Source: Candidatus Pacearchaeota archaeon
GTDB lineage: Archaea; Nanobdellota; Nanobdellia; Pacearchaeales; GW2011-AR1
DNA: 42,554 nucleotides
Direction: 5' to 3'
Assembly (NCBI GenBank): GCA_016186365.1
Contig: JACPLT010000007.1
Coordinates: forward strand, 1 to 42,554
In this document: positions 1 to 42,554 of the stretch, one piece after another
Layout: each line of letters begins with the position of its first letter
Position numbering within the stretch: position 1 is the stretch's first letter
The notes under the pieces: model-generated
Told to the model about the DNA's origin: nothing
Databases searched by the model: none
The model's input: only the letters and a program-made list of their open reading frames with translations
Position numbers and translations under genes: made by a program

Positions 1-75
1 AGACCGCATAGAAGTTTAACAAATGGAAAGCTTAGAACTCCTTATCAAGCTTTCCTTGAGAAAGCAAGAAAATAA
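1..75 (+). CDS. C-terminal fragment of a DDE/integrase-core transposase (truncated by window edge)
   Basis: Frame 1 reads RPHRSLTNGKLRTPYQAFLEKARK*, matching the rve/IS3-IS481-like C-terminal motif 'RPHxSLxxxTPxxA'. Confidence 0.65.
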   Translation, partial: RPHRSLTNGKLRTPYQAFLEKARK

Positions 76-144
76 ACAAAAGTTATATAAATAATGAGGA
101 ACTTAAATCACCGAGAGGACGTTAATAGCGGACTACACAGTTTT

Positions 145-308
145 GTAAGTCAAAGATCAAACTTAACATCCCCCGCCTAGTTTTGAATTTATAGTATAGC
201 AGAAATTTGATTTTTCTCCCCTAATTAATGAGGGAGAACAAATAAAATTCTCTGTGAATAATAGTTTTACGGGGGCGAGAGGATGTTAAGTTTTATAGTT
301 TACTTAAC
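145..308. mobile_element. MITE-like palindromic element, copy 1 (most diverged)
   Basis: GTAAGTCAAAGATCAAACTTAACATCCCCC...GAGGATGTTAAGTTTTATAGTTTACTTAAC; nested inverted repeats; shares arms and core with copies at 3536, 29184 and 33704. Confidence 0.8.
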
Positions 309-382
309 ATGTTTATCGAAAAATGGCAGCAGTTGAACATACCTCTCAACTTTAATTAATTCAACTAACAGAATTCTCCTGA

Positions 383-652
383 TTATCTCAAACCCTTCAA
401 TGTCCCAGAAACCCGCATAACTCTAATCCCCGCGAGCTCAAAGCTCGCCCTAACTTTATCTAGCTCTTCCCTATTCACTGCAATTATATTCTCCTTAACA
501 AAAACAGGTGCCGCCCTGGCCCATCCTAATATACCAATATATTCAAGTATAGCTTCCTCTATCTCTTTTCTGCTTTTCCCTTTCTCAACAAGGAGGTATC
601 TCCTGTTATCTCTCATTGTTGGCTTTAGATTTTTTTCTTGTTTTCTTTGCAT
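383..652 (-). CDS. rnp2: RNase P protein component Pop5/Rnp2 (start may be internal ATG at 616)
   Basis: KPTMRDNRRYLLVE...LGWARAAPVFVKENIIAVNREELDKVRASFELAGIRVMRVSGTLKGLR resembles archaeal Pop5. Confidence 0.75.
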   Translation of the reverse strand: MQRKQEKNLKPTMRDNRRYLLVEKGKSRKEIEEAILEYIGILGWARAAPVFVKENIIAVNREELDKVRASFELAGIRVMRVSGTLKGLR

Positions 653-3410
653 TTTTCAGTCTTATGACTTTTATAATATTTTTTTCTATTAATACGAATA
701 AAACAAATATTCCCAACACAACCACAATCAAAACAATTCTCAGCTTTATATATTTATTTCTGTTTGTAGGCAGTTCAATCTCTTCTGCTCCATCTCTGTC
801 TGAACTCTCTTCAATTGTATCGTTTCTTGCAACTGTCTGATTCATAATAGTATTGTTCCCAGTCATAGTTTTATTTTTAGGAACACTGACAGAACCTCCA
901 CCACCTCCCCCAGCATTATTATTCCCAGCAGGCAGGTTGACAGTCAGGCTTCTTGCAGAAGAGCTCCCATAATTTCCAGCACTATCACTGCAATTAATTT
1001 TCCAGCTGTAACTTCCAGAATCTAGTGATTTTGTTATTGTATTTGTAAGATTGTTTATTGCAGAGCTATTCCCTGTTGAAGAGCTCGATGTTCCAGTTAT
1101 CACTAATCTGCATTCAGCTATTCCGTTGCTGTCTGAAGCATTAAACTGAAAATTAACAGAGCTTGAAGTGCTTGTATCTCCCTCTCCCGGAGAGAGGCTG
1201 TTAACCACAGGAGAAGTCAAATCCACTCCGAAAAATAGCCGTGCACTTTCATTCACATTTCCAGAGCTGTCATTGCAATAAACTGTCAGGTTATACTCGT
1301 ATTCATATATGCTTTCATTTATGCTTGAATTTAGGTAATAAAAAAAAGTCTGCCCAGACTTATTCATGCTTATGTTCTCGTTATTAAAAGAAATCCAACA
1401 GTTATCCAGACTTTCATTTGAGCTCAAGTTAAGATTAATCCCATTATGCCAGCTGTTATTAATTAAAGAAACATTCAATGCAGGAGAGGAATTATCATAA
1501 ACAAAGCTAAAATTTGCCTGCCCAGAAGAGTTAAAACTATTATTATTGAACGCCCTGCAATTCCAGCTGTATGAATCTGAATAGCTGAATGTGAAATTAA
1601 AAGCAGTTTCATTAAATATGCCCGAAATTGTTTTATTCTCCTGATAAAAAAGCGAAGAAGAATTCCAAATATAGAAAGTCATGTTTGTCAGCTCTCCATT
1701 CTGCGTGGTAGTATTACAGCTGAAATTTCTTCCCGCAATATTAGTGTGAGTATTATTCACAGGAGAAATCAGTTCAACTCCCAACAAATTTATTATCAGG
1801 CTGAAATTTCTTCCAGAATAAGAGCAATTATTATTTCTGTCGCAGGAATAGCAGTTCCAGAGATAATTTTGATAATCTAATGTTACATTCCAGCTGCTCG
1901 AATTATACTCTCCAGAAATATTTGAAGTATTTGTATAATTGACCGCCCCGCTGGAATTATAAACAAGCAGGGTGATATTTTGTAACTGCAAATCTGTAGC
2001 ATTGCAGGAAAAGCTAACATTTCTATTGATAGTGACAAAATTATTTGCAGGACTCATTAGGCTGGAATTAGAATATTTCGAGTCCATTCTGAGTATTGCA
2101 GAATAAACATCAATTCTTGAAAAATTCAGCCCGCTTCCAGAATCTGAAATTCTTTTTCCAGTTAAATTAAACATGCTTTCAATTTCACTTGTCATTAATA
2201 TTTTTCCGCTTTCAATCTGATTAAACTCTCTTAATAATGCGAATGCTCCTGCTGCATGCGGAGTAGCCATTGAAGTTCCCTGATTCCCGCAATATCCCCC
2301 TGTCCTGCAGGTAGAGTTTATCTGTGTTTGGCTGTTGCTAGACAGCCCTCCAGGAGCAAACAAATCAGTTATGCTGTTTCTATTTGAATAACTGGCGACA
2401 GTCTCATCTTTAGCACTCGCACCTATAGCTGTTGAATTTCTTATGCACGCAGGAGAGGATATTGCACTAGTATTTCCATTATTCCCACTTGCTACAATAA
2501 CCGAAATATTTTTTGCTATCGCTGCGTTGATTGATGAGGTAAGTGAATCTTCACTATCGCAATAGCTTGAATAGCAGTATTGCGGTTGCAGCACGCAATC
2601 AGTCCCTAAACTCATACTTATCACACTTATGTTAAATATAGAAGAATTATCCACACACCAGTCAATTCCAGCTTTGATATTCGCACTGCTTCCAGAGCCC
2701 CCAGAATTCAGCGCTTTTATGATAATCAGTTTTGCTTCAGGAGCTATTCCATTTATGCTTCCATTTGCAGCCGCAATTCCAGCAACATGAGTTCCATGCC
2801 CGTTATCATCTAAGGGATTATTATCACTATTAACAAAATCCCATCCTCCAAGAACCTTGCAGTTTGATGAAGCATTATTCTCCCCATAACATCCGCCCAA
2901 ATCCGAATGGCTGTAATTTATCCCAGTATCAATTATACAGATTGCCTGCCCTCTTCCAGTTATATTCTCTCCTGAAATCTGTATTCTCCAGCCTGTCGTA
3001 GCATTAATTATCACAGCAGAATCCTGCAAGAGTGCAACAACAGGGTAATCATAATAAACTCTCTTAACACTTTCATCATTTTCTAAATCCTCCAAATCTT
3101 TTTTTGTAATCTCCATCGCTATCTCTTTTTTAAATTCTCTTTCCAGCTTTTCATCTCCGATTTTATCTATCACACTATCCTTTGCTTTCTCAATATCTAT
3201 ACTTTTATTTTTGTCAAAAAATCTAGACACAAATCCCTCACCTTTTTTATCGTTAATTTCAATAATAACATTAACCCTATCTTTTATTTTGAGTTCATTC
3301 ACAACATTCTCGCTTATCTTTTCATATTTGGCATACCCTATACTGGCAAAATTAACAAAAACAAGCAAAAATATCATGCAGGTAATTAGTACCACTTCTC
3401 CCTTTTTCAT
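606..3410 (-). CDS. Secreted S8 (subtilisin-like) serine peptidase with Asn/Ser-rich Ig-like repeats and C-terminal TM anchor
   Basis: Signal peptide; catalytic motifs IIDTGINYSHSD, NGHGTHVAGIAA, GTSMATPHAAG; C-terminal hydrophobic helix plus basic tail. Confidence 0.93.
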   Translation of the reverse strand: MKKGEVVLITCMIFLLVFVNFASIGYAKYEKISENVVNELKIKDRVNVIIEINDKKGEGFVSRFFDKNKSIDIEKAKDSVIDKIGDEKLEREFKKEIAMEITKKDLEDLENDESVKRVYYDYPVVALLQDSAVIINATTGWRIQISGENITGRGQAICIIDTGINYSHSDLGGCYGENNASSNCKVLGGWDFVNSDNNPLDDNGHGTHVAGIAAANGSINGIAPEAKLIIIKALNSGGSGSSANIKAGIDWCVDNSSIFNISVISMSLGTDCVLQPQYCYSSYCDSEDSLTSSINAAIAKNISVIVASGNNGNTSAISSPACIRNSTAIGASAKDETVASYSNRNSITDLFAPGGLSSNSQTQINSTCRTGGYCGNQGTSMATPHAAGAFALLREFNQIESGKILMTSEIESMFNLTGKRISDSGSGLNFSRIDVYSAILRMDSKYSNSSLMSPANNFVTINRNVSFSCNATDLQLQNITLLVYNSSGAVNYTNTSNISGEYNSSSWNVTLDYQNYLWNCYSCDRNNNCSYSGRNFSLIINLLGVELISPVNNTHTNIAGRNFSCNTTTQNGELTNMTFYIWNSSSLFYQENKTISGIFNETAFNFTFSYSDSYSWNCRAFNNNSFNSSGQANFSFVYDNSSPALNVSLINNSWHNGINLNLSSNESLDNCWISFNNENISMNKSGQTFFYYLNSSINESIYEYEYNLTVYCNDSSGNVNESARLFFGVDLTSPVVNSLSPGEGDTSTSSSVNFQFNASDSNGIAECRLVITGTSSSSTGNSSAINNLTNTITKSLDSGSYSWKINCSDSAGNYGSSSARSLTVNLPAGNNNAGGGGGGSVSVPKNKTMTGNNTIMNQTVARNDTIEESSDRDGAEEIELPTNRNKYIKLRIVLIVVVLGIFVLFVLIEKNIIKVIRLKNAKKTRKKSKANNER

Positions 3411-3535
3411 CTTAAACTTCCCTTTTCCCTTTCGGGAAGTTTAATGAGGTAAAAGTTATCAAACTTTTTCATGTATTATCAAGAATAATTTATGTTATAA
3501 ATTTATTGTTCAGAGAATTTTTCTGTGTAAAACCT

Positions 3536-3693
3536 GTTAAGTAAACCTTGCAAATTAATATCCCCTTGATGTATATTATTCCCAGAGAATTTCATTTGTT
3601 CTTCCTCATTTTATAGGGGAGAAAAATCAAATTTCTGCTATACTATTAACTCAATATTATACGAGGGATTTCAATTTTGATTATTTACTTAAC
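3536..3693. mobile_element. MITE-like palindromic element, copy 2
   Basis: GTTAAGTAAACCTTGC...TTATTTACTTAAC; flanks AAAACCT / AAAGCCT (7-bp TSD with 1 mismatch). Confidence 0.85.
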
Positions 3694-3698
3694 AAAGC

Positions 3699-4272
3699 CT
3701 ATATCTCTTTCTCCCAGAAAATTAATTCATCTCTTTCAATATATCCTGATTTTTTGGCAAGATAATTCATTGGCTTGTTCCATTTTCTTACAACAAAAGC
3801 CAGTCGATTATAACTTTTATTTTTGGCAAATTTCTCAACCTGTTTCATTAAAATTGAGCCGATTCCTTTTCCCCTATGCAATTTTGAAACGACTATTGTT
3901 TCTAAATATACTCTCTTCTGGGCAGGGTCAATTTTGAATTCCTCAAAAGCAATGGGTTTTTTATTTCTAAATCGGGGTTTAATACTATGCAGTTTGCTGT
4001 GTCCGATTTTGAAAGACTGAAACCAAAAAATTGCTGATTGCTTTGTGCAATTTTAGGGTGCTCAGAAATTCGAATAGCAATGAGAATTTCTGACATTGCT
4101 CTGCAATTTCTTTATCTTCTTCAACAACCAACACGATAGTATCTTTATCTTTCATCATTTGCTTGAACACTTTTGCAGAATATTCCCCAGAATAATCTTC
4201 TACTGCCTTTTCCCCACGGACTAACTTAACTAACTCGGGGATATCTGAAAGTTTTATTTTTCTGATTTTCAT
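3699..4272 (-). pseudogene. GNAT N-acetyltransferase interrupted by a 151-bp element
   Basis: Removing 3965-4115 gives an intact 140-aa ORF MKIRKIKLSDIPELVKLVRG...VVEEDK|KPIAFEEFKIDPAQKRVYLETIVVSKLHRGKGIGSILMKQVEKFA...GYIERDELIFWEKEI with the GNAT acetyl-CoA motif HRGKGIGS. Confidence 0.88.
3965..4115. mobile_element. TTTAT-associated structured insertion element (family B), copy 1
   Basis: Flanked by TTTAT (3960-3964 and 4111-4115); shares TTCTAAATC..GGGTTTAATAC...AG.TTGCTGTGTC.GATTT.GAAAGACTGAAA and the ...GCAATTTC terminus with 40455-40598; internal CAGAAATTC/GAATTTCTG hairpin. Confidence 0.82.
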
Positions 4273-4273
4273 T

Positions 4274-4576
4274 TTACTCGCACTTTCCTTCCACACATCT
4301 GCACGAATTGTCATTGCAATTATACATCGCAGTGCAAAAAAGATTATTCTCGCATTCACTCAATTTTCCCTGCCAATAACTCGCATTTTCCCTGCTCATG
4401 CATCTCTCCTCTCCGCCCATCTCGCACGAACAGCATCCAACTTGCTGCCTAACACAATCTTCATCTTTCTCGCATTCTATCTTGCTATTTCCTCCATTAT
4501 TTCTAAGGATAATAACTAAAATCAATATAACTGCTAAAATTAGCGCGATTCCCAAAATAATCTCTCTTTTTTTCAT
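4274..4576 (-). CDS. Small Cys-rich membrane-anchored extracellular protein
   Basis: N-terminal TM then ECEKDEDCVRQQVGCCSCEMGG...CTAMYNCNDNSCRCVEGKCE. Confidence 0.7.
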   Translation of the reverse strand: MKKREIILGIALILAVILILVIILRNNGGNSKIECEKDEDCVRQQVGCCSCEMGGEERCMSRENASYWQGKLSECENNLFCTAMYNCNDNSCRCVEGKCE

Positions 4577-4640
4577 AGTCTATCTACAATCTTCAGATTT
4601 ATAAACCTTATTTTCCATATATATCCGAAAAAAAGGTAAC

Positions 4641-5972
4641 ATGAAGATATTTACAATTGGCGGATATTCTGAAATAGGAAAAAATATGACTGCAGTCCAG
4701 TCAGCTGATGATGTCACTCTTTTTGACTGCGGATTGCATCTTCCGCCCATAGTCGAGTTAGAAGAAAGAAATGGTTTTCTGAATGAAAACCAGCTCAGAA
4801 GAATACAGGCAGTTCCAGACGACTTAATCTTAGATAGTTTAGATTTGAGAAGAAAAGTTTCATCAATTTTAATCGGACACGCCCATTTAGACCATGTAGG
4901 CGCTGTCCCTTATTTGGCAGGAAGATATAATGCAGAAGTAGTCGGAACACCTTTTACTCTTGCAGTGCTAAAAACTCTTATTGAAGATGAGAATGTTAAG
5001 TTTAATAACAAGCTAAAAGAAATTCAGCCCAACTCCTCTTATACTTTAAAGAACACTACAAGCTCAAATGTAGAGTTCATAAATATCACTCATTCCACTT
5101 TGCAATGCTCTCTAATGGCTCTTCATACTAGAGAAGGAGTAGTTTTATATGCCAATGATTTCAAATTTGACAACTCTCCTCAATTAGGAAAAAAGCCAAA
5201 TTATGAAGCAATAAAAAGACTGGGAAAAGAAGGAGTAAAAGCATTGATTGTAGAAAGTTTATATGCCACAGAAGAGAGGAAAACTCCAAGTGAAAAAATT
5301 GCCCGAGGCTTATTAGAAGATGTCATGCTCACAACAGAGAATACTAATTCCGCAATTATTGTGACTACCTTCTCCTCGCATATTGCAAGATTAAAAAGCA
5401 TAGTTGACTTCGGAAAAAAGCTGAACAGAAAAATAGTGTTTTTGGGAAGAAGCTTAAGCAAATATGTTTCTGCTGCGATTAATACAAATCTCTGCCCATT
5501 TAAAAAAGACATTTATCTTGCAAGCTATCGCCATCAGGTTGAATCCATCTTCAAAAAAATAAACAAGGACAGGGACAGCTATCTTGTGGTATGCACAGGA
5601 CATCAGGGCGAACCCGGAAGCATTCTTGACAGGATTGCAAGAAATGAAACTCCTCTCCAGCTTAATCCAAAAGACCATGTAATATTTTCATCAAAAACTA
5701 TCCCTTCTGAAATAAACATAGCAAATAAAAAACAGCTTGAAAAAAGATTAAAATCAAAAGGCGTAAGAATTTTTAATGATGTCCACGTTTCAGGTCATGC
5801 CGGGAGAGAAGACTTGAGAGACTTCATAGAAATGGTTAATCCCGAGCATATCATTCCAGCTCACGGAGATTTGCAAAAACTTTCTGCCCTGGCAGAGTTA
5901 TGCACAGAGCTGGGGTATAAAATAGGAAAAACCTGCCACATCTCCCAGGATTTGCAGAAGATAGCGATATAA
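4641..5972 (+). CDS. Archaeal RNase J-like metallo-beta-lactamase/beta-CASP ribonuclease
   Basis: GHAHLDHVGAVPYL (HxHxDH), beta-CASP segment, VSGHAGREDLRDFIEMVNPEHIIPAHGD C-terminal motifs. Confidence 0.9.
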   Translation: MKIFTIGGYSEIGKNMTAVQSADDVTLFDCGLHLPPIVELEERNGFLNENQLRRIQAVPDDLILDSLDLRRKVSSILIGHAHLDHVGAVPYLAGRYNAEVVGTPFTLAVLKTLIEDENVKFNNKLKEIQPNSSYTLKNTTSSNVEFINITHSTLQCSLMALHTREGVVLYANDFKFDNSPQLGKKPNYEAIKRLGKEGVKALIVESLYATEERKTPSEKIARGLLEDVMLTTENTNSAIIVTTFSSHIARLKSIVDFGKKLNRKIVFLGRSLSKYVSAAINTNLCPFKKDIYLASYRHQVESIFKKINKDRDSYLVVCTGHQGEPGSILDRIARNETPLQLNPKDHVIFSSKTIPSEINIANKKQLEKRLKSKGVRIFNDVHVSGHAGREDLRDFIEMVNPEHIIPAHGDLQKLSALAELCTELGYKIGKTCHISQDLQKIAI

Positions 5973-7301
5973 TTAAATCTGCTTAACAAACCCCTTCTTA
6001 AACTCCGCCTTATCAACAATAACTTTATTCTCAACTCTTCCAGCTGAAGAATCCCTGACAACTATATACTCTCCTAATGGAAGGTAAACTATTTTATTCT
6101 TCCCAACAACAGAGAAAAATGGAATTTCATCTCCCAATGTTTCTCTGCTAACAATCCCACAATCTGAATTGCCAAGCGAGCAGCTTGCAGGATAACCTTT
6201 ATTTCCTAAAAATCCTGCATTAAATTTTGGTTTAAAACTAACCTTAATATTCTTCCCCTTAGCAATGCTGGAATCAATCTTTAAGCAATTCACTTTTTTT
6301 GTTATATCGCTAAACATCCTATTCTTTAATTTAAATGCAATCACACTTGATTTTGTGCATCCCTCTTTCTCTGCTATTCCTGCTAAGTCTAAATTAAAAT
6401 TAACTTTATTTCCAAGATATTTATAATTATTAGATGGAGTATTAATCTCCAACTCCCAGATATAATTATTGACATATTTGCCAGCAATAGAAACTTGAAC
6501 AACCCCCCTTGTATTGCTGGTTAAAAATTCAGGAGATTCGTACTCTGTCTTAATTTCAGCTTCTATTCCAGGAATCAACCCAATTAAAGGAACCTGTTTT
6601 CTTTTAACTTCATCATTGAAATAATATAATGTAGAATTCAATTCTTTTATTCCAGTATTATAAGTTTTGCATAAATCATATTCTACAACAAATTTCAGAA
6701 CAATATTAGGATTTTTATTGTGTGTTCCTGAATTATACCAATGAAATTCTTCCTCATATACCTCTTCTTCTGTTTTGCCAAAATATTCAATCCTTTTGTT
6801 CATCTCGCTGTCATTTATTCCAATAAATATAGAAAAAGAATTCTCGCTGTCAAATTTAATCCCTCTTTCAAACATCTTTTCATTAATAATCTGGCTTAAT
6901 TTGTTATTCAAATAAAAAGTATAAGCATTATGCTCAATATTCATGCTGTAGCATAATTCATATCCTTCAGGAATTATTTCTTCTAAAATAAACCCTTCAA
7001 AGTTGTCCTCATTATTAAAATAAACAACTCTCTTAATTCTCATACTCTCTCCGCTGTAAAACTTTATCTCCTGCTTCTTGTCAGAATATGCAAGATTACT
7101 GGCAGAAGAATAAACCTGCGGATTTCCAATGCTAGGAATAGCGGTTAAAATATCTTCGCTATAACTAGAAACAGGATTATTCACAATATTTCCTGTAATT
7201 CTGCTCCAGCTAAATAAAACTATAACCCCAATTATTGCGATAATTGCAATTCCTATTCCTAGTTTAATCCATCCACCATAATTTTGCTCTTTGTTTTTCA
7301 T
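5973..7301 (-). CDS. Single-TM surface protein, 442 aa; partner protein of module A
   Basis: N-terminal TM (IKLGIGIAIIAIIGVIVLFSW); same length and near-identical over long stretches to 18467..19795; overlaps the upstream giant gene by 38 nt. Confidence 0.85.
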   Translation of the reverse strand: MKNKEQNYGGWIKLGIGIAIIAIIGVIVLFSWSRITGNIVNNPVSSYSEDILTAIPSIGNPQVYSSASNLAYSDKKQEIKFYSGESMRIKRVVYFNNEDNFEGFILEEIIPEGYELCYSMNIEHNAYTFYLNNKLSQIINEKMFERGIKFDSENSFSIFIGINDSEMNKRIEYFGKTEEEVYEEEFHWYNSGTHNKNPNIVLKFVVEYDLCKTYNTGIKELNSTLYYFNDEVKRKQVPLIGLIPGIEAEIKTEYESPEFLTSNTRGVVQVSIAGKYVNNYIWELEINTPSNNYKYLGNKVNFNLDLAGIAEKEGCTKSSVIAFKLKNRMFSDITKKVNCLKIDSSIAKGKNIKVSFKPKFNAGFLGNKGYPASCSLGNSDCGIVSRETLGDEIPFFSVVGKNKIVYLPLGEYIVVRDSSAGRVENKVIVDKAEFKKGFVKQI

Positions 7302-10300
7302 CTTTATCTCCTGTTCTGAATATGAAACCTAGAAATTCTTTATTGCTTGCTATACAATCTGAATTGCTATCTAAACCTGCAGGCATGTCAGCAATACAGG
7401 ACTTCATTTCACAAACTCCATCTATACATTTGTGAACACAATTTAAATCCCAAACAGGGCATAATAACCCTGCACAATCCTGACTGGTTATGCATTCTTT
7501 TTCATTGGTATAAAGATAGTTTAACTGATTATACAAATTAAAATCAAGATAACCCAAATTCATCAGCTCTTGAGCAGCAGTTATTTCTTCACTGCTTATT
7601 TTTGATGCTTGTTTTCTATTATTTTTATAAAAATTTTCACAATCTGCTGTTATCTGGTTTATTTGTATCTCTGCAATTTCATCTTCATCTGAAAATGTTT
7701 CTGGTAATACTTCTATCTTTAAGTTATCAAATTCAATAACAGGATTTTGATTGCTTAGTGTAAAGATTTTAGAATCTAAAATCGTATGCTCACAAGGCAT
7801 ATTTTCATCTTTCATCATAAATATCTTAAAATTATCTGGCTTATCTGCTATGCTTAATTTTACATTATTAATCTCTCCACTTAATAATTTTGTCTGGTAT
7901 AATACTCCTGCTTCCTCAAATCCAGGGTATGCTGATTCAGGATTTGTTGAATAATAAATAGTCTCAAGAGGGACAATACCACAACTTGCTCCACTCTCCA
8001 AATTTCCCGCACAACTTCCAGGAACATCACAAATATTTGCACAGCTTGTAACCCCCGTCGCATCTCTGCTCTTACTGCATAATCCCATAAGAGACCCTAA
8101 AAGTTCAAAACTATTTACTGAAGTAGAAGCAGTAGCCTTTGTTTTAAAAACTTTTGAAACTGCCTCAATAAATGCTTTGCCCTCTATTCCCTCTCCTGTT
8201 TTGCACCCAAGAAAAACTATTTCGCCAAAACATCTTCTTGTTTTAAGGTATTTGTTTTCTTTCTCTATTTGCAAAACCGAATTTAAGTCAAACACTTGCG
8301 CAGAATCATCCATAAATGTCTGAAATCCAGAATTTCCATGATTTAAAAAGAAAACTTTTGGCTTATTGCTGCATTTCTGGCAAATATTATCTAAAAAACC
8401 AAATACTTCAGCAACACTTTTAAATGAATAGTATGTATTTTGGCTAGTATAATCACGATTCCCAAGCTTAATATCCAGCCCATCTACCTGATATGGCCAT
8501 TCTTTAAAGTTTGTATTAAAAAATAATGAGGTCGGGCAATTTTCACATTCTGCTTTAAATTCAAAAACATTTAATGAAGATTTAGTTTGATGCTCCACAC
8601 AAATTTTATTATTTTGACAATTTTCAATAACATCTTGAATACATATATCCTCTCTATTTCTTTCATATTTCTGAATTTTATCGGCAGAATTGCATTTTGA
8701 ACCGCATCGTGCAACAAGAAAGTGACTTTCTAATTTATCATTACAAGCATCATAAAATGTATTACTCACGCATTTTTGTATCAAAGGGTCAAAATTAAAA
8801 GTAACACTCTCCGCATTGCAGAATCCTTTTGCCATGTTGCATTTTTTTAGAGTTAATTGCCCATCTAGTCTGTTGCAAGAAGAAGGACAATTAGGTTTTT
8901 GTTCATTACAACAAGCCGAAAGAACACATTCTTCAGGTTTGCCCTTAGAATTATACTTTATTTCTTCATCATCCTTGCAACATTTCGAGCTATACTCTTT
9001 TTCTCCAATACCATATCTAGATTTTGAAATACCTTCGAATTTATTAACACATTCTCGATTAGGAACGCATTTATCAGGTTTTCCGTAATCATAAGTAGAT
9101 AATTCATTTTCCTTACAGCATAAACTAGTATAGAAAATTTCTTTAATTCCATCAGTTTTACCATACCATGAACCGGAAATCCCTTCAAAATATTTTACAC
9201 ATTCTTCTCTAGGTTTACACTCATAAGGCCTCCCTTCATAATAAGTTATCTCTTCATCATCCTTGCAACATTTCGAGCTATACTCTTTTTCTTTAATCCC
9301 GTTTTTAGTTCCATATTCGGAATAGGGGGTGCCTTCAAATAAAGTACAGGGAAGGAGTTTACATTCAGTGGGCTTTCCAAAAGAGTACTCTGCAATTTCA
9401 TTTTCCTTGCAACATTTCGAGCTATACTCTTTTTCTCCAATACCATATCTAGATTTTGGAATACCTTCGAATTTATTAACACATTCTCGATTAGGAACGC
9501 ATTTATCGGGCATTCCATTTGTATATTCTGCAATTTCATTTTCCTTGCAACACTTTAAAGCATAATTCTCTCGTGCAATTCCATTAACAACTCTAAAGCT
9601 TGATATTGGGACTCCCTCAAATTTATTCACACAATCTTCATTAAGCACACATTTACTAGGCTTTCCCCAGTAATATTCTGCAATCTCATTTTCCTTGCAA
9701 CACAAAGAGCTATAATATGCCTGTTTTTCTCCTTTCTTATCTACTCCTAATTCTCCGATAGAGACGCCTTCAAATAAATTGCAACTAGCATAATCTCTGC
9801 AGTCGCGAGGCATTCCATTTGTATATTCTGCAATTTCATTTTCTACACAACAAATATAAGTATACCCTCCCTCTCCAGGACCATGCCAAGATCCTGGAAT
9901 TCCCTCAAATTTTCTCGGCTTGTCGGCATTGCATCCCAAGTCAAAATTAACAGGTGGAGTCAAATCAATTGGACACTGGCAATTTTGAACATCACTGCAA
10001 ATTTGTTCGCTTGAAGAAGGAACACTAAAAATATAATCACAATGATGCCCATTAGCATCACATCTCTCGCATATTTGCATAGTTTCTCCTGTAACTTTTC
10101 TAAAAACCCACCTATTATTTGCATCATTATCCGAATAGCAGCTCGAACTTGTGCTTCTAACATTGCTTACATAGTCACATTGTTTAGTAAGAGGAGGATA
10201 AACTAAACTAGCAAATGGCTCATTATTCACACTTGTTTCTTGAGGGCAGTTTGGAGAAAATCCGCAATACCCTTTATTTTTCAGCGAACATCGAGAATTC

Positions 10301-10536
10301 TCGCTATCACATCCATAATTTTTGCAGTTATATGCCTGAATATTCGGTTCACATCTACCATTAATCAGCTGGCATGGATAATTATAATTATTAGAAATCA
10401 TATAGTAATTCTCACAAGTTCCTAAACTAGCTTCTGAACAGGTTCCGATTGGGGTTCCAGAGCAAGCACCATAAACTCCCGCCAAACTCAAACTCGCAAC
10501 TAAAATCAATCCTAATATCAACACCGCTTTTCTCAT
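7264..10536 (-). CDS. Giant secreted Cys-rich repeat protein with caspase-like (DUF4347-like) domain; module A
   Basis: Signal peptide MRKAVLILGLILVASLSLAGVYG; about 7 units of type FEG(I/V)xxSxYG...EYSSKCCKENEIAEYxxGxPxxCxxxxxCxxK; FFLNHGNSGF...GEIVFLGCKTGEGIEGKAFIEAVSKVFKTKATAST; C-terminal DSNSDCIASNKE. Confidence 0.85.
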   Translation of the reverse strand: MRKAVLILGLILVASLSLAGVYGACSGTPIGTCSEASLGTCENYYMISNNYNYPCQLINGRCEPNIQAYNCKNYGCDSENSRCSLKNKGYCGFSPNCPQETSVNNEPFASLVYPPLTKQCDYVSNVRSTSSSCYSDNDANNRWVFRKVTGETMQICERCDANGHHCDYIFSVPSSSEQICSDVQNCQCPIDLTPPVNFDLGCNADKPRKFEGIPGSWHGPGEGGYTYICCVENEIAEYTNGMPRDCRDYASCNLFEGVSIGELGVDKKGEKQAYYSSLCCKENEIAEYYWGKPSKCVLNEDCVNKFEGVPISSFRVVNGIARENYALKCCKENEIAEYTNGMPDKCVPNRECVNKFEGIPKSRYGIGEKEYSSKCCKENEIAEYSFGKPTECKLLPCTLFEGTPYSEYGTKNGIKEKEYSSKCCKDDEEITYYEGRPYECKPREECVKYFEGISGSWYGKTDGIKEIFYTSLCCKENELSTYDYGKPDKCVPNRECVNKFEGISKSRYGIGEKEYSSKCCKDDEEIKYNSKGKPEECVLSACCNEQKPNCPSSCNRLDGQLTLKKCNMAKGFCNAESVTFNFDPLIQKCVSNTFYDACNDKLESHFLVARCGSKCNSADKIQKYERNREDICIQDVIENCQNNKICVEHQTKSSLNVFEFKAECENCPTSLFFNTNFKEWPYQVDGLDIKLGNRDYTSQNTYYSFKSVAEVFGFLDNICQKCSNKPKVFFLNHGNSGFQTFMDDSAQVFDLNSVLQIEKENKYLKTRRCFGEIVFLGCKTGEGIEGKAFIEAVSKVFKTKATASTSVNSFELLGSLMGLCSKSRDATGVTSCANICDVPGSCAGNLESGASCGIVPLETIYYSTNPESAYPGFEEAGVLYQTKLLSGEINNVKLSIADKPDNFKIFMMKDENMPCEHTILDSKIFTLSNQNPVIEFDNLKIEVLPETFSDEDEIAEIQINQITADCENFYKNNRKQASKISSEEITAAQELMNLGYLDFNLYNQLNYLYTNEKECITSQDCAGLLCPVWDLNCVHKCIDGVCEMKSCIADMPAGLDSNSDCIASNKEFLGFIFRTGDKDEKQRAKLWWMD
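8973..9078. repeat. Near-identical 106-bp internal repeat (second copy 9405..9510)
   Basis: CCTTGCAACATTTCGAGCTATACTCTTTTTCTCCAATACCATATCTAGATTTTG..ATACCTTCGAATTTATTAACACATTCTCGATTAGGAACGCATTTATC; 2 mismatches by eye; 432-bp offset (in frame). Confidence 0.85.
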
Positions 10537-10691
10537 ATTCTCTTATACTAATTAGCATATTTATTCTTTTCTATATAAACTCCAGTATAACCACAGGGTA
10601 TATTTCTTGTGTGCCACAACTTTTTACCGAAAGATTTATATAGGTTAGCTGTATAAACATATAGTATTAATGTATAAATTAAAGAAACACG

Positions 10692-11282
10692 ATGATAACA
10701 AATAATGAAAAAAGAATCTTGAAATTTTTGCTGACTCATTTTAATAGCGATTATTCTATTAATGAAATCGCGAAAAAATGCGATTTAGCTCCAAATGGGG
10801 CTTATGAAATATTAAAAAAATTCGAAGAAAAGGGAGTTTTGTTGATTAAAAAAATAGCTAATTCAAGATCATATAAAATTAATTTTGATAATGCGGAAGC
10901 AAATAAATTATTAGAACTTGCACTAATGCCAAATTATAAAGAATCTAAGATAAGCTATAGATATAATGATTTAAAACCTTTAGAAGGAATAACTAAATTA
11001 TGTATGATTTTTGGGTCTTATATTACGAATAAAGAAAAACCAAATGATATTGATATTTTATTTGTTATAAAAAAATCAGATTATAAAAAATATTCCGAAA
11101 TTTTAGAAAGAGTAAAAAGAGCAATTCCATTTAAATTGCACGATGTTATTCAAACAAAAGAGGATTTAATTAAAAGTATTAAAACCAGGGAAGAAATATT
11201 TGTAAAAATAATATCCGAGGGCGTTGTACTATGGGGTCATGAGTTTTTAATTAAGGTGATAAGAGATGCAATCAAAAAATAA
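10692..11282 (+). CDS. wHTH plus minimal nucleotidyltransferase (MNT) protein, putative antitoxin
   Basis: N-terminal winged-helix; GSYITNKEKPNDIDILFV matches the nucleotidyltransferase GSx(9)DxD motif. Confidence 0.8.
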   Translation: MITNNEKRILKFLLTHFNSDYSINEIAKKCDLAPNGAYEILKKFEEKGVLLIKKIANSRSYKINFDNAEANKLLELALMPNYKESKISYRYNDLKPLEGITKLCMIFGSYITNKEKPNDIDILFVIKKSDYKKYSEILERVKRAIPFKLHDVIQTKEDLIKSIKTREEIFVKIISEGVVLWGHEFLIKVIRDAIKK

Positions 11283-11778
11283 ACTTGATGAATGCTTTAA
11301 AGAAGGTGAAAGAGGAGGAGAACGCCATAAGGGGCTAAAAAAGATAGATATAAGCCGCGAATTAATAAATAAACATCTAGCAAAAGCCACCCATAACTTG
11401 AATGCAATTATAGAATTTAAGAATATTGGATATTCTGATTGGTCCGCAAGTGCCGCTTTTTATGCGCTTTATCATTGTTTATTAGCATTGCTTATTAAGT
11501 TTGGTTATCAATCAAGAAATCAAACTTGCACATTTGCTTTTATTGAAGGTTTAATTAACAAAGGGAAAATCTCCTTGAAATTAGAAGAGTTAAAAGAAAT
11601 TTTTGACAAAGATATTACAGAAAACTTGGCCCATAGTGAAAAAATATTAGATATAAGGGAAAATATGCAATACTCATTTAAAACATCAATGGAAAAAGAG
11701 GAGTTTAATAAATTACTTGAAAGAACAAAACTATTATTTGATAAAATAAGGAAAGAAATAGAAAAAGAAGACAAATAA
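11266..11778 (+). CDS. HEPN-domain protein, putative toxin paired with MNT
   Basis: HLAKATHNLNAIIEFKNIGYSDWSASAAFYALYHCLLALLIKFGYQSRNQTCTFAFIEGL; overlaps MNT gene by 17 nt. Confidence 0.75.
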   Translation: MQSKNKLDECFKEGERGGERHKGLKKIDISRELINKHLAKATHNLNAIIEFKNIGYSDWSASAAFYALYHCLLALLIKFGYQSRNQTCTFAFIEGLINKGKISLKLEELKEIFDKDITENLAHSEKILDIRENMQYSFKTSMEKEEFNKLLERTKLLFDKIRKEIEKEDK

Positions 11779-11893
11779 ATATTTGGGAATATTTCAAGAG
11801 ATAAAAGAAGAGTCGCCTGTTTTGGAAGAGAGTACATGAAGATTTAAAAACAGGGGAAACTTAGATTAATCACAACAAGAAAAAGAGGGAAAA

Positions 11894-12310
11894 ATGCAAA
11901 AGCCAGAAATTATAGGCGGATTAAAAAGAGCTGTCGAAAGAGGCTACTCTCTTGAGCAGGCAAAGAGAAGTCTGCTAAATGCAGGATATTCTATCGAAGA
12001 TGTCGACGATTCTGCAGATGCTATAAGCGGAGTTATAGGCAGATTACCCTCTCCAGAATACCCTATTCTTTCTAACTCTTCCAGTCTGGCAACTCTTCCC
12101 CCAATTCCGCCAAAACAACCTCTTGTTCAGCCCCAGTTTCAGCAGCAAACACAGGTTCAACCTCAAATTAAGCCTAAAAAATCCGTTTCAGGAAGAAAAA
12201 TACTAATTATATTCTTGATTATTTTATTTATCGCCTTACTGGGAGGATTAATCTCTTTGATAATATTCAAGGATAGTGTAATTGATTTTATAAATAATCT
12301 CTCTCTTTGA
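11894..12310 (+). CDS. Small membrane protein with N-terminal UBA-like helical motif and C-terminal TM
   Basis: GGLKRAVERGYSLEQAKRSLLNAGYSIEDVDDSADAI; Pro/Gln linker; C-terminal hydrophobic helix. Confidence 0.65.
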   Translation: MQKPEIIGGLKRAVERGYSLEQAKRSLLNAGYSIEDVDDSADAISGVIGRLPSPEYPILSNSSSLATLPPIPPKQPLVQPQFQQQTQVQPQIKPKKSVSGRKILIIFLIILFIALLGGLISLIIFKDSVIDFINNLSL

Positions 12311-12318
12311 AGCTAAAT

Positions 12319-12870
12319 ATGTCTTTTTATTCTCCTTCAGAAGATTCTCTTTTCCTTGCAAGTGAAGTTGCAAAATTTCTATCCCAAATAAATAAAGAAG
12401 ACAGAAACGAACTGAAATTTCTTGATTTAGGAACAGGAAGCGGGATACAATCAAGAAATTTAATAAATTTAGGGATAAAAAGAAAGAACATTCTTGCTTC
12501 AGATATAAATCCAGAGGCAGTTAAGCAGGCAGGGAAACTTAAAATAAAAGCAATAAAATCAGATTTATTTAGTAAAATAAAAGGTAAGTTTAACCTTATA
12601 ATATTCAATCCCCCCTATCTTCCGGAAAGCAAATATGACAAAGAAAAAGACACAACAGGCGGAAAGTTAGGCGACGAAACAATACTAAAATTTTTGTCTG
12701 AAGCCAAAAATTTTCTCTATCTGGATGGAAAAATATTTCTTCTCCTCTCTTCTTTAACTCCTAAAAAAAGAATAATAAAAGAGATAAAAAAACAAAAAAT
12801 GAAAATAAGAAAAAAAATAATTAGAAAATTATTTTTTGAACAGCTGGAGATTTGGATTATTACAATTTGA
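12319..12870 (+). CDS. HemK/PrmC-like class I methyltransferase
   Basis: MSFYSPSEDSLFLASEVAKFL, DLGTGSGIQS, FNLIIFNPPYLPES (NPPY motif). Confidence 0.85.
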   Translation: MSFYSPSEDSLFLASEVAKFLSQINKEDRNELKFLDLGTGSGIQSRNLINLGIKRKNILASDINPEAVKQAGKLKIKAIKSDLFSKIKGKFNLIIFNPPYLPESKYDKEKDTTGGKLGDETILKFLSEAKNFLYLDGKIFLLLSSLTPKKRIIKEIKKQKMKIRKKIIRKLFFEQLEIWIITI

Positions 12871-12942
12871 AGATAACCTTTAGAATATAAGCTCTAAGGT
12901 ATAATACTGCATCATCTAATAATCTTCTAAAGAGATAAACCT

Positions 12943-13557
12943 TTATTTGTTTTTTATGCCTAAATTCTCTTTTTTATGCCGTTCTTTAGAACTTATAACA
13001 TTATTATAAGCCACAGCCACTCCGACAACCGCAGTCAGAATTATTATAAGTATATTGGTTATCTCTTTATCTAAGGAAATTAGTGCAGCTTTAGCTGAAA
13101 AAACCAGGAAAACATAAATTATAAAATAATAAAATATCTTGCTTAAAACTTTTGCATCTAATACTCCTGACTCTTCAACTAAATCTCTCATATAAACTGC
13201 AATTGCAAACCCTACAAAAATAAGAAGCAGCGCCCCTACAACAGCAGGAAAAACAATCAAAATAGAAGTAAGCCATCCTGTTAATTGGGGAATATTCAAA
13301 TGGTCAAGTGCAAAACTGAGAAATAACACATATATGCTCCACTCAATCACAGTTAATACCAGCTTTATAAAACTCATATTGCTGGACTTCATCTCATATT
13401 TCTGGACAAACCTTCTTAACATTGATTTGGCTATTCTCCCCGCAAAAACCCCTATTACAAGAAGGAAGAAAGCGATTATCGCATTTAACAGCAATTCATT
13501 TATATCTTTAATATTCAGCCTTTCCATTATGCTGCTCAAAAAGCTGTAGTAAACCAT
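12943..13557 (-). CDS. MscS-like/conserved TM-helix membrane protein
   Basis: Four hydrophobic helices; LLVIGVFAGRIAKSMLRRF pattern; no beta domain present. Confidence 0.65.
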   Translation of the reverse strand: MVYYSFLSSIMERLNIKDINELLLNAIIAFFLLVIGVFAGRIAKSMLRRFVQKYEMKSSNMSFIKLVLTVIEWSIYVLFLSFALDHLNIPQLTGWLTSILIVFPAVVGALLLIFVGFAIAVYMRDLVEESGVLDAKVLSKIFYYFIIYVFLVFSAKAALISLDKEITNILIIILTAVVGVAVAYNNVISSKERHKKENLGIKNK

Positions 13558-13610
13558 AAAATATACAGCAATAATTAATATATAATTTTATCTGTTTTGT
13601 GGAACATATC

Positions 13611-13719
13611 TATAGACAATTGCGATAATTAGTATACTGCTATCGCAACTATCTATCTCTATAATTGCCCTACATTTTTATGCTAATCAATGCAATTATA
13701 GATAGTGCAGTTGTCTATA
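13611..13719. other. Nested palindromic (multi-stem) intergenic element upstream of mre11
   Basis: Outer stem TATAGACAATTGC/GCAGTTGTCTATA; inner stems TTGCGATA/TATCGCAA and CTATAATTGC/GCAATTATAG. Confidence 0.75.
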
Positions 13720-13750
13720 TCTTTATATATTAAAATCCATTTTTTTAATA

Positions 13751-14929
13751 ATGAAATTTGCCCATCTTGCAGATTGCCATCTTGGAAGCTGGAGGCAGCC
13801 AGAGCTTCAAAAACTTAATATTGAGAGCTTTAAAAAAGCGATAGATATCTGCATACAGGAAAAAGTTAATTTTGTTCTTATCGCAGGAGATTTGTTTGAC
13901 TCTGCTTATCCTTCAATAGAAACTCTTGAAGAAGCTTTTTCAGAAATAAAAAGACTCAAGGATTCGGGGATAAGCTGTTACCTAATCGCAGGAAGCCATG
14001 ATTTTTCAGCTTCAGGAAAAACCTTTCTCTCTGTTTTAGAAAAATCCGGATTTTGCAAGAATATTTATAATTCAGAACTAAGAAATGAAGAAATATTTCT
14101 AAACCCCAGCATCCATGAAAATGTAGCATTATACGGCTATCCTGGAAAAAAAACAGGGCTTGAGATACAGGAGCTAAGAAAAGTCCGGCTTCAGGAATCT
14201 CCCGGATTTTTCAAGGTTCTAGCTCTTCATACTTGCATAGAAGGAGCAATAGGAACTCTTCCAATAGACTCGCTAAAAGAATCCGAGCTTCCCAAAGCAG
14301 ATTACTATGCCTTAGGACATCTTCATATTGATTATAACAAAGATAGATATGTATATGCGGGCCCAATTTTCCCAAGCAATTTTCAGGAGTTAGAAGAGCT
14401 AAAACATGGAAGCTTCTACCTAGTTAATACTTCTCCTCTGGATATAAAAAAAGTAGTCGTAAAGTTAAAAGATGTAGAAATCTTAGATTTAGAGATAACT
14501 AATTCTTTAATTGGGACTGATACTATAATTACCGAGCTGAAAAAACGCGATATTAAAGATAAAATAGTCCTCATGAGAATATCAGGAAAGCTTAAGCAGG
14601 GAAAAGTATCGGATATAAATTTTAAGGATATAGATTCAATTGCAAAAGACAAAGGGGCTTATGTCCTGCTGAAAAGCGTGTCAAAGCTGGCAACAGAAGA
14701 GGAAGAGATATCAATAGAAGTAGAAGATATTGACAAACTGGAAGAAGAAATCATTACCAAATACACCCGCCAGAACAAATCAGATTTTGACAAGCTGATT
14801 CTTCCGCTTATGAATGCCTTCTCTCTTGAAAAACACGAAGACGAAACAACCCAGACATTCAATTCCCGTCTTTTCTCTGAAATCTCAAAAATCTCGGAGG
14901 GAATTTTTGCTGTCCCTCAAAATTCTTGA
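13751..14929 (+). CDS. mre11: DNA double-strand break repair nuclease Mre11
   Basis: MKFAHLADCHLGSWRQPE, AGDLFDSAYPS, GSHDFSASGKTF, LHTC, YALGHLHID. Confidence 0.95.
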   Translation: MKFAHLADCHLGSWRQPELQKLNIESFKKAIDICIQEKVNFVLIAGDLFDSAYPSIETLEEAFSEIKRLKDSGISCYLIAGSHDFSASGKTFLSVLEKSGFCKNIYNSELRNEEIFLNPSIHENVALYGYPGKKTGLEIQELRKVRLQESPGFFKVLALHTCIEGAIGTLPIDSLKESELPKADYYALGHLHIDYNKDRYVYAGPIFPSNFQELEELKHGSFYLVNTSPLDIKKVVVKLKDVEILDLEITNSLIGTDTIITELKKRDIKDKIVLMRISGKLKQGKVSDINFKDIDSIAKDKGAYVLLKSVSKLATEEEEISIEVEDIDKLEEEIITKYTRQNKSDFDKLILPLMNAFSLEKHEDETTQTFNSRLFSEISKISEGIFAVPQNS

Positions 14930-14935
14930 ACTATC

Positions 14936-16984
14936 ATGATAATAAAAAAAATTCATTTAAAAAACATAAGAAGCTATGAAGACGAAGAAATTCTTTTCCC
15001 AGAAGGTTCAGTAGTTCTTGCAGGAGATATAGGAAGCGGAAAAACTTCAATCCTTCTTTCAATAGAATTTGCATTATTCGGGCTTCAGCCAGGGCAAAAA
15101 GGCTCGTCTTTATTAAGAAATGGAAAAGAAGAGGGATTTGTCTCTCTTGAAATTGAAATTGATGGAAAAAAGATAGTCATAGAAAGAGGGCTTAAAAAAG
15201 GAAAAACCATCAGCCAGACAGAATCAAAAATAGAACTAGAAAGTCAGTCCACAGACCTTTCTGTAACCGAGCTGAAAAATAAAGTTCTTTCAATACTCAA
15301 CTATCCTAAAGAATTTGCAAAAAAAACAAATCTTCTTTATAGATTTACAGTTTATACTCCTCAAGAAGAGATGAAGCAGATAATCTTAGAAGCTCCTGAA
15401 ACAAGACTAGACACCTTAAGGCATATCTTTGGCATAGACAAATACAAGCGGATAAAAGAAAACACCGAAACTTTTATAACAAACTTAAGAGAGCAGATAA
15501 GAAATTATGAGGGGCAGATAAAAGATCTGGAATTAATCAATAAAAAGCTGGAAGAGAAAAAGAACGCCATTATTTTGCTGGAATCTAACCTTGCAATTCT
15601 GGGGGATGAGCTTATTTTAAGAATAGAAGAAAGAAAAAAAGCAGAATTAGAAATAAAAGAGGTGGAAAAAAATATAAAAGAAAAAGAAAAATTTGAAAGA
15701 GAGCTGGAAAAAACAAGAATAATGATTCTCGGAAAGAATGAAGAAATCTCAAGAATAGAAAGCGAGAAAAATTCAATTATCCGGCAGGTAGAAGAGGCAA
15801 GAAAACTAAAATTTGACCCTGTTCAAATAGCTGAAATTGAAGAAAGAATAAGAAATAAAGAAAAAGAAACAGAAGAAAAGAATAAACTATACATAGAAAT
15901 ACTTTCTAAACATCGTTCTCTTCTCTCCAAAATGTCAGAATACGAAAAATTGAAGAGCCAGATATCTATACTCGACTTGTGTCCTACCTGTCTTCAGAAT
16001 GTTCCGGAAGATTATAAAAAAAATGTCGCAAGAAAATTTCAGGAGGAGATTGATAGATGCAAAAAAGAAACAGACTCCCTGTCTGCTGAAAGAAATATAA
16101 TCCTTTCTTCTATAGATAATTTAAAAAAAGAAGCTATTGCTTTTAAGAGAAATCTTGACGAGCTTAAAATTCTTAAAGTAAAGCTTGAAAATATAGCAGA
16201 AAAAGAATCCCGAATTTTAGAACTGGAGAAGCAGAAAAATAACTCTGAAAAAGATAAAAAAATTCTTGACGAGCAGATTCTTACACTAAGAGAGTCCATT
16301 TCTTTATTTAAAAAGTATGACGCTATTTTTGAAGTTAAAAACTCTGAATTAAGAGAATTGCTAAGAAAAGAAAAAGAAAAAGAGATAGAGCTTGCGAGCT
16401 CTAAAAGAGAAAAAGAGATAACATTAAAGATAATTGAAGAGATAAAAGCTGAAATTAAAACTAAGGAAGATATAAAACTTAAGTTGTTGAAGCTGACAGA
16501 ATTAGAAGACTGGCTTTCTTCTGCATTCCTTTCAGTTGTTAGTTTTACAGAGAAAAATATCATGCTGAAGCTAAGAGAGGATTTTTCAAAACTTTTTAAT
16601 GATTGGTTTAATATTCTTGTTCCAGAAAACTTCTCAGTTCGCCTTGATGAAGATTTCACCCCAGTTATAGAACAGCAGGAATATCAGATTGATTACTCTT
16701 TCATGTCAGGAGGAGAGAGAACTGCCATAGCCCTGGCATATCGCCTCGCTCTTAACCAAGTGATAAACTCCTTGATGAGCAGGATTAAAACTAAAGATTT
16801 GATTATTCTTGACGAGCCGACAGACGGCTTTTCAGAGCAGCAGCTTGACAAGATGCGGGACGTTTTGCATCAATTGAATGTTCATCAATTGATAATAGTC
16901 AGCCACGAGCCAAAGATAGAAAGTTTTGTCCAGAATATAATTAGGTTTAAGAAAGAATCCGGGATAACTAAAGTTGAAAAATAA
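14936..16984 (+). CDS. rad50: DNA repair ATPase Rad50 (short coiled coil)
   Basis: Walker A GDIGSGKTS, zinc hook CPTC, signature MSGGERTAIALAYRLALN, Walker B LIILDEPTDGF. Confidence 0.95.
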   Translation: MIIKKIHLKNIRSYEDEEILFPEGSVVLAGDIGSGKTSILLSIEFALFGLQPGQKGSSLLRNGKEEGFVSLEIEIDGKKIVIERGLKKGKTISQTESKIELESQSTDLSVTELKNKVLSILNYPKEFAKKTNLLYRFTVYTPQEEMKQIILEAPETRLDTLRHIFGIDKYKRIKENTETFITNLREQIRNYEGQIKDLELINKKLEEKKNAIILLESNLAILGDELILRIEERKKAELEIKEVEKNIKEKEKFERELEKTRIMILGKNEEISRIESEKNSIIRQVEEARKLKFDPVQIAEIEERIRNKEKETEEKNKLYIEILSKHRSLLSKMSEYEKLKSQISILDLCPTCLQNVPEDYKKNVARKFQEEIDRCKKETDSLSAERNIILSSIDNLKKEAIAFKRNLDELKILKVKLENIAEKESRILELEKQKNNSEKDKKILDEQILTLRESISLFKKYDAIFEVKNSELRELLRKEKEKEIELASSKREKEITLKIIEEIKAEIKTKEDIKLKLLKLTELEDWLSSAFLSVVSFTEKNIMLKLREDFSKLFNDWFNILVPENFSVRLDEDFTPVIEQQEYQIDYSFMSGGERTAIALAYRLALNQVINSLMSRIKTKDLIILDEPTDGFSEQQLDKMRDVLHQLNVHQLIIVSHEPKIESFVQNIIRFKKESGITKVEK

Positions 16985-16989
16985 TAAGT

Positions 16990-17808
16990 TTAATTCTTGC
17001 TGTTTATTGCTTCTAAAGCATTTTTTAAAAGAGTTTCAATATCTTCAGGTTTTTCACCATCTTTTGATTTAGGAAATTTCTTTTTAAGGGCAACTCCAAT
17101 TAAATCTTTTTCCAAAAGCTCTTTATTTGACGGGTCTTTTAGTATTCTAATCTCTTCTTCAGCTTCTCCCCCTTCTTTTCCAAAAGAAAAAGAGACATTC
17201 CCTCCTTCAGAGTATTGGTCAAAAGAATATACTCTTCCATCTTTGCTTTTAACACGAAGCATTACCCTATCATTATGTTTATTTCCCAAAGGGCAATTGA
17301 AAGTATCTATTTCTACCTTACATTCTCCACTTTCTAAAAGTTTGGTCAAATCTTCAACATGTTTTCTTATGAAAGCTCCCTTAACTTTTCTGTATAAATC
17401 CCCATACTTTTCTTCAACTATTTTTTCACTAATCAACCGAACTTTCATTTCACCATTATCTTCTATTGAAAAAATACAGGGTTTGTGATCATTATTTTTA
17501 TCTTCTTGATAATCTCCTATTGTATAAACTCTTCTTGTTCCATCATCACTTTTTACTCCTATTGTAAGAAATGACCTTGCAGGGTATTTGTATGGAGATT
17601 CTCCAGTGCTATCTTTATGAACTTCGTTCCAATAACCATTAGAAGAAAATTTTACACTTATTTTAGGTTTTGTTTCTCTCCCCTCATCAGCTTTTTCAGT
17701 TTTTTGAGCATCTTCTCCATAGAGAATTCCTGCCAATGTTCAAAAAGTGATAGCACTTGTGAATACTAGCCCTTTTTTTATTCTACCATATAGGTTTTGT
17801 TTATTCAT
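16990..17808 (-). pseudogene. Secreted hypothetical protein with in-frame TGA inside the signal peptide
   Basis: From ATG 17808: MNKQNLYGRIKKGLVFTSAITF*TLAGILYGEDAQKTEK...; TGA at 17740-17742; remainder open to 16990. Confidence 0.75.
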
Positions 17809-18367
17809 GTTTCTTTTCTCCTTGTCTTTGAAAGTAATCACTCATCATTCTTTTCCTTTGTTCTCTTATTTCATCAGGTGTTAATATTCCATCCTTATTA
17901 GCATCACATAATCTAATTGCCGTTGCCATTGCTTCTGGATTTTGAACAAGGCTATAAAATCCCTCAACTTCCATTCTTTTCTTTTCTGTTTCTCCCCCTT
18001 CAATTGGAATCACCTCTCTAGTTGCAGTTTTTACTATTACTGTACCTGCTTCCAATCCCGCGATAGTTACAAGTTGTGGATAATCGTCATCTAATACATA
18101 CGCAGCAGGAATTTTGGTCTCTCTTTTGCCATTTTTATGTATTATATCATATCCTAAACGCCTAACTTTTCCATCAGAATAACTTCCTAAAATTTGTCTT
18201 GCTTCCTCTTCTTTTGAGGGAGTGTATCCAGATGATAGCGGTTTATTTATATTCTGTGAAGTAGAACATCCAATATTTAAAACACTTATTAGCCCAACTA
18301 ATCCTACAGCTATACCTCTGATTAGAGTGTTTGTTGCTGATGTTGTTATTTTTTTTATTAAGCTCAT
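17801..18367 (-). CDS. Putative lipoprotein with EF-hand motif
   Basis: Lipobox-like VLNIGCSTS; canonical EF-hand loop DANKDGILTPDE. Confidence 0.75.
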   Translation of the reverse strand: MSLIKKITTSATNTLIRGIAVGLVGLISVLNIGCSTSQNINKPLSSGYTPSKEEEARQILGSYSDGKVRRLGYDIIHKNGKRETKIPAAYVLDDDYPQLVTIAGLEAGTVIVKTATREVIPIEGGETEKKRMEVEGFYSLVQNPEAMATAIRLCDANKDGILTPDEIREQRKRMMSDYFQRQGEKKHE

Positions 18368-18373
18368 TTTATT

Positions 18374-18394
18374 CTATTTTATTTAATAAAATAG
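18374..18394. promoter_or_regulatory. 21-bp perfect palindrome, candidate operator between TATA box and start codon
   Basis: CTATTTTATT-T-AATAAAATAG; TATA box TTTATAAA (minus) immediately upstream; ATG of 17801..18367 at 18367. Confidence 0.6.
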
Positions 18395-18466
18395 GGTTTA
18401 TAAATCTTTCTATTTATTGTATCTTAATAGTAGTACTAAATAGAAAAATAAGAACTAACTTTTTTC

Positions 18467-19795
18467 TCACACATTCTTAACAAACCCCTTCTTAAACTCC
18501 TTCTTATCAATAACAACTTTATTCTCAACTCTCCCAGCCGAAGAATCCCTGACAACTATATACTCTCCTAATGGAAGATAAACTATTTTATTCTTCCCAA
18601 CAACAGAGAAAAATGGAACTTCATCTCCCAATGTTTCTCTGCTCACAATCCCACAATCCGAATTGCCAAGCGAGCAACTTGCAGGATAACCCTTATTTCC
18701 CAAAAATCCAGCATTAAATTTGGGCTTAAAACTAACCTTAATATTTTTGCCTTTAGCAATGCTAGAATCAATCTTTAAGCAATTCACTTTCTTTGTTATC
18801 TCACTAAACATTCCATTCTTTAATTTAAATGTAATCATGCTAGCTTTTGAGCATCCCTCTTTCTCTGCTATTCCCACTAAATTCAGATTAAAATTAACTT
18901 TATTCCCTTGATATTTATAACTATTAGAGGGAGTGTCAATCTCCAATTCCCAGATATAATTATCGACATATTTGCCAGCAATAGAAACTTGAACAACTCC
19001 ATTTGTATTGCTAGTTAAAAATACAGGAGCTTCATACTCTGTCTTAATCTCAGCTTCTATTCCTGGAATTAATCCTATTAAAGGAACCTGTTTTCTTTTA
19101 ATTTCATCATTGAAATAATAAAGTGTAGAATTCAATTCCTTTACTCCGGTATTGTAAGTTTTGCATAAGTCATAACTTATAACAAACTTCATAACAACAT
19201 TAGAATTTTTATTTTGTGTTCCTGAATTATACCAATTAAATTCTTCCCGATACACCTCTTCTTCTGTTTTGCCAAAATATTCAATCCTCTTATTCATCTC
19301 GCTGTCATTTATCCCAATAAATATAGAAAAGGAATTTTCACTATCAAAGTTAATGCCTCTTTCAAACATCTTTTCATTAATAATCTGGCTTAACTTATTA
19401 TTAAAATAAAAAATATAAGCTTCATGATTAATATTCAAGCTGTCGCATAATTCATATCCTTCAGGAACTATCTCTTCTAAAATAAACCCTTCAAAGTTGT
19501 CCTCATTATTAAAATAAACAACTCTCTTAATTCTCACACTTTCTCCGCTATAAAACTTTATCTCCTGCTTCTTGTCAGAATATGCCAGATTACTGGCAGA
19601 AGAATAAACCTGCGGATTTCCAATACTCGGAATAGAAGCTAAAATATCCTCACTATAACTAGACGCAGGATTATTTACAATATTCCCTGTAATTTTGCTC
19701 CAGCTAAATAAAACAACAATCGCAATTATAGCGATAATTGCAATTCCTATTCCCAGTTTAATCCATCCACCATAATTTTGCTCTTTGTTTTTCAT
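18467..19795 (-). CDS. Single-TM surface protein, 442 aa; partner protein of module B
   Basis: Paralog of 5973..7301, same length, ungapped; overlaps upstream giant gene by 38 nt. Confidence 0.85.
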   Translation of the reverse strand: MKNKEQNYGGWIKLGIGIAIIAIIAIVVLFSWSKITGNIVNNPASSYSEDILASIPSIGNPQVYSSASNLAYSDKKQEIKFYSGESVRIKRVVYFNNEDNFEGFILEEIVPEGYELCDSLNINHEAYIFYFNNKLSQIINEKMFERGINFDSENSFSIFIGINDSEMNKRIEYFGKTEEEVYREEFNWYNSGTQNKNSNVVMKFVISYDLCKTYNTGVKELNSTLYYFNDEIKRKQVPLIGLIPGIEAEIKTEYEAPVFLTSNTNGVVQVSIAGKYVDNYIWELEIDTPSNSYKYQGNKVNFNLNLVGIAEKEGCSKASMITFKLKNGMFSEITKKVNCLKIDSSIAKGKNIKVSFKPKFNAGFLGNKGYPASCSLGNSDCGIVSRETLGDEVPFFSVVGKNKIVYLPLGEYIVVRDSSAGRVENKVVIDKKEFKKGFVKNV

Positions 19796-22700
19796 CTCTA
19801 TCTCCTGTTTTGAATATAAAACTTAAAAATTCTTTATTATCAAGAATTCCATCATCATTTGAATCAGGCCCTCCCAAGCAGTCCTGCGGACATGAGAAGA
19901 AATTTTCCCCAGTATAATAATCACAGACACTATCCGGATAACAAGTTGGAGTAGTCATCCTGCATTCTCCAGAGATACATTTATATTCACAGTCTTGTTT
20001 TCCCATAAGACATAATCTTGCAGAACAATCTTCATTAGATGTACACCAGTTATTATAATCTCCATAAAAAAGTTCATTATAACCTTGATTTATCAAATCT
20101 TCGGGACTAACTAAGAAATCAAGATAAAAATTAGTGCAATCTACTTTCAGTTTGTTTATCTCAATTTGAGCAGATTCTCCATAGCTTGTAAAAGTTTCAG
20201 GCAGTATCTCAATTTTAAGATTATCAAAATTTATTGCAGGACTGCTTGCGCTCAATGTGAATGTCTGTGTTTTTTCAATATCATAACCGCACATCATTTC
20301 TTCATCTTCTATCTCTGCGATCTTATTGTTTTTTGTATTCCCAGAAATTCTTAATTTTACTTCTCCAGGATTTCCACTTATAATTTTTGTCTGATATGCT
20401 TCTCCTTGCCCGTCAAATCCAGGATAAATATATTTAGAATTTGTTGAATAAAATATTGTTTGAAGTTGTGTTTGAGCAGGATTTGAATTTATTTTTATTT
20501 TTTCTTCACTAATACTGCAAGGAGAAGAGTCACTTAAACGATAATTTATCATAGCACTGGGCATAATTGCCTCGGTATGCAACTCGGTTTCTACCGCATT
20601 TTTAAACTTTGCTCCGGAATCTCCCATCCCAACACTGCATCCCCCAAAAATTATTTTTTTAAAACACCCAATAGTTTTGGGATTTTTTTCTACAATTGCA
20701 TGTAAATTATCGGTACTTAATGCAATCTCGTCATAAGAATATCCTACTGAAGGTTCTCCAAACCATTGCAATCCAGGTCTGCCATGATTTGATAAAAATA
20801 AAGTATATTTACGTTGAGAATTGCTGCATTTTTCACATGCATCATTTAAAAATTTAAAAACTTCATTTATCGTTTTAAAATTGAAAAAAATATTTTGATT
20901 TGAATATTCTCCACCTTGAATAGTTATTTCCATTCCATCATGTAAAGAATAAAAATCTCTATGAGTAGAAAACAAAAGAGTGTCAAAATCATTGCAACTC
21001 TCGCATTGGGCGTTAACTATCCTATCTGAAAAAGATTTATGGGTTATACAAACTTGATTATCTCCACACCCAAAGAGAGCACCTTTGAAGCACCCCTCGC
21101 CATCTTGACATACATATTTTTGGATAGTATTAAAATCCAAACATTGCGAGCCACAAGATTTATCATTATCAAATCCATTGCAATCTATTTCATCATATTG
21201 GATTTCTTCTCCCCGAACATTAGTTTTCACATTTTTTACACAGACATCCCCTAAATTCGGATTATATGATGTTTTTATAATATTTGAACAAACCCCAATA
21301 TCAGTCTGACATAAAAATTTTTCAAATATTGGGGCGTCTTTATTTCTAGAACATATTCTGGGGCAAATTGGATTTTCACTGCTACAATAAAATTTATTTT
21401 TATTTTTTTCAGAAGTACAAAAAACAGGTCTTCCGTCATGGTCATAAAGTGCTTTCTCATCTTTTTTACAGCATATAGATGTTTCCATATTCTTTCCTTT
21501 AGCATAATCCCCTATCCCATACTTAATACCTAATATATCACAACAACCCTTAGGATATCCAAACTCATGGGTAGTTATATCTTCTCCCTCCCCACAACAT
21601 AGTGCTTTTTCAGAAATTTTATCTTGGGAGTATTCTTCTCTACCATATTTAAGACGGGAATTGGGGCAGCAAGATTTTGGTTCTCCAGTAGTATCTCTTA
21701 AAACTCCCATGCCTTCTTTACAGCATATAGATGTTTCCATATTCTTTCCTTTAGCATAATCTCCTCTGCCATATCCGCGGTTCTCTTCTTTGCAGCATTC
21801 TAAAGGTTCTCCCTTTGAGTTTGTAGTAGCTACCGCTCCATTTTCCTTGCAACAAATAGATTTTGAGCCATCTCTACCAAATTTAATATTATTTTCATTA
21901 CAACAAAAAATTGGCAATTGCCCTCCTTCTAAAGCTAATATTCGTGGGATTTCTCCTTCATTGCAACAAACCGCTTGAGGCAGTTCGCCGGTAAAAGAAT
22001 ATTTTCCAGTACCCTTTACAAGATTTCCTTCGGGGCAACACTCTATTGGAATTCCTGGAAAAATTATAGCTGCTTCTTCTCCACGGTTGCAACACAAAGA
22101 GGTTGGATAACTCCCTTCAGATGCGTAATCTAATAATCCCCATTTATTATTCTCCTCTGAACAACAAGAAGGCACACCTTCAATATTGTAACTAGCTATT
22201 TTATCTGCACTACAACAGATAAAATCATATGTTTTCTTGTAGACATATTTTTTAGGTTTATTTGAATCATCACATCCAGGATCAGGATTAATGAGAATTG
22301 GAGAAGGGTTTTCTATAATGCAATCACATCCATTTTTTGAGTTACAAGAAGGATTTCCAGTAGTATCTGTTCCAGAATAAGTCACATCACATTTTTTACC
22401 CGATTTATCGCACCATAAACAGGATTTATGACAAACTCCGGTGATACATTCGGAATTATGAAAATCCCAAAAATCATCTGAATTGCTTCGTTTTGGTCTG
22501 CAAAAAGAAGATTTTTTATCTTCAAAACCTCCGTAACTGCACCCTATCATATAGTTATTGCAATCTTCTATAGGAAATGGACAATTTGTTCCAGTTAAAA
22601 TTTCCTGCAAATTAAATTTTGAGTTTCTTATATCTCTTGGAGTATAAGGAGAGCAGCCAGTAAATGAGCATACTCCGTTATTAGTGATAGAACATGCAGA

Positions 22701-22976
22701 ATTGTCACTGCATCCAAGATTTTTGCAAGTGCAATATCCCATACCAATATTTAAGCTACACCCTAAAAAAGGAGTACACATCCCAGAAGTTTGAGACGCT
22801 TGTGTCCAAAAACAAGGAACATTTTTCTCACTTATTTCAACATAAGAACTCTCACATTGAATTTTATTCAAATTTTCACAAGAACTTACTTCGGTTCCAG
22901 AGCAAGCACCATAAACTCCTGCCAAACTCAAACTCACAACTAAAATCAACCCCAGCATCAACACCGCTTTTCTCAT
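19758..22976 (-). CDS. Giant secreted Cys-rich repeat protein with caspase-like (DUF4347-like) domain; module B
   Basis: Signal peptide near-identical to module A; repeat units with CC...CC (e.g. KGKNMETSICCKEG); LFLSNHGRPGLQWFG...IIFGGCSVGMGDSGAKFKNAVE; C-terminal EF-hand DSNDDGILDNKE. Confidence 0.85.
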   Translation of the reverse strand: MRKAVLMLGLILVVSLSLAGVYGACSGTEVSSCENLNKIQCESSYVEISEKNVPCFWTQASQTSGMCTPFLGCSLNIGMGYCTCKNLGCSDNSACSITNNGVCSFTGCSPYTPRDIRNSKFNLQEILTGTNCPFPIEDCNNYMIGCSYGGFEDKKSSFCRPKRSNSDDFWDFHNSECITGVCHKSCLWCDKSGKKCDVTYSGTDTTGNPSCNSKNGCDCIIENPSPILINPDPGCDDSNKPKKYVYKKTYDFICCSADKIASYNIEGVPSCCSEENNKWGLLDYASEGSYPTSLCCNRGEEAAIIFPGIPIECCPEGNLVKGTGKYSFTGELPQAVCCNEGEIPRILALEGGQLPIFCCNENNIKFGRDGSKSICCKENGAVATTNSKGEPLECCKEENRGYGRGDYAKGKNMETSICCKEGMGVLRDTTGEPKSCCPNSRLKYGREEYSQDKISEKALCCGEGEDITTHEFGYPKGCCDILGIKYGIGDYAKGKNMETSICCKKDEKALYDHDGRPVFCTSEKNKNKFYCSSENPICPRICSRNKDAPIFEKFLCQTDIGVCSNIIKTSYNPNLGDVCVKNVKTNVRGEEIQYDEIDCNGFDNDKSCGSQCLDFNTIQKYVCQDGEGCFKGALFGCGDNQVCITHKSFSDRIVNAQCESCNDFDTLLFSTHRDFYSLHDGMEITIQGGEYSNQNIFFNFKTINEVFKFLNDACEKCSNSQRKYTLFLSNHGRPGLQWFGEPSVGYSYDEIALSTDNLHAIVEKNPKTIGCFKKIIFGGCSVGMGDSGAKFKNAVETELHTEAIMPSAMINYRLSDSSPCSISEEKIKINSNPAQTQLQTIFYSTNSKYIYPGFDGQGEAYQTKIISGNPGEVKLRISGNTKNNKIAEIEDEEMMCGYDIEKTQTFTLSASSPAINFDNLKIEILPETFTSYGESAQIEINKLKVDCTNFYLDFLVSPEDLINQGYNELFYGDYNNWCTSNEDCSARLCLMGKQDCEYKCISGECRMTTPTCYPDSVCDYYTGENFFSCPQDCLGGPDSNDDGILDNKEFLSFIFKTGDRDEKQRAKLWWMD

Positions 22977-23061
22977 AAAACTTTAAATAAAAATGGGTTT
23001 TTATTTATTTCTCTTTTTCATATTCTGGCAAAATCCGTAAAAATCCGCAAGTTTTATAAAT

Positions 23062-23080
23062 AAGTATAACAGTTATACTT
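23062..23080. promoter_or_regulatory. 19-bp perfect palindrome, candidate VapBC operator
   Basis: AAGTATAAC-A-GTTATACTT directly upstream of ATG 23082, with TATA box GTTTTATAAA at 23051. Confidence 0.75.
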
Positions 23081-23081
23081 T

Positions 23082-23336
23082 ATGGAAAACAAATGTATCA
23101 AAGATGTAGATGAAAAAACTTGGAAAGATTTCAAGGCGATAGCCATAAAAAATAGAATTAAAATGTCAATTTTATTAAAGATAATGGTAAATGAATTTGA
23201 AAGAAACTCCAAAAATTTATGGGGAAAAATATTATCCAGGAAAAAATCTCTAACTAATAAAGAAGCAGAAGACATTGAAAATATTGTAAGAAAAATAAGA
23301 AAAGAAAGAGGATTTAGAGATGAGCCTGGTTTTTGA
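23082..23336 (+). CDS. VapB-like antitoxin
   Basis: Small basic/acidic protein overlapping a PIN-domain gene start. Confidence 0.7.
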   Translation: MENKCIKDVDEKTWKDFKAIAIKNRIKMSILLKIMVNEFERNSKNLWGKILSRKKSLTNKEAEDIENIVRKIRKERGFRDEPGF

Positions 23337-23712
23337 CACTTCTATATTGATATCTATTGAAAGAGGAGAGCAGCAAACAATAAATAAATTAAGGGAATTA
23401 TCCAAATCTTATCCCTCTCCTCCTCAATTAACTTTCGTCTCTTTTTTCGAATATTTAACAGGGCTGAAAATTAGAAAGAGCAAGTCTTTTGATGATAACC
23501 TCAAATTTTTGAAAAATTTCAATGTTCTTCACACAACCCCTTCAACTGCAGAAATTCTCTCTGATTTGAAAGTAGAATATGATAAAAAAGGCATGACCTT
23601 ACCATTAGCAGATTTATTGTCCGCTTCAATTGTAATAGAGAATAATTTTATCCTTGTAACTAAAGACAAGGATTTTGATAAAATAGGGGAATTAAAGAAA
23701 ATTATTCTATAG
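23320..23712 (+). CDS. vapC: PIN-domain toxin (VapC-like)
   Basis: LVFDTSILISIERGE, FFEYLTGL, LADLLSASIVIENNFILVTKDKDFDKI. Confidence 0.88.
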   Translation: MSLVFDTSILISIERGEQQTINKLRELSKSYPSPPQLTFVSFFEYLTGLKIRKSKSFDDNLKFLKNFNVLHTTPSTAEILSDLKVEYDKKGMTLPLADLLSASIVIENNFILVTKDKDFDKIGELKKIIL

Positions 23713-23744
23713 GGAAAGTCTTTCTTTTATAAGACAATAAGCTA

Positions 23745-24056
23745 TCAAGTTTTACTTTGCAATCGCTTCTTCAATTCTCTCAATTTTTCTTCTGGTAACT
23801 CCTGGCTGTCTGCCAGAATGTCCTCAAGAAAAACACTTTGATAAATCTGACACCCTCTACTTTTAGATGTTGAATCCAATATTAATATATCAAACTCCAT
23901 TTTTCCCGCCCTATCTGGATAAGCTTCAACTATTTCATATACTATTCTTTCTTCAGTTCTTCTTCTTGTTGGATCAACTGCATAATCTCTTAAAGGAGCC
24001 CCTTTAAAAAATCTTCCTTTCAATGATCTTGCAACAATTTGACGGGCAGTAATCAT
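23745..24056 (-). CDS. Hypothetical protein, 103 aa
   Basis: Clean ORF in a gap between a TA locus and the proteasome gene. Confidence 0.5.
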   Translation of the reverse strand: MITARQIVARSLKGRFFKGAPLRDYAVDPTRRRTEERIVYEIVEAYPDRAGKMEFDILILDSTSKSRGCQIYQSVFLEDILADSQELPEEKLRELKKRLQSKT

Positions 24057-24244
24057 TTTATTAATCCCCCAATTGAATATTTAAAGATTATTGCATTTGA
24101 TTAGTATATGCCCCCTCTGGACATATGTCACCTGCGTCCACAATTTCAACACCATAAAAAGATTTATAAACCGACAAATCCATAAATAGAGATAAATTCT
24201 ATTAAATTAAGGTTCTATAAAATAGAATAAAAGAGATTACTAAA

Positions 24245-24904
24245 ATGGAAAAAGAACTCGAAAATTCAATTTTAAAGACAGGAACAAGCCTGGTAGGAAT
24301 AGTCTGCAAAGATGGAATTGTAATGGCAGGAGACAGAAAAGTCACAGCCGGAAATCTTGTTATGGGAAAAAAAGAGCAGAAAGTAGTTCCTATTAATAAT
24401 TATATAGTCGCTTCCTGGACAGGAATGGTAGCTGATGCCCAGTTGCTGAAAAAAGTTGTCGCAGCAGAGCTAAAGCTTAAAGAGCTGAAATGCAAAACCC
24501 GCCCAACAGTAAAAGAAGCAGCCAATCTTTTCTCAATGATAACTTTCCGAAACATAAGGCAGTTCTCATCTATTCCCAGCATAGTTGGAAGCCTGGTAGG
24601 AGGATTTAATGAAGATGGAAGCTGCGAGCTATACACAATTGAGCCTGCAGGAAGCATAATAAAAGTTGAAGAATACGATGCTAACTTCTCAAGCGGTATG
24701 CCGTTTATACTAGGATTTTTAGAAAGAAAATATAAAAAAGATTTATCAGTTAAAGAGGGAGTAGAACTCGCGATAGAAGCTCTTAAATCCTCTACTCAAA
24801 GAGATATCGGCAGCGGTTCTGGAATAGATGTATTCACAATAACAAAAGACGGGATAAAACACGCAATTAAACAGACAATAGAATCCGAATTCAAAGAAGA
24901 CTAG
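24245..24904 (+). CDS. psmB: Proteasome beta subunit
   Basis: KTGTSLVGIVCKDGIVMAGDRKVTAGNLV (propeptide then TGTS catalytic Thr); GSGSGIDVFTI. Confidence 0.92.
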   Translation: MEKELENSILKTGTSLVGIVCKDGIVMAGDRKVTAGNLVMGKKEQKVVPINNYIVASWTGMVADAQLLKKVVAAELKLKELKCKTRPTVKEAANLFSMITFRNIRQFSSIPSIVGSLVGGFNEDGSCELYTIEPAGSIIKVEEYDANFSSGMPFILGFLERKYKKDLSVKEGVELAIEALKSSTQRDIGSGSGIDVFTITKDGIKHAIKQTIESEFKED

Positions 24905-24921
24905 ATTTTTATTTATAAAAC

Positions 24922-26808
24922 ATGACAGATATTTTAAAAAGTATATTAAGCGATTTGCCAAATAGTATTACCAGTGCTAATTTTGAAGGAGCAAACATAG
25001 TTCTTTACACAGATGACAGGATATTCTTTTCAGAAGGCGAAGGAAAAATAAAAGCAATTGTAGACAAAATTAAGAAAAGAGTAGAATTAAGGGCAGACGA
25101 AAAAATTTTGTTAAGCCAGGAAGACACTGACAAATCAATAAAAGAAATAGTTCCTGGAGAAGCAGAGATAACAAATATAATTTTTGATGTTCAGAGAAGC
25201 AGCGTGATAATAGAGGCAAAAAAGCCAGGATTGGTAATAGGAAAACAGGGCTCAATACTTCAGGAGATTAAAAGAAAAACTTTCTGGAGCCCCTCAATTC
25301 AAAGAAGCCCTGCTATTCAGAGCAAGATAACAGAAAATATCCGTTCAGTATTGTATTTGAATAATAATTACAGAAGAAAATTTTTAAATGATGTAGGAAA
25401 AAAAATATATTCCGAATGGAATCCTGAAAAAGTTAATGAATGGGTAAGACTTACATTTTTAGGAGCAGGAAGACAGGTTGGAAGAAGCTGTCTGCTTCTT
25501 CACACTCCAATTTCAAAAATTCTATTAGACTGCGGAATTGACATTGCCGCTCAAAACAGCGAGAAGTTTCCTTATTTTGATATTCCAGAATTTGACATAA
25601 ACGCGATTGATGCTGTAATTTTGAGCCACGCTCATCTTGACCATTCTGGAATTCTCCCTTATCTTTACAAAATGGGTTACAAAGGTCCATGTTATATGAC
25701 CCAGCCAACACGAGATATCGCTTCTCTGCTCGCTCTTGATTTGATTGGAGTCGCATACAAAAAAGCTACCTCTCCCTTATACTCTTCAACTGATATTCAG
25801 GAAATGGTTAAGCACAGCATATGTTTAGACTATAATGAAGTAACTGATATCGCTCCAGATGTAAGGCTCACTCTTTACAATGCAGGACACGCTCTAGGCA
25901 GTTCAATAGTTCATCTTAATATTGGGAATGGATTGCATAATCTAGTTTATACTGCTGACTTTAAATTTGGAAAAACAAGACTGCTCGATCCCGCAGCCTG
26001 TATTTTCCCAAGAGTGGAAACTATGATAATTGAATCAACTTACGGAAGCAAGGATGATATCCTGCCTCCAAGAGAGGTTGCAGAAGAACAGCTTATAGAA
26101 ATAATCAATAAAACAATTGAGAGAAAAGGGAAAGTATTAATCCCAGAATTAGGGTTAGGCAGAGCCCAAGAAACAATGCTTATTATTGAAGATGCAATTA
26201 AGCAGGGCAAACTCCCTAAAATCCCGGTTTATATTGATGGAATGATTTGGGATATTAACGCTATTCACACTGCCTATCCGGATTTTCTTTCAGGCAGTGT
26301 TCGCAGTTCTATATTTCAGGATAAAAATCCGTTTGTTTCCGATATATTTAATAGAATTGGAAGCAGTCAGGAGAGAAAGTTAGTATTCGAGTCTGGTCCG
26401 TGTGTTGTTCTAGCAACTTCTGGAATGTTAATGGGAGGAGCATCAGTAGAATATTTTAGGGAGTTTGCAGGAAGCAAAAAGAACAGCATACTCTTTGTTT
26501 GTTATCAGGGGGTTGGAAGTTTGGGAAGACAGGTTCAGGAAGGAGTTAAAGAATTCAAGATGAATAATGACGGAAAAGAAGAAGATATCCAGGTTAATAT
26601 GGAGATTCACACTCTTTTAGGGCTGACAGCCCACTCTGGAAGAAATCAGCTTCTCGCATATATGAATAAATGCCAGCCCCGCCCAAAGAGAGTAATAATA
26701 AATCACGGCGAGGCAAGCAAGTGCCTAGATTTGGCATCAACTATTTACAAGCTGAATAGAATTGAGACAATCGCCCCAAGAAATTTGGAAACAATAAGAA
26801 TAAGATAA
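24922..26808 (+). CDS. aCPSF1/FttA: KH-domain plus metallo-beta-lactamase/beta-CASP ribonuclease
   Basis: KH motif VIGKQGSILQEI; SHAHLDHSGILPYL; GHALGSSIVHL; TSGMLMGGASVEYFR; HSGRNQLLAYM...RVIINHGE. Confidence 0.95.
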   Translation: MTDILKSILSDLPNSITSANFEGANIVLYTDDRIFFSEGEGKIKAIVDKIKKRVELRADEKILLSQEDTDKSIKEIVPGEAEITNIIFDVQRSSVIIEAKKPGLVIGKQGSILQEIKRKTFWSPSIQRSPAIQSKITENIRSVLYLNNNYRRKFLNDVGKKIYSEWNPEKVNEWVRLTFLGAGRQVGRSCLLLHTPISKILLDCGIDIAAQNSEKFPYFDIPEFDINAIDAVILSHAHLDHSGILPYLYKMGYKGPCYMTQPTRDIASLLALDLIGVAYKKATSPLYSSTDIQEMVKHSICLDYNEVTDIAPDVRLTLYNAGHALGSSIVHLNIGNGLHNLVYTADFKFGKTRLLDPAACIFPRVETMIIESTYGSKDDILPPREVAEEQLIEIINKTIERKGKVLIPELGLGRAQETMLIIEDAIKQGKLPKIPVYIDGMIWDINAIHTAYPDFLSGSVRSSIFQDKNPFVSDIFNRIGSSQERKLVFESGPCVVLATSGMLMGGASVEYFREFAGSKKNSILFVCYQGVGSLGRQVQEGVKEFKMNNDGKEEDIQVNMEIHTLLGLTAHSGRNQLLAYMNKCQPRPKRVIINHGEASKCLDLASTIYKLNRIETIAPRNLETIRIR

Positions 26809-26893
26809 AAAAAGAAAAAGAAAAAACCAATCTTGATAAGTTTATAATTAGAAATGTGTTTTGATTCTTAATGATTTAATCGAAAGGTTTATA

Positions 26894-26919
26894 AACTATA
26901 GCAACTATAGTAACTATAG
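26894..26919. promoter_or_regulatory. Three tandem AACTATAG repeats (9-bp period), candidate operator
   Basis: AACTATAG at 26894, 26903 and 26912, between TATA box (TTTATAAAC) and ATG 26925. Confidence 0.7.
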
Positions 26920-26924
26920 GGAAC

Positions 26925-27137
26925 ATGGAAACAACAACAATTCAGCTAAGCAATGAAACCAAAGAAAAAATATCTTCTTTTGGTATGAAAGGTGAAAGCT
27001 ATGACACTATTTTAAGAAGAATTTATGCTTTGGCAGTCAAAGAGCAGCTAAAAGAGTTCTTGCTTTCATCAGAAAACACGATTTCTATTGAAGAGGCAAG
27101 AAGAGAAATCAACAAAAAATGGCCAAGGTCGAAATAG
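26925..27137 (+). CDS. Ribbon-helix-helix-like antitoxin
   Basis: METTTIQLSNETKEKISSFGMKGESYDTILRRIYA, RHH-like; overlaps downstream toxin. Confidence 0.75.
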   Translation: METTTIQLSNETKEKISSFGMKGESYDTILRRIYALAVKEQLKEFLLSSENTISIEEARREINKKWPRSK

Positions 27138-27463
27138 TTCTTCCATTATTTGAAGAAATTCAAAAAAAATTTAAAGGAGAAGCTCATGAGATTATTGATC
27201 TCATGGAGAACTTAGAAACAAACCCTCATAAAGGAAAATTGCTGGGAAATGTTGCAGGAATAGTTATAAAGGAGATAAAATATAGAAATTTTCGATTTTA
27301 TTTTATCACCGAAGGATATAAATTAAAATTTTTTGATGAACAAACATTAACAGATTTATTAATAAGATTTGTAAGAATGTCAGATAAAAAAGACCAGCAA
27401 AAAACAATTGATGAAATAAGAAGAATACTTATTAATTTTGGTCCAGAAGCTTTTAATTCATAA
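27119..27463 (+). CDS. RelE/ParE-like toxin
   Basis: LENLETNPHKGKLLGNVAGIVIKEIKYRNFRFYFI pattern. Confidence 0.7.
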   Translation: MAKVEIVLPLFEEIQKKFKGEAHEIIDLMENLETNPHKGKLLGNVAGIVIKEIKYRNFRFYFITEGYKLKFFDEQTLTDLLIRFVRMSDKKDQQKTIDEIRRILINFGPEAFNS

Positions 27464-27619
27464 AAATTAATTCTCAAAATTCTCCAGAACAAATCTCACT
27501 TCAGGATTTCCCAAACATGAACAAAACTAATATTATAAAAATTTCTGAATAATCTATAGAATAAGATAACTCAAACTTTATAAACTTCTTATTTTATATT
27601 AACATAGAAAAAGAGAAAA

Positions 27620-28576
27620 ATGAAGCACAATATTAAAATAACCCTGCTATTGATTGGAATGTTCTTTATAACCCAGCTAATTGGGTTGGCAGTTATCAAT
27701 TCCTACTCTCCTTATCAAGAAATTTCTTATAACCAAACTTCTGGCGAATATGAAAATATTACAATTTCAAAAGAGCTTCCCTACGGGCTTCAGCCCCCTG
27801 AAATCTCTCCGGAGATTTCCCTGACTAGCATAGTTGTTGCAATGATTATCTCTATAATTTTAATTCTCGTTTTAATGAAAATACAGGCGAAAATATTCAT
27901 AAGACTATGGTTCTTTTTAGTTATAGTAATTGCTCTTGCAATAGTGTTCTATTCTGCAATAAGTGGCGTTAACTATGCCCCATATATCGCGCTAGTCATA
28001 GCTCTTCCTCTGGCTTTCTTTAAAATATTCAGGAGAAATATTATTGTTCATAACCTGACAGAGTTGCTAATCTATCCAGGAATAGCTGTCATTTTTGTTT
28101 CAATCCTAAGTTTTTGGACAATAATAATCCTGCTTATACTAATTTCTGCTTATGATATTTATGCTGTTAATTATGCGGGCTTCATGCAAAAAATGGCAAA
28201 ATACCAGATTAATACAGTAAAAATATTTTCTGGATTTTTTGTTCCCTATGCAGACAAAAAAACAAAACAAAAAATAAATTTTTTAAAAGACAAATATAAA
28301 AATAATATTCCTGACAAAGTTATAAGGAAAAACAAGATAAAAGTAAGTCTTGCAATTTTAGGCGGCGGCGATGTAGTCTTCCCCATTATTTTAGCAGGAG
28401 TTGTTTTGCGCTCATTTGGTTTGATTCCTGCTCTCCTAGTTTCCGTCTTCGCCACATTCGGCCTGATTTATCTTTTTGTCTCGGCAAAAAAAGGCAAGTT
28501 TTATCCCGCAATGCCTTTCATAACAGCTGGCTGTTTTATTGGGCTGATACTTGCTTTTCTTCTTAATTTGATTTGA
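27620..28576 (+). CDS. Presenilin/signal-peptide-peptidase-like intramembrane aspartyl protease
   Basis: ISAYDIYAV (YD), ILGGGDVVFPIILAG (GxGD), FYPAMPFITAGC (PALP-like); multiple TM helices. Confidence 0.88.
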   Translation: MKHNIKITLLLIGMFFITQLIGLAVINSYSPYQEISYNQTSGEYENITISKELPYGLQPPEISPEISLTSIVVAMIISIILILVLMKIQAKIFIRLWFFLVIVIALAIVFYSAISGVNYAPYIALVIALPLAFFKIFRRNIIVHNLTELLIYPGIAVIFVSILSFWTIIILLILISAYDIYAVNYAGFMQKMAKYQINTVKIFSGFFVPYADKKTKQKINFLKDKYKNNIPDKVIRKNKIKVSLAILGGGDVVFPIILAGVVLRSFGLIPALLVSVFATFGLIYLFVSAKKGKFYPAMPFITAGCFIGLILAFLLNLI

Positions 28577-28580
28577 TTTT

Positions 28581-29153
28581 TTATCTAATTTTTAATCTTC
28601 TATTAATTCTTCTTATCGCACATCTAGTAATCTGTTCATACGCCCATACCAATTTTCCAGTATTCTCGGTATTATCATCTTCAAATTTATCCCCATATTT
28701 TTGAAATCTGCCTGAAAGTTGATTCATGTATTCCATTCCAAATATAACTGGAAATACTATTGTTTTGCTCCCTTTCTTAACAACAGGGTCATGAACCACC
28801 CTAAAAGTAGAATCAGAAAGAATAGTGCCTCTGTCCATATTCACCAATGCTTCAGAGGAATCAGTAATATCTTCCTCTCTTCCAGCAATAACTATAAGAG
28901 CAGGGTCACTATCTACATAAAATCTCCCCTGCTCATAATGGATTGGGCTCTTAGAATATGCAAGTGAAGTATAAACACTTCCTATAAGATTGCTATAAAA
29001 CCTCTTCATTCCACATTCCCTATCTTTATCATCTATGACAAAATAATGCCCCCAAAATCTTTCACCTTCCAAAATAGCGTTGATATTTCTTACGGGAGTT
29101 CCATGGATAAACACCCTTGTTTCAGGAATCAAAAAGTTTTCTATGTTTTGCAT
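28581..29153 (-). CDS. Hypothetical protein, 190 aa (possible ADP-ribosyltransferase-like fold, weak)
   Basis: FIHGTPVRNINAILEGERFWGHYFVIDD...YTSLAYSKSP; only a loose motif resemblance. Confidence 0.5.
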   Translation of the reverse strand: MQNIENFLIPETRVFIHGTPVRNINAILEGERFWGHYFVIDDKDRECGMKRFYSNLIGSVYTSLAYSKSPIHYEQGRFYVDSDPALIVIAGREEDITDSSEALVNMDRGTILSDSTFRVVHDPVVKKGSKTIVFPVIFGMEYMNQLSGRFQKYGDKFEDDNTENTGKLVWAYEQITRCAIRRINRRLKIR

Positions 29154-29183
29154 TTCTTGTTCTGTATTTTTTTGTTTATATTT

Positions 29184-29342
29184 GTTAAGTAAACCTTGTA
29201 AGTTAACATCCCCGCGGATTGAATATTATTACCTAGAATTTTATTTGTTTCCCCCTATTTATTGAGGGGAAAAAATCAAATTTTGGTTATACTATTAATT
29301 TAACGCTAAGCAGGGGATGTCAAGTTTGATTGTTTACTTAAC
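29184..29342. mobile_element. MITE-like palindromic element, copy 3
   Basis: GTTAAGTAAACCTTGTAAGTTAACATCCCC...GGGGATGTCAAGTTTGATTGTTTACTTAAC; flanks TATATTT/CATATTT. Confidence 0.88.
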
Positions 29343-29458
29343 CATATTTCTATATTTATAAATCTTGCTTATTTGTTCTCACTTAATAAAAGTAACAAAC
29401 GCAAAGATTTATAAACCCTCATTCCTGCTGTATAGTAGTAAAAATAATCAGATATAAA

Positions 29459-30235
29459 ATGATGCAAAAAAACGATATAATAAATAAGATAAGGCAGTAT
29501 TTTGGATTGAATATTTATGAAACCAAAGTTTGGCTAGCCCTGCTTAACAAGGGGATAGCTTCTGCAGGAGAAGTTGCAGAGATTTCTGGAGTTCCAAGAA
29601 GCAGGACATACGATGTTTTAGAAGGATTGGAAAAACAGGGATATGCAATTGAAAAAATAGGGAAACCTACAAAATATATCGCAGTAAAACCTAATTTTGT
29701 TATAGAAAAACTTAAGAAAAAAGCAGTTATGGGTGCCGACGAAAAAATTAAAGTTCTTGACAATCTTAAAGGAACTAAAGAATATGAGGAATTAGAATCT
29801 ATACATACCTCTTCTGTCTCTCAGATAAAAAGAGAGGATATAAGCGGAGCAATAAAAGGAAAATCAACAATAATGAGCCACGCCAGAGAAATTCTTGAAA
29901 ATGCAGAAAAAGAAATAATAATCTGCATGCCAGCCCAGGAATTTTTAGACAGGTCAAGATTATTTTCAGGGTTATTTGAAAGGCTAAAAAGCAATAAAAT
30001 AAGTGTAAGGCTGGCATTAAGCGGAGCAGACGAAGACTTAAAGAAAATAGCTGATAGGTATAATGTTAAGCCAGTTAAAACAGAGCTTAAATCAAAATTC
30101 TTTATAATTGACAGAAAGCAGGTTTTATTCTCCTTAACCGATACAAATACTGATGATGAAGAAATCGCAATCTGGCTTAATTCAGACTTTTTCGCATCCG
30201 CATTCGCTTCTTTATTTGACTTAACCTTGAAATAA
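29459..30235 (+). CDS. TrmB-family transcriptional regulator
   Basis: YFGLNIYETKVWLALLNKGIASAGEVAEISGVPRSRTYDVLEGLEKQGYAIEKIGKPTKYIAVKP. Confidence 0.9.
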   Translation: MMQKNDIINKIRQYFGLNIYETKVWLALLNKGIASAGEVAEISGVPRSRTYDVLEGLEKQGYAIEKIGKPTKYIAVKPNFVIEKLKKKAVMGADEKIKVLDNLKGTKEYEELESIHTSSVSQIKREDISGAIKGKSTIMSHAREILENAEKEIIICMPAQEFLDRSRLFSGLFERLKSNKISVRLALSGADEDLKKIADRYNVKPVKTELKSKFFIIDRKQVLFSLTDTNTDDEEIAIWLNSDFFASAFASLFDLTLK

Positions 30236-30271
30236 GATGTAATATTTAAATAAATTTTTTATTATAGATAA

Positions 30272-30883
30272 ATGAAAGAAGAAAAACCTAATATAATATG
30301 GAGAGCTTATGAAAATTTAGATAACTTCCTTTTATATTCAGCAGAAAAAGCAGTTCATGCCTGGAATTGGACAACAGGAAAAACAAAAGCAGATTTGGCT
30401 AATTTGTTTTGTGATATGAAAGCAATAACTTTTTCAATAGGGGCAATTTCTTCTGGCCCATTAGCTGGAATTCTTGTTACACCAATAGTGTTGTATGCTA
30501 TTCATCGCAATCAATTAGGACAGAGAGATATTGAAAAACTTGAAGTAGAAGCACTAAATAGTTCTGCATTAAATCATGAAGTTGTAAAATATAAATCTGA
30601 TTGTAAGGCTGCTTCTGCTATTGGTTTATCCTTTTTTTCTTGTCTTGAACTTCTTTCTTTTATAAATCCCAAAGAAGCAGAAAAATATCATTTATTTGGA
30701 GCAGGAATGTTATTTAATTCAGCATCTTGTTATGTAATGAGAACCGACTATCTCCCGCCGAGAAAAAGTGTTGTAAAAAGAGCAAAAGAAAAGCTAACTG
30801 AAATGTTGCAGGAATATAGAGAAAAACAAAAATCTAAAAAACCAATTCCTCAACCAATTCCTTATTTAATCAGAGAAGATTAA
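30272..30883 (+). CDS. Hypothetical membrane protein, 203 aa
   Basis: Clean ORF with hydrophobic segments. Confidence 0.55.
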   Translation: MKEEKPNIIWRAYENLDNFLLYSAEKAVHAWNWTTGKTKADLANLFCDMKAITFSIGAISSGPLAGILVTPIVLYAIHRNQLGQRDIEKLEVEALNSSALNHEVVKYKSDCKAASAIGLSFFSCLELLSFINPKEAEKYHLFGAGMLFNSASCYVMRTDYLPPRKSVVKRAKEKLTEMLQEYREKQKSKKPIPQPIPYLIRED

Positions 30884-32132
30884 GCTCATCAATCCCCATT
30901 TCTCTCATCTCTCTATCTTTCTTATTCTTAAAATCAGAAAAAAATTCTAAAAAGCTGTTATAATTTTTCTCTTTGGCATAAACCCTCTTATTCTTAATCA
31001 CTATGCTTTTATGCTCTTTTTTAAATCTCTCAACCGCCTCTTTCATTTTAATTGGCGGCCCGCTAATAATAATATCTTTTCTCCTTTTTAAAATAAAAAA
31101 TAAGCTCGCCTCTTTCTCTTCATTATAAAAAAATTCCTTTCTTAATATCTCAAAATTCTTTTCAATCTTATCGTTTATAAAATGATAAAACTTAAGGAGT
31201 TTGCTTCCTGCAATATCTCCCTCTTGTTTTTCTGTATGCACTTTAATTATAAAAAATTCAGCTTTCTTTTTCCCAGCCATTCTTTTCATTCCATCACTAT
31301 CTATCTTCTTCATCTCAAAAAATCCATCATTAGGATTTTTGAGGAATTTTTTGCATGTCTCTTTAAACCTTAAAAAAGTTTCAGAAGAAAGAGCAGCAAC
31401 CGCATTTCTCTCTTTAAAAGTTGGGTCAACAAATACTACCGGAGAAGTCAATTTTGCCTCATTCAAATTAGTTAGTATATCTTCTTTATTTTTATAATGC
31501 TTTTCAGGGTCAATAATAATCTGCCCCTTTGATTTAGCCGCCGCTTTTATAAAATTTAAAAAACTTTTGTAATGAACAATCAGCAGTTCAAGGGCATATC
31601 CTGAAAACCCTTTTATATAAGACTCAGCTCCATAGCAATTATTCGCTCTGCAGAATGATTTTGCCAGAACAATCTCTCCAGGAAGATTAGTATTGCTTTT
31701 TATCTTCTTAGTTATATAATCCACATGAAAATAGCTCAAATCAGTGACATTTCTCATCTCTTTAGGCTTGGTTATCTTTATTATCGGGATAATCTCAAAT
31801 ATCACCTCTTTATCTTTTAAGTTGAAATAATCTCTTGAGCCGTGTACTCTTTCTGCATTTTCTATAAGTGTTGAAAGCTTCTCTGCCAGCTCTTCATCCT
31901 TATACTCTTTTGAAAATCTCACAAATATATCTACATCATATTTTTCTTTCTTCAGCAGTGTTTTTTTAGCTAGACTTCCACCAATAAAAACGTCTGCCTT
32001 TATCTTTTTCTCTCTTATCTTTCTTTCTATACTTCTGCAAAACTCTTTTGCTTTTCTTTCTATCTCTTCAAGTTCGGTCTTGCTTATCACAACTCTCTCT
32101 TTTTGCTTTTTAAGAATGCTTTCTATTTTCAT
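30870..32132 (-). CDS. cca: Archaeal CCA tRNA nucleotidyltransferase
   Basis: ADVFIGGSLAKKTLLKKEKYDVDIFVRF class I NTase; RNVTDLSYFHVDY; 420 aa. Confidence 0.88.
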   Translation of the reverse strand: MKIESILKKQKERVVISKTELEEIERKAKEFCRSIERKIREKKIKADVFIGGSLAKKTLLKKEKYDVDIFVRFSKEYKDEELAEKLSTLIENAERVHGSRDYFNLKDKEVIFEIIPIIKITKPKEMRNVTDLSYFHVDYITKKIKSNTNLPGEIVLAKSFCRANNCYGAESYIKGFSGYALELLIVHYKSFLNFIKAAAKSKGQIIIDPEKHYKNKEDILTNLNEAKLTSPVVFVDPTFKERNAVAALSSETFLRFKETCKKFLKNPNDGFFEMKKIDSDGMKRMAGKKKAEFFIIKVHTEKQEGDIAGSKLLKFYHFINDKIEKNFEILRKEFFYNEEKEASLFFILKRRKDIIISGPPIKMKEAVERFKKEHKSIVIKNKRVYAKEKNYNSFLEFFSDFKNKKDREMREMGIDELNLL

Positions 32133-32539
32133 ATCCCTATCCCATCTTTTTTATCCAGCTCTTCTGAACTTTTTTTAAATGTATACGCCAGGTCAATTAT
32201 ATATTTTCCCTCTCCCAGCTTATAGATTAACGGCCTCTTTCCGCTGAATAAATTAACAACATCAATCTCGAATTTTCCAGGTCCGATAACTCTGACAGAC
32301 TCTAAATCCAGTATTATTGGCTCTTCCTCTTCTATCCCTGCTATCTCCCTGACCTCTTCCTCTATTTTCCTCTTCCCCTCTTCAGGAAGTTCCAAAACTT
32401 CTACTTTTTCTTTCTTCAGTTTCTCATAACTTTCATCTTTGATATAAAAGAAAAAATGACTGCCACAGCTGCATCCTTCTATAAGCTCTTTTGACGCATT
32501 AGGGTATATCTTGCTGCAATGAACGCATTGATGTGCCAT
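32129..32539 (-). CDS. OapC-like Zn-ribbon protein
   Basis: N-terminal CVHCSKIYPNASKELIEGCSCG zinc ribbon; adjacent to DUF2073 and Era-like GTPase. Confidence 0.75.
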   Translation of the reverse strand: MAHQCVHCSKIYPNASKELIEGCSCGSHFFFYIKDESYEKLKKEKVEVLELPEEGKRKIEEEVREIAGIEEEEPIILDLESVRVIGPGKFEIDVVNLFSGKRPLIYKLGEGKYIIDLAYTFKKSSEELDKKDGIGI

Positions 32540-32600
32540 TTTATTATCCTCTGTACTTAATGATGCATAATTGGTTTAAATAACTTATGGCAGAAATAGA

Positions 32601-32990
32601 TTATCTCTTCAGCATCAAATCAATCTTGCTCGGATCTTTCTTTATCTCCTTAACAACCGCCGCCGGCCCTATAATTGTCAGAGCATCCCTATCTCCAACC
32701 AACGCCCTCGCCATTCTTATCCTTACTTTAGACATAAAATCATTATCTTCATTCTTTCCCTGAATTACTGCTAATTCCACTCCCCTGAAATTTTTAATCC
32801 TTCCAACTAGCGCCATAGTACTTTGTATTAAACTGGCTTCTTCTGTGGCTTCAAGCCTTCCCTGAAGTATGACAATCCTGTCTTTTAATACCACATCGAG
32901 TATCTTTTTCACTCTCTTCATGCTATCCAGTTTTTCTATATCTGAATAGGGTATAAAACTTAATGTCAGCTTCCTGTCTTTTGTGCTCAT
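32601..32990 (-). CDS. DUF2073 (OapB-like) protein
   Basis: Sequence and neighbourhood typical of DUF2073 next to an Era-like GTPase. Confidence 0.75.
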   Translation of the reverse strand: MSTKDRKLTLSFIPYSDIEKLDSMKRVKKILDVVLKDRIVILQGRLEATEEASLIQSTMALVGRIKNFRGVELAVIQGKNEDNDFMSKVRIRMARALVGDRDALTIIGPAAVVKEIKKDPSKIDLMLKR

Positions 32991-33007
32991 AAACTTTTTC
33001 CTCTTTT

Positions 33008-33649
33008 TTATATTTTCTTTGCCAGTTTAAATAATGACTCATAAAACTCTTCCATATTTGTTCCGTATCTCGCAGATATCCCCACAACTTCATATTCTGG
33101 GAATGCTGCCTCAATCTTTTTAATCTCTGCTTTTTTTAAGTCTACCTTATTTGCAACTATTAAAACCGGAATTTTTCTTGCCACTAAATTTCCAATAATT
33201 GTAATATTAACCTGTGAGTAAGGATTTTCAGTTGCGTCTAATACCACTACTACTGCATTCATATCTTCCAGCCATTTAATGCTTTCTATGACTCCTGAAG
33301 TCGCCTCTTTTGCTCTCTGCTGTGCCTCTTTCTTTCTCATTCCAAACTTAAGAAAATCTTCATAATCAATTCTTGTCGCGATTCCAGGAGTATCTACCAG
33401 TTTGAGTGTCAGCTTCTTCCCCTTATACTCAATCTCTACTTTTTCCTTGAACTGTATCATTCTTGTTTCATGCGGAATTTTGCTTACTCTCCCTATCTCC
33501 TCTCCTGTCCAGTCTTTGCATATTCTATTCGCAAGCGAAGTTTTTCCAGCATTAGGCGGACCATAAAATCCCAAACTTAAATTTTTCTTTCCTGTGAATA
33601 TATTTGAGAATACTCTTTTAAAAAAATTCTTAACAATCCTAATCACCAT
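33008..33649 (-). CDS. Era-like GTPase (OapA-like)
   Basis: G1 GPPNAGKTS, G3 DTPG, G4 ANKVDL, G5 SARYG. Confidence 0.88.
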   Translation of the reverse strand: MVIRIVKNFFKRVFSNIFTGKKNLSLGFYGPPNAGKTSLANRICKDWTGEEIGRVSKIPHETRMIQFKEKVEIEYKGKKLTLKLVDTPGIATRIDYEDFLKFGMRKKEAQQRAKEATSGVIESIKWLEDMNAVVVVLDATENPYSQVNITIIGNLVARKIPVLIVANKVDLKKAEIKKIEAAFPEYEVVGISARYGTNMEEFYESLFKLAKKI

Positions 33650-33703
33650 TTTTATCCCCCATATTTCAGATAATTTTCAAGAGTTTATAAAGTTTTATAT
33701 AGT

Positions 33704-33863
33704 GTTAAGTAAAGAATACAACTTGACATCCCCTGCCTAGCGTTAAATTAATAGTACCGCAGAAATTTTATTTGTTTCCCCCTATTTATTGAGGGGAAAA
33801 AATCAAATTCTCTGTCAATAATATGTCTTCCGTGGGGATGTTAATTTACAAAGTTTACTTAAC
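33704..33863. mobile_element. MITE-like palindromic element, copy 4 (flipped core)
   Basis: GTTAAGTAAAGAATACAACTTGACATCCCC...GGGGATGTTAATTTACAAAGTTTACTTAAC; perfect 7-bp TSD ATATAGT (33697-33703 / 33864-33870). Confidence 0.92.
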
Positions 33864-33872
33864 ATATAGTTT

Positions 33873-36458
33873 CTATACTTTCTTGAATACATAATCAATT
33901 TGCTCTCCGCTCCACTTATTCTCTTTTAACTTTTCTCTTATATCTCTGTTGCTCATGCCATTCTGCCTGGCGTTTTTAACAAAGTTAATCAGGTTAAACA
34001 TATCTGTTCTGCTCTTGAATAAATGCCTCTCATATCTTGTGGAATACCACCAAACAAGAAATATTGCTATTCCTACTGCGATTATTCCTATAACCAGCCA
34101 TAATAAAAGAACCGTCCCCCAGGGCTTGCAGTCGTCAGGACAGCTTTCATTACTCTCTCCTTCATCACATTTTCCGTTATAATTGCACCCAGAAATAATA
34201 TTTTCAATAGGCAAATCTTCCAGTTTTGGGCTTAAATAAACTATACTCTCTTCTATATTAAAATCCATCACTGCAAATTTCAGCTCTTTTGTTCCATACT
34301 CCATTTCAATTCCGCTCGCTCCAGACAAATTTTTAACATTATAGTTTCCATCAAATTTGATATCTCTTGATTTTATAATCATATAAACATTTTTATTATA
34401 ATCTAATTTAGGAAGCAATTTCAAATCTATTATCCCCATGAGATTTTCGCTTCCAGAATCATAGACTGCATATATATAATTTATGTTTATTAAAGCGTCA
34501 TAATAATCTGCAAACCATTTTTCAGCTGCACTCTTGTATAAACCCTCACTTCCGCTGTAATTTCCCGCGCCCATCTCTCTTAGATAAGCTAAATCTACAT
34601 CTTCTTCGCTAAATGCAAAAGGAATCTCTCCGCTATTGCTCTCTCGGATATAAATAGGGACTCTCAGGCTTGTCAAATTCTGCATTATTAAAACATAGCT
34701 GGAGTTAGAAGAAGATTTATACTGCCTTTCCAGCTCGTTTACCTTTGCAGTTAGTAAATTTACCTCTAACTTTTGTTCAACCAATATTTTATACCACGCT
34801 GGAAGAAGAGCAAGTCTGGAAGTTATATTGCTTAATCTTCCCTTATATTCTTTTATTGTCCAGTTAATATTCGCTTCAGGTGCCATTGATTTTATTGTGA
34901 ATATTTTTCTCGATTTCTGTCCAGAGGAATCTTCAATCTCCACTTCAAGAGAGTAGTCTTTTATCTCAGAATAAGTATGAACAACAGAATTAGCAGAAGT
35001 TTCTACAACACTGCTGTTATCTCCAAAATCCCACCTGAATTTTACCAAACTTTTATTTTCAGGAGAGGACGCATTCACGCTGAATGTAGTTGGAGATGCC
35101 GCGCCTACAATACTGGGAGTGATAAAATTTATAATCGGCGCCCTGATAACAATTATTGCTTTGTTAGCGATATTTGTATTATTAATTGTTAAGACTAGTG
35201 TCTGGTTTCCATATAAACTTCCAACTGAAATATTTGCATATTTTAAGTCTAATTTCAAAAATCCTGATTTTAGTTTTGGATAGATTTCTTCTGAATCATA
35301 AATAAGTTTTTCAGGCTGTTTAGGTCCTCCGGATGTAGAATATACTAAGCTTAAGTTAGATATTGTTATTGAACTGTCTGCATTCGACTTAAGTTTAATA
35401 GGGATAACACATCCCAAACTGCAATTTTTATTGTATCTTTCATCAACATAATCCAGAATATAATCTTTGAGTGTAGAACTGTCTGAAAATTTTGCATATT
35501 CTGCTTCATTATACCTCACATTCCCTATACTGCCAAATTTTGCCCCTCTTGCAAAGATATTATAATCATAATAGTCTTCTTCATCTCCCGGAAATGCATA
35601 AAATCCGCAGGAATTTGTATTCTCTTTTTGTACAGCATATCCTGTTAGTGCACTCCCTTCTGAAATGATGCAGACATAATGTTCTGTTAGCTCTTCATTT
35701 GTATAATTAATTATGCAGGAGATTTCCCCCCCGTTTGGCAATGGTTCTGATAGATTGCAGCTTGTTAACCTGTCTCCATCTAAATTGTATAATAACATTT
35801 TCAGCTTTCCATTGCTGAAGCTGTCGTTTCCTCTAACCCATGCTCCAATCTGAAACTTTCCGGAAATGCTTAAGTTTATCTTTTCACAATATGGGATGCT
35901 CCCAATATAAACATAGTCTATTGAGGAAGAAGAATCAAAACATCCTCTGCCACTGCCATATACGCAGTCATAGCTCTCTCCAAATTTGTAAGAATAAAAT
36001 TCAGTTATATTATCATTTAAAATATCCATCTCAAACGGAGAGGTGCAGGATTGCTGGTTATTTATTGTTAAATCAAAACTGAAATTAAGTATATCCTGTA
36101 TTTTATCAGTCATTTTTACTGCAATAATTTTCTCCTGGTATCCTCCCATGCTGTAAGTCTTGGTTTCTTGAGGACTGGAAGAAGAATAATCATTTTTGCA
36201 GTCTATCGGAGTGCAGTTGTAATTTGCAGAATTAGTCTTTAGCAAGTCAATTATCTTAATCCCTCCGCCATAATTGCTTGTTAAAAAATTGCTTCCTAAT
36301 TCATTATTCAGGCTTATGTTAATCCATCCAGCAATGTTTTCTCTTGGAGCATAAGAATTCTTTATTTCATAACTCGCATTCCCAATTATAATTGATGCAG
36401 AAGCCAGATTAATAATCATAATTGCCAATACTATAAAAATTAAGATGTTAAATTTCAT
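33873..36458 (-). CDS. Large surface protein with PKD domain and C-terminal TM plus cytosolic tail
   Basis: Signal peptide; FRWDFGDNSSVVETSANSVVHTYSE PKD motif; TM LLLWLVIGIIAVGIAIFLVWWY; tail with helical repeat GMSNRDIREKLKENKWSGEQIDYVFKKV. Confidence 0.82.
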   Translation of the reverse strand: MKFNILIFIVLAIMIINLASASIIIGNASYEIKNSYAPRENIAGWINISLNNELGSNFLTSNYGGGIKIIDLLKTNSANYNCTPIDCKNDYSSSSPQETKTYSMGGYQEKIIAVKMTDKIQDILNFSFDLTINNQQSCTSPFEMDILNDNITEFYSYKFGESYDCVYGSGRGCFDSSSSIDYVYIGSIPYCEKINLSISGKFQIGAWVRGNDSFSNGKLKMLLYNLDGDRLTSCNLSEPLPNGGEISCIINYTNEELTEHYVCIISEGSALTGYAVQKENTNSCGFYAFPGDEEDYYDYNIFARGAKFGSIGNVRYNEAEYAKFSDSSTLKDYILDYVDERYNKNCSLGCVIPIKLKSNADSSITISNLSLVYSTSGGPKQPEKLIYDSEEIYPKLKSGFLKLDLKYANISVGSLYGNQTLVLTINNTNIANKAIIVIRAPIINFITPSIVGAASPTTFSVNASSPENKSLVKFRWDFGDNSSVVETSANSVVHTYSEIKDYSLEVEIEDSSGQKSRKIFTIKSMAPEANINWTIKEYKGRLSNITSRLALLPAWYKILVEQKLEVNLLTAKVNELERQYKSSSNSSYVLIMQNLTSLRVPIYIRESNSGEIPFAFSEEDVDLAYLREMGAGNYSGSEGLYKSAAEKWFADYYDALININYIYAVYDSGSENLMGIIDLKLLPKLDYNKNVYMIIKSRDIKFDGNYNVKNLSGASGIEMEYGTKELKFAVMDFNIEESIVYLSPKLEDLPIENIISGCNYNGKCDEGESNESCPDDCKPWGTVLLLWLVIGIIAVGIAIFLVWWYSTRYERHLFKSRTDMFNLINFVKNARQNGMSNRDIREKLKENKWSGEQIDYVFKKV

Positions 36459-37746
36459 TTTTCTCTTTTTTGATTTTAAAATTTCTCCACAAATAAAATA
36501 TTATCATCCCGCTAGCGACAATAACAAAATTAAACCATCCAAAAAACCCAATAGGCGAGCTCGACACTTTTGGAACTTTGTAAGTTATCGTATCGCAGGT
36601 CTTTCCCTCTATTCCAGAACATGTCTCTCCACTACTTACACATCTCCCACGCGTGTCATCTATTCTAATCCAGTTAGCACAACTAAATGTCTGTCTAGCT
36701 TCTCCCTCACATTCTCCTATAGAAAGTACAACTCCATCTCCCTTAACAATATACTGAGTAAAGTTATACCAGGTATATTCGTCTGTTGATAATCCCTCAT
36801 CTCTTTGCAATCCCTGCACAAAACAGGAGAAAGAAGTTGAGGGGGTAGAAGTCGGTGGAACGCTTGGTCCAGTAGGAGAAGCACATCTGTCAAATGCACT
36901 ACTGCACACTCCCCCAGAATTCAAGCATCTGCAATTACAGAGGGCATTAGTATCATCACTGGCAGCATTAATACAATTTATATCATCATTTCCTCTATAC
37001 TCTCTCAAATATTCTTGTATATCATTCCATAATTGACTGCCTACCGCAGGAGTAGGGCAAGTTAAAATATCAAATTGCGCGCAAGGATCTGGATCTTCAT
37101 TTTCACATTCATCATCATCATTACATATCTGCCCATTTCCACAACAAATGTCTCCACATCGTTCTTGATCTGCATCACAAACAATTCCAACAGAACAGCA
37201 TAAAGAAAAAGGATAGTCTGCATTTGCTCCAGAAAAAGAAAAATGAGCATTAGTTTCTCCAGACATTTTTACTACAAATGTTTTGCCAGTAGGACAACCT
37301 CCAGAAAATAAATCACACTCTAAACTTCCATAACATATATCTGTGTAACTATCTTGAGTTTCTGTAGTCGCATCTTTTGGTCCCTCTCCATGAGAGTTTG
37401 TGATAATTGCATCTTGTTCTGATAGTCTTACAACAACATTATCATTAACATTATCCTCATCATAATCTTGGCAATCGTTTGGGGAGGCTCCTACAAAACA
37501 TCCGCCAAATAAATCATTATATCTTCTTTCATTAGCATAAATTGAATCGAGTCCATTCAAATCAGAAGCATGAGCATTATCATTTCCTGAAAGTTTGAAT
37601 ATTACTTGATTGTTTGTGCAAGGTAGGGGGGCAACATCTTTTCCGCTCATTTTATTAAAAAAAATCATTCCAGCAATAGAAACAATCACTAAAACCACGA
37701 TGATTAGAATTACCTCTAACCCTTTATTTTTCTCTCTCTCTTTCAT
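36448..37746 (-). CDS. Cys-rich surface protein with N- and C-terminal TM helices
   Basis: Cys-rich CDADQERCGDICCGNGQICNDDDEC; overlaps downstream gene by 11 nt. Confidence 0.75.
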   Translation of the reverse strand: MKEREKNKGLEVILIIVVLVIVSIAGMIFFNKMSGKDVAPLPCTNNQVIFKLSGNDNAHASDLNGLDSIYANERRYNDLFGGCFVGASPNDCQDYDEDNVNDNVVVRLSEQDAIITNSHGEGPKDATTETQDSYTDICYGSLECDLFSGGCPTGKTFVVKMSGETNAHFSFSGANADYPFSLCCSVGIVCDADQERCGDICCGNGQICNDDDECENEDPDPCAQFDILTCPTPAVGSQLWNDIQEYLREYRGNDDINCINAASDDTNALCNCRCLNSGGVCSSAFDRCASPTGPSVPPTSTPSTSFSCFVQGLQRDEGLSTDEYTWYNFTQYIVKGDGVVLSIGECEGEARQTFSCANWIRIDDTRGRCVSSGETCSGIEGKTCDTITYKVPKVSSSPIGFFGWFNFVIVASGMIIFYLWRNFKIKKEKNEI

Positions 37747-37791
37747 TTTAATTATAGAGAAAACTTATTTATAAATGTTACTTAAGAATAT

Positions 37792-39213
37792 CTATCCTTT
37801 CATCACTGCAATCGGCTTCAGCTTAGCTATTAACTTTCCAATTCCAACTTTATCACTGACTCGGACAACTTCATCAACATCTTTGTAAGCTCCAGGTGCT
37901 TCTTCCACCAATCCCTTTCTGCTTCCTGCTTCTATGATTATATCTTTCTCTTCTAATTCTTTTTCCACATCTTCTACACTTAATTCGCGATGAGCTTGAG
38001 CTCTTGATTCTACTCTTCCTGCTCCGTGAGCTGTCGAGCCAAAACTTATCTCTTCTGCTTTTTTAGTTCCAACTAAAACATAAGAAGAAGTTCCCATGCT
38101 CCCTGGAATTAAAACTGGCTGTCCTGTTTCTTTGTAAGCTTCTGGCAGTTCTTTTCTTCCGGGTCCAAAACTTCTGGTAGCTCCTTTTCGATGAATGCAT
38201 AGTTTCATCTTTTTCCCATCAACAACATGCTCTTCTATCTTTGCAATATTATGACAGACATCATATAATAGATTTATCTCTGCTTTTGGAAAATAATGCT
38301 TAACTTGCTCTCTTACTTGATGCATAATCATCTGCCTGTTGCAGAATGCAAAATTTACAGCACAATCCATAGCAGATAAATATTTTTTTCCTAATTCAGA
38401 ATTTATAGGAGCATTTATCAGCTCTCTGTCAGGAAGATTTTCAAATCCGTATTCATCTTCCATAAACTTGATATAATCACTCGCTACCTGATGCCCCAAA
38501 CCCCGAGAGCCGCAATGAATGCTTATTGCTATGTTTCCCTTTTCCAACCCCCATTTTTTTGCAATCTCTGCATCATATATCTCTTCTATCCTCTGTATCT
38601 CGAGAAAATGATTCCCCGCCCCTAATGTTCCTAATTGAGGCAGCCCTCTTGCAATTGCTCTTTGAGAAACATCTTTTGCATTTGCATTTTTCATTTTTCC
38701 ATATTCTTCTGTATGCTCTAAATCTTTTTTATTTCCAAATCCTTTTTCCACAGCCCACTCTGCCCCTGTCTCAAGAACCTTGATTATCTCTTCTTTTCCA
38801 TATTTCTGCCCCCCTCTTCCAACTCCAGAAGGAACAGCTCTGAATATAGAGTGAAGAACTTCTTTTCTTTTTTTCATGAATTCTGAAACAGCAATATTTG
38901 TAGTTAATAATCTGATTCCGCAGTTGATATCGTAGCCAACTCCTCCAGGAGAGATAACTCCTTTTTCCATGTCAAATGCAGCAACTCCGCCTATGCTGAA
39001 TCCATAACCCTGATGGGCATCTGGCAGAACAATTGATTTTTCCACGATTCCAGGAAGCTGGGCAACATTTTTTGCCTGTTCAAGAGTTATATCCTGTTTC
39101 ATCAGCTCAAGAAGCTTCTCACTGGCAAAAATCTTCACAGACACTTTCATCTTCCCGGTTTTTGGAATTTCCCATTCAAATTCAGATATTTTTTTTATCT
39201 CAATTTTTTCCAT
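37792..39213 (-). CDS. rtcB: RNA-splicing ligase RtcB
   Basis: LPDAHQGYGFSIGGVAAFD, GGVGYDINCGIR, GTLGAGNHFLEIQ, HCGSRGLGHQ, GSMGTSSYVLVG, FGSTAHGAGR. Confidence 0.96.
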   Translation of the reverse strand: MEKIEIKKISEFEWEIPKTGKMKVSVKIFASEKLLELMKQDITLEQAKNVAQLPGIVEKSIVLPDAHQGYGFSIGGVAAFDMEKGVISPGGVGYDINCGIRLLTTNIAVSEFMKKRKEVLHSIFRAVPSGVGRGGQKYGKEEIIKVLETGAEWAVEKGFGNKKDLEHTEEYGKMKNANAKDVSQRAIARGLPQLGTLGAGNHFLEIQRIEEIYDAEIAKKWGLEKGNIAISIHCGSRGLGHQVASDYIKFMEDEYGFENLPDRELINAPINSELGKKYLSAMDCAVNFAFCNRQMIMHQVREQVKHYFPKAEINLLYDVCHNIAKIEEHVVDGKKMKLCIHRKGATRSFGPGRKELPEAYKETGQPVLIPGSMGTSSYVLVGTKKAEEISFGSTAHGAGRVESRAQAHRELSVEDVEKELEEKDIIIEAGSRKGLVEEAPGAYKDVDEVVRVSDKVGIGKLIAKLKPIAVMKG

Positions 39214-39268
39214 GTTTTCATAAACTTCTTCCAGTTTAAATAATTATCTTCTTCTAAAAAATTTAATT

Positions 39269-39970
39269 TTATAATATTCCTAATAAAATATCTTCTTCTA
39301 TTTTTTCAAATGTTTTTAATGCTCTTTCTCCAATATCTTCATGAGGAACATATTCTCTCATACCTGCATTTTTGCCAAACCATTCATGAGATTTTATAAG
39401 TTTTTTTAACTCGTCAGTATATTTATGAAATATCTCAATTCCATGCATCTCGAGCCAATTTGATGCGATAAAGAAACTATCACAATATCCTAAATATACT
39501 GTAAAATGTTTTCTATCTCTATTATCATAATCTTTTCCTTCACTATATAATAAAACCTGTCTTTCTATCGGGTCAAAAACAACTTTTCTTCCTGTTAAAT
39601 CGGTTTTATACACTAATTTTCCCAGTTCCTTCAAACATTCCTGTTCTTCAGGGGTATAGAAAGAAAGACAATGTGCCGCAGAACTTTCTGCTTCTTCAGG
39701 AGGTATATCTTTATATATCTCGCTGTCTGGATTGAATCTTCCAAAAAAACATAAATCTTGTACAATAAGTGCAATTCTTTTATCTTTACTGGCTTAAACT
39801 TGTGTTCCCCTTATTATAGGAATATCTCCTAATGCAAGGTGTGTTCCGCCTATTGTATAGAGAGGAAATTCCATTTTTGGACTTATTCTTCTGACTCTTT
39901 CATAACCTTCAGCAAGAATTTCTTCATCTTGGAATGGAAGTGATTTTAATCCTGCATATGTAACACTCAT
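39269..39970 (-). pseudogene. Hypothetical gene (234 codons) with in-frame TAA
   Basis: MSVTYAGLKSLPFQDEEILAEGYERVRR...IIRGTQV*ASKDKRIALIVQDLCFFGRF...ILLGIL*; stop at 39794-39796, both halves in the same frame. Confidence 0.75.
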
Positions 39971-40014
39971 AATAACAAAAAAATTAACTAATATATAAAG
40001 ATTATTGTAATAAT

Positions 40015-40221
40015 CTATCTCGGGCTATAAAAATAATCTCTGACTCTTCTTAATCCCACCTTAATATCTTCATACATCTCTCTGAAAAAAGATTCCCCAT
40101 AAAGTGCTCTATCACACATTTCCTCTGCTTCTTCGTGAGTTACCAGTTTTCCACCAGCAGAAGACATCCAAGAACAAGTTGCATCACATTCATAATCTAA
40201 TCTTTTTGTTAATTCTACCAT
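40015..40221 (-). CDS. Hypothetical protein, 68 aa
   Basis: Short ORF MVELTKRLDYECDATCSWMSSAGGKLVTHEEAEEMC...; same orientation as neighbours. Confidence 0.4.
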   Translation of the reverse strand: MVELTKRLDYECDATCSWMSSAGGKLVTHEEAEEMCDRALYGESFFREMYEDIKVGLRRVRDYFYSPR

Positions 40222-40275
40222 ATTTTTATTATTCTTCCTAAGTTTTTAATTCTTTGCTTTTTATTCTTTTCTGAA

Positions 40276-40653
40276 TTATACAAATTTGCAAAATTCTTCT
40301 ACACTAATTCTCGCTTGTTCGAGAATTGCCTTTAATGTTCCTATTTTTAATTCTTTATGCATTGGGATCACTGTTCCAATTTTTCCTTCTTCTATTCCTT
40401 TTTTTATAAGAACATGACTTCCCCTTTGTCTTATAATCTGAAATCCAAATTTATTTCTAAATCTGGGTTTAATACCCCACAGCTTGCTGTGTCAGATTTA
40501 GAAAGACTGAAATTGCTGGTCGCTGAAAGCGAAAAATTTCGCGGCGAATACTCCGCAACTTGCTGCGGAGATAGCGAAATTTTAGGCAATTTCTTTATTG
40601 CAGAGAATTTTTAAGCATTCTTTTCCAGAAATCTTTCTAAGCTGCGGCGACAT
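40276..40653 (-). pseudogene. hicA: hicA toxin gene interrupted by a 144-bp element
   Basis: Removing 40455-40598 restores a 77-aa ORF MSPQLRKISGKECLKILCNKFGFQIIRQRGSHVLIKKGIEEGKIGTVIPMHKELKIGTLKAILEQARISVEEFCKFV with HicA motifs (GSHxxxx, VPxHxExKxGTLxxIL). Confidence 0.88.
40455..40598. mobile_element. TTTAT-associated structured insertion element (family B), copy 2
   Basis: Flanked by TTTAT (40450-40454 and 40594-40598); TCTAAATCTG/CAGATTTAGA, CACAGC/GCTGTG, CTCCGCA/TGCGGAG stems. Confidence 0.85.
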
Positions 40654-40849
40654 TTTTCACTTCAAAAGTTGTTAATAATGGTCTTATATGAATTTTTATT
40701 GGAAACTCTTCGAGATATAAAGTTGTCGCTTCTTTTAAATTCTCTATTGCTTCTTCAAGTGTAGAGCCCTAGCTTACAGTCCCAACTTCGGGGCATTTTG
40801 CAATATAAACATCTTCTTCTTTAATAATTACTGCACTTAATTCTACCAT
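40637..40849 (-). pseudogene. hicB: hicB antitoxin gene with in-frame TAG
   Basis: MVELSAVIIKEEDVYIAKCPEVGTVS*GSTLEEAIENLKEATTLYLEEFPIKIHIRPLLTTFEVKNVAAA*; HicB signature CPExGTVSxGxTLEEAIxNLKEA; TAG at 40769-40771. Confidence 0.85.
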
Positions 40850-40908
40850 ATTTTTGTTATTCTTTTAAGGTTTTTAATTCTTTGCATTATTAATCATTCT
40901 TTTCTAAA

Positions 40909-41379
40909 TCAAACATCCAGCACTGCTTGTATTATAAATTTATCCTTAACTTTCTTCACAAACATTGAGTTATAAGTAACTGCTTTTACATCATTGCTGA
41001 AATCATAATTCCCAGCTTTATCTCCTGAAACTTCTGCTTCTAGTTCTTTTCCTGAAATTTTTATCCGTTCTATTTCAGAAAGCAGGAATTCTTCAGAATC
41101 CAGAAGAAACAAAAATTCCTCAAGAAAATTATACAGAAGAGCTTCATTATCTTTTCCAGAAACTTTTATTTTTTTAATGATTTTTCCAGCAACTTCAATT
41201 TTCCCGCATATAACTTCTTTCATAGCCAGAGCTGAATTCGCAAAAGCCTCCTCGAGGCTTTTGCCGTATGCCTGAAATTTTACATCAGCAGTATGCTCTA
41301 AAAATTTATACCGCGAAAACACTTCTTGTTTTCGGGACCCTAAAATTTTGAGTTTATGCGAAAAATCTTTTGGTTTCAT
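40909..41379 (-). CDS. Archease (RtcB cofactor)
   Basis: YKFLEHTADVKFQAYGKSLEEAFANSALAM; DVKAVTYNSMFV...FIIQAVLDV. Confidence 0.93.
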   Translation of the reverse strand: MKPKDFSHKLKILGSRKQEVFSRYKFLEHTADVKFQAYGKSLEEAFANSALAMKEVICGKIEVAGKIIKKIKVSGKDNEALLYNFLEEFLFLLDSEEFLLSEIERIKISGKELEAEVSGDKAGNYDFSNDVKAVTYNSMFVKKVKDKFIIQAVLDV

Positions 41380-41481
41380 TTTATTCCTTTCTTGTATTTA
41401 TGCAAATTGTTTTGCTTCTTTCCATAAAAGAACAAAACAAAAGATATTTAAATACATTTTCTTTATTGAGTATATAAAAAA

Positions 41482-42261
41482 ATGGTGAACTTAAATATAA
41501 ATATAGAGAAAAAACACATCTTCTTGATAGTTGCTGTCAGTGTTTTTCTCGCAGGAATAATTTTAACTTTTGCCCTCCAAGCAGGAGAAGTTCCAAATCC
41601 AGGGCATAGCCCCGAACAATTGGGGGCTCCTGCAGGATGCGCAATGGGAGACGCATTAACTTGGGATGGAGATTCATGGGGTTGCGAGGGTGTTTGTTTT
41701 TCAGATGGAGACCATTGCGATACTATTGATAGTGGTACATCAGGAGTGCAATGCTTATCTGCAGTTTATGATTCTTATAGTTCGGGAGGGGTGGTTACTA
41801 AAGATACATATGTTTTTGATCTTTCGGAGGATCCCATTACAATAGCTTGTTTTAATGGAGTTCAGGGGTGTACTATCATTCAAAAAATATATGATCACAC
41901 CTCATCATCTACAAATAATCCAAAAAAAATAAGAAGCTATTCTTATATACAAACAGGACCTACTGACTCTTTAAGCAACCCCCCTTATAGTTCAGATACT
42001 GCTCCTAAAAGTTGGACAAGCAGCTATAGACCCACATCAACATTCCTTAATGGAGGAACAGGAGATGCTAAAAACATTGTTCCAAGATATCCTCAAGATG
42101 GAGACTCAAACAATAAATATTTGAGGGTATATGATGATAATCCTAATGGAAATCCTGTGAATGATGAAAAGGATATTTCTAATATCTACTGGACATTTAT
42201 TGATGATTCTGTACAATATGGAATGATAGTAGACATCTGTTCTACACCTTCTGAGAACTAA
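41482..42261 (+). CDS. Secreted/membrane-anchored hypothetical surface protein
   Basis: N-terminal TM; NPGHSPEQLGAPAGCAMGDALTWDGDSWGC resembles tail-fibre/pilin-like repeats. Confidence 0.65.
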   Translation: MVNLNINIEKKHIFLIVAVSVFLAGIILTFALQAGEVPNPGHSPEQLGAPAGCAMGDALTWDGDSWGCEGVCFSDGDHCDTIDSGTSGVQCLSAVYDSYSSGGVVTKDTYVFDLSEDPITIACFNGVQGCTIIQKIYDHTSSSTNNPKKIRSYSYIQTGPTDSLSNPPYSSDTAPKSWTSSYRPTSTFLNGGTGDAKNIVPRYPQDGDSNNKYLRVYDDNPNGNPVNDEKDISNIYWTFIDDSVQYGMIVDICSTPSEN

Positions 42262-42423
42262 TCTTTTTTAACTTTCAATTAGAGATATTTTATCTATAGC
42301 AAATAACTTCAATAACCGGATATAAAATGGTTATTTCCTATAAGTTTACTTTTTCTAAAATATCTCACCAACATAACCAAAACCCCAATCATCAAAACCC
42401 CGACAAAGAATAAGTTAAATACA

Positions 42424-42554
42424 CTAAACCATAATACTTCCCTCCTTTTCAAAGTAGTTTGAAATTCTATTCATTGCTTCTCTAACAGATTTAAAATTGC
42501 TATTCTGCAAAACATCTCTTGAAACAAAACCAAAAACTCTTTCAATCTTGTTCA
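42424..42554 (-). CDS. C-terminal fragment of an IS630/DDE_3-like transposase (truncated by window edge)
   Basis: NKIERVFGFVSRDVLQNSNFKSVREAMNRISNYFEKEGSIMV*, compare 'NxIERxFxxLxRxxLxxxxFKSVxxLxxAI'. Confidence 0.55.
   Translation of the reverse strand, partial: NKIERVFGFVSRDVLQNSNFKSVREAMNRISNYFEKEGSIMV

Follow-up and report, generated by a model that had tools for sequence, protein, structure and literature searches.

A candidate surface-displayed cysteine peptidase of the DUF4347 type and its membrane partner in a Pacearchaeota archaeon

Two copies of a two-gene module

The window, that is, the whole 42,554-nucleotide stretch of DNA analyzed here, belongs to a Candidatus Pacearchaeota archaeon (contig JACPLT010000007.1) with a genome of 0.97 Mb that is 82% complete. 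Its archaeal genes, among them those for TrmB, the CCA-adding enzyme, FttA, and the proteasome, and its genome size point to a DPANN archaeon. On its minus strand lie two copies, A and B, of a two-gene module. Gene 1 of module A (7264..10536, minus strand) encodes a secreted, cysteine-rich protein of 1,090 residues (7.3% Cys) with a caspase-like domain; gene 1 of module B (19758..22976, minus strand) encodes its counterpart of 1,072 residues. The two proteins are 31% identical over their full length, and both contain 7–8% cysteine.

The protein of module A is built from an array of distinct parts. It opens with a signal peptide (MRKAVLILGLILVASLSLAGVYG; 10468..10536, minus strand) followed by ACSGT; the signal of B is nearly the same, and the consensus of the two, read by eye like the signals themselves, is MRKAVLxLGLILVxSLSLAGVYG. 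Behind it lie about 7 Cys-rich repeats of the form CCKENEIAEYxxGxPxKC...FEGIxxSxYG (8917..9924, minus strand), the number of which varies among homologues. The DUF4347/caspase-like catalytic domain, delimited by profile, model, and alignment, covers residues 665–806 (8119..8544, minus strand). Next comes a conserved beta-rich domain, residues 858–969 (TIYYSTN...YPG...YQT...GE; 7630..7965, minus strand), placed by model and alignment. The C-terminal tail (7267..7539, minus strand) comprises a Cys cluster and the pattern DSNSD...EFLGFIF...WW. In B, alignment and model place the caspase-like domain at residues 659–808 (20553..21002, minus strand) and the beta-rich domain at residues 839–950 (20127..20462, minus strand).

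The predicted catalytic residues are a histidine and a cysteine. In A, these are His733 (8338..8340, minus strand), within KVFFLNHGNSGFQTF (NHGNSG), and the putative nucleophile Cys778 (8203..8205, minus strand), within GEIVFLGCKTGEGIEGKAF, also given as GCKTGEGIEGKAF. In B, the alignment identifies His731 (20784..20786, minus strand), within YTLFLSNHGRPGLQWFG (NHGRPG), and Cys780 (20637..20639, minus strand), within KIIFGGCSVGMGDSGAKF, also given as GCSVGMGDSGAKF. The pattern common to A and B is NHGxxG...GCxxGxGxxGxxF. An earlier note on this DNA, made from the letters alone, had read the open reading frame at 7264–10536 and an HG/GC dyad in both modules; both reading frames are present, the codons of all four residues check, and the dyad is invariant in five of five homologues.

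Gene 2 encodes a partner protein of 442 residues with an N-terminal transmembrane anchor, and overlaps gene 1 by 38 bp. In module A it lies at 5973..7301 (minus strand), as defined by the reading frame and by an alignment of ectodomains (A7). In module B it lies at 18467..19795 (minus strand), with the same length and the same 38-bp overlap, and its product is 89% identical to the partner of A.

Divergence between the modules is unevenly distributed. The opening 85 nt of gene 1, from about the ATG, are 93% identical (10453–10537 versus 22893–22977). A block of 1,363 nt that takes in the final 80 nt of gene 1 and continues through the partner gene is 91% identical (5982–7344 versus 18476–19838). 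The middle of gene 1 is for the most part 23–49% identical in amino acids. By the NG86 method, dN is 0.055 and dS 0.33 for the partner; for gene 1, dN is 0.65 and dS, at 1.48, is near saturation. These constant ends suggest one of two histories: gene conversion that homogenized them, or exchange of the middle as a cassette between modules.

Two further loci of the window deserve mention. The gene at 606–3410 (minus strand) codes for another likely surface protease, a secreted subtilase (S8) that has Ig-like domains and, at its C-terminus, a TM-like helix. At 10692–11778 (plus strand), a nucleotidyltransferase gene and a HEPN gene overlap and resemble an MNT-HEPN toxin–antitoxin pair; a similar two-gene arrangement stands upstream of a further module of this genome, described below as C8 (L053:2–1179).

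Conservation and fold of the peptidase-like domain

Profile searches of the class and the phylum find the domain in only 4 genomes, which represent 3 families: the genome of A and B, with two copies; G041 (L005/L037; JAHIRT010000054.1), of the same family; and G261 and G447, one from each of two further families. Alignment A5 joins A and B with the proteins of G041 (L037), G261 (L038), and G447 (L045), at 27–40% identity to A. The motif histidine, the glycines at +1 and +4, the GC pair, and the subsequent Gly and Phe are invariant in all five sequences; the downstream beta-rich domain likewise has invariant Tyr, Pro-Gly, Tyr-Gln, and Gly positions. Such invariance at this level of identity places the HG...GC motif beyond chance. 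The loops around the dyad are variable, and so is the linker behind the catalytic domain. Repeats, counted by eye, number about 7 in A and B, several in G041, and 1 in G261, with none obvious in G447. Repeat number varies while dyad and beta domain stay constant, and the Cys cluster behind the beta domain is common to the homologues; the conserved core is therefore the peptidase-like domain, the beta domain, and the Cys cluster. The protein of G447 apparently has its own N-terminal membrane helix.

Other candidates were rejected. Matches in G362 and G414 are galactose-1-phosphate uridylyltransferase-like reading frames that share FKNHGKEGG, and those in G138 and G262 align to no more of the model than its C-terminal end. 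Scans of IMG/VR with two alignments and of a plasmid collection returned no relatives, so nothing here points to an origin in viruses or plasmids.

The family to which the domain belongs was approached through DUF4347 (Pfam PF14252; curated cut-off 24.6 bits). The G447 protein exceeds the cut-off, with 25.2–27.6 bits (E = 1.5e-5 for the whole protein, 2.9e-6 for the domain). Under the cut-off are A, with 18–21 bits (E = 0.0022 whole protein, 3.4e-4 domain), G041, with 18 bits (E = 0.0025 whole protein), and G261, with 12 bits (E = 0.15); B has no DUF4347 match in the Pfam scan. When the DUF4347 profile was set against an alignment of three members (A1), A and one other matched and B did not. 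A and B are thus members of DUF4347 only via their homology to G447. Three Cys-rich secreted paralogues that lack the motif have no DUF4347 match at E <= 1.

Searches with PF14252 also recover elongation factor EF-2. Most matches of about 740 residues were rejected on this ground, as EF-2 with the motif HIHHGKT; the EF-2 reading frames L008, L013, L022, and L026 are recurrent false positives. In a per-genome search A reaches E = 6.8e-5, versus 5e-5 to 2e-3 for chance EF-2 reading frames in sister genomes. Since the E-value of A is no better than these, one DUF4347 match is insufficient by itself.

Profile–profile comparison extends this evidence. In hhalign, seven DUF4347-like proteins from archaea of this class, each with HG and SCS, match the family at E = 1.7e-5 and a probability of 78.7% over 109 columns that span the dyad region; a control, an unrelated family of the A/B genome, gives a probability of 0.3%. 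Archaea of this class carry diverse small or C-terminal DUF4347-like domains with HG...SCS (L006, L007, L009, L017, L021, L023, and L028), and several such proteins have lipoprotein- or signal-like N-termini. Against all PDB sequences, the A5 profile has seven matches, all of them legumains (clan CD, C13) aligned at NHG, with E between 0.06 and 0.38. With phmmer, neither A nor B matched any PDB sequence, and G447 gave only one weak, irrelevant match. No Peptidase_C25 (gingipain) domain appears in the Pfam scans.

Clan CD peptidases possess a His-then-Cys dyad with a glycine adjoining the histidine; His and Cys stand at the C-terminal ends of strands beta3 and beta4, and small strands lie between beta3 and helix 3 (PMC4357240). 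The order of the dyad and the adjoining glycine are those of the invariant HG and GC of all five homologues, and the strand arrangement is found in the predicted secondary structure of models A and B. In the AlphaFold model of A, numbered by domain position in A5 (the cysteine numbers 3–302 below follow this scheme; Cys114 is Cys778), strand 63–66 precedes H69, strands 74–76 and 84–86 and a helix at 87–95 follow, and strand 108–111 precedes C114; model B has the same order. His and Cys are thus predicted each directly after one of two successive strands, with two short strands and a helix between, an order that gives no sign of the two lying far apart. Mean pLDDT is 61 for A and 64 for B, and values in the catalytic part are mostly about 70–89; modeling is poor for the initial strands of the caspase fold, and confidence is low in the linker behind the catalytic domain.

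Foldseek searches of the PDB with model A return mainly caspases, together with a GPI transamidase chain and Tce1 (9qpe_G), which has the highest match probability (0.99); the top-ranked match, 7w6b, has a poor TM score. Model B returns mainly caspases and a C80 cysteine-protease domain. No gingipain or other C25 entry is among the matches listed. As a control, model A gave an incoherent list against viral structures. The clan CD matches all have E > 0.02, with models of moderate pLDDT, so none is significant singly. Caspase entries in the PDB are redundant. For these reasons, and given the poor TM score of 7w6b, we count agreement across clan CD families rather than the number of matches. Tce1 is PA0256, a Pseudomonas T6SS effector that contains DUF4347 (PMC8262886), and it has been described as a putative cysteine protease whose dyad is His186/Cys240 (PMC13323088). 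Being a DUF4347 protein, it makes the sequence and structure lines converge on one family. Conservation plus predicted fold therefore support the assignment of a clan CD, DUF4347-type caspase-fold domain to A and B. The earlier note had proposed such a His–Cys domain in a secreted archaeal protein, and here conservation, profiles, hhalign, and models agree with it; clan CD similarity is seen in the hhalign result and in the legumain and Foldseek matches.

The cysteines of the domain point in the same direction. Seven are conserved in at least 4 of the 5 sequences of the aligned region. Two candidate pairs, C55/C105 and C251/C302, are found in all five; a third, C3/C58, is present in 4 and missing as a pair from G261. 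Six of the seven may plausibly pair in this way, leaving C114 (Cys778 of A) as the sole conserved cysteine that lacks a plausible partner, as expected for a thiol nucleophile in a disulfide-rich secreted protein. Many caspase-fold domains are inactive; from the residues and the models we infer that the domain of A and B is probably a catalytically active peptidase.

The membrane partner and its paralogous modules

The ectodomain of the partner occurs in five copies in the genome: those of A and B, and three more labeled C4, C8, and C20. At all three of these additional loci, the gene immediately preceding the partner gene encodes a secreted Cys-rich protein. In C4, the pair is flanked on one side by the gene of a T2SSE ATPase and on the other by that of a T2SSF membrane protein (Pfam); this Cys-rich gene and its partner occupy the middle of a type IV-pilus-like operon. 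That operon (L052, G000:C4, 986–11011, minus strand) contains the T2SSE ATPase, T2SSF-type membrane proteins, and several pilin-like genes.

In C8, the partner contains an internal segment homologous to the tail of the A and B proteins (B 1015–1070, 48% identity, E = 5.5e-10), followed by the partner ectodomain. Fusion of separately encoded parts is a usual sign of joint function, and the joining in C8 of parts that A and B encode in two genes suggests that these parts work together. Gene 1 of C8 (L053:2014–4545, G000:C8) encodes a paralogue with YLHERLHGGSSKMTGLCDEY and, later, FSIMGH; as a motif, this resembles the site of zincin metallopeptidases, and the protein has no Pfam match and no convincing PDB match. 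The five modules thus include two caspase-like peptidase proteins and one protein with a zincin-like HExxH...DEY motif.

Four features make it probable that the protease and its partner belong to a single complex at the cell surface: the 38-bp overlap of their genes, the five-copy ectodomain, the copy within a pilus-like operon, and the copy fused to the A/B tail. Physical tethering of the gene 1 product by the gene 2 product would fit this arrangement. The partner family was not found in the 377 other genomes of the class that were searched, and a partner gene was not found in G041, G261, or G447; within this search the pairing is specific to the A/B lineage, and tethering would apply at most there.

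A proposed surface protease and its alternatives

We favor, as a reasonably probable reading, a surface-displayed cysteine peptidase of the DUF4347 type that cuts outside proteins and is paired with gene 2 in a two-gene operon; the proteins of A and B probably act as cell-surface proteases. The gene 1 product would be exported through its signal peptide and would fold into a disulfide-rich stalk of variable Cys repeats and a caspase-fold domain with the His–Cys dyad, with the beta-rich domain directly behind the peptidase and then a tail of Cys and EF-hand-like character. The gene 2 product would be held in the membrane by its N-terminal TM helix and would probably tether gene 1 via this tail. 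Displayed on the archaeal surface, the peptidase would cut host, prey, or neighbor proteins; alternatively, its substrates may be extracellular proteins used as food. Either way, the peptidase would act on proteins that come from another cell or from the environment. A wider reading, which we advance tentatively, treats the five related surface modules as a DPANN system for delivery or display of proteases, with one scaffold ectodomain, linked through one of its copies to the type IV-pilus-like operon, and interchangeable secreted Cys-rich proteins, and with A and B diversified between constant 5' and 3' ends.

The peptidase might instead serve maturation, cutting its own chain or its partner to yield a mature surface adhesin rather than acting on foreign proteins. 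C80 toxin domains and gingipain zymogens process themselves. Autoprocessing is common in clan CD (PMC4357240), the linker after the catalytic domain is variable and modeled with low confidence, and gene 1 and its partner are encoded together. We nevertheless regard this role as unlikely: G447 and G261 keep the dyad with repeats absent or nearly so, and the linker contains no conserved cleavage-like motif in A5. The suggestion of the earlier note that the enzyme processes its own Cys-rich repeats falters on the same two proteins, and because repeat number falls to none obvious while the dyad stays, we reject the idea that the domain mainly serves to process its own repeats.

A second alternative, to which we give little credence, is that the caspase-fold domain is retained for binding and is not catalytic. 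The protein around it is rich in repeats and resembles an adhesin, a paralogue of the partner lies in a pilus operon, and the loops that flank the dyad vary. Against such a pseudo-enzyme, the histidine, glycines, and cysteine are invariant across deep divergence, and this cysteine lacks a plausible disulfide partner while the other six conserved ones can pair.

Clan CD also includes enzymes that join proteins: GPI transamidase and the C25 sortase PorU both belong to it, and legumain has ligase activity. A transpeptidase that links secreted proteins to a surface anchor would be in keeping with the GPI transamidase among the Foldseek matches for A, with legumain as the only PDB profile match, and with the pairing with a membrane protein from a family of related surface modules. 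Such a sortase-like role is improbable, given that no recurrent C-terminal sorting tag was noticed in a non-systematic look and that the family occurs in only 4 of the genomes searched. Most improbable is that the HG...GC motif is a chance resemblance within a Cys-rich protein that has no kinship to clan CD, since, although EF-2 reading frames reach similar DUF4347 strength and individual fold matches have weak E-values, the motif is invariant in five homologues, G447 exceeds the curated cut-off, two models and a profile search agree on one clan, and the hhalign control is clean.

The proposed surface peptidase resembles several known systems in part. With DUF4347 proteins, including Tce1/PA0256, A and B share the HG...GC motif and its spacing, profile matches, and the Foldseek match to the solved structure of Tce1. 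The differences are that the domain sits in a secreted Cys-rich archaeal protein, where it probably has internal disulfides and is immediately followed by a beta-rich domain, that this protein is paired with a membrane partner, and that most of the family scores under the Pfam cut-off. Legumains (C13) are the only PDB profile matches and caspases (C14) dominate the Foldseek lists, yet neither has significant sequence similarity to A and B, which lack a recognizable prodomain or Asp-processing features. Gingipains (C25) are likewise secreted, surface-located His–Cys peptidases with a beta/Ig-like domain after the catalytic one (PMC4357240), but they have no sequence match or listed Foldseek match to A and B and a different N-terminal architecture. 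The closest conceptual parallel, in which we claim no membership, is offered by the SPEARE proteins of Nanohaloarchaeota: these carry a serine protease alongside adhesion domains, and degradation of the host S-layer is their proposed function (PMC6642349). Both are DPANN surface proteins that join a protease to adhesion-type modules; compared by description, SPEAREs differ in their serine protease, their far larger size, and an intracellular restriction-enzyme-like part. Neither gene of the modules contains a serine protease, LamG/adhesion, or restriction-enzyme-like domain in the Pfam scan.

In a study of Pseudomonas T6SS effectors that includes DUF4347, and in titles and abstracts on DPANN archaea and caspases, we found no described equivalent of the architecture of stalk, peptidase, beta domain, tail, and partner. 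The domain itself is of a known kind, a divergent member of DUF4347 and clan CD; the paired anchor gene and the paralogous modules go beyond the earlier note. Little is understood about the proteins by which DPANN archaea with small genomes attack other cells, attach to them, or feed on them. A probable surface protein that has a conserved thiol-peptidase domain and a defined membrane partner provides a concrete, testable candidate for such interactions. It links the poorly characterized DUF4347 to archaeal cell surfaces and offers exact residues for mutation.
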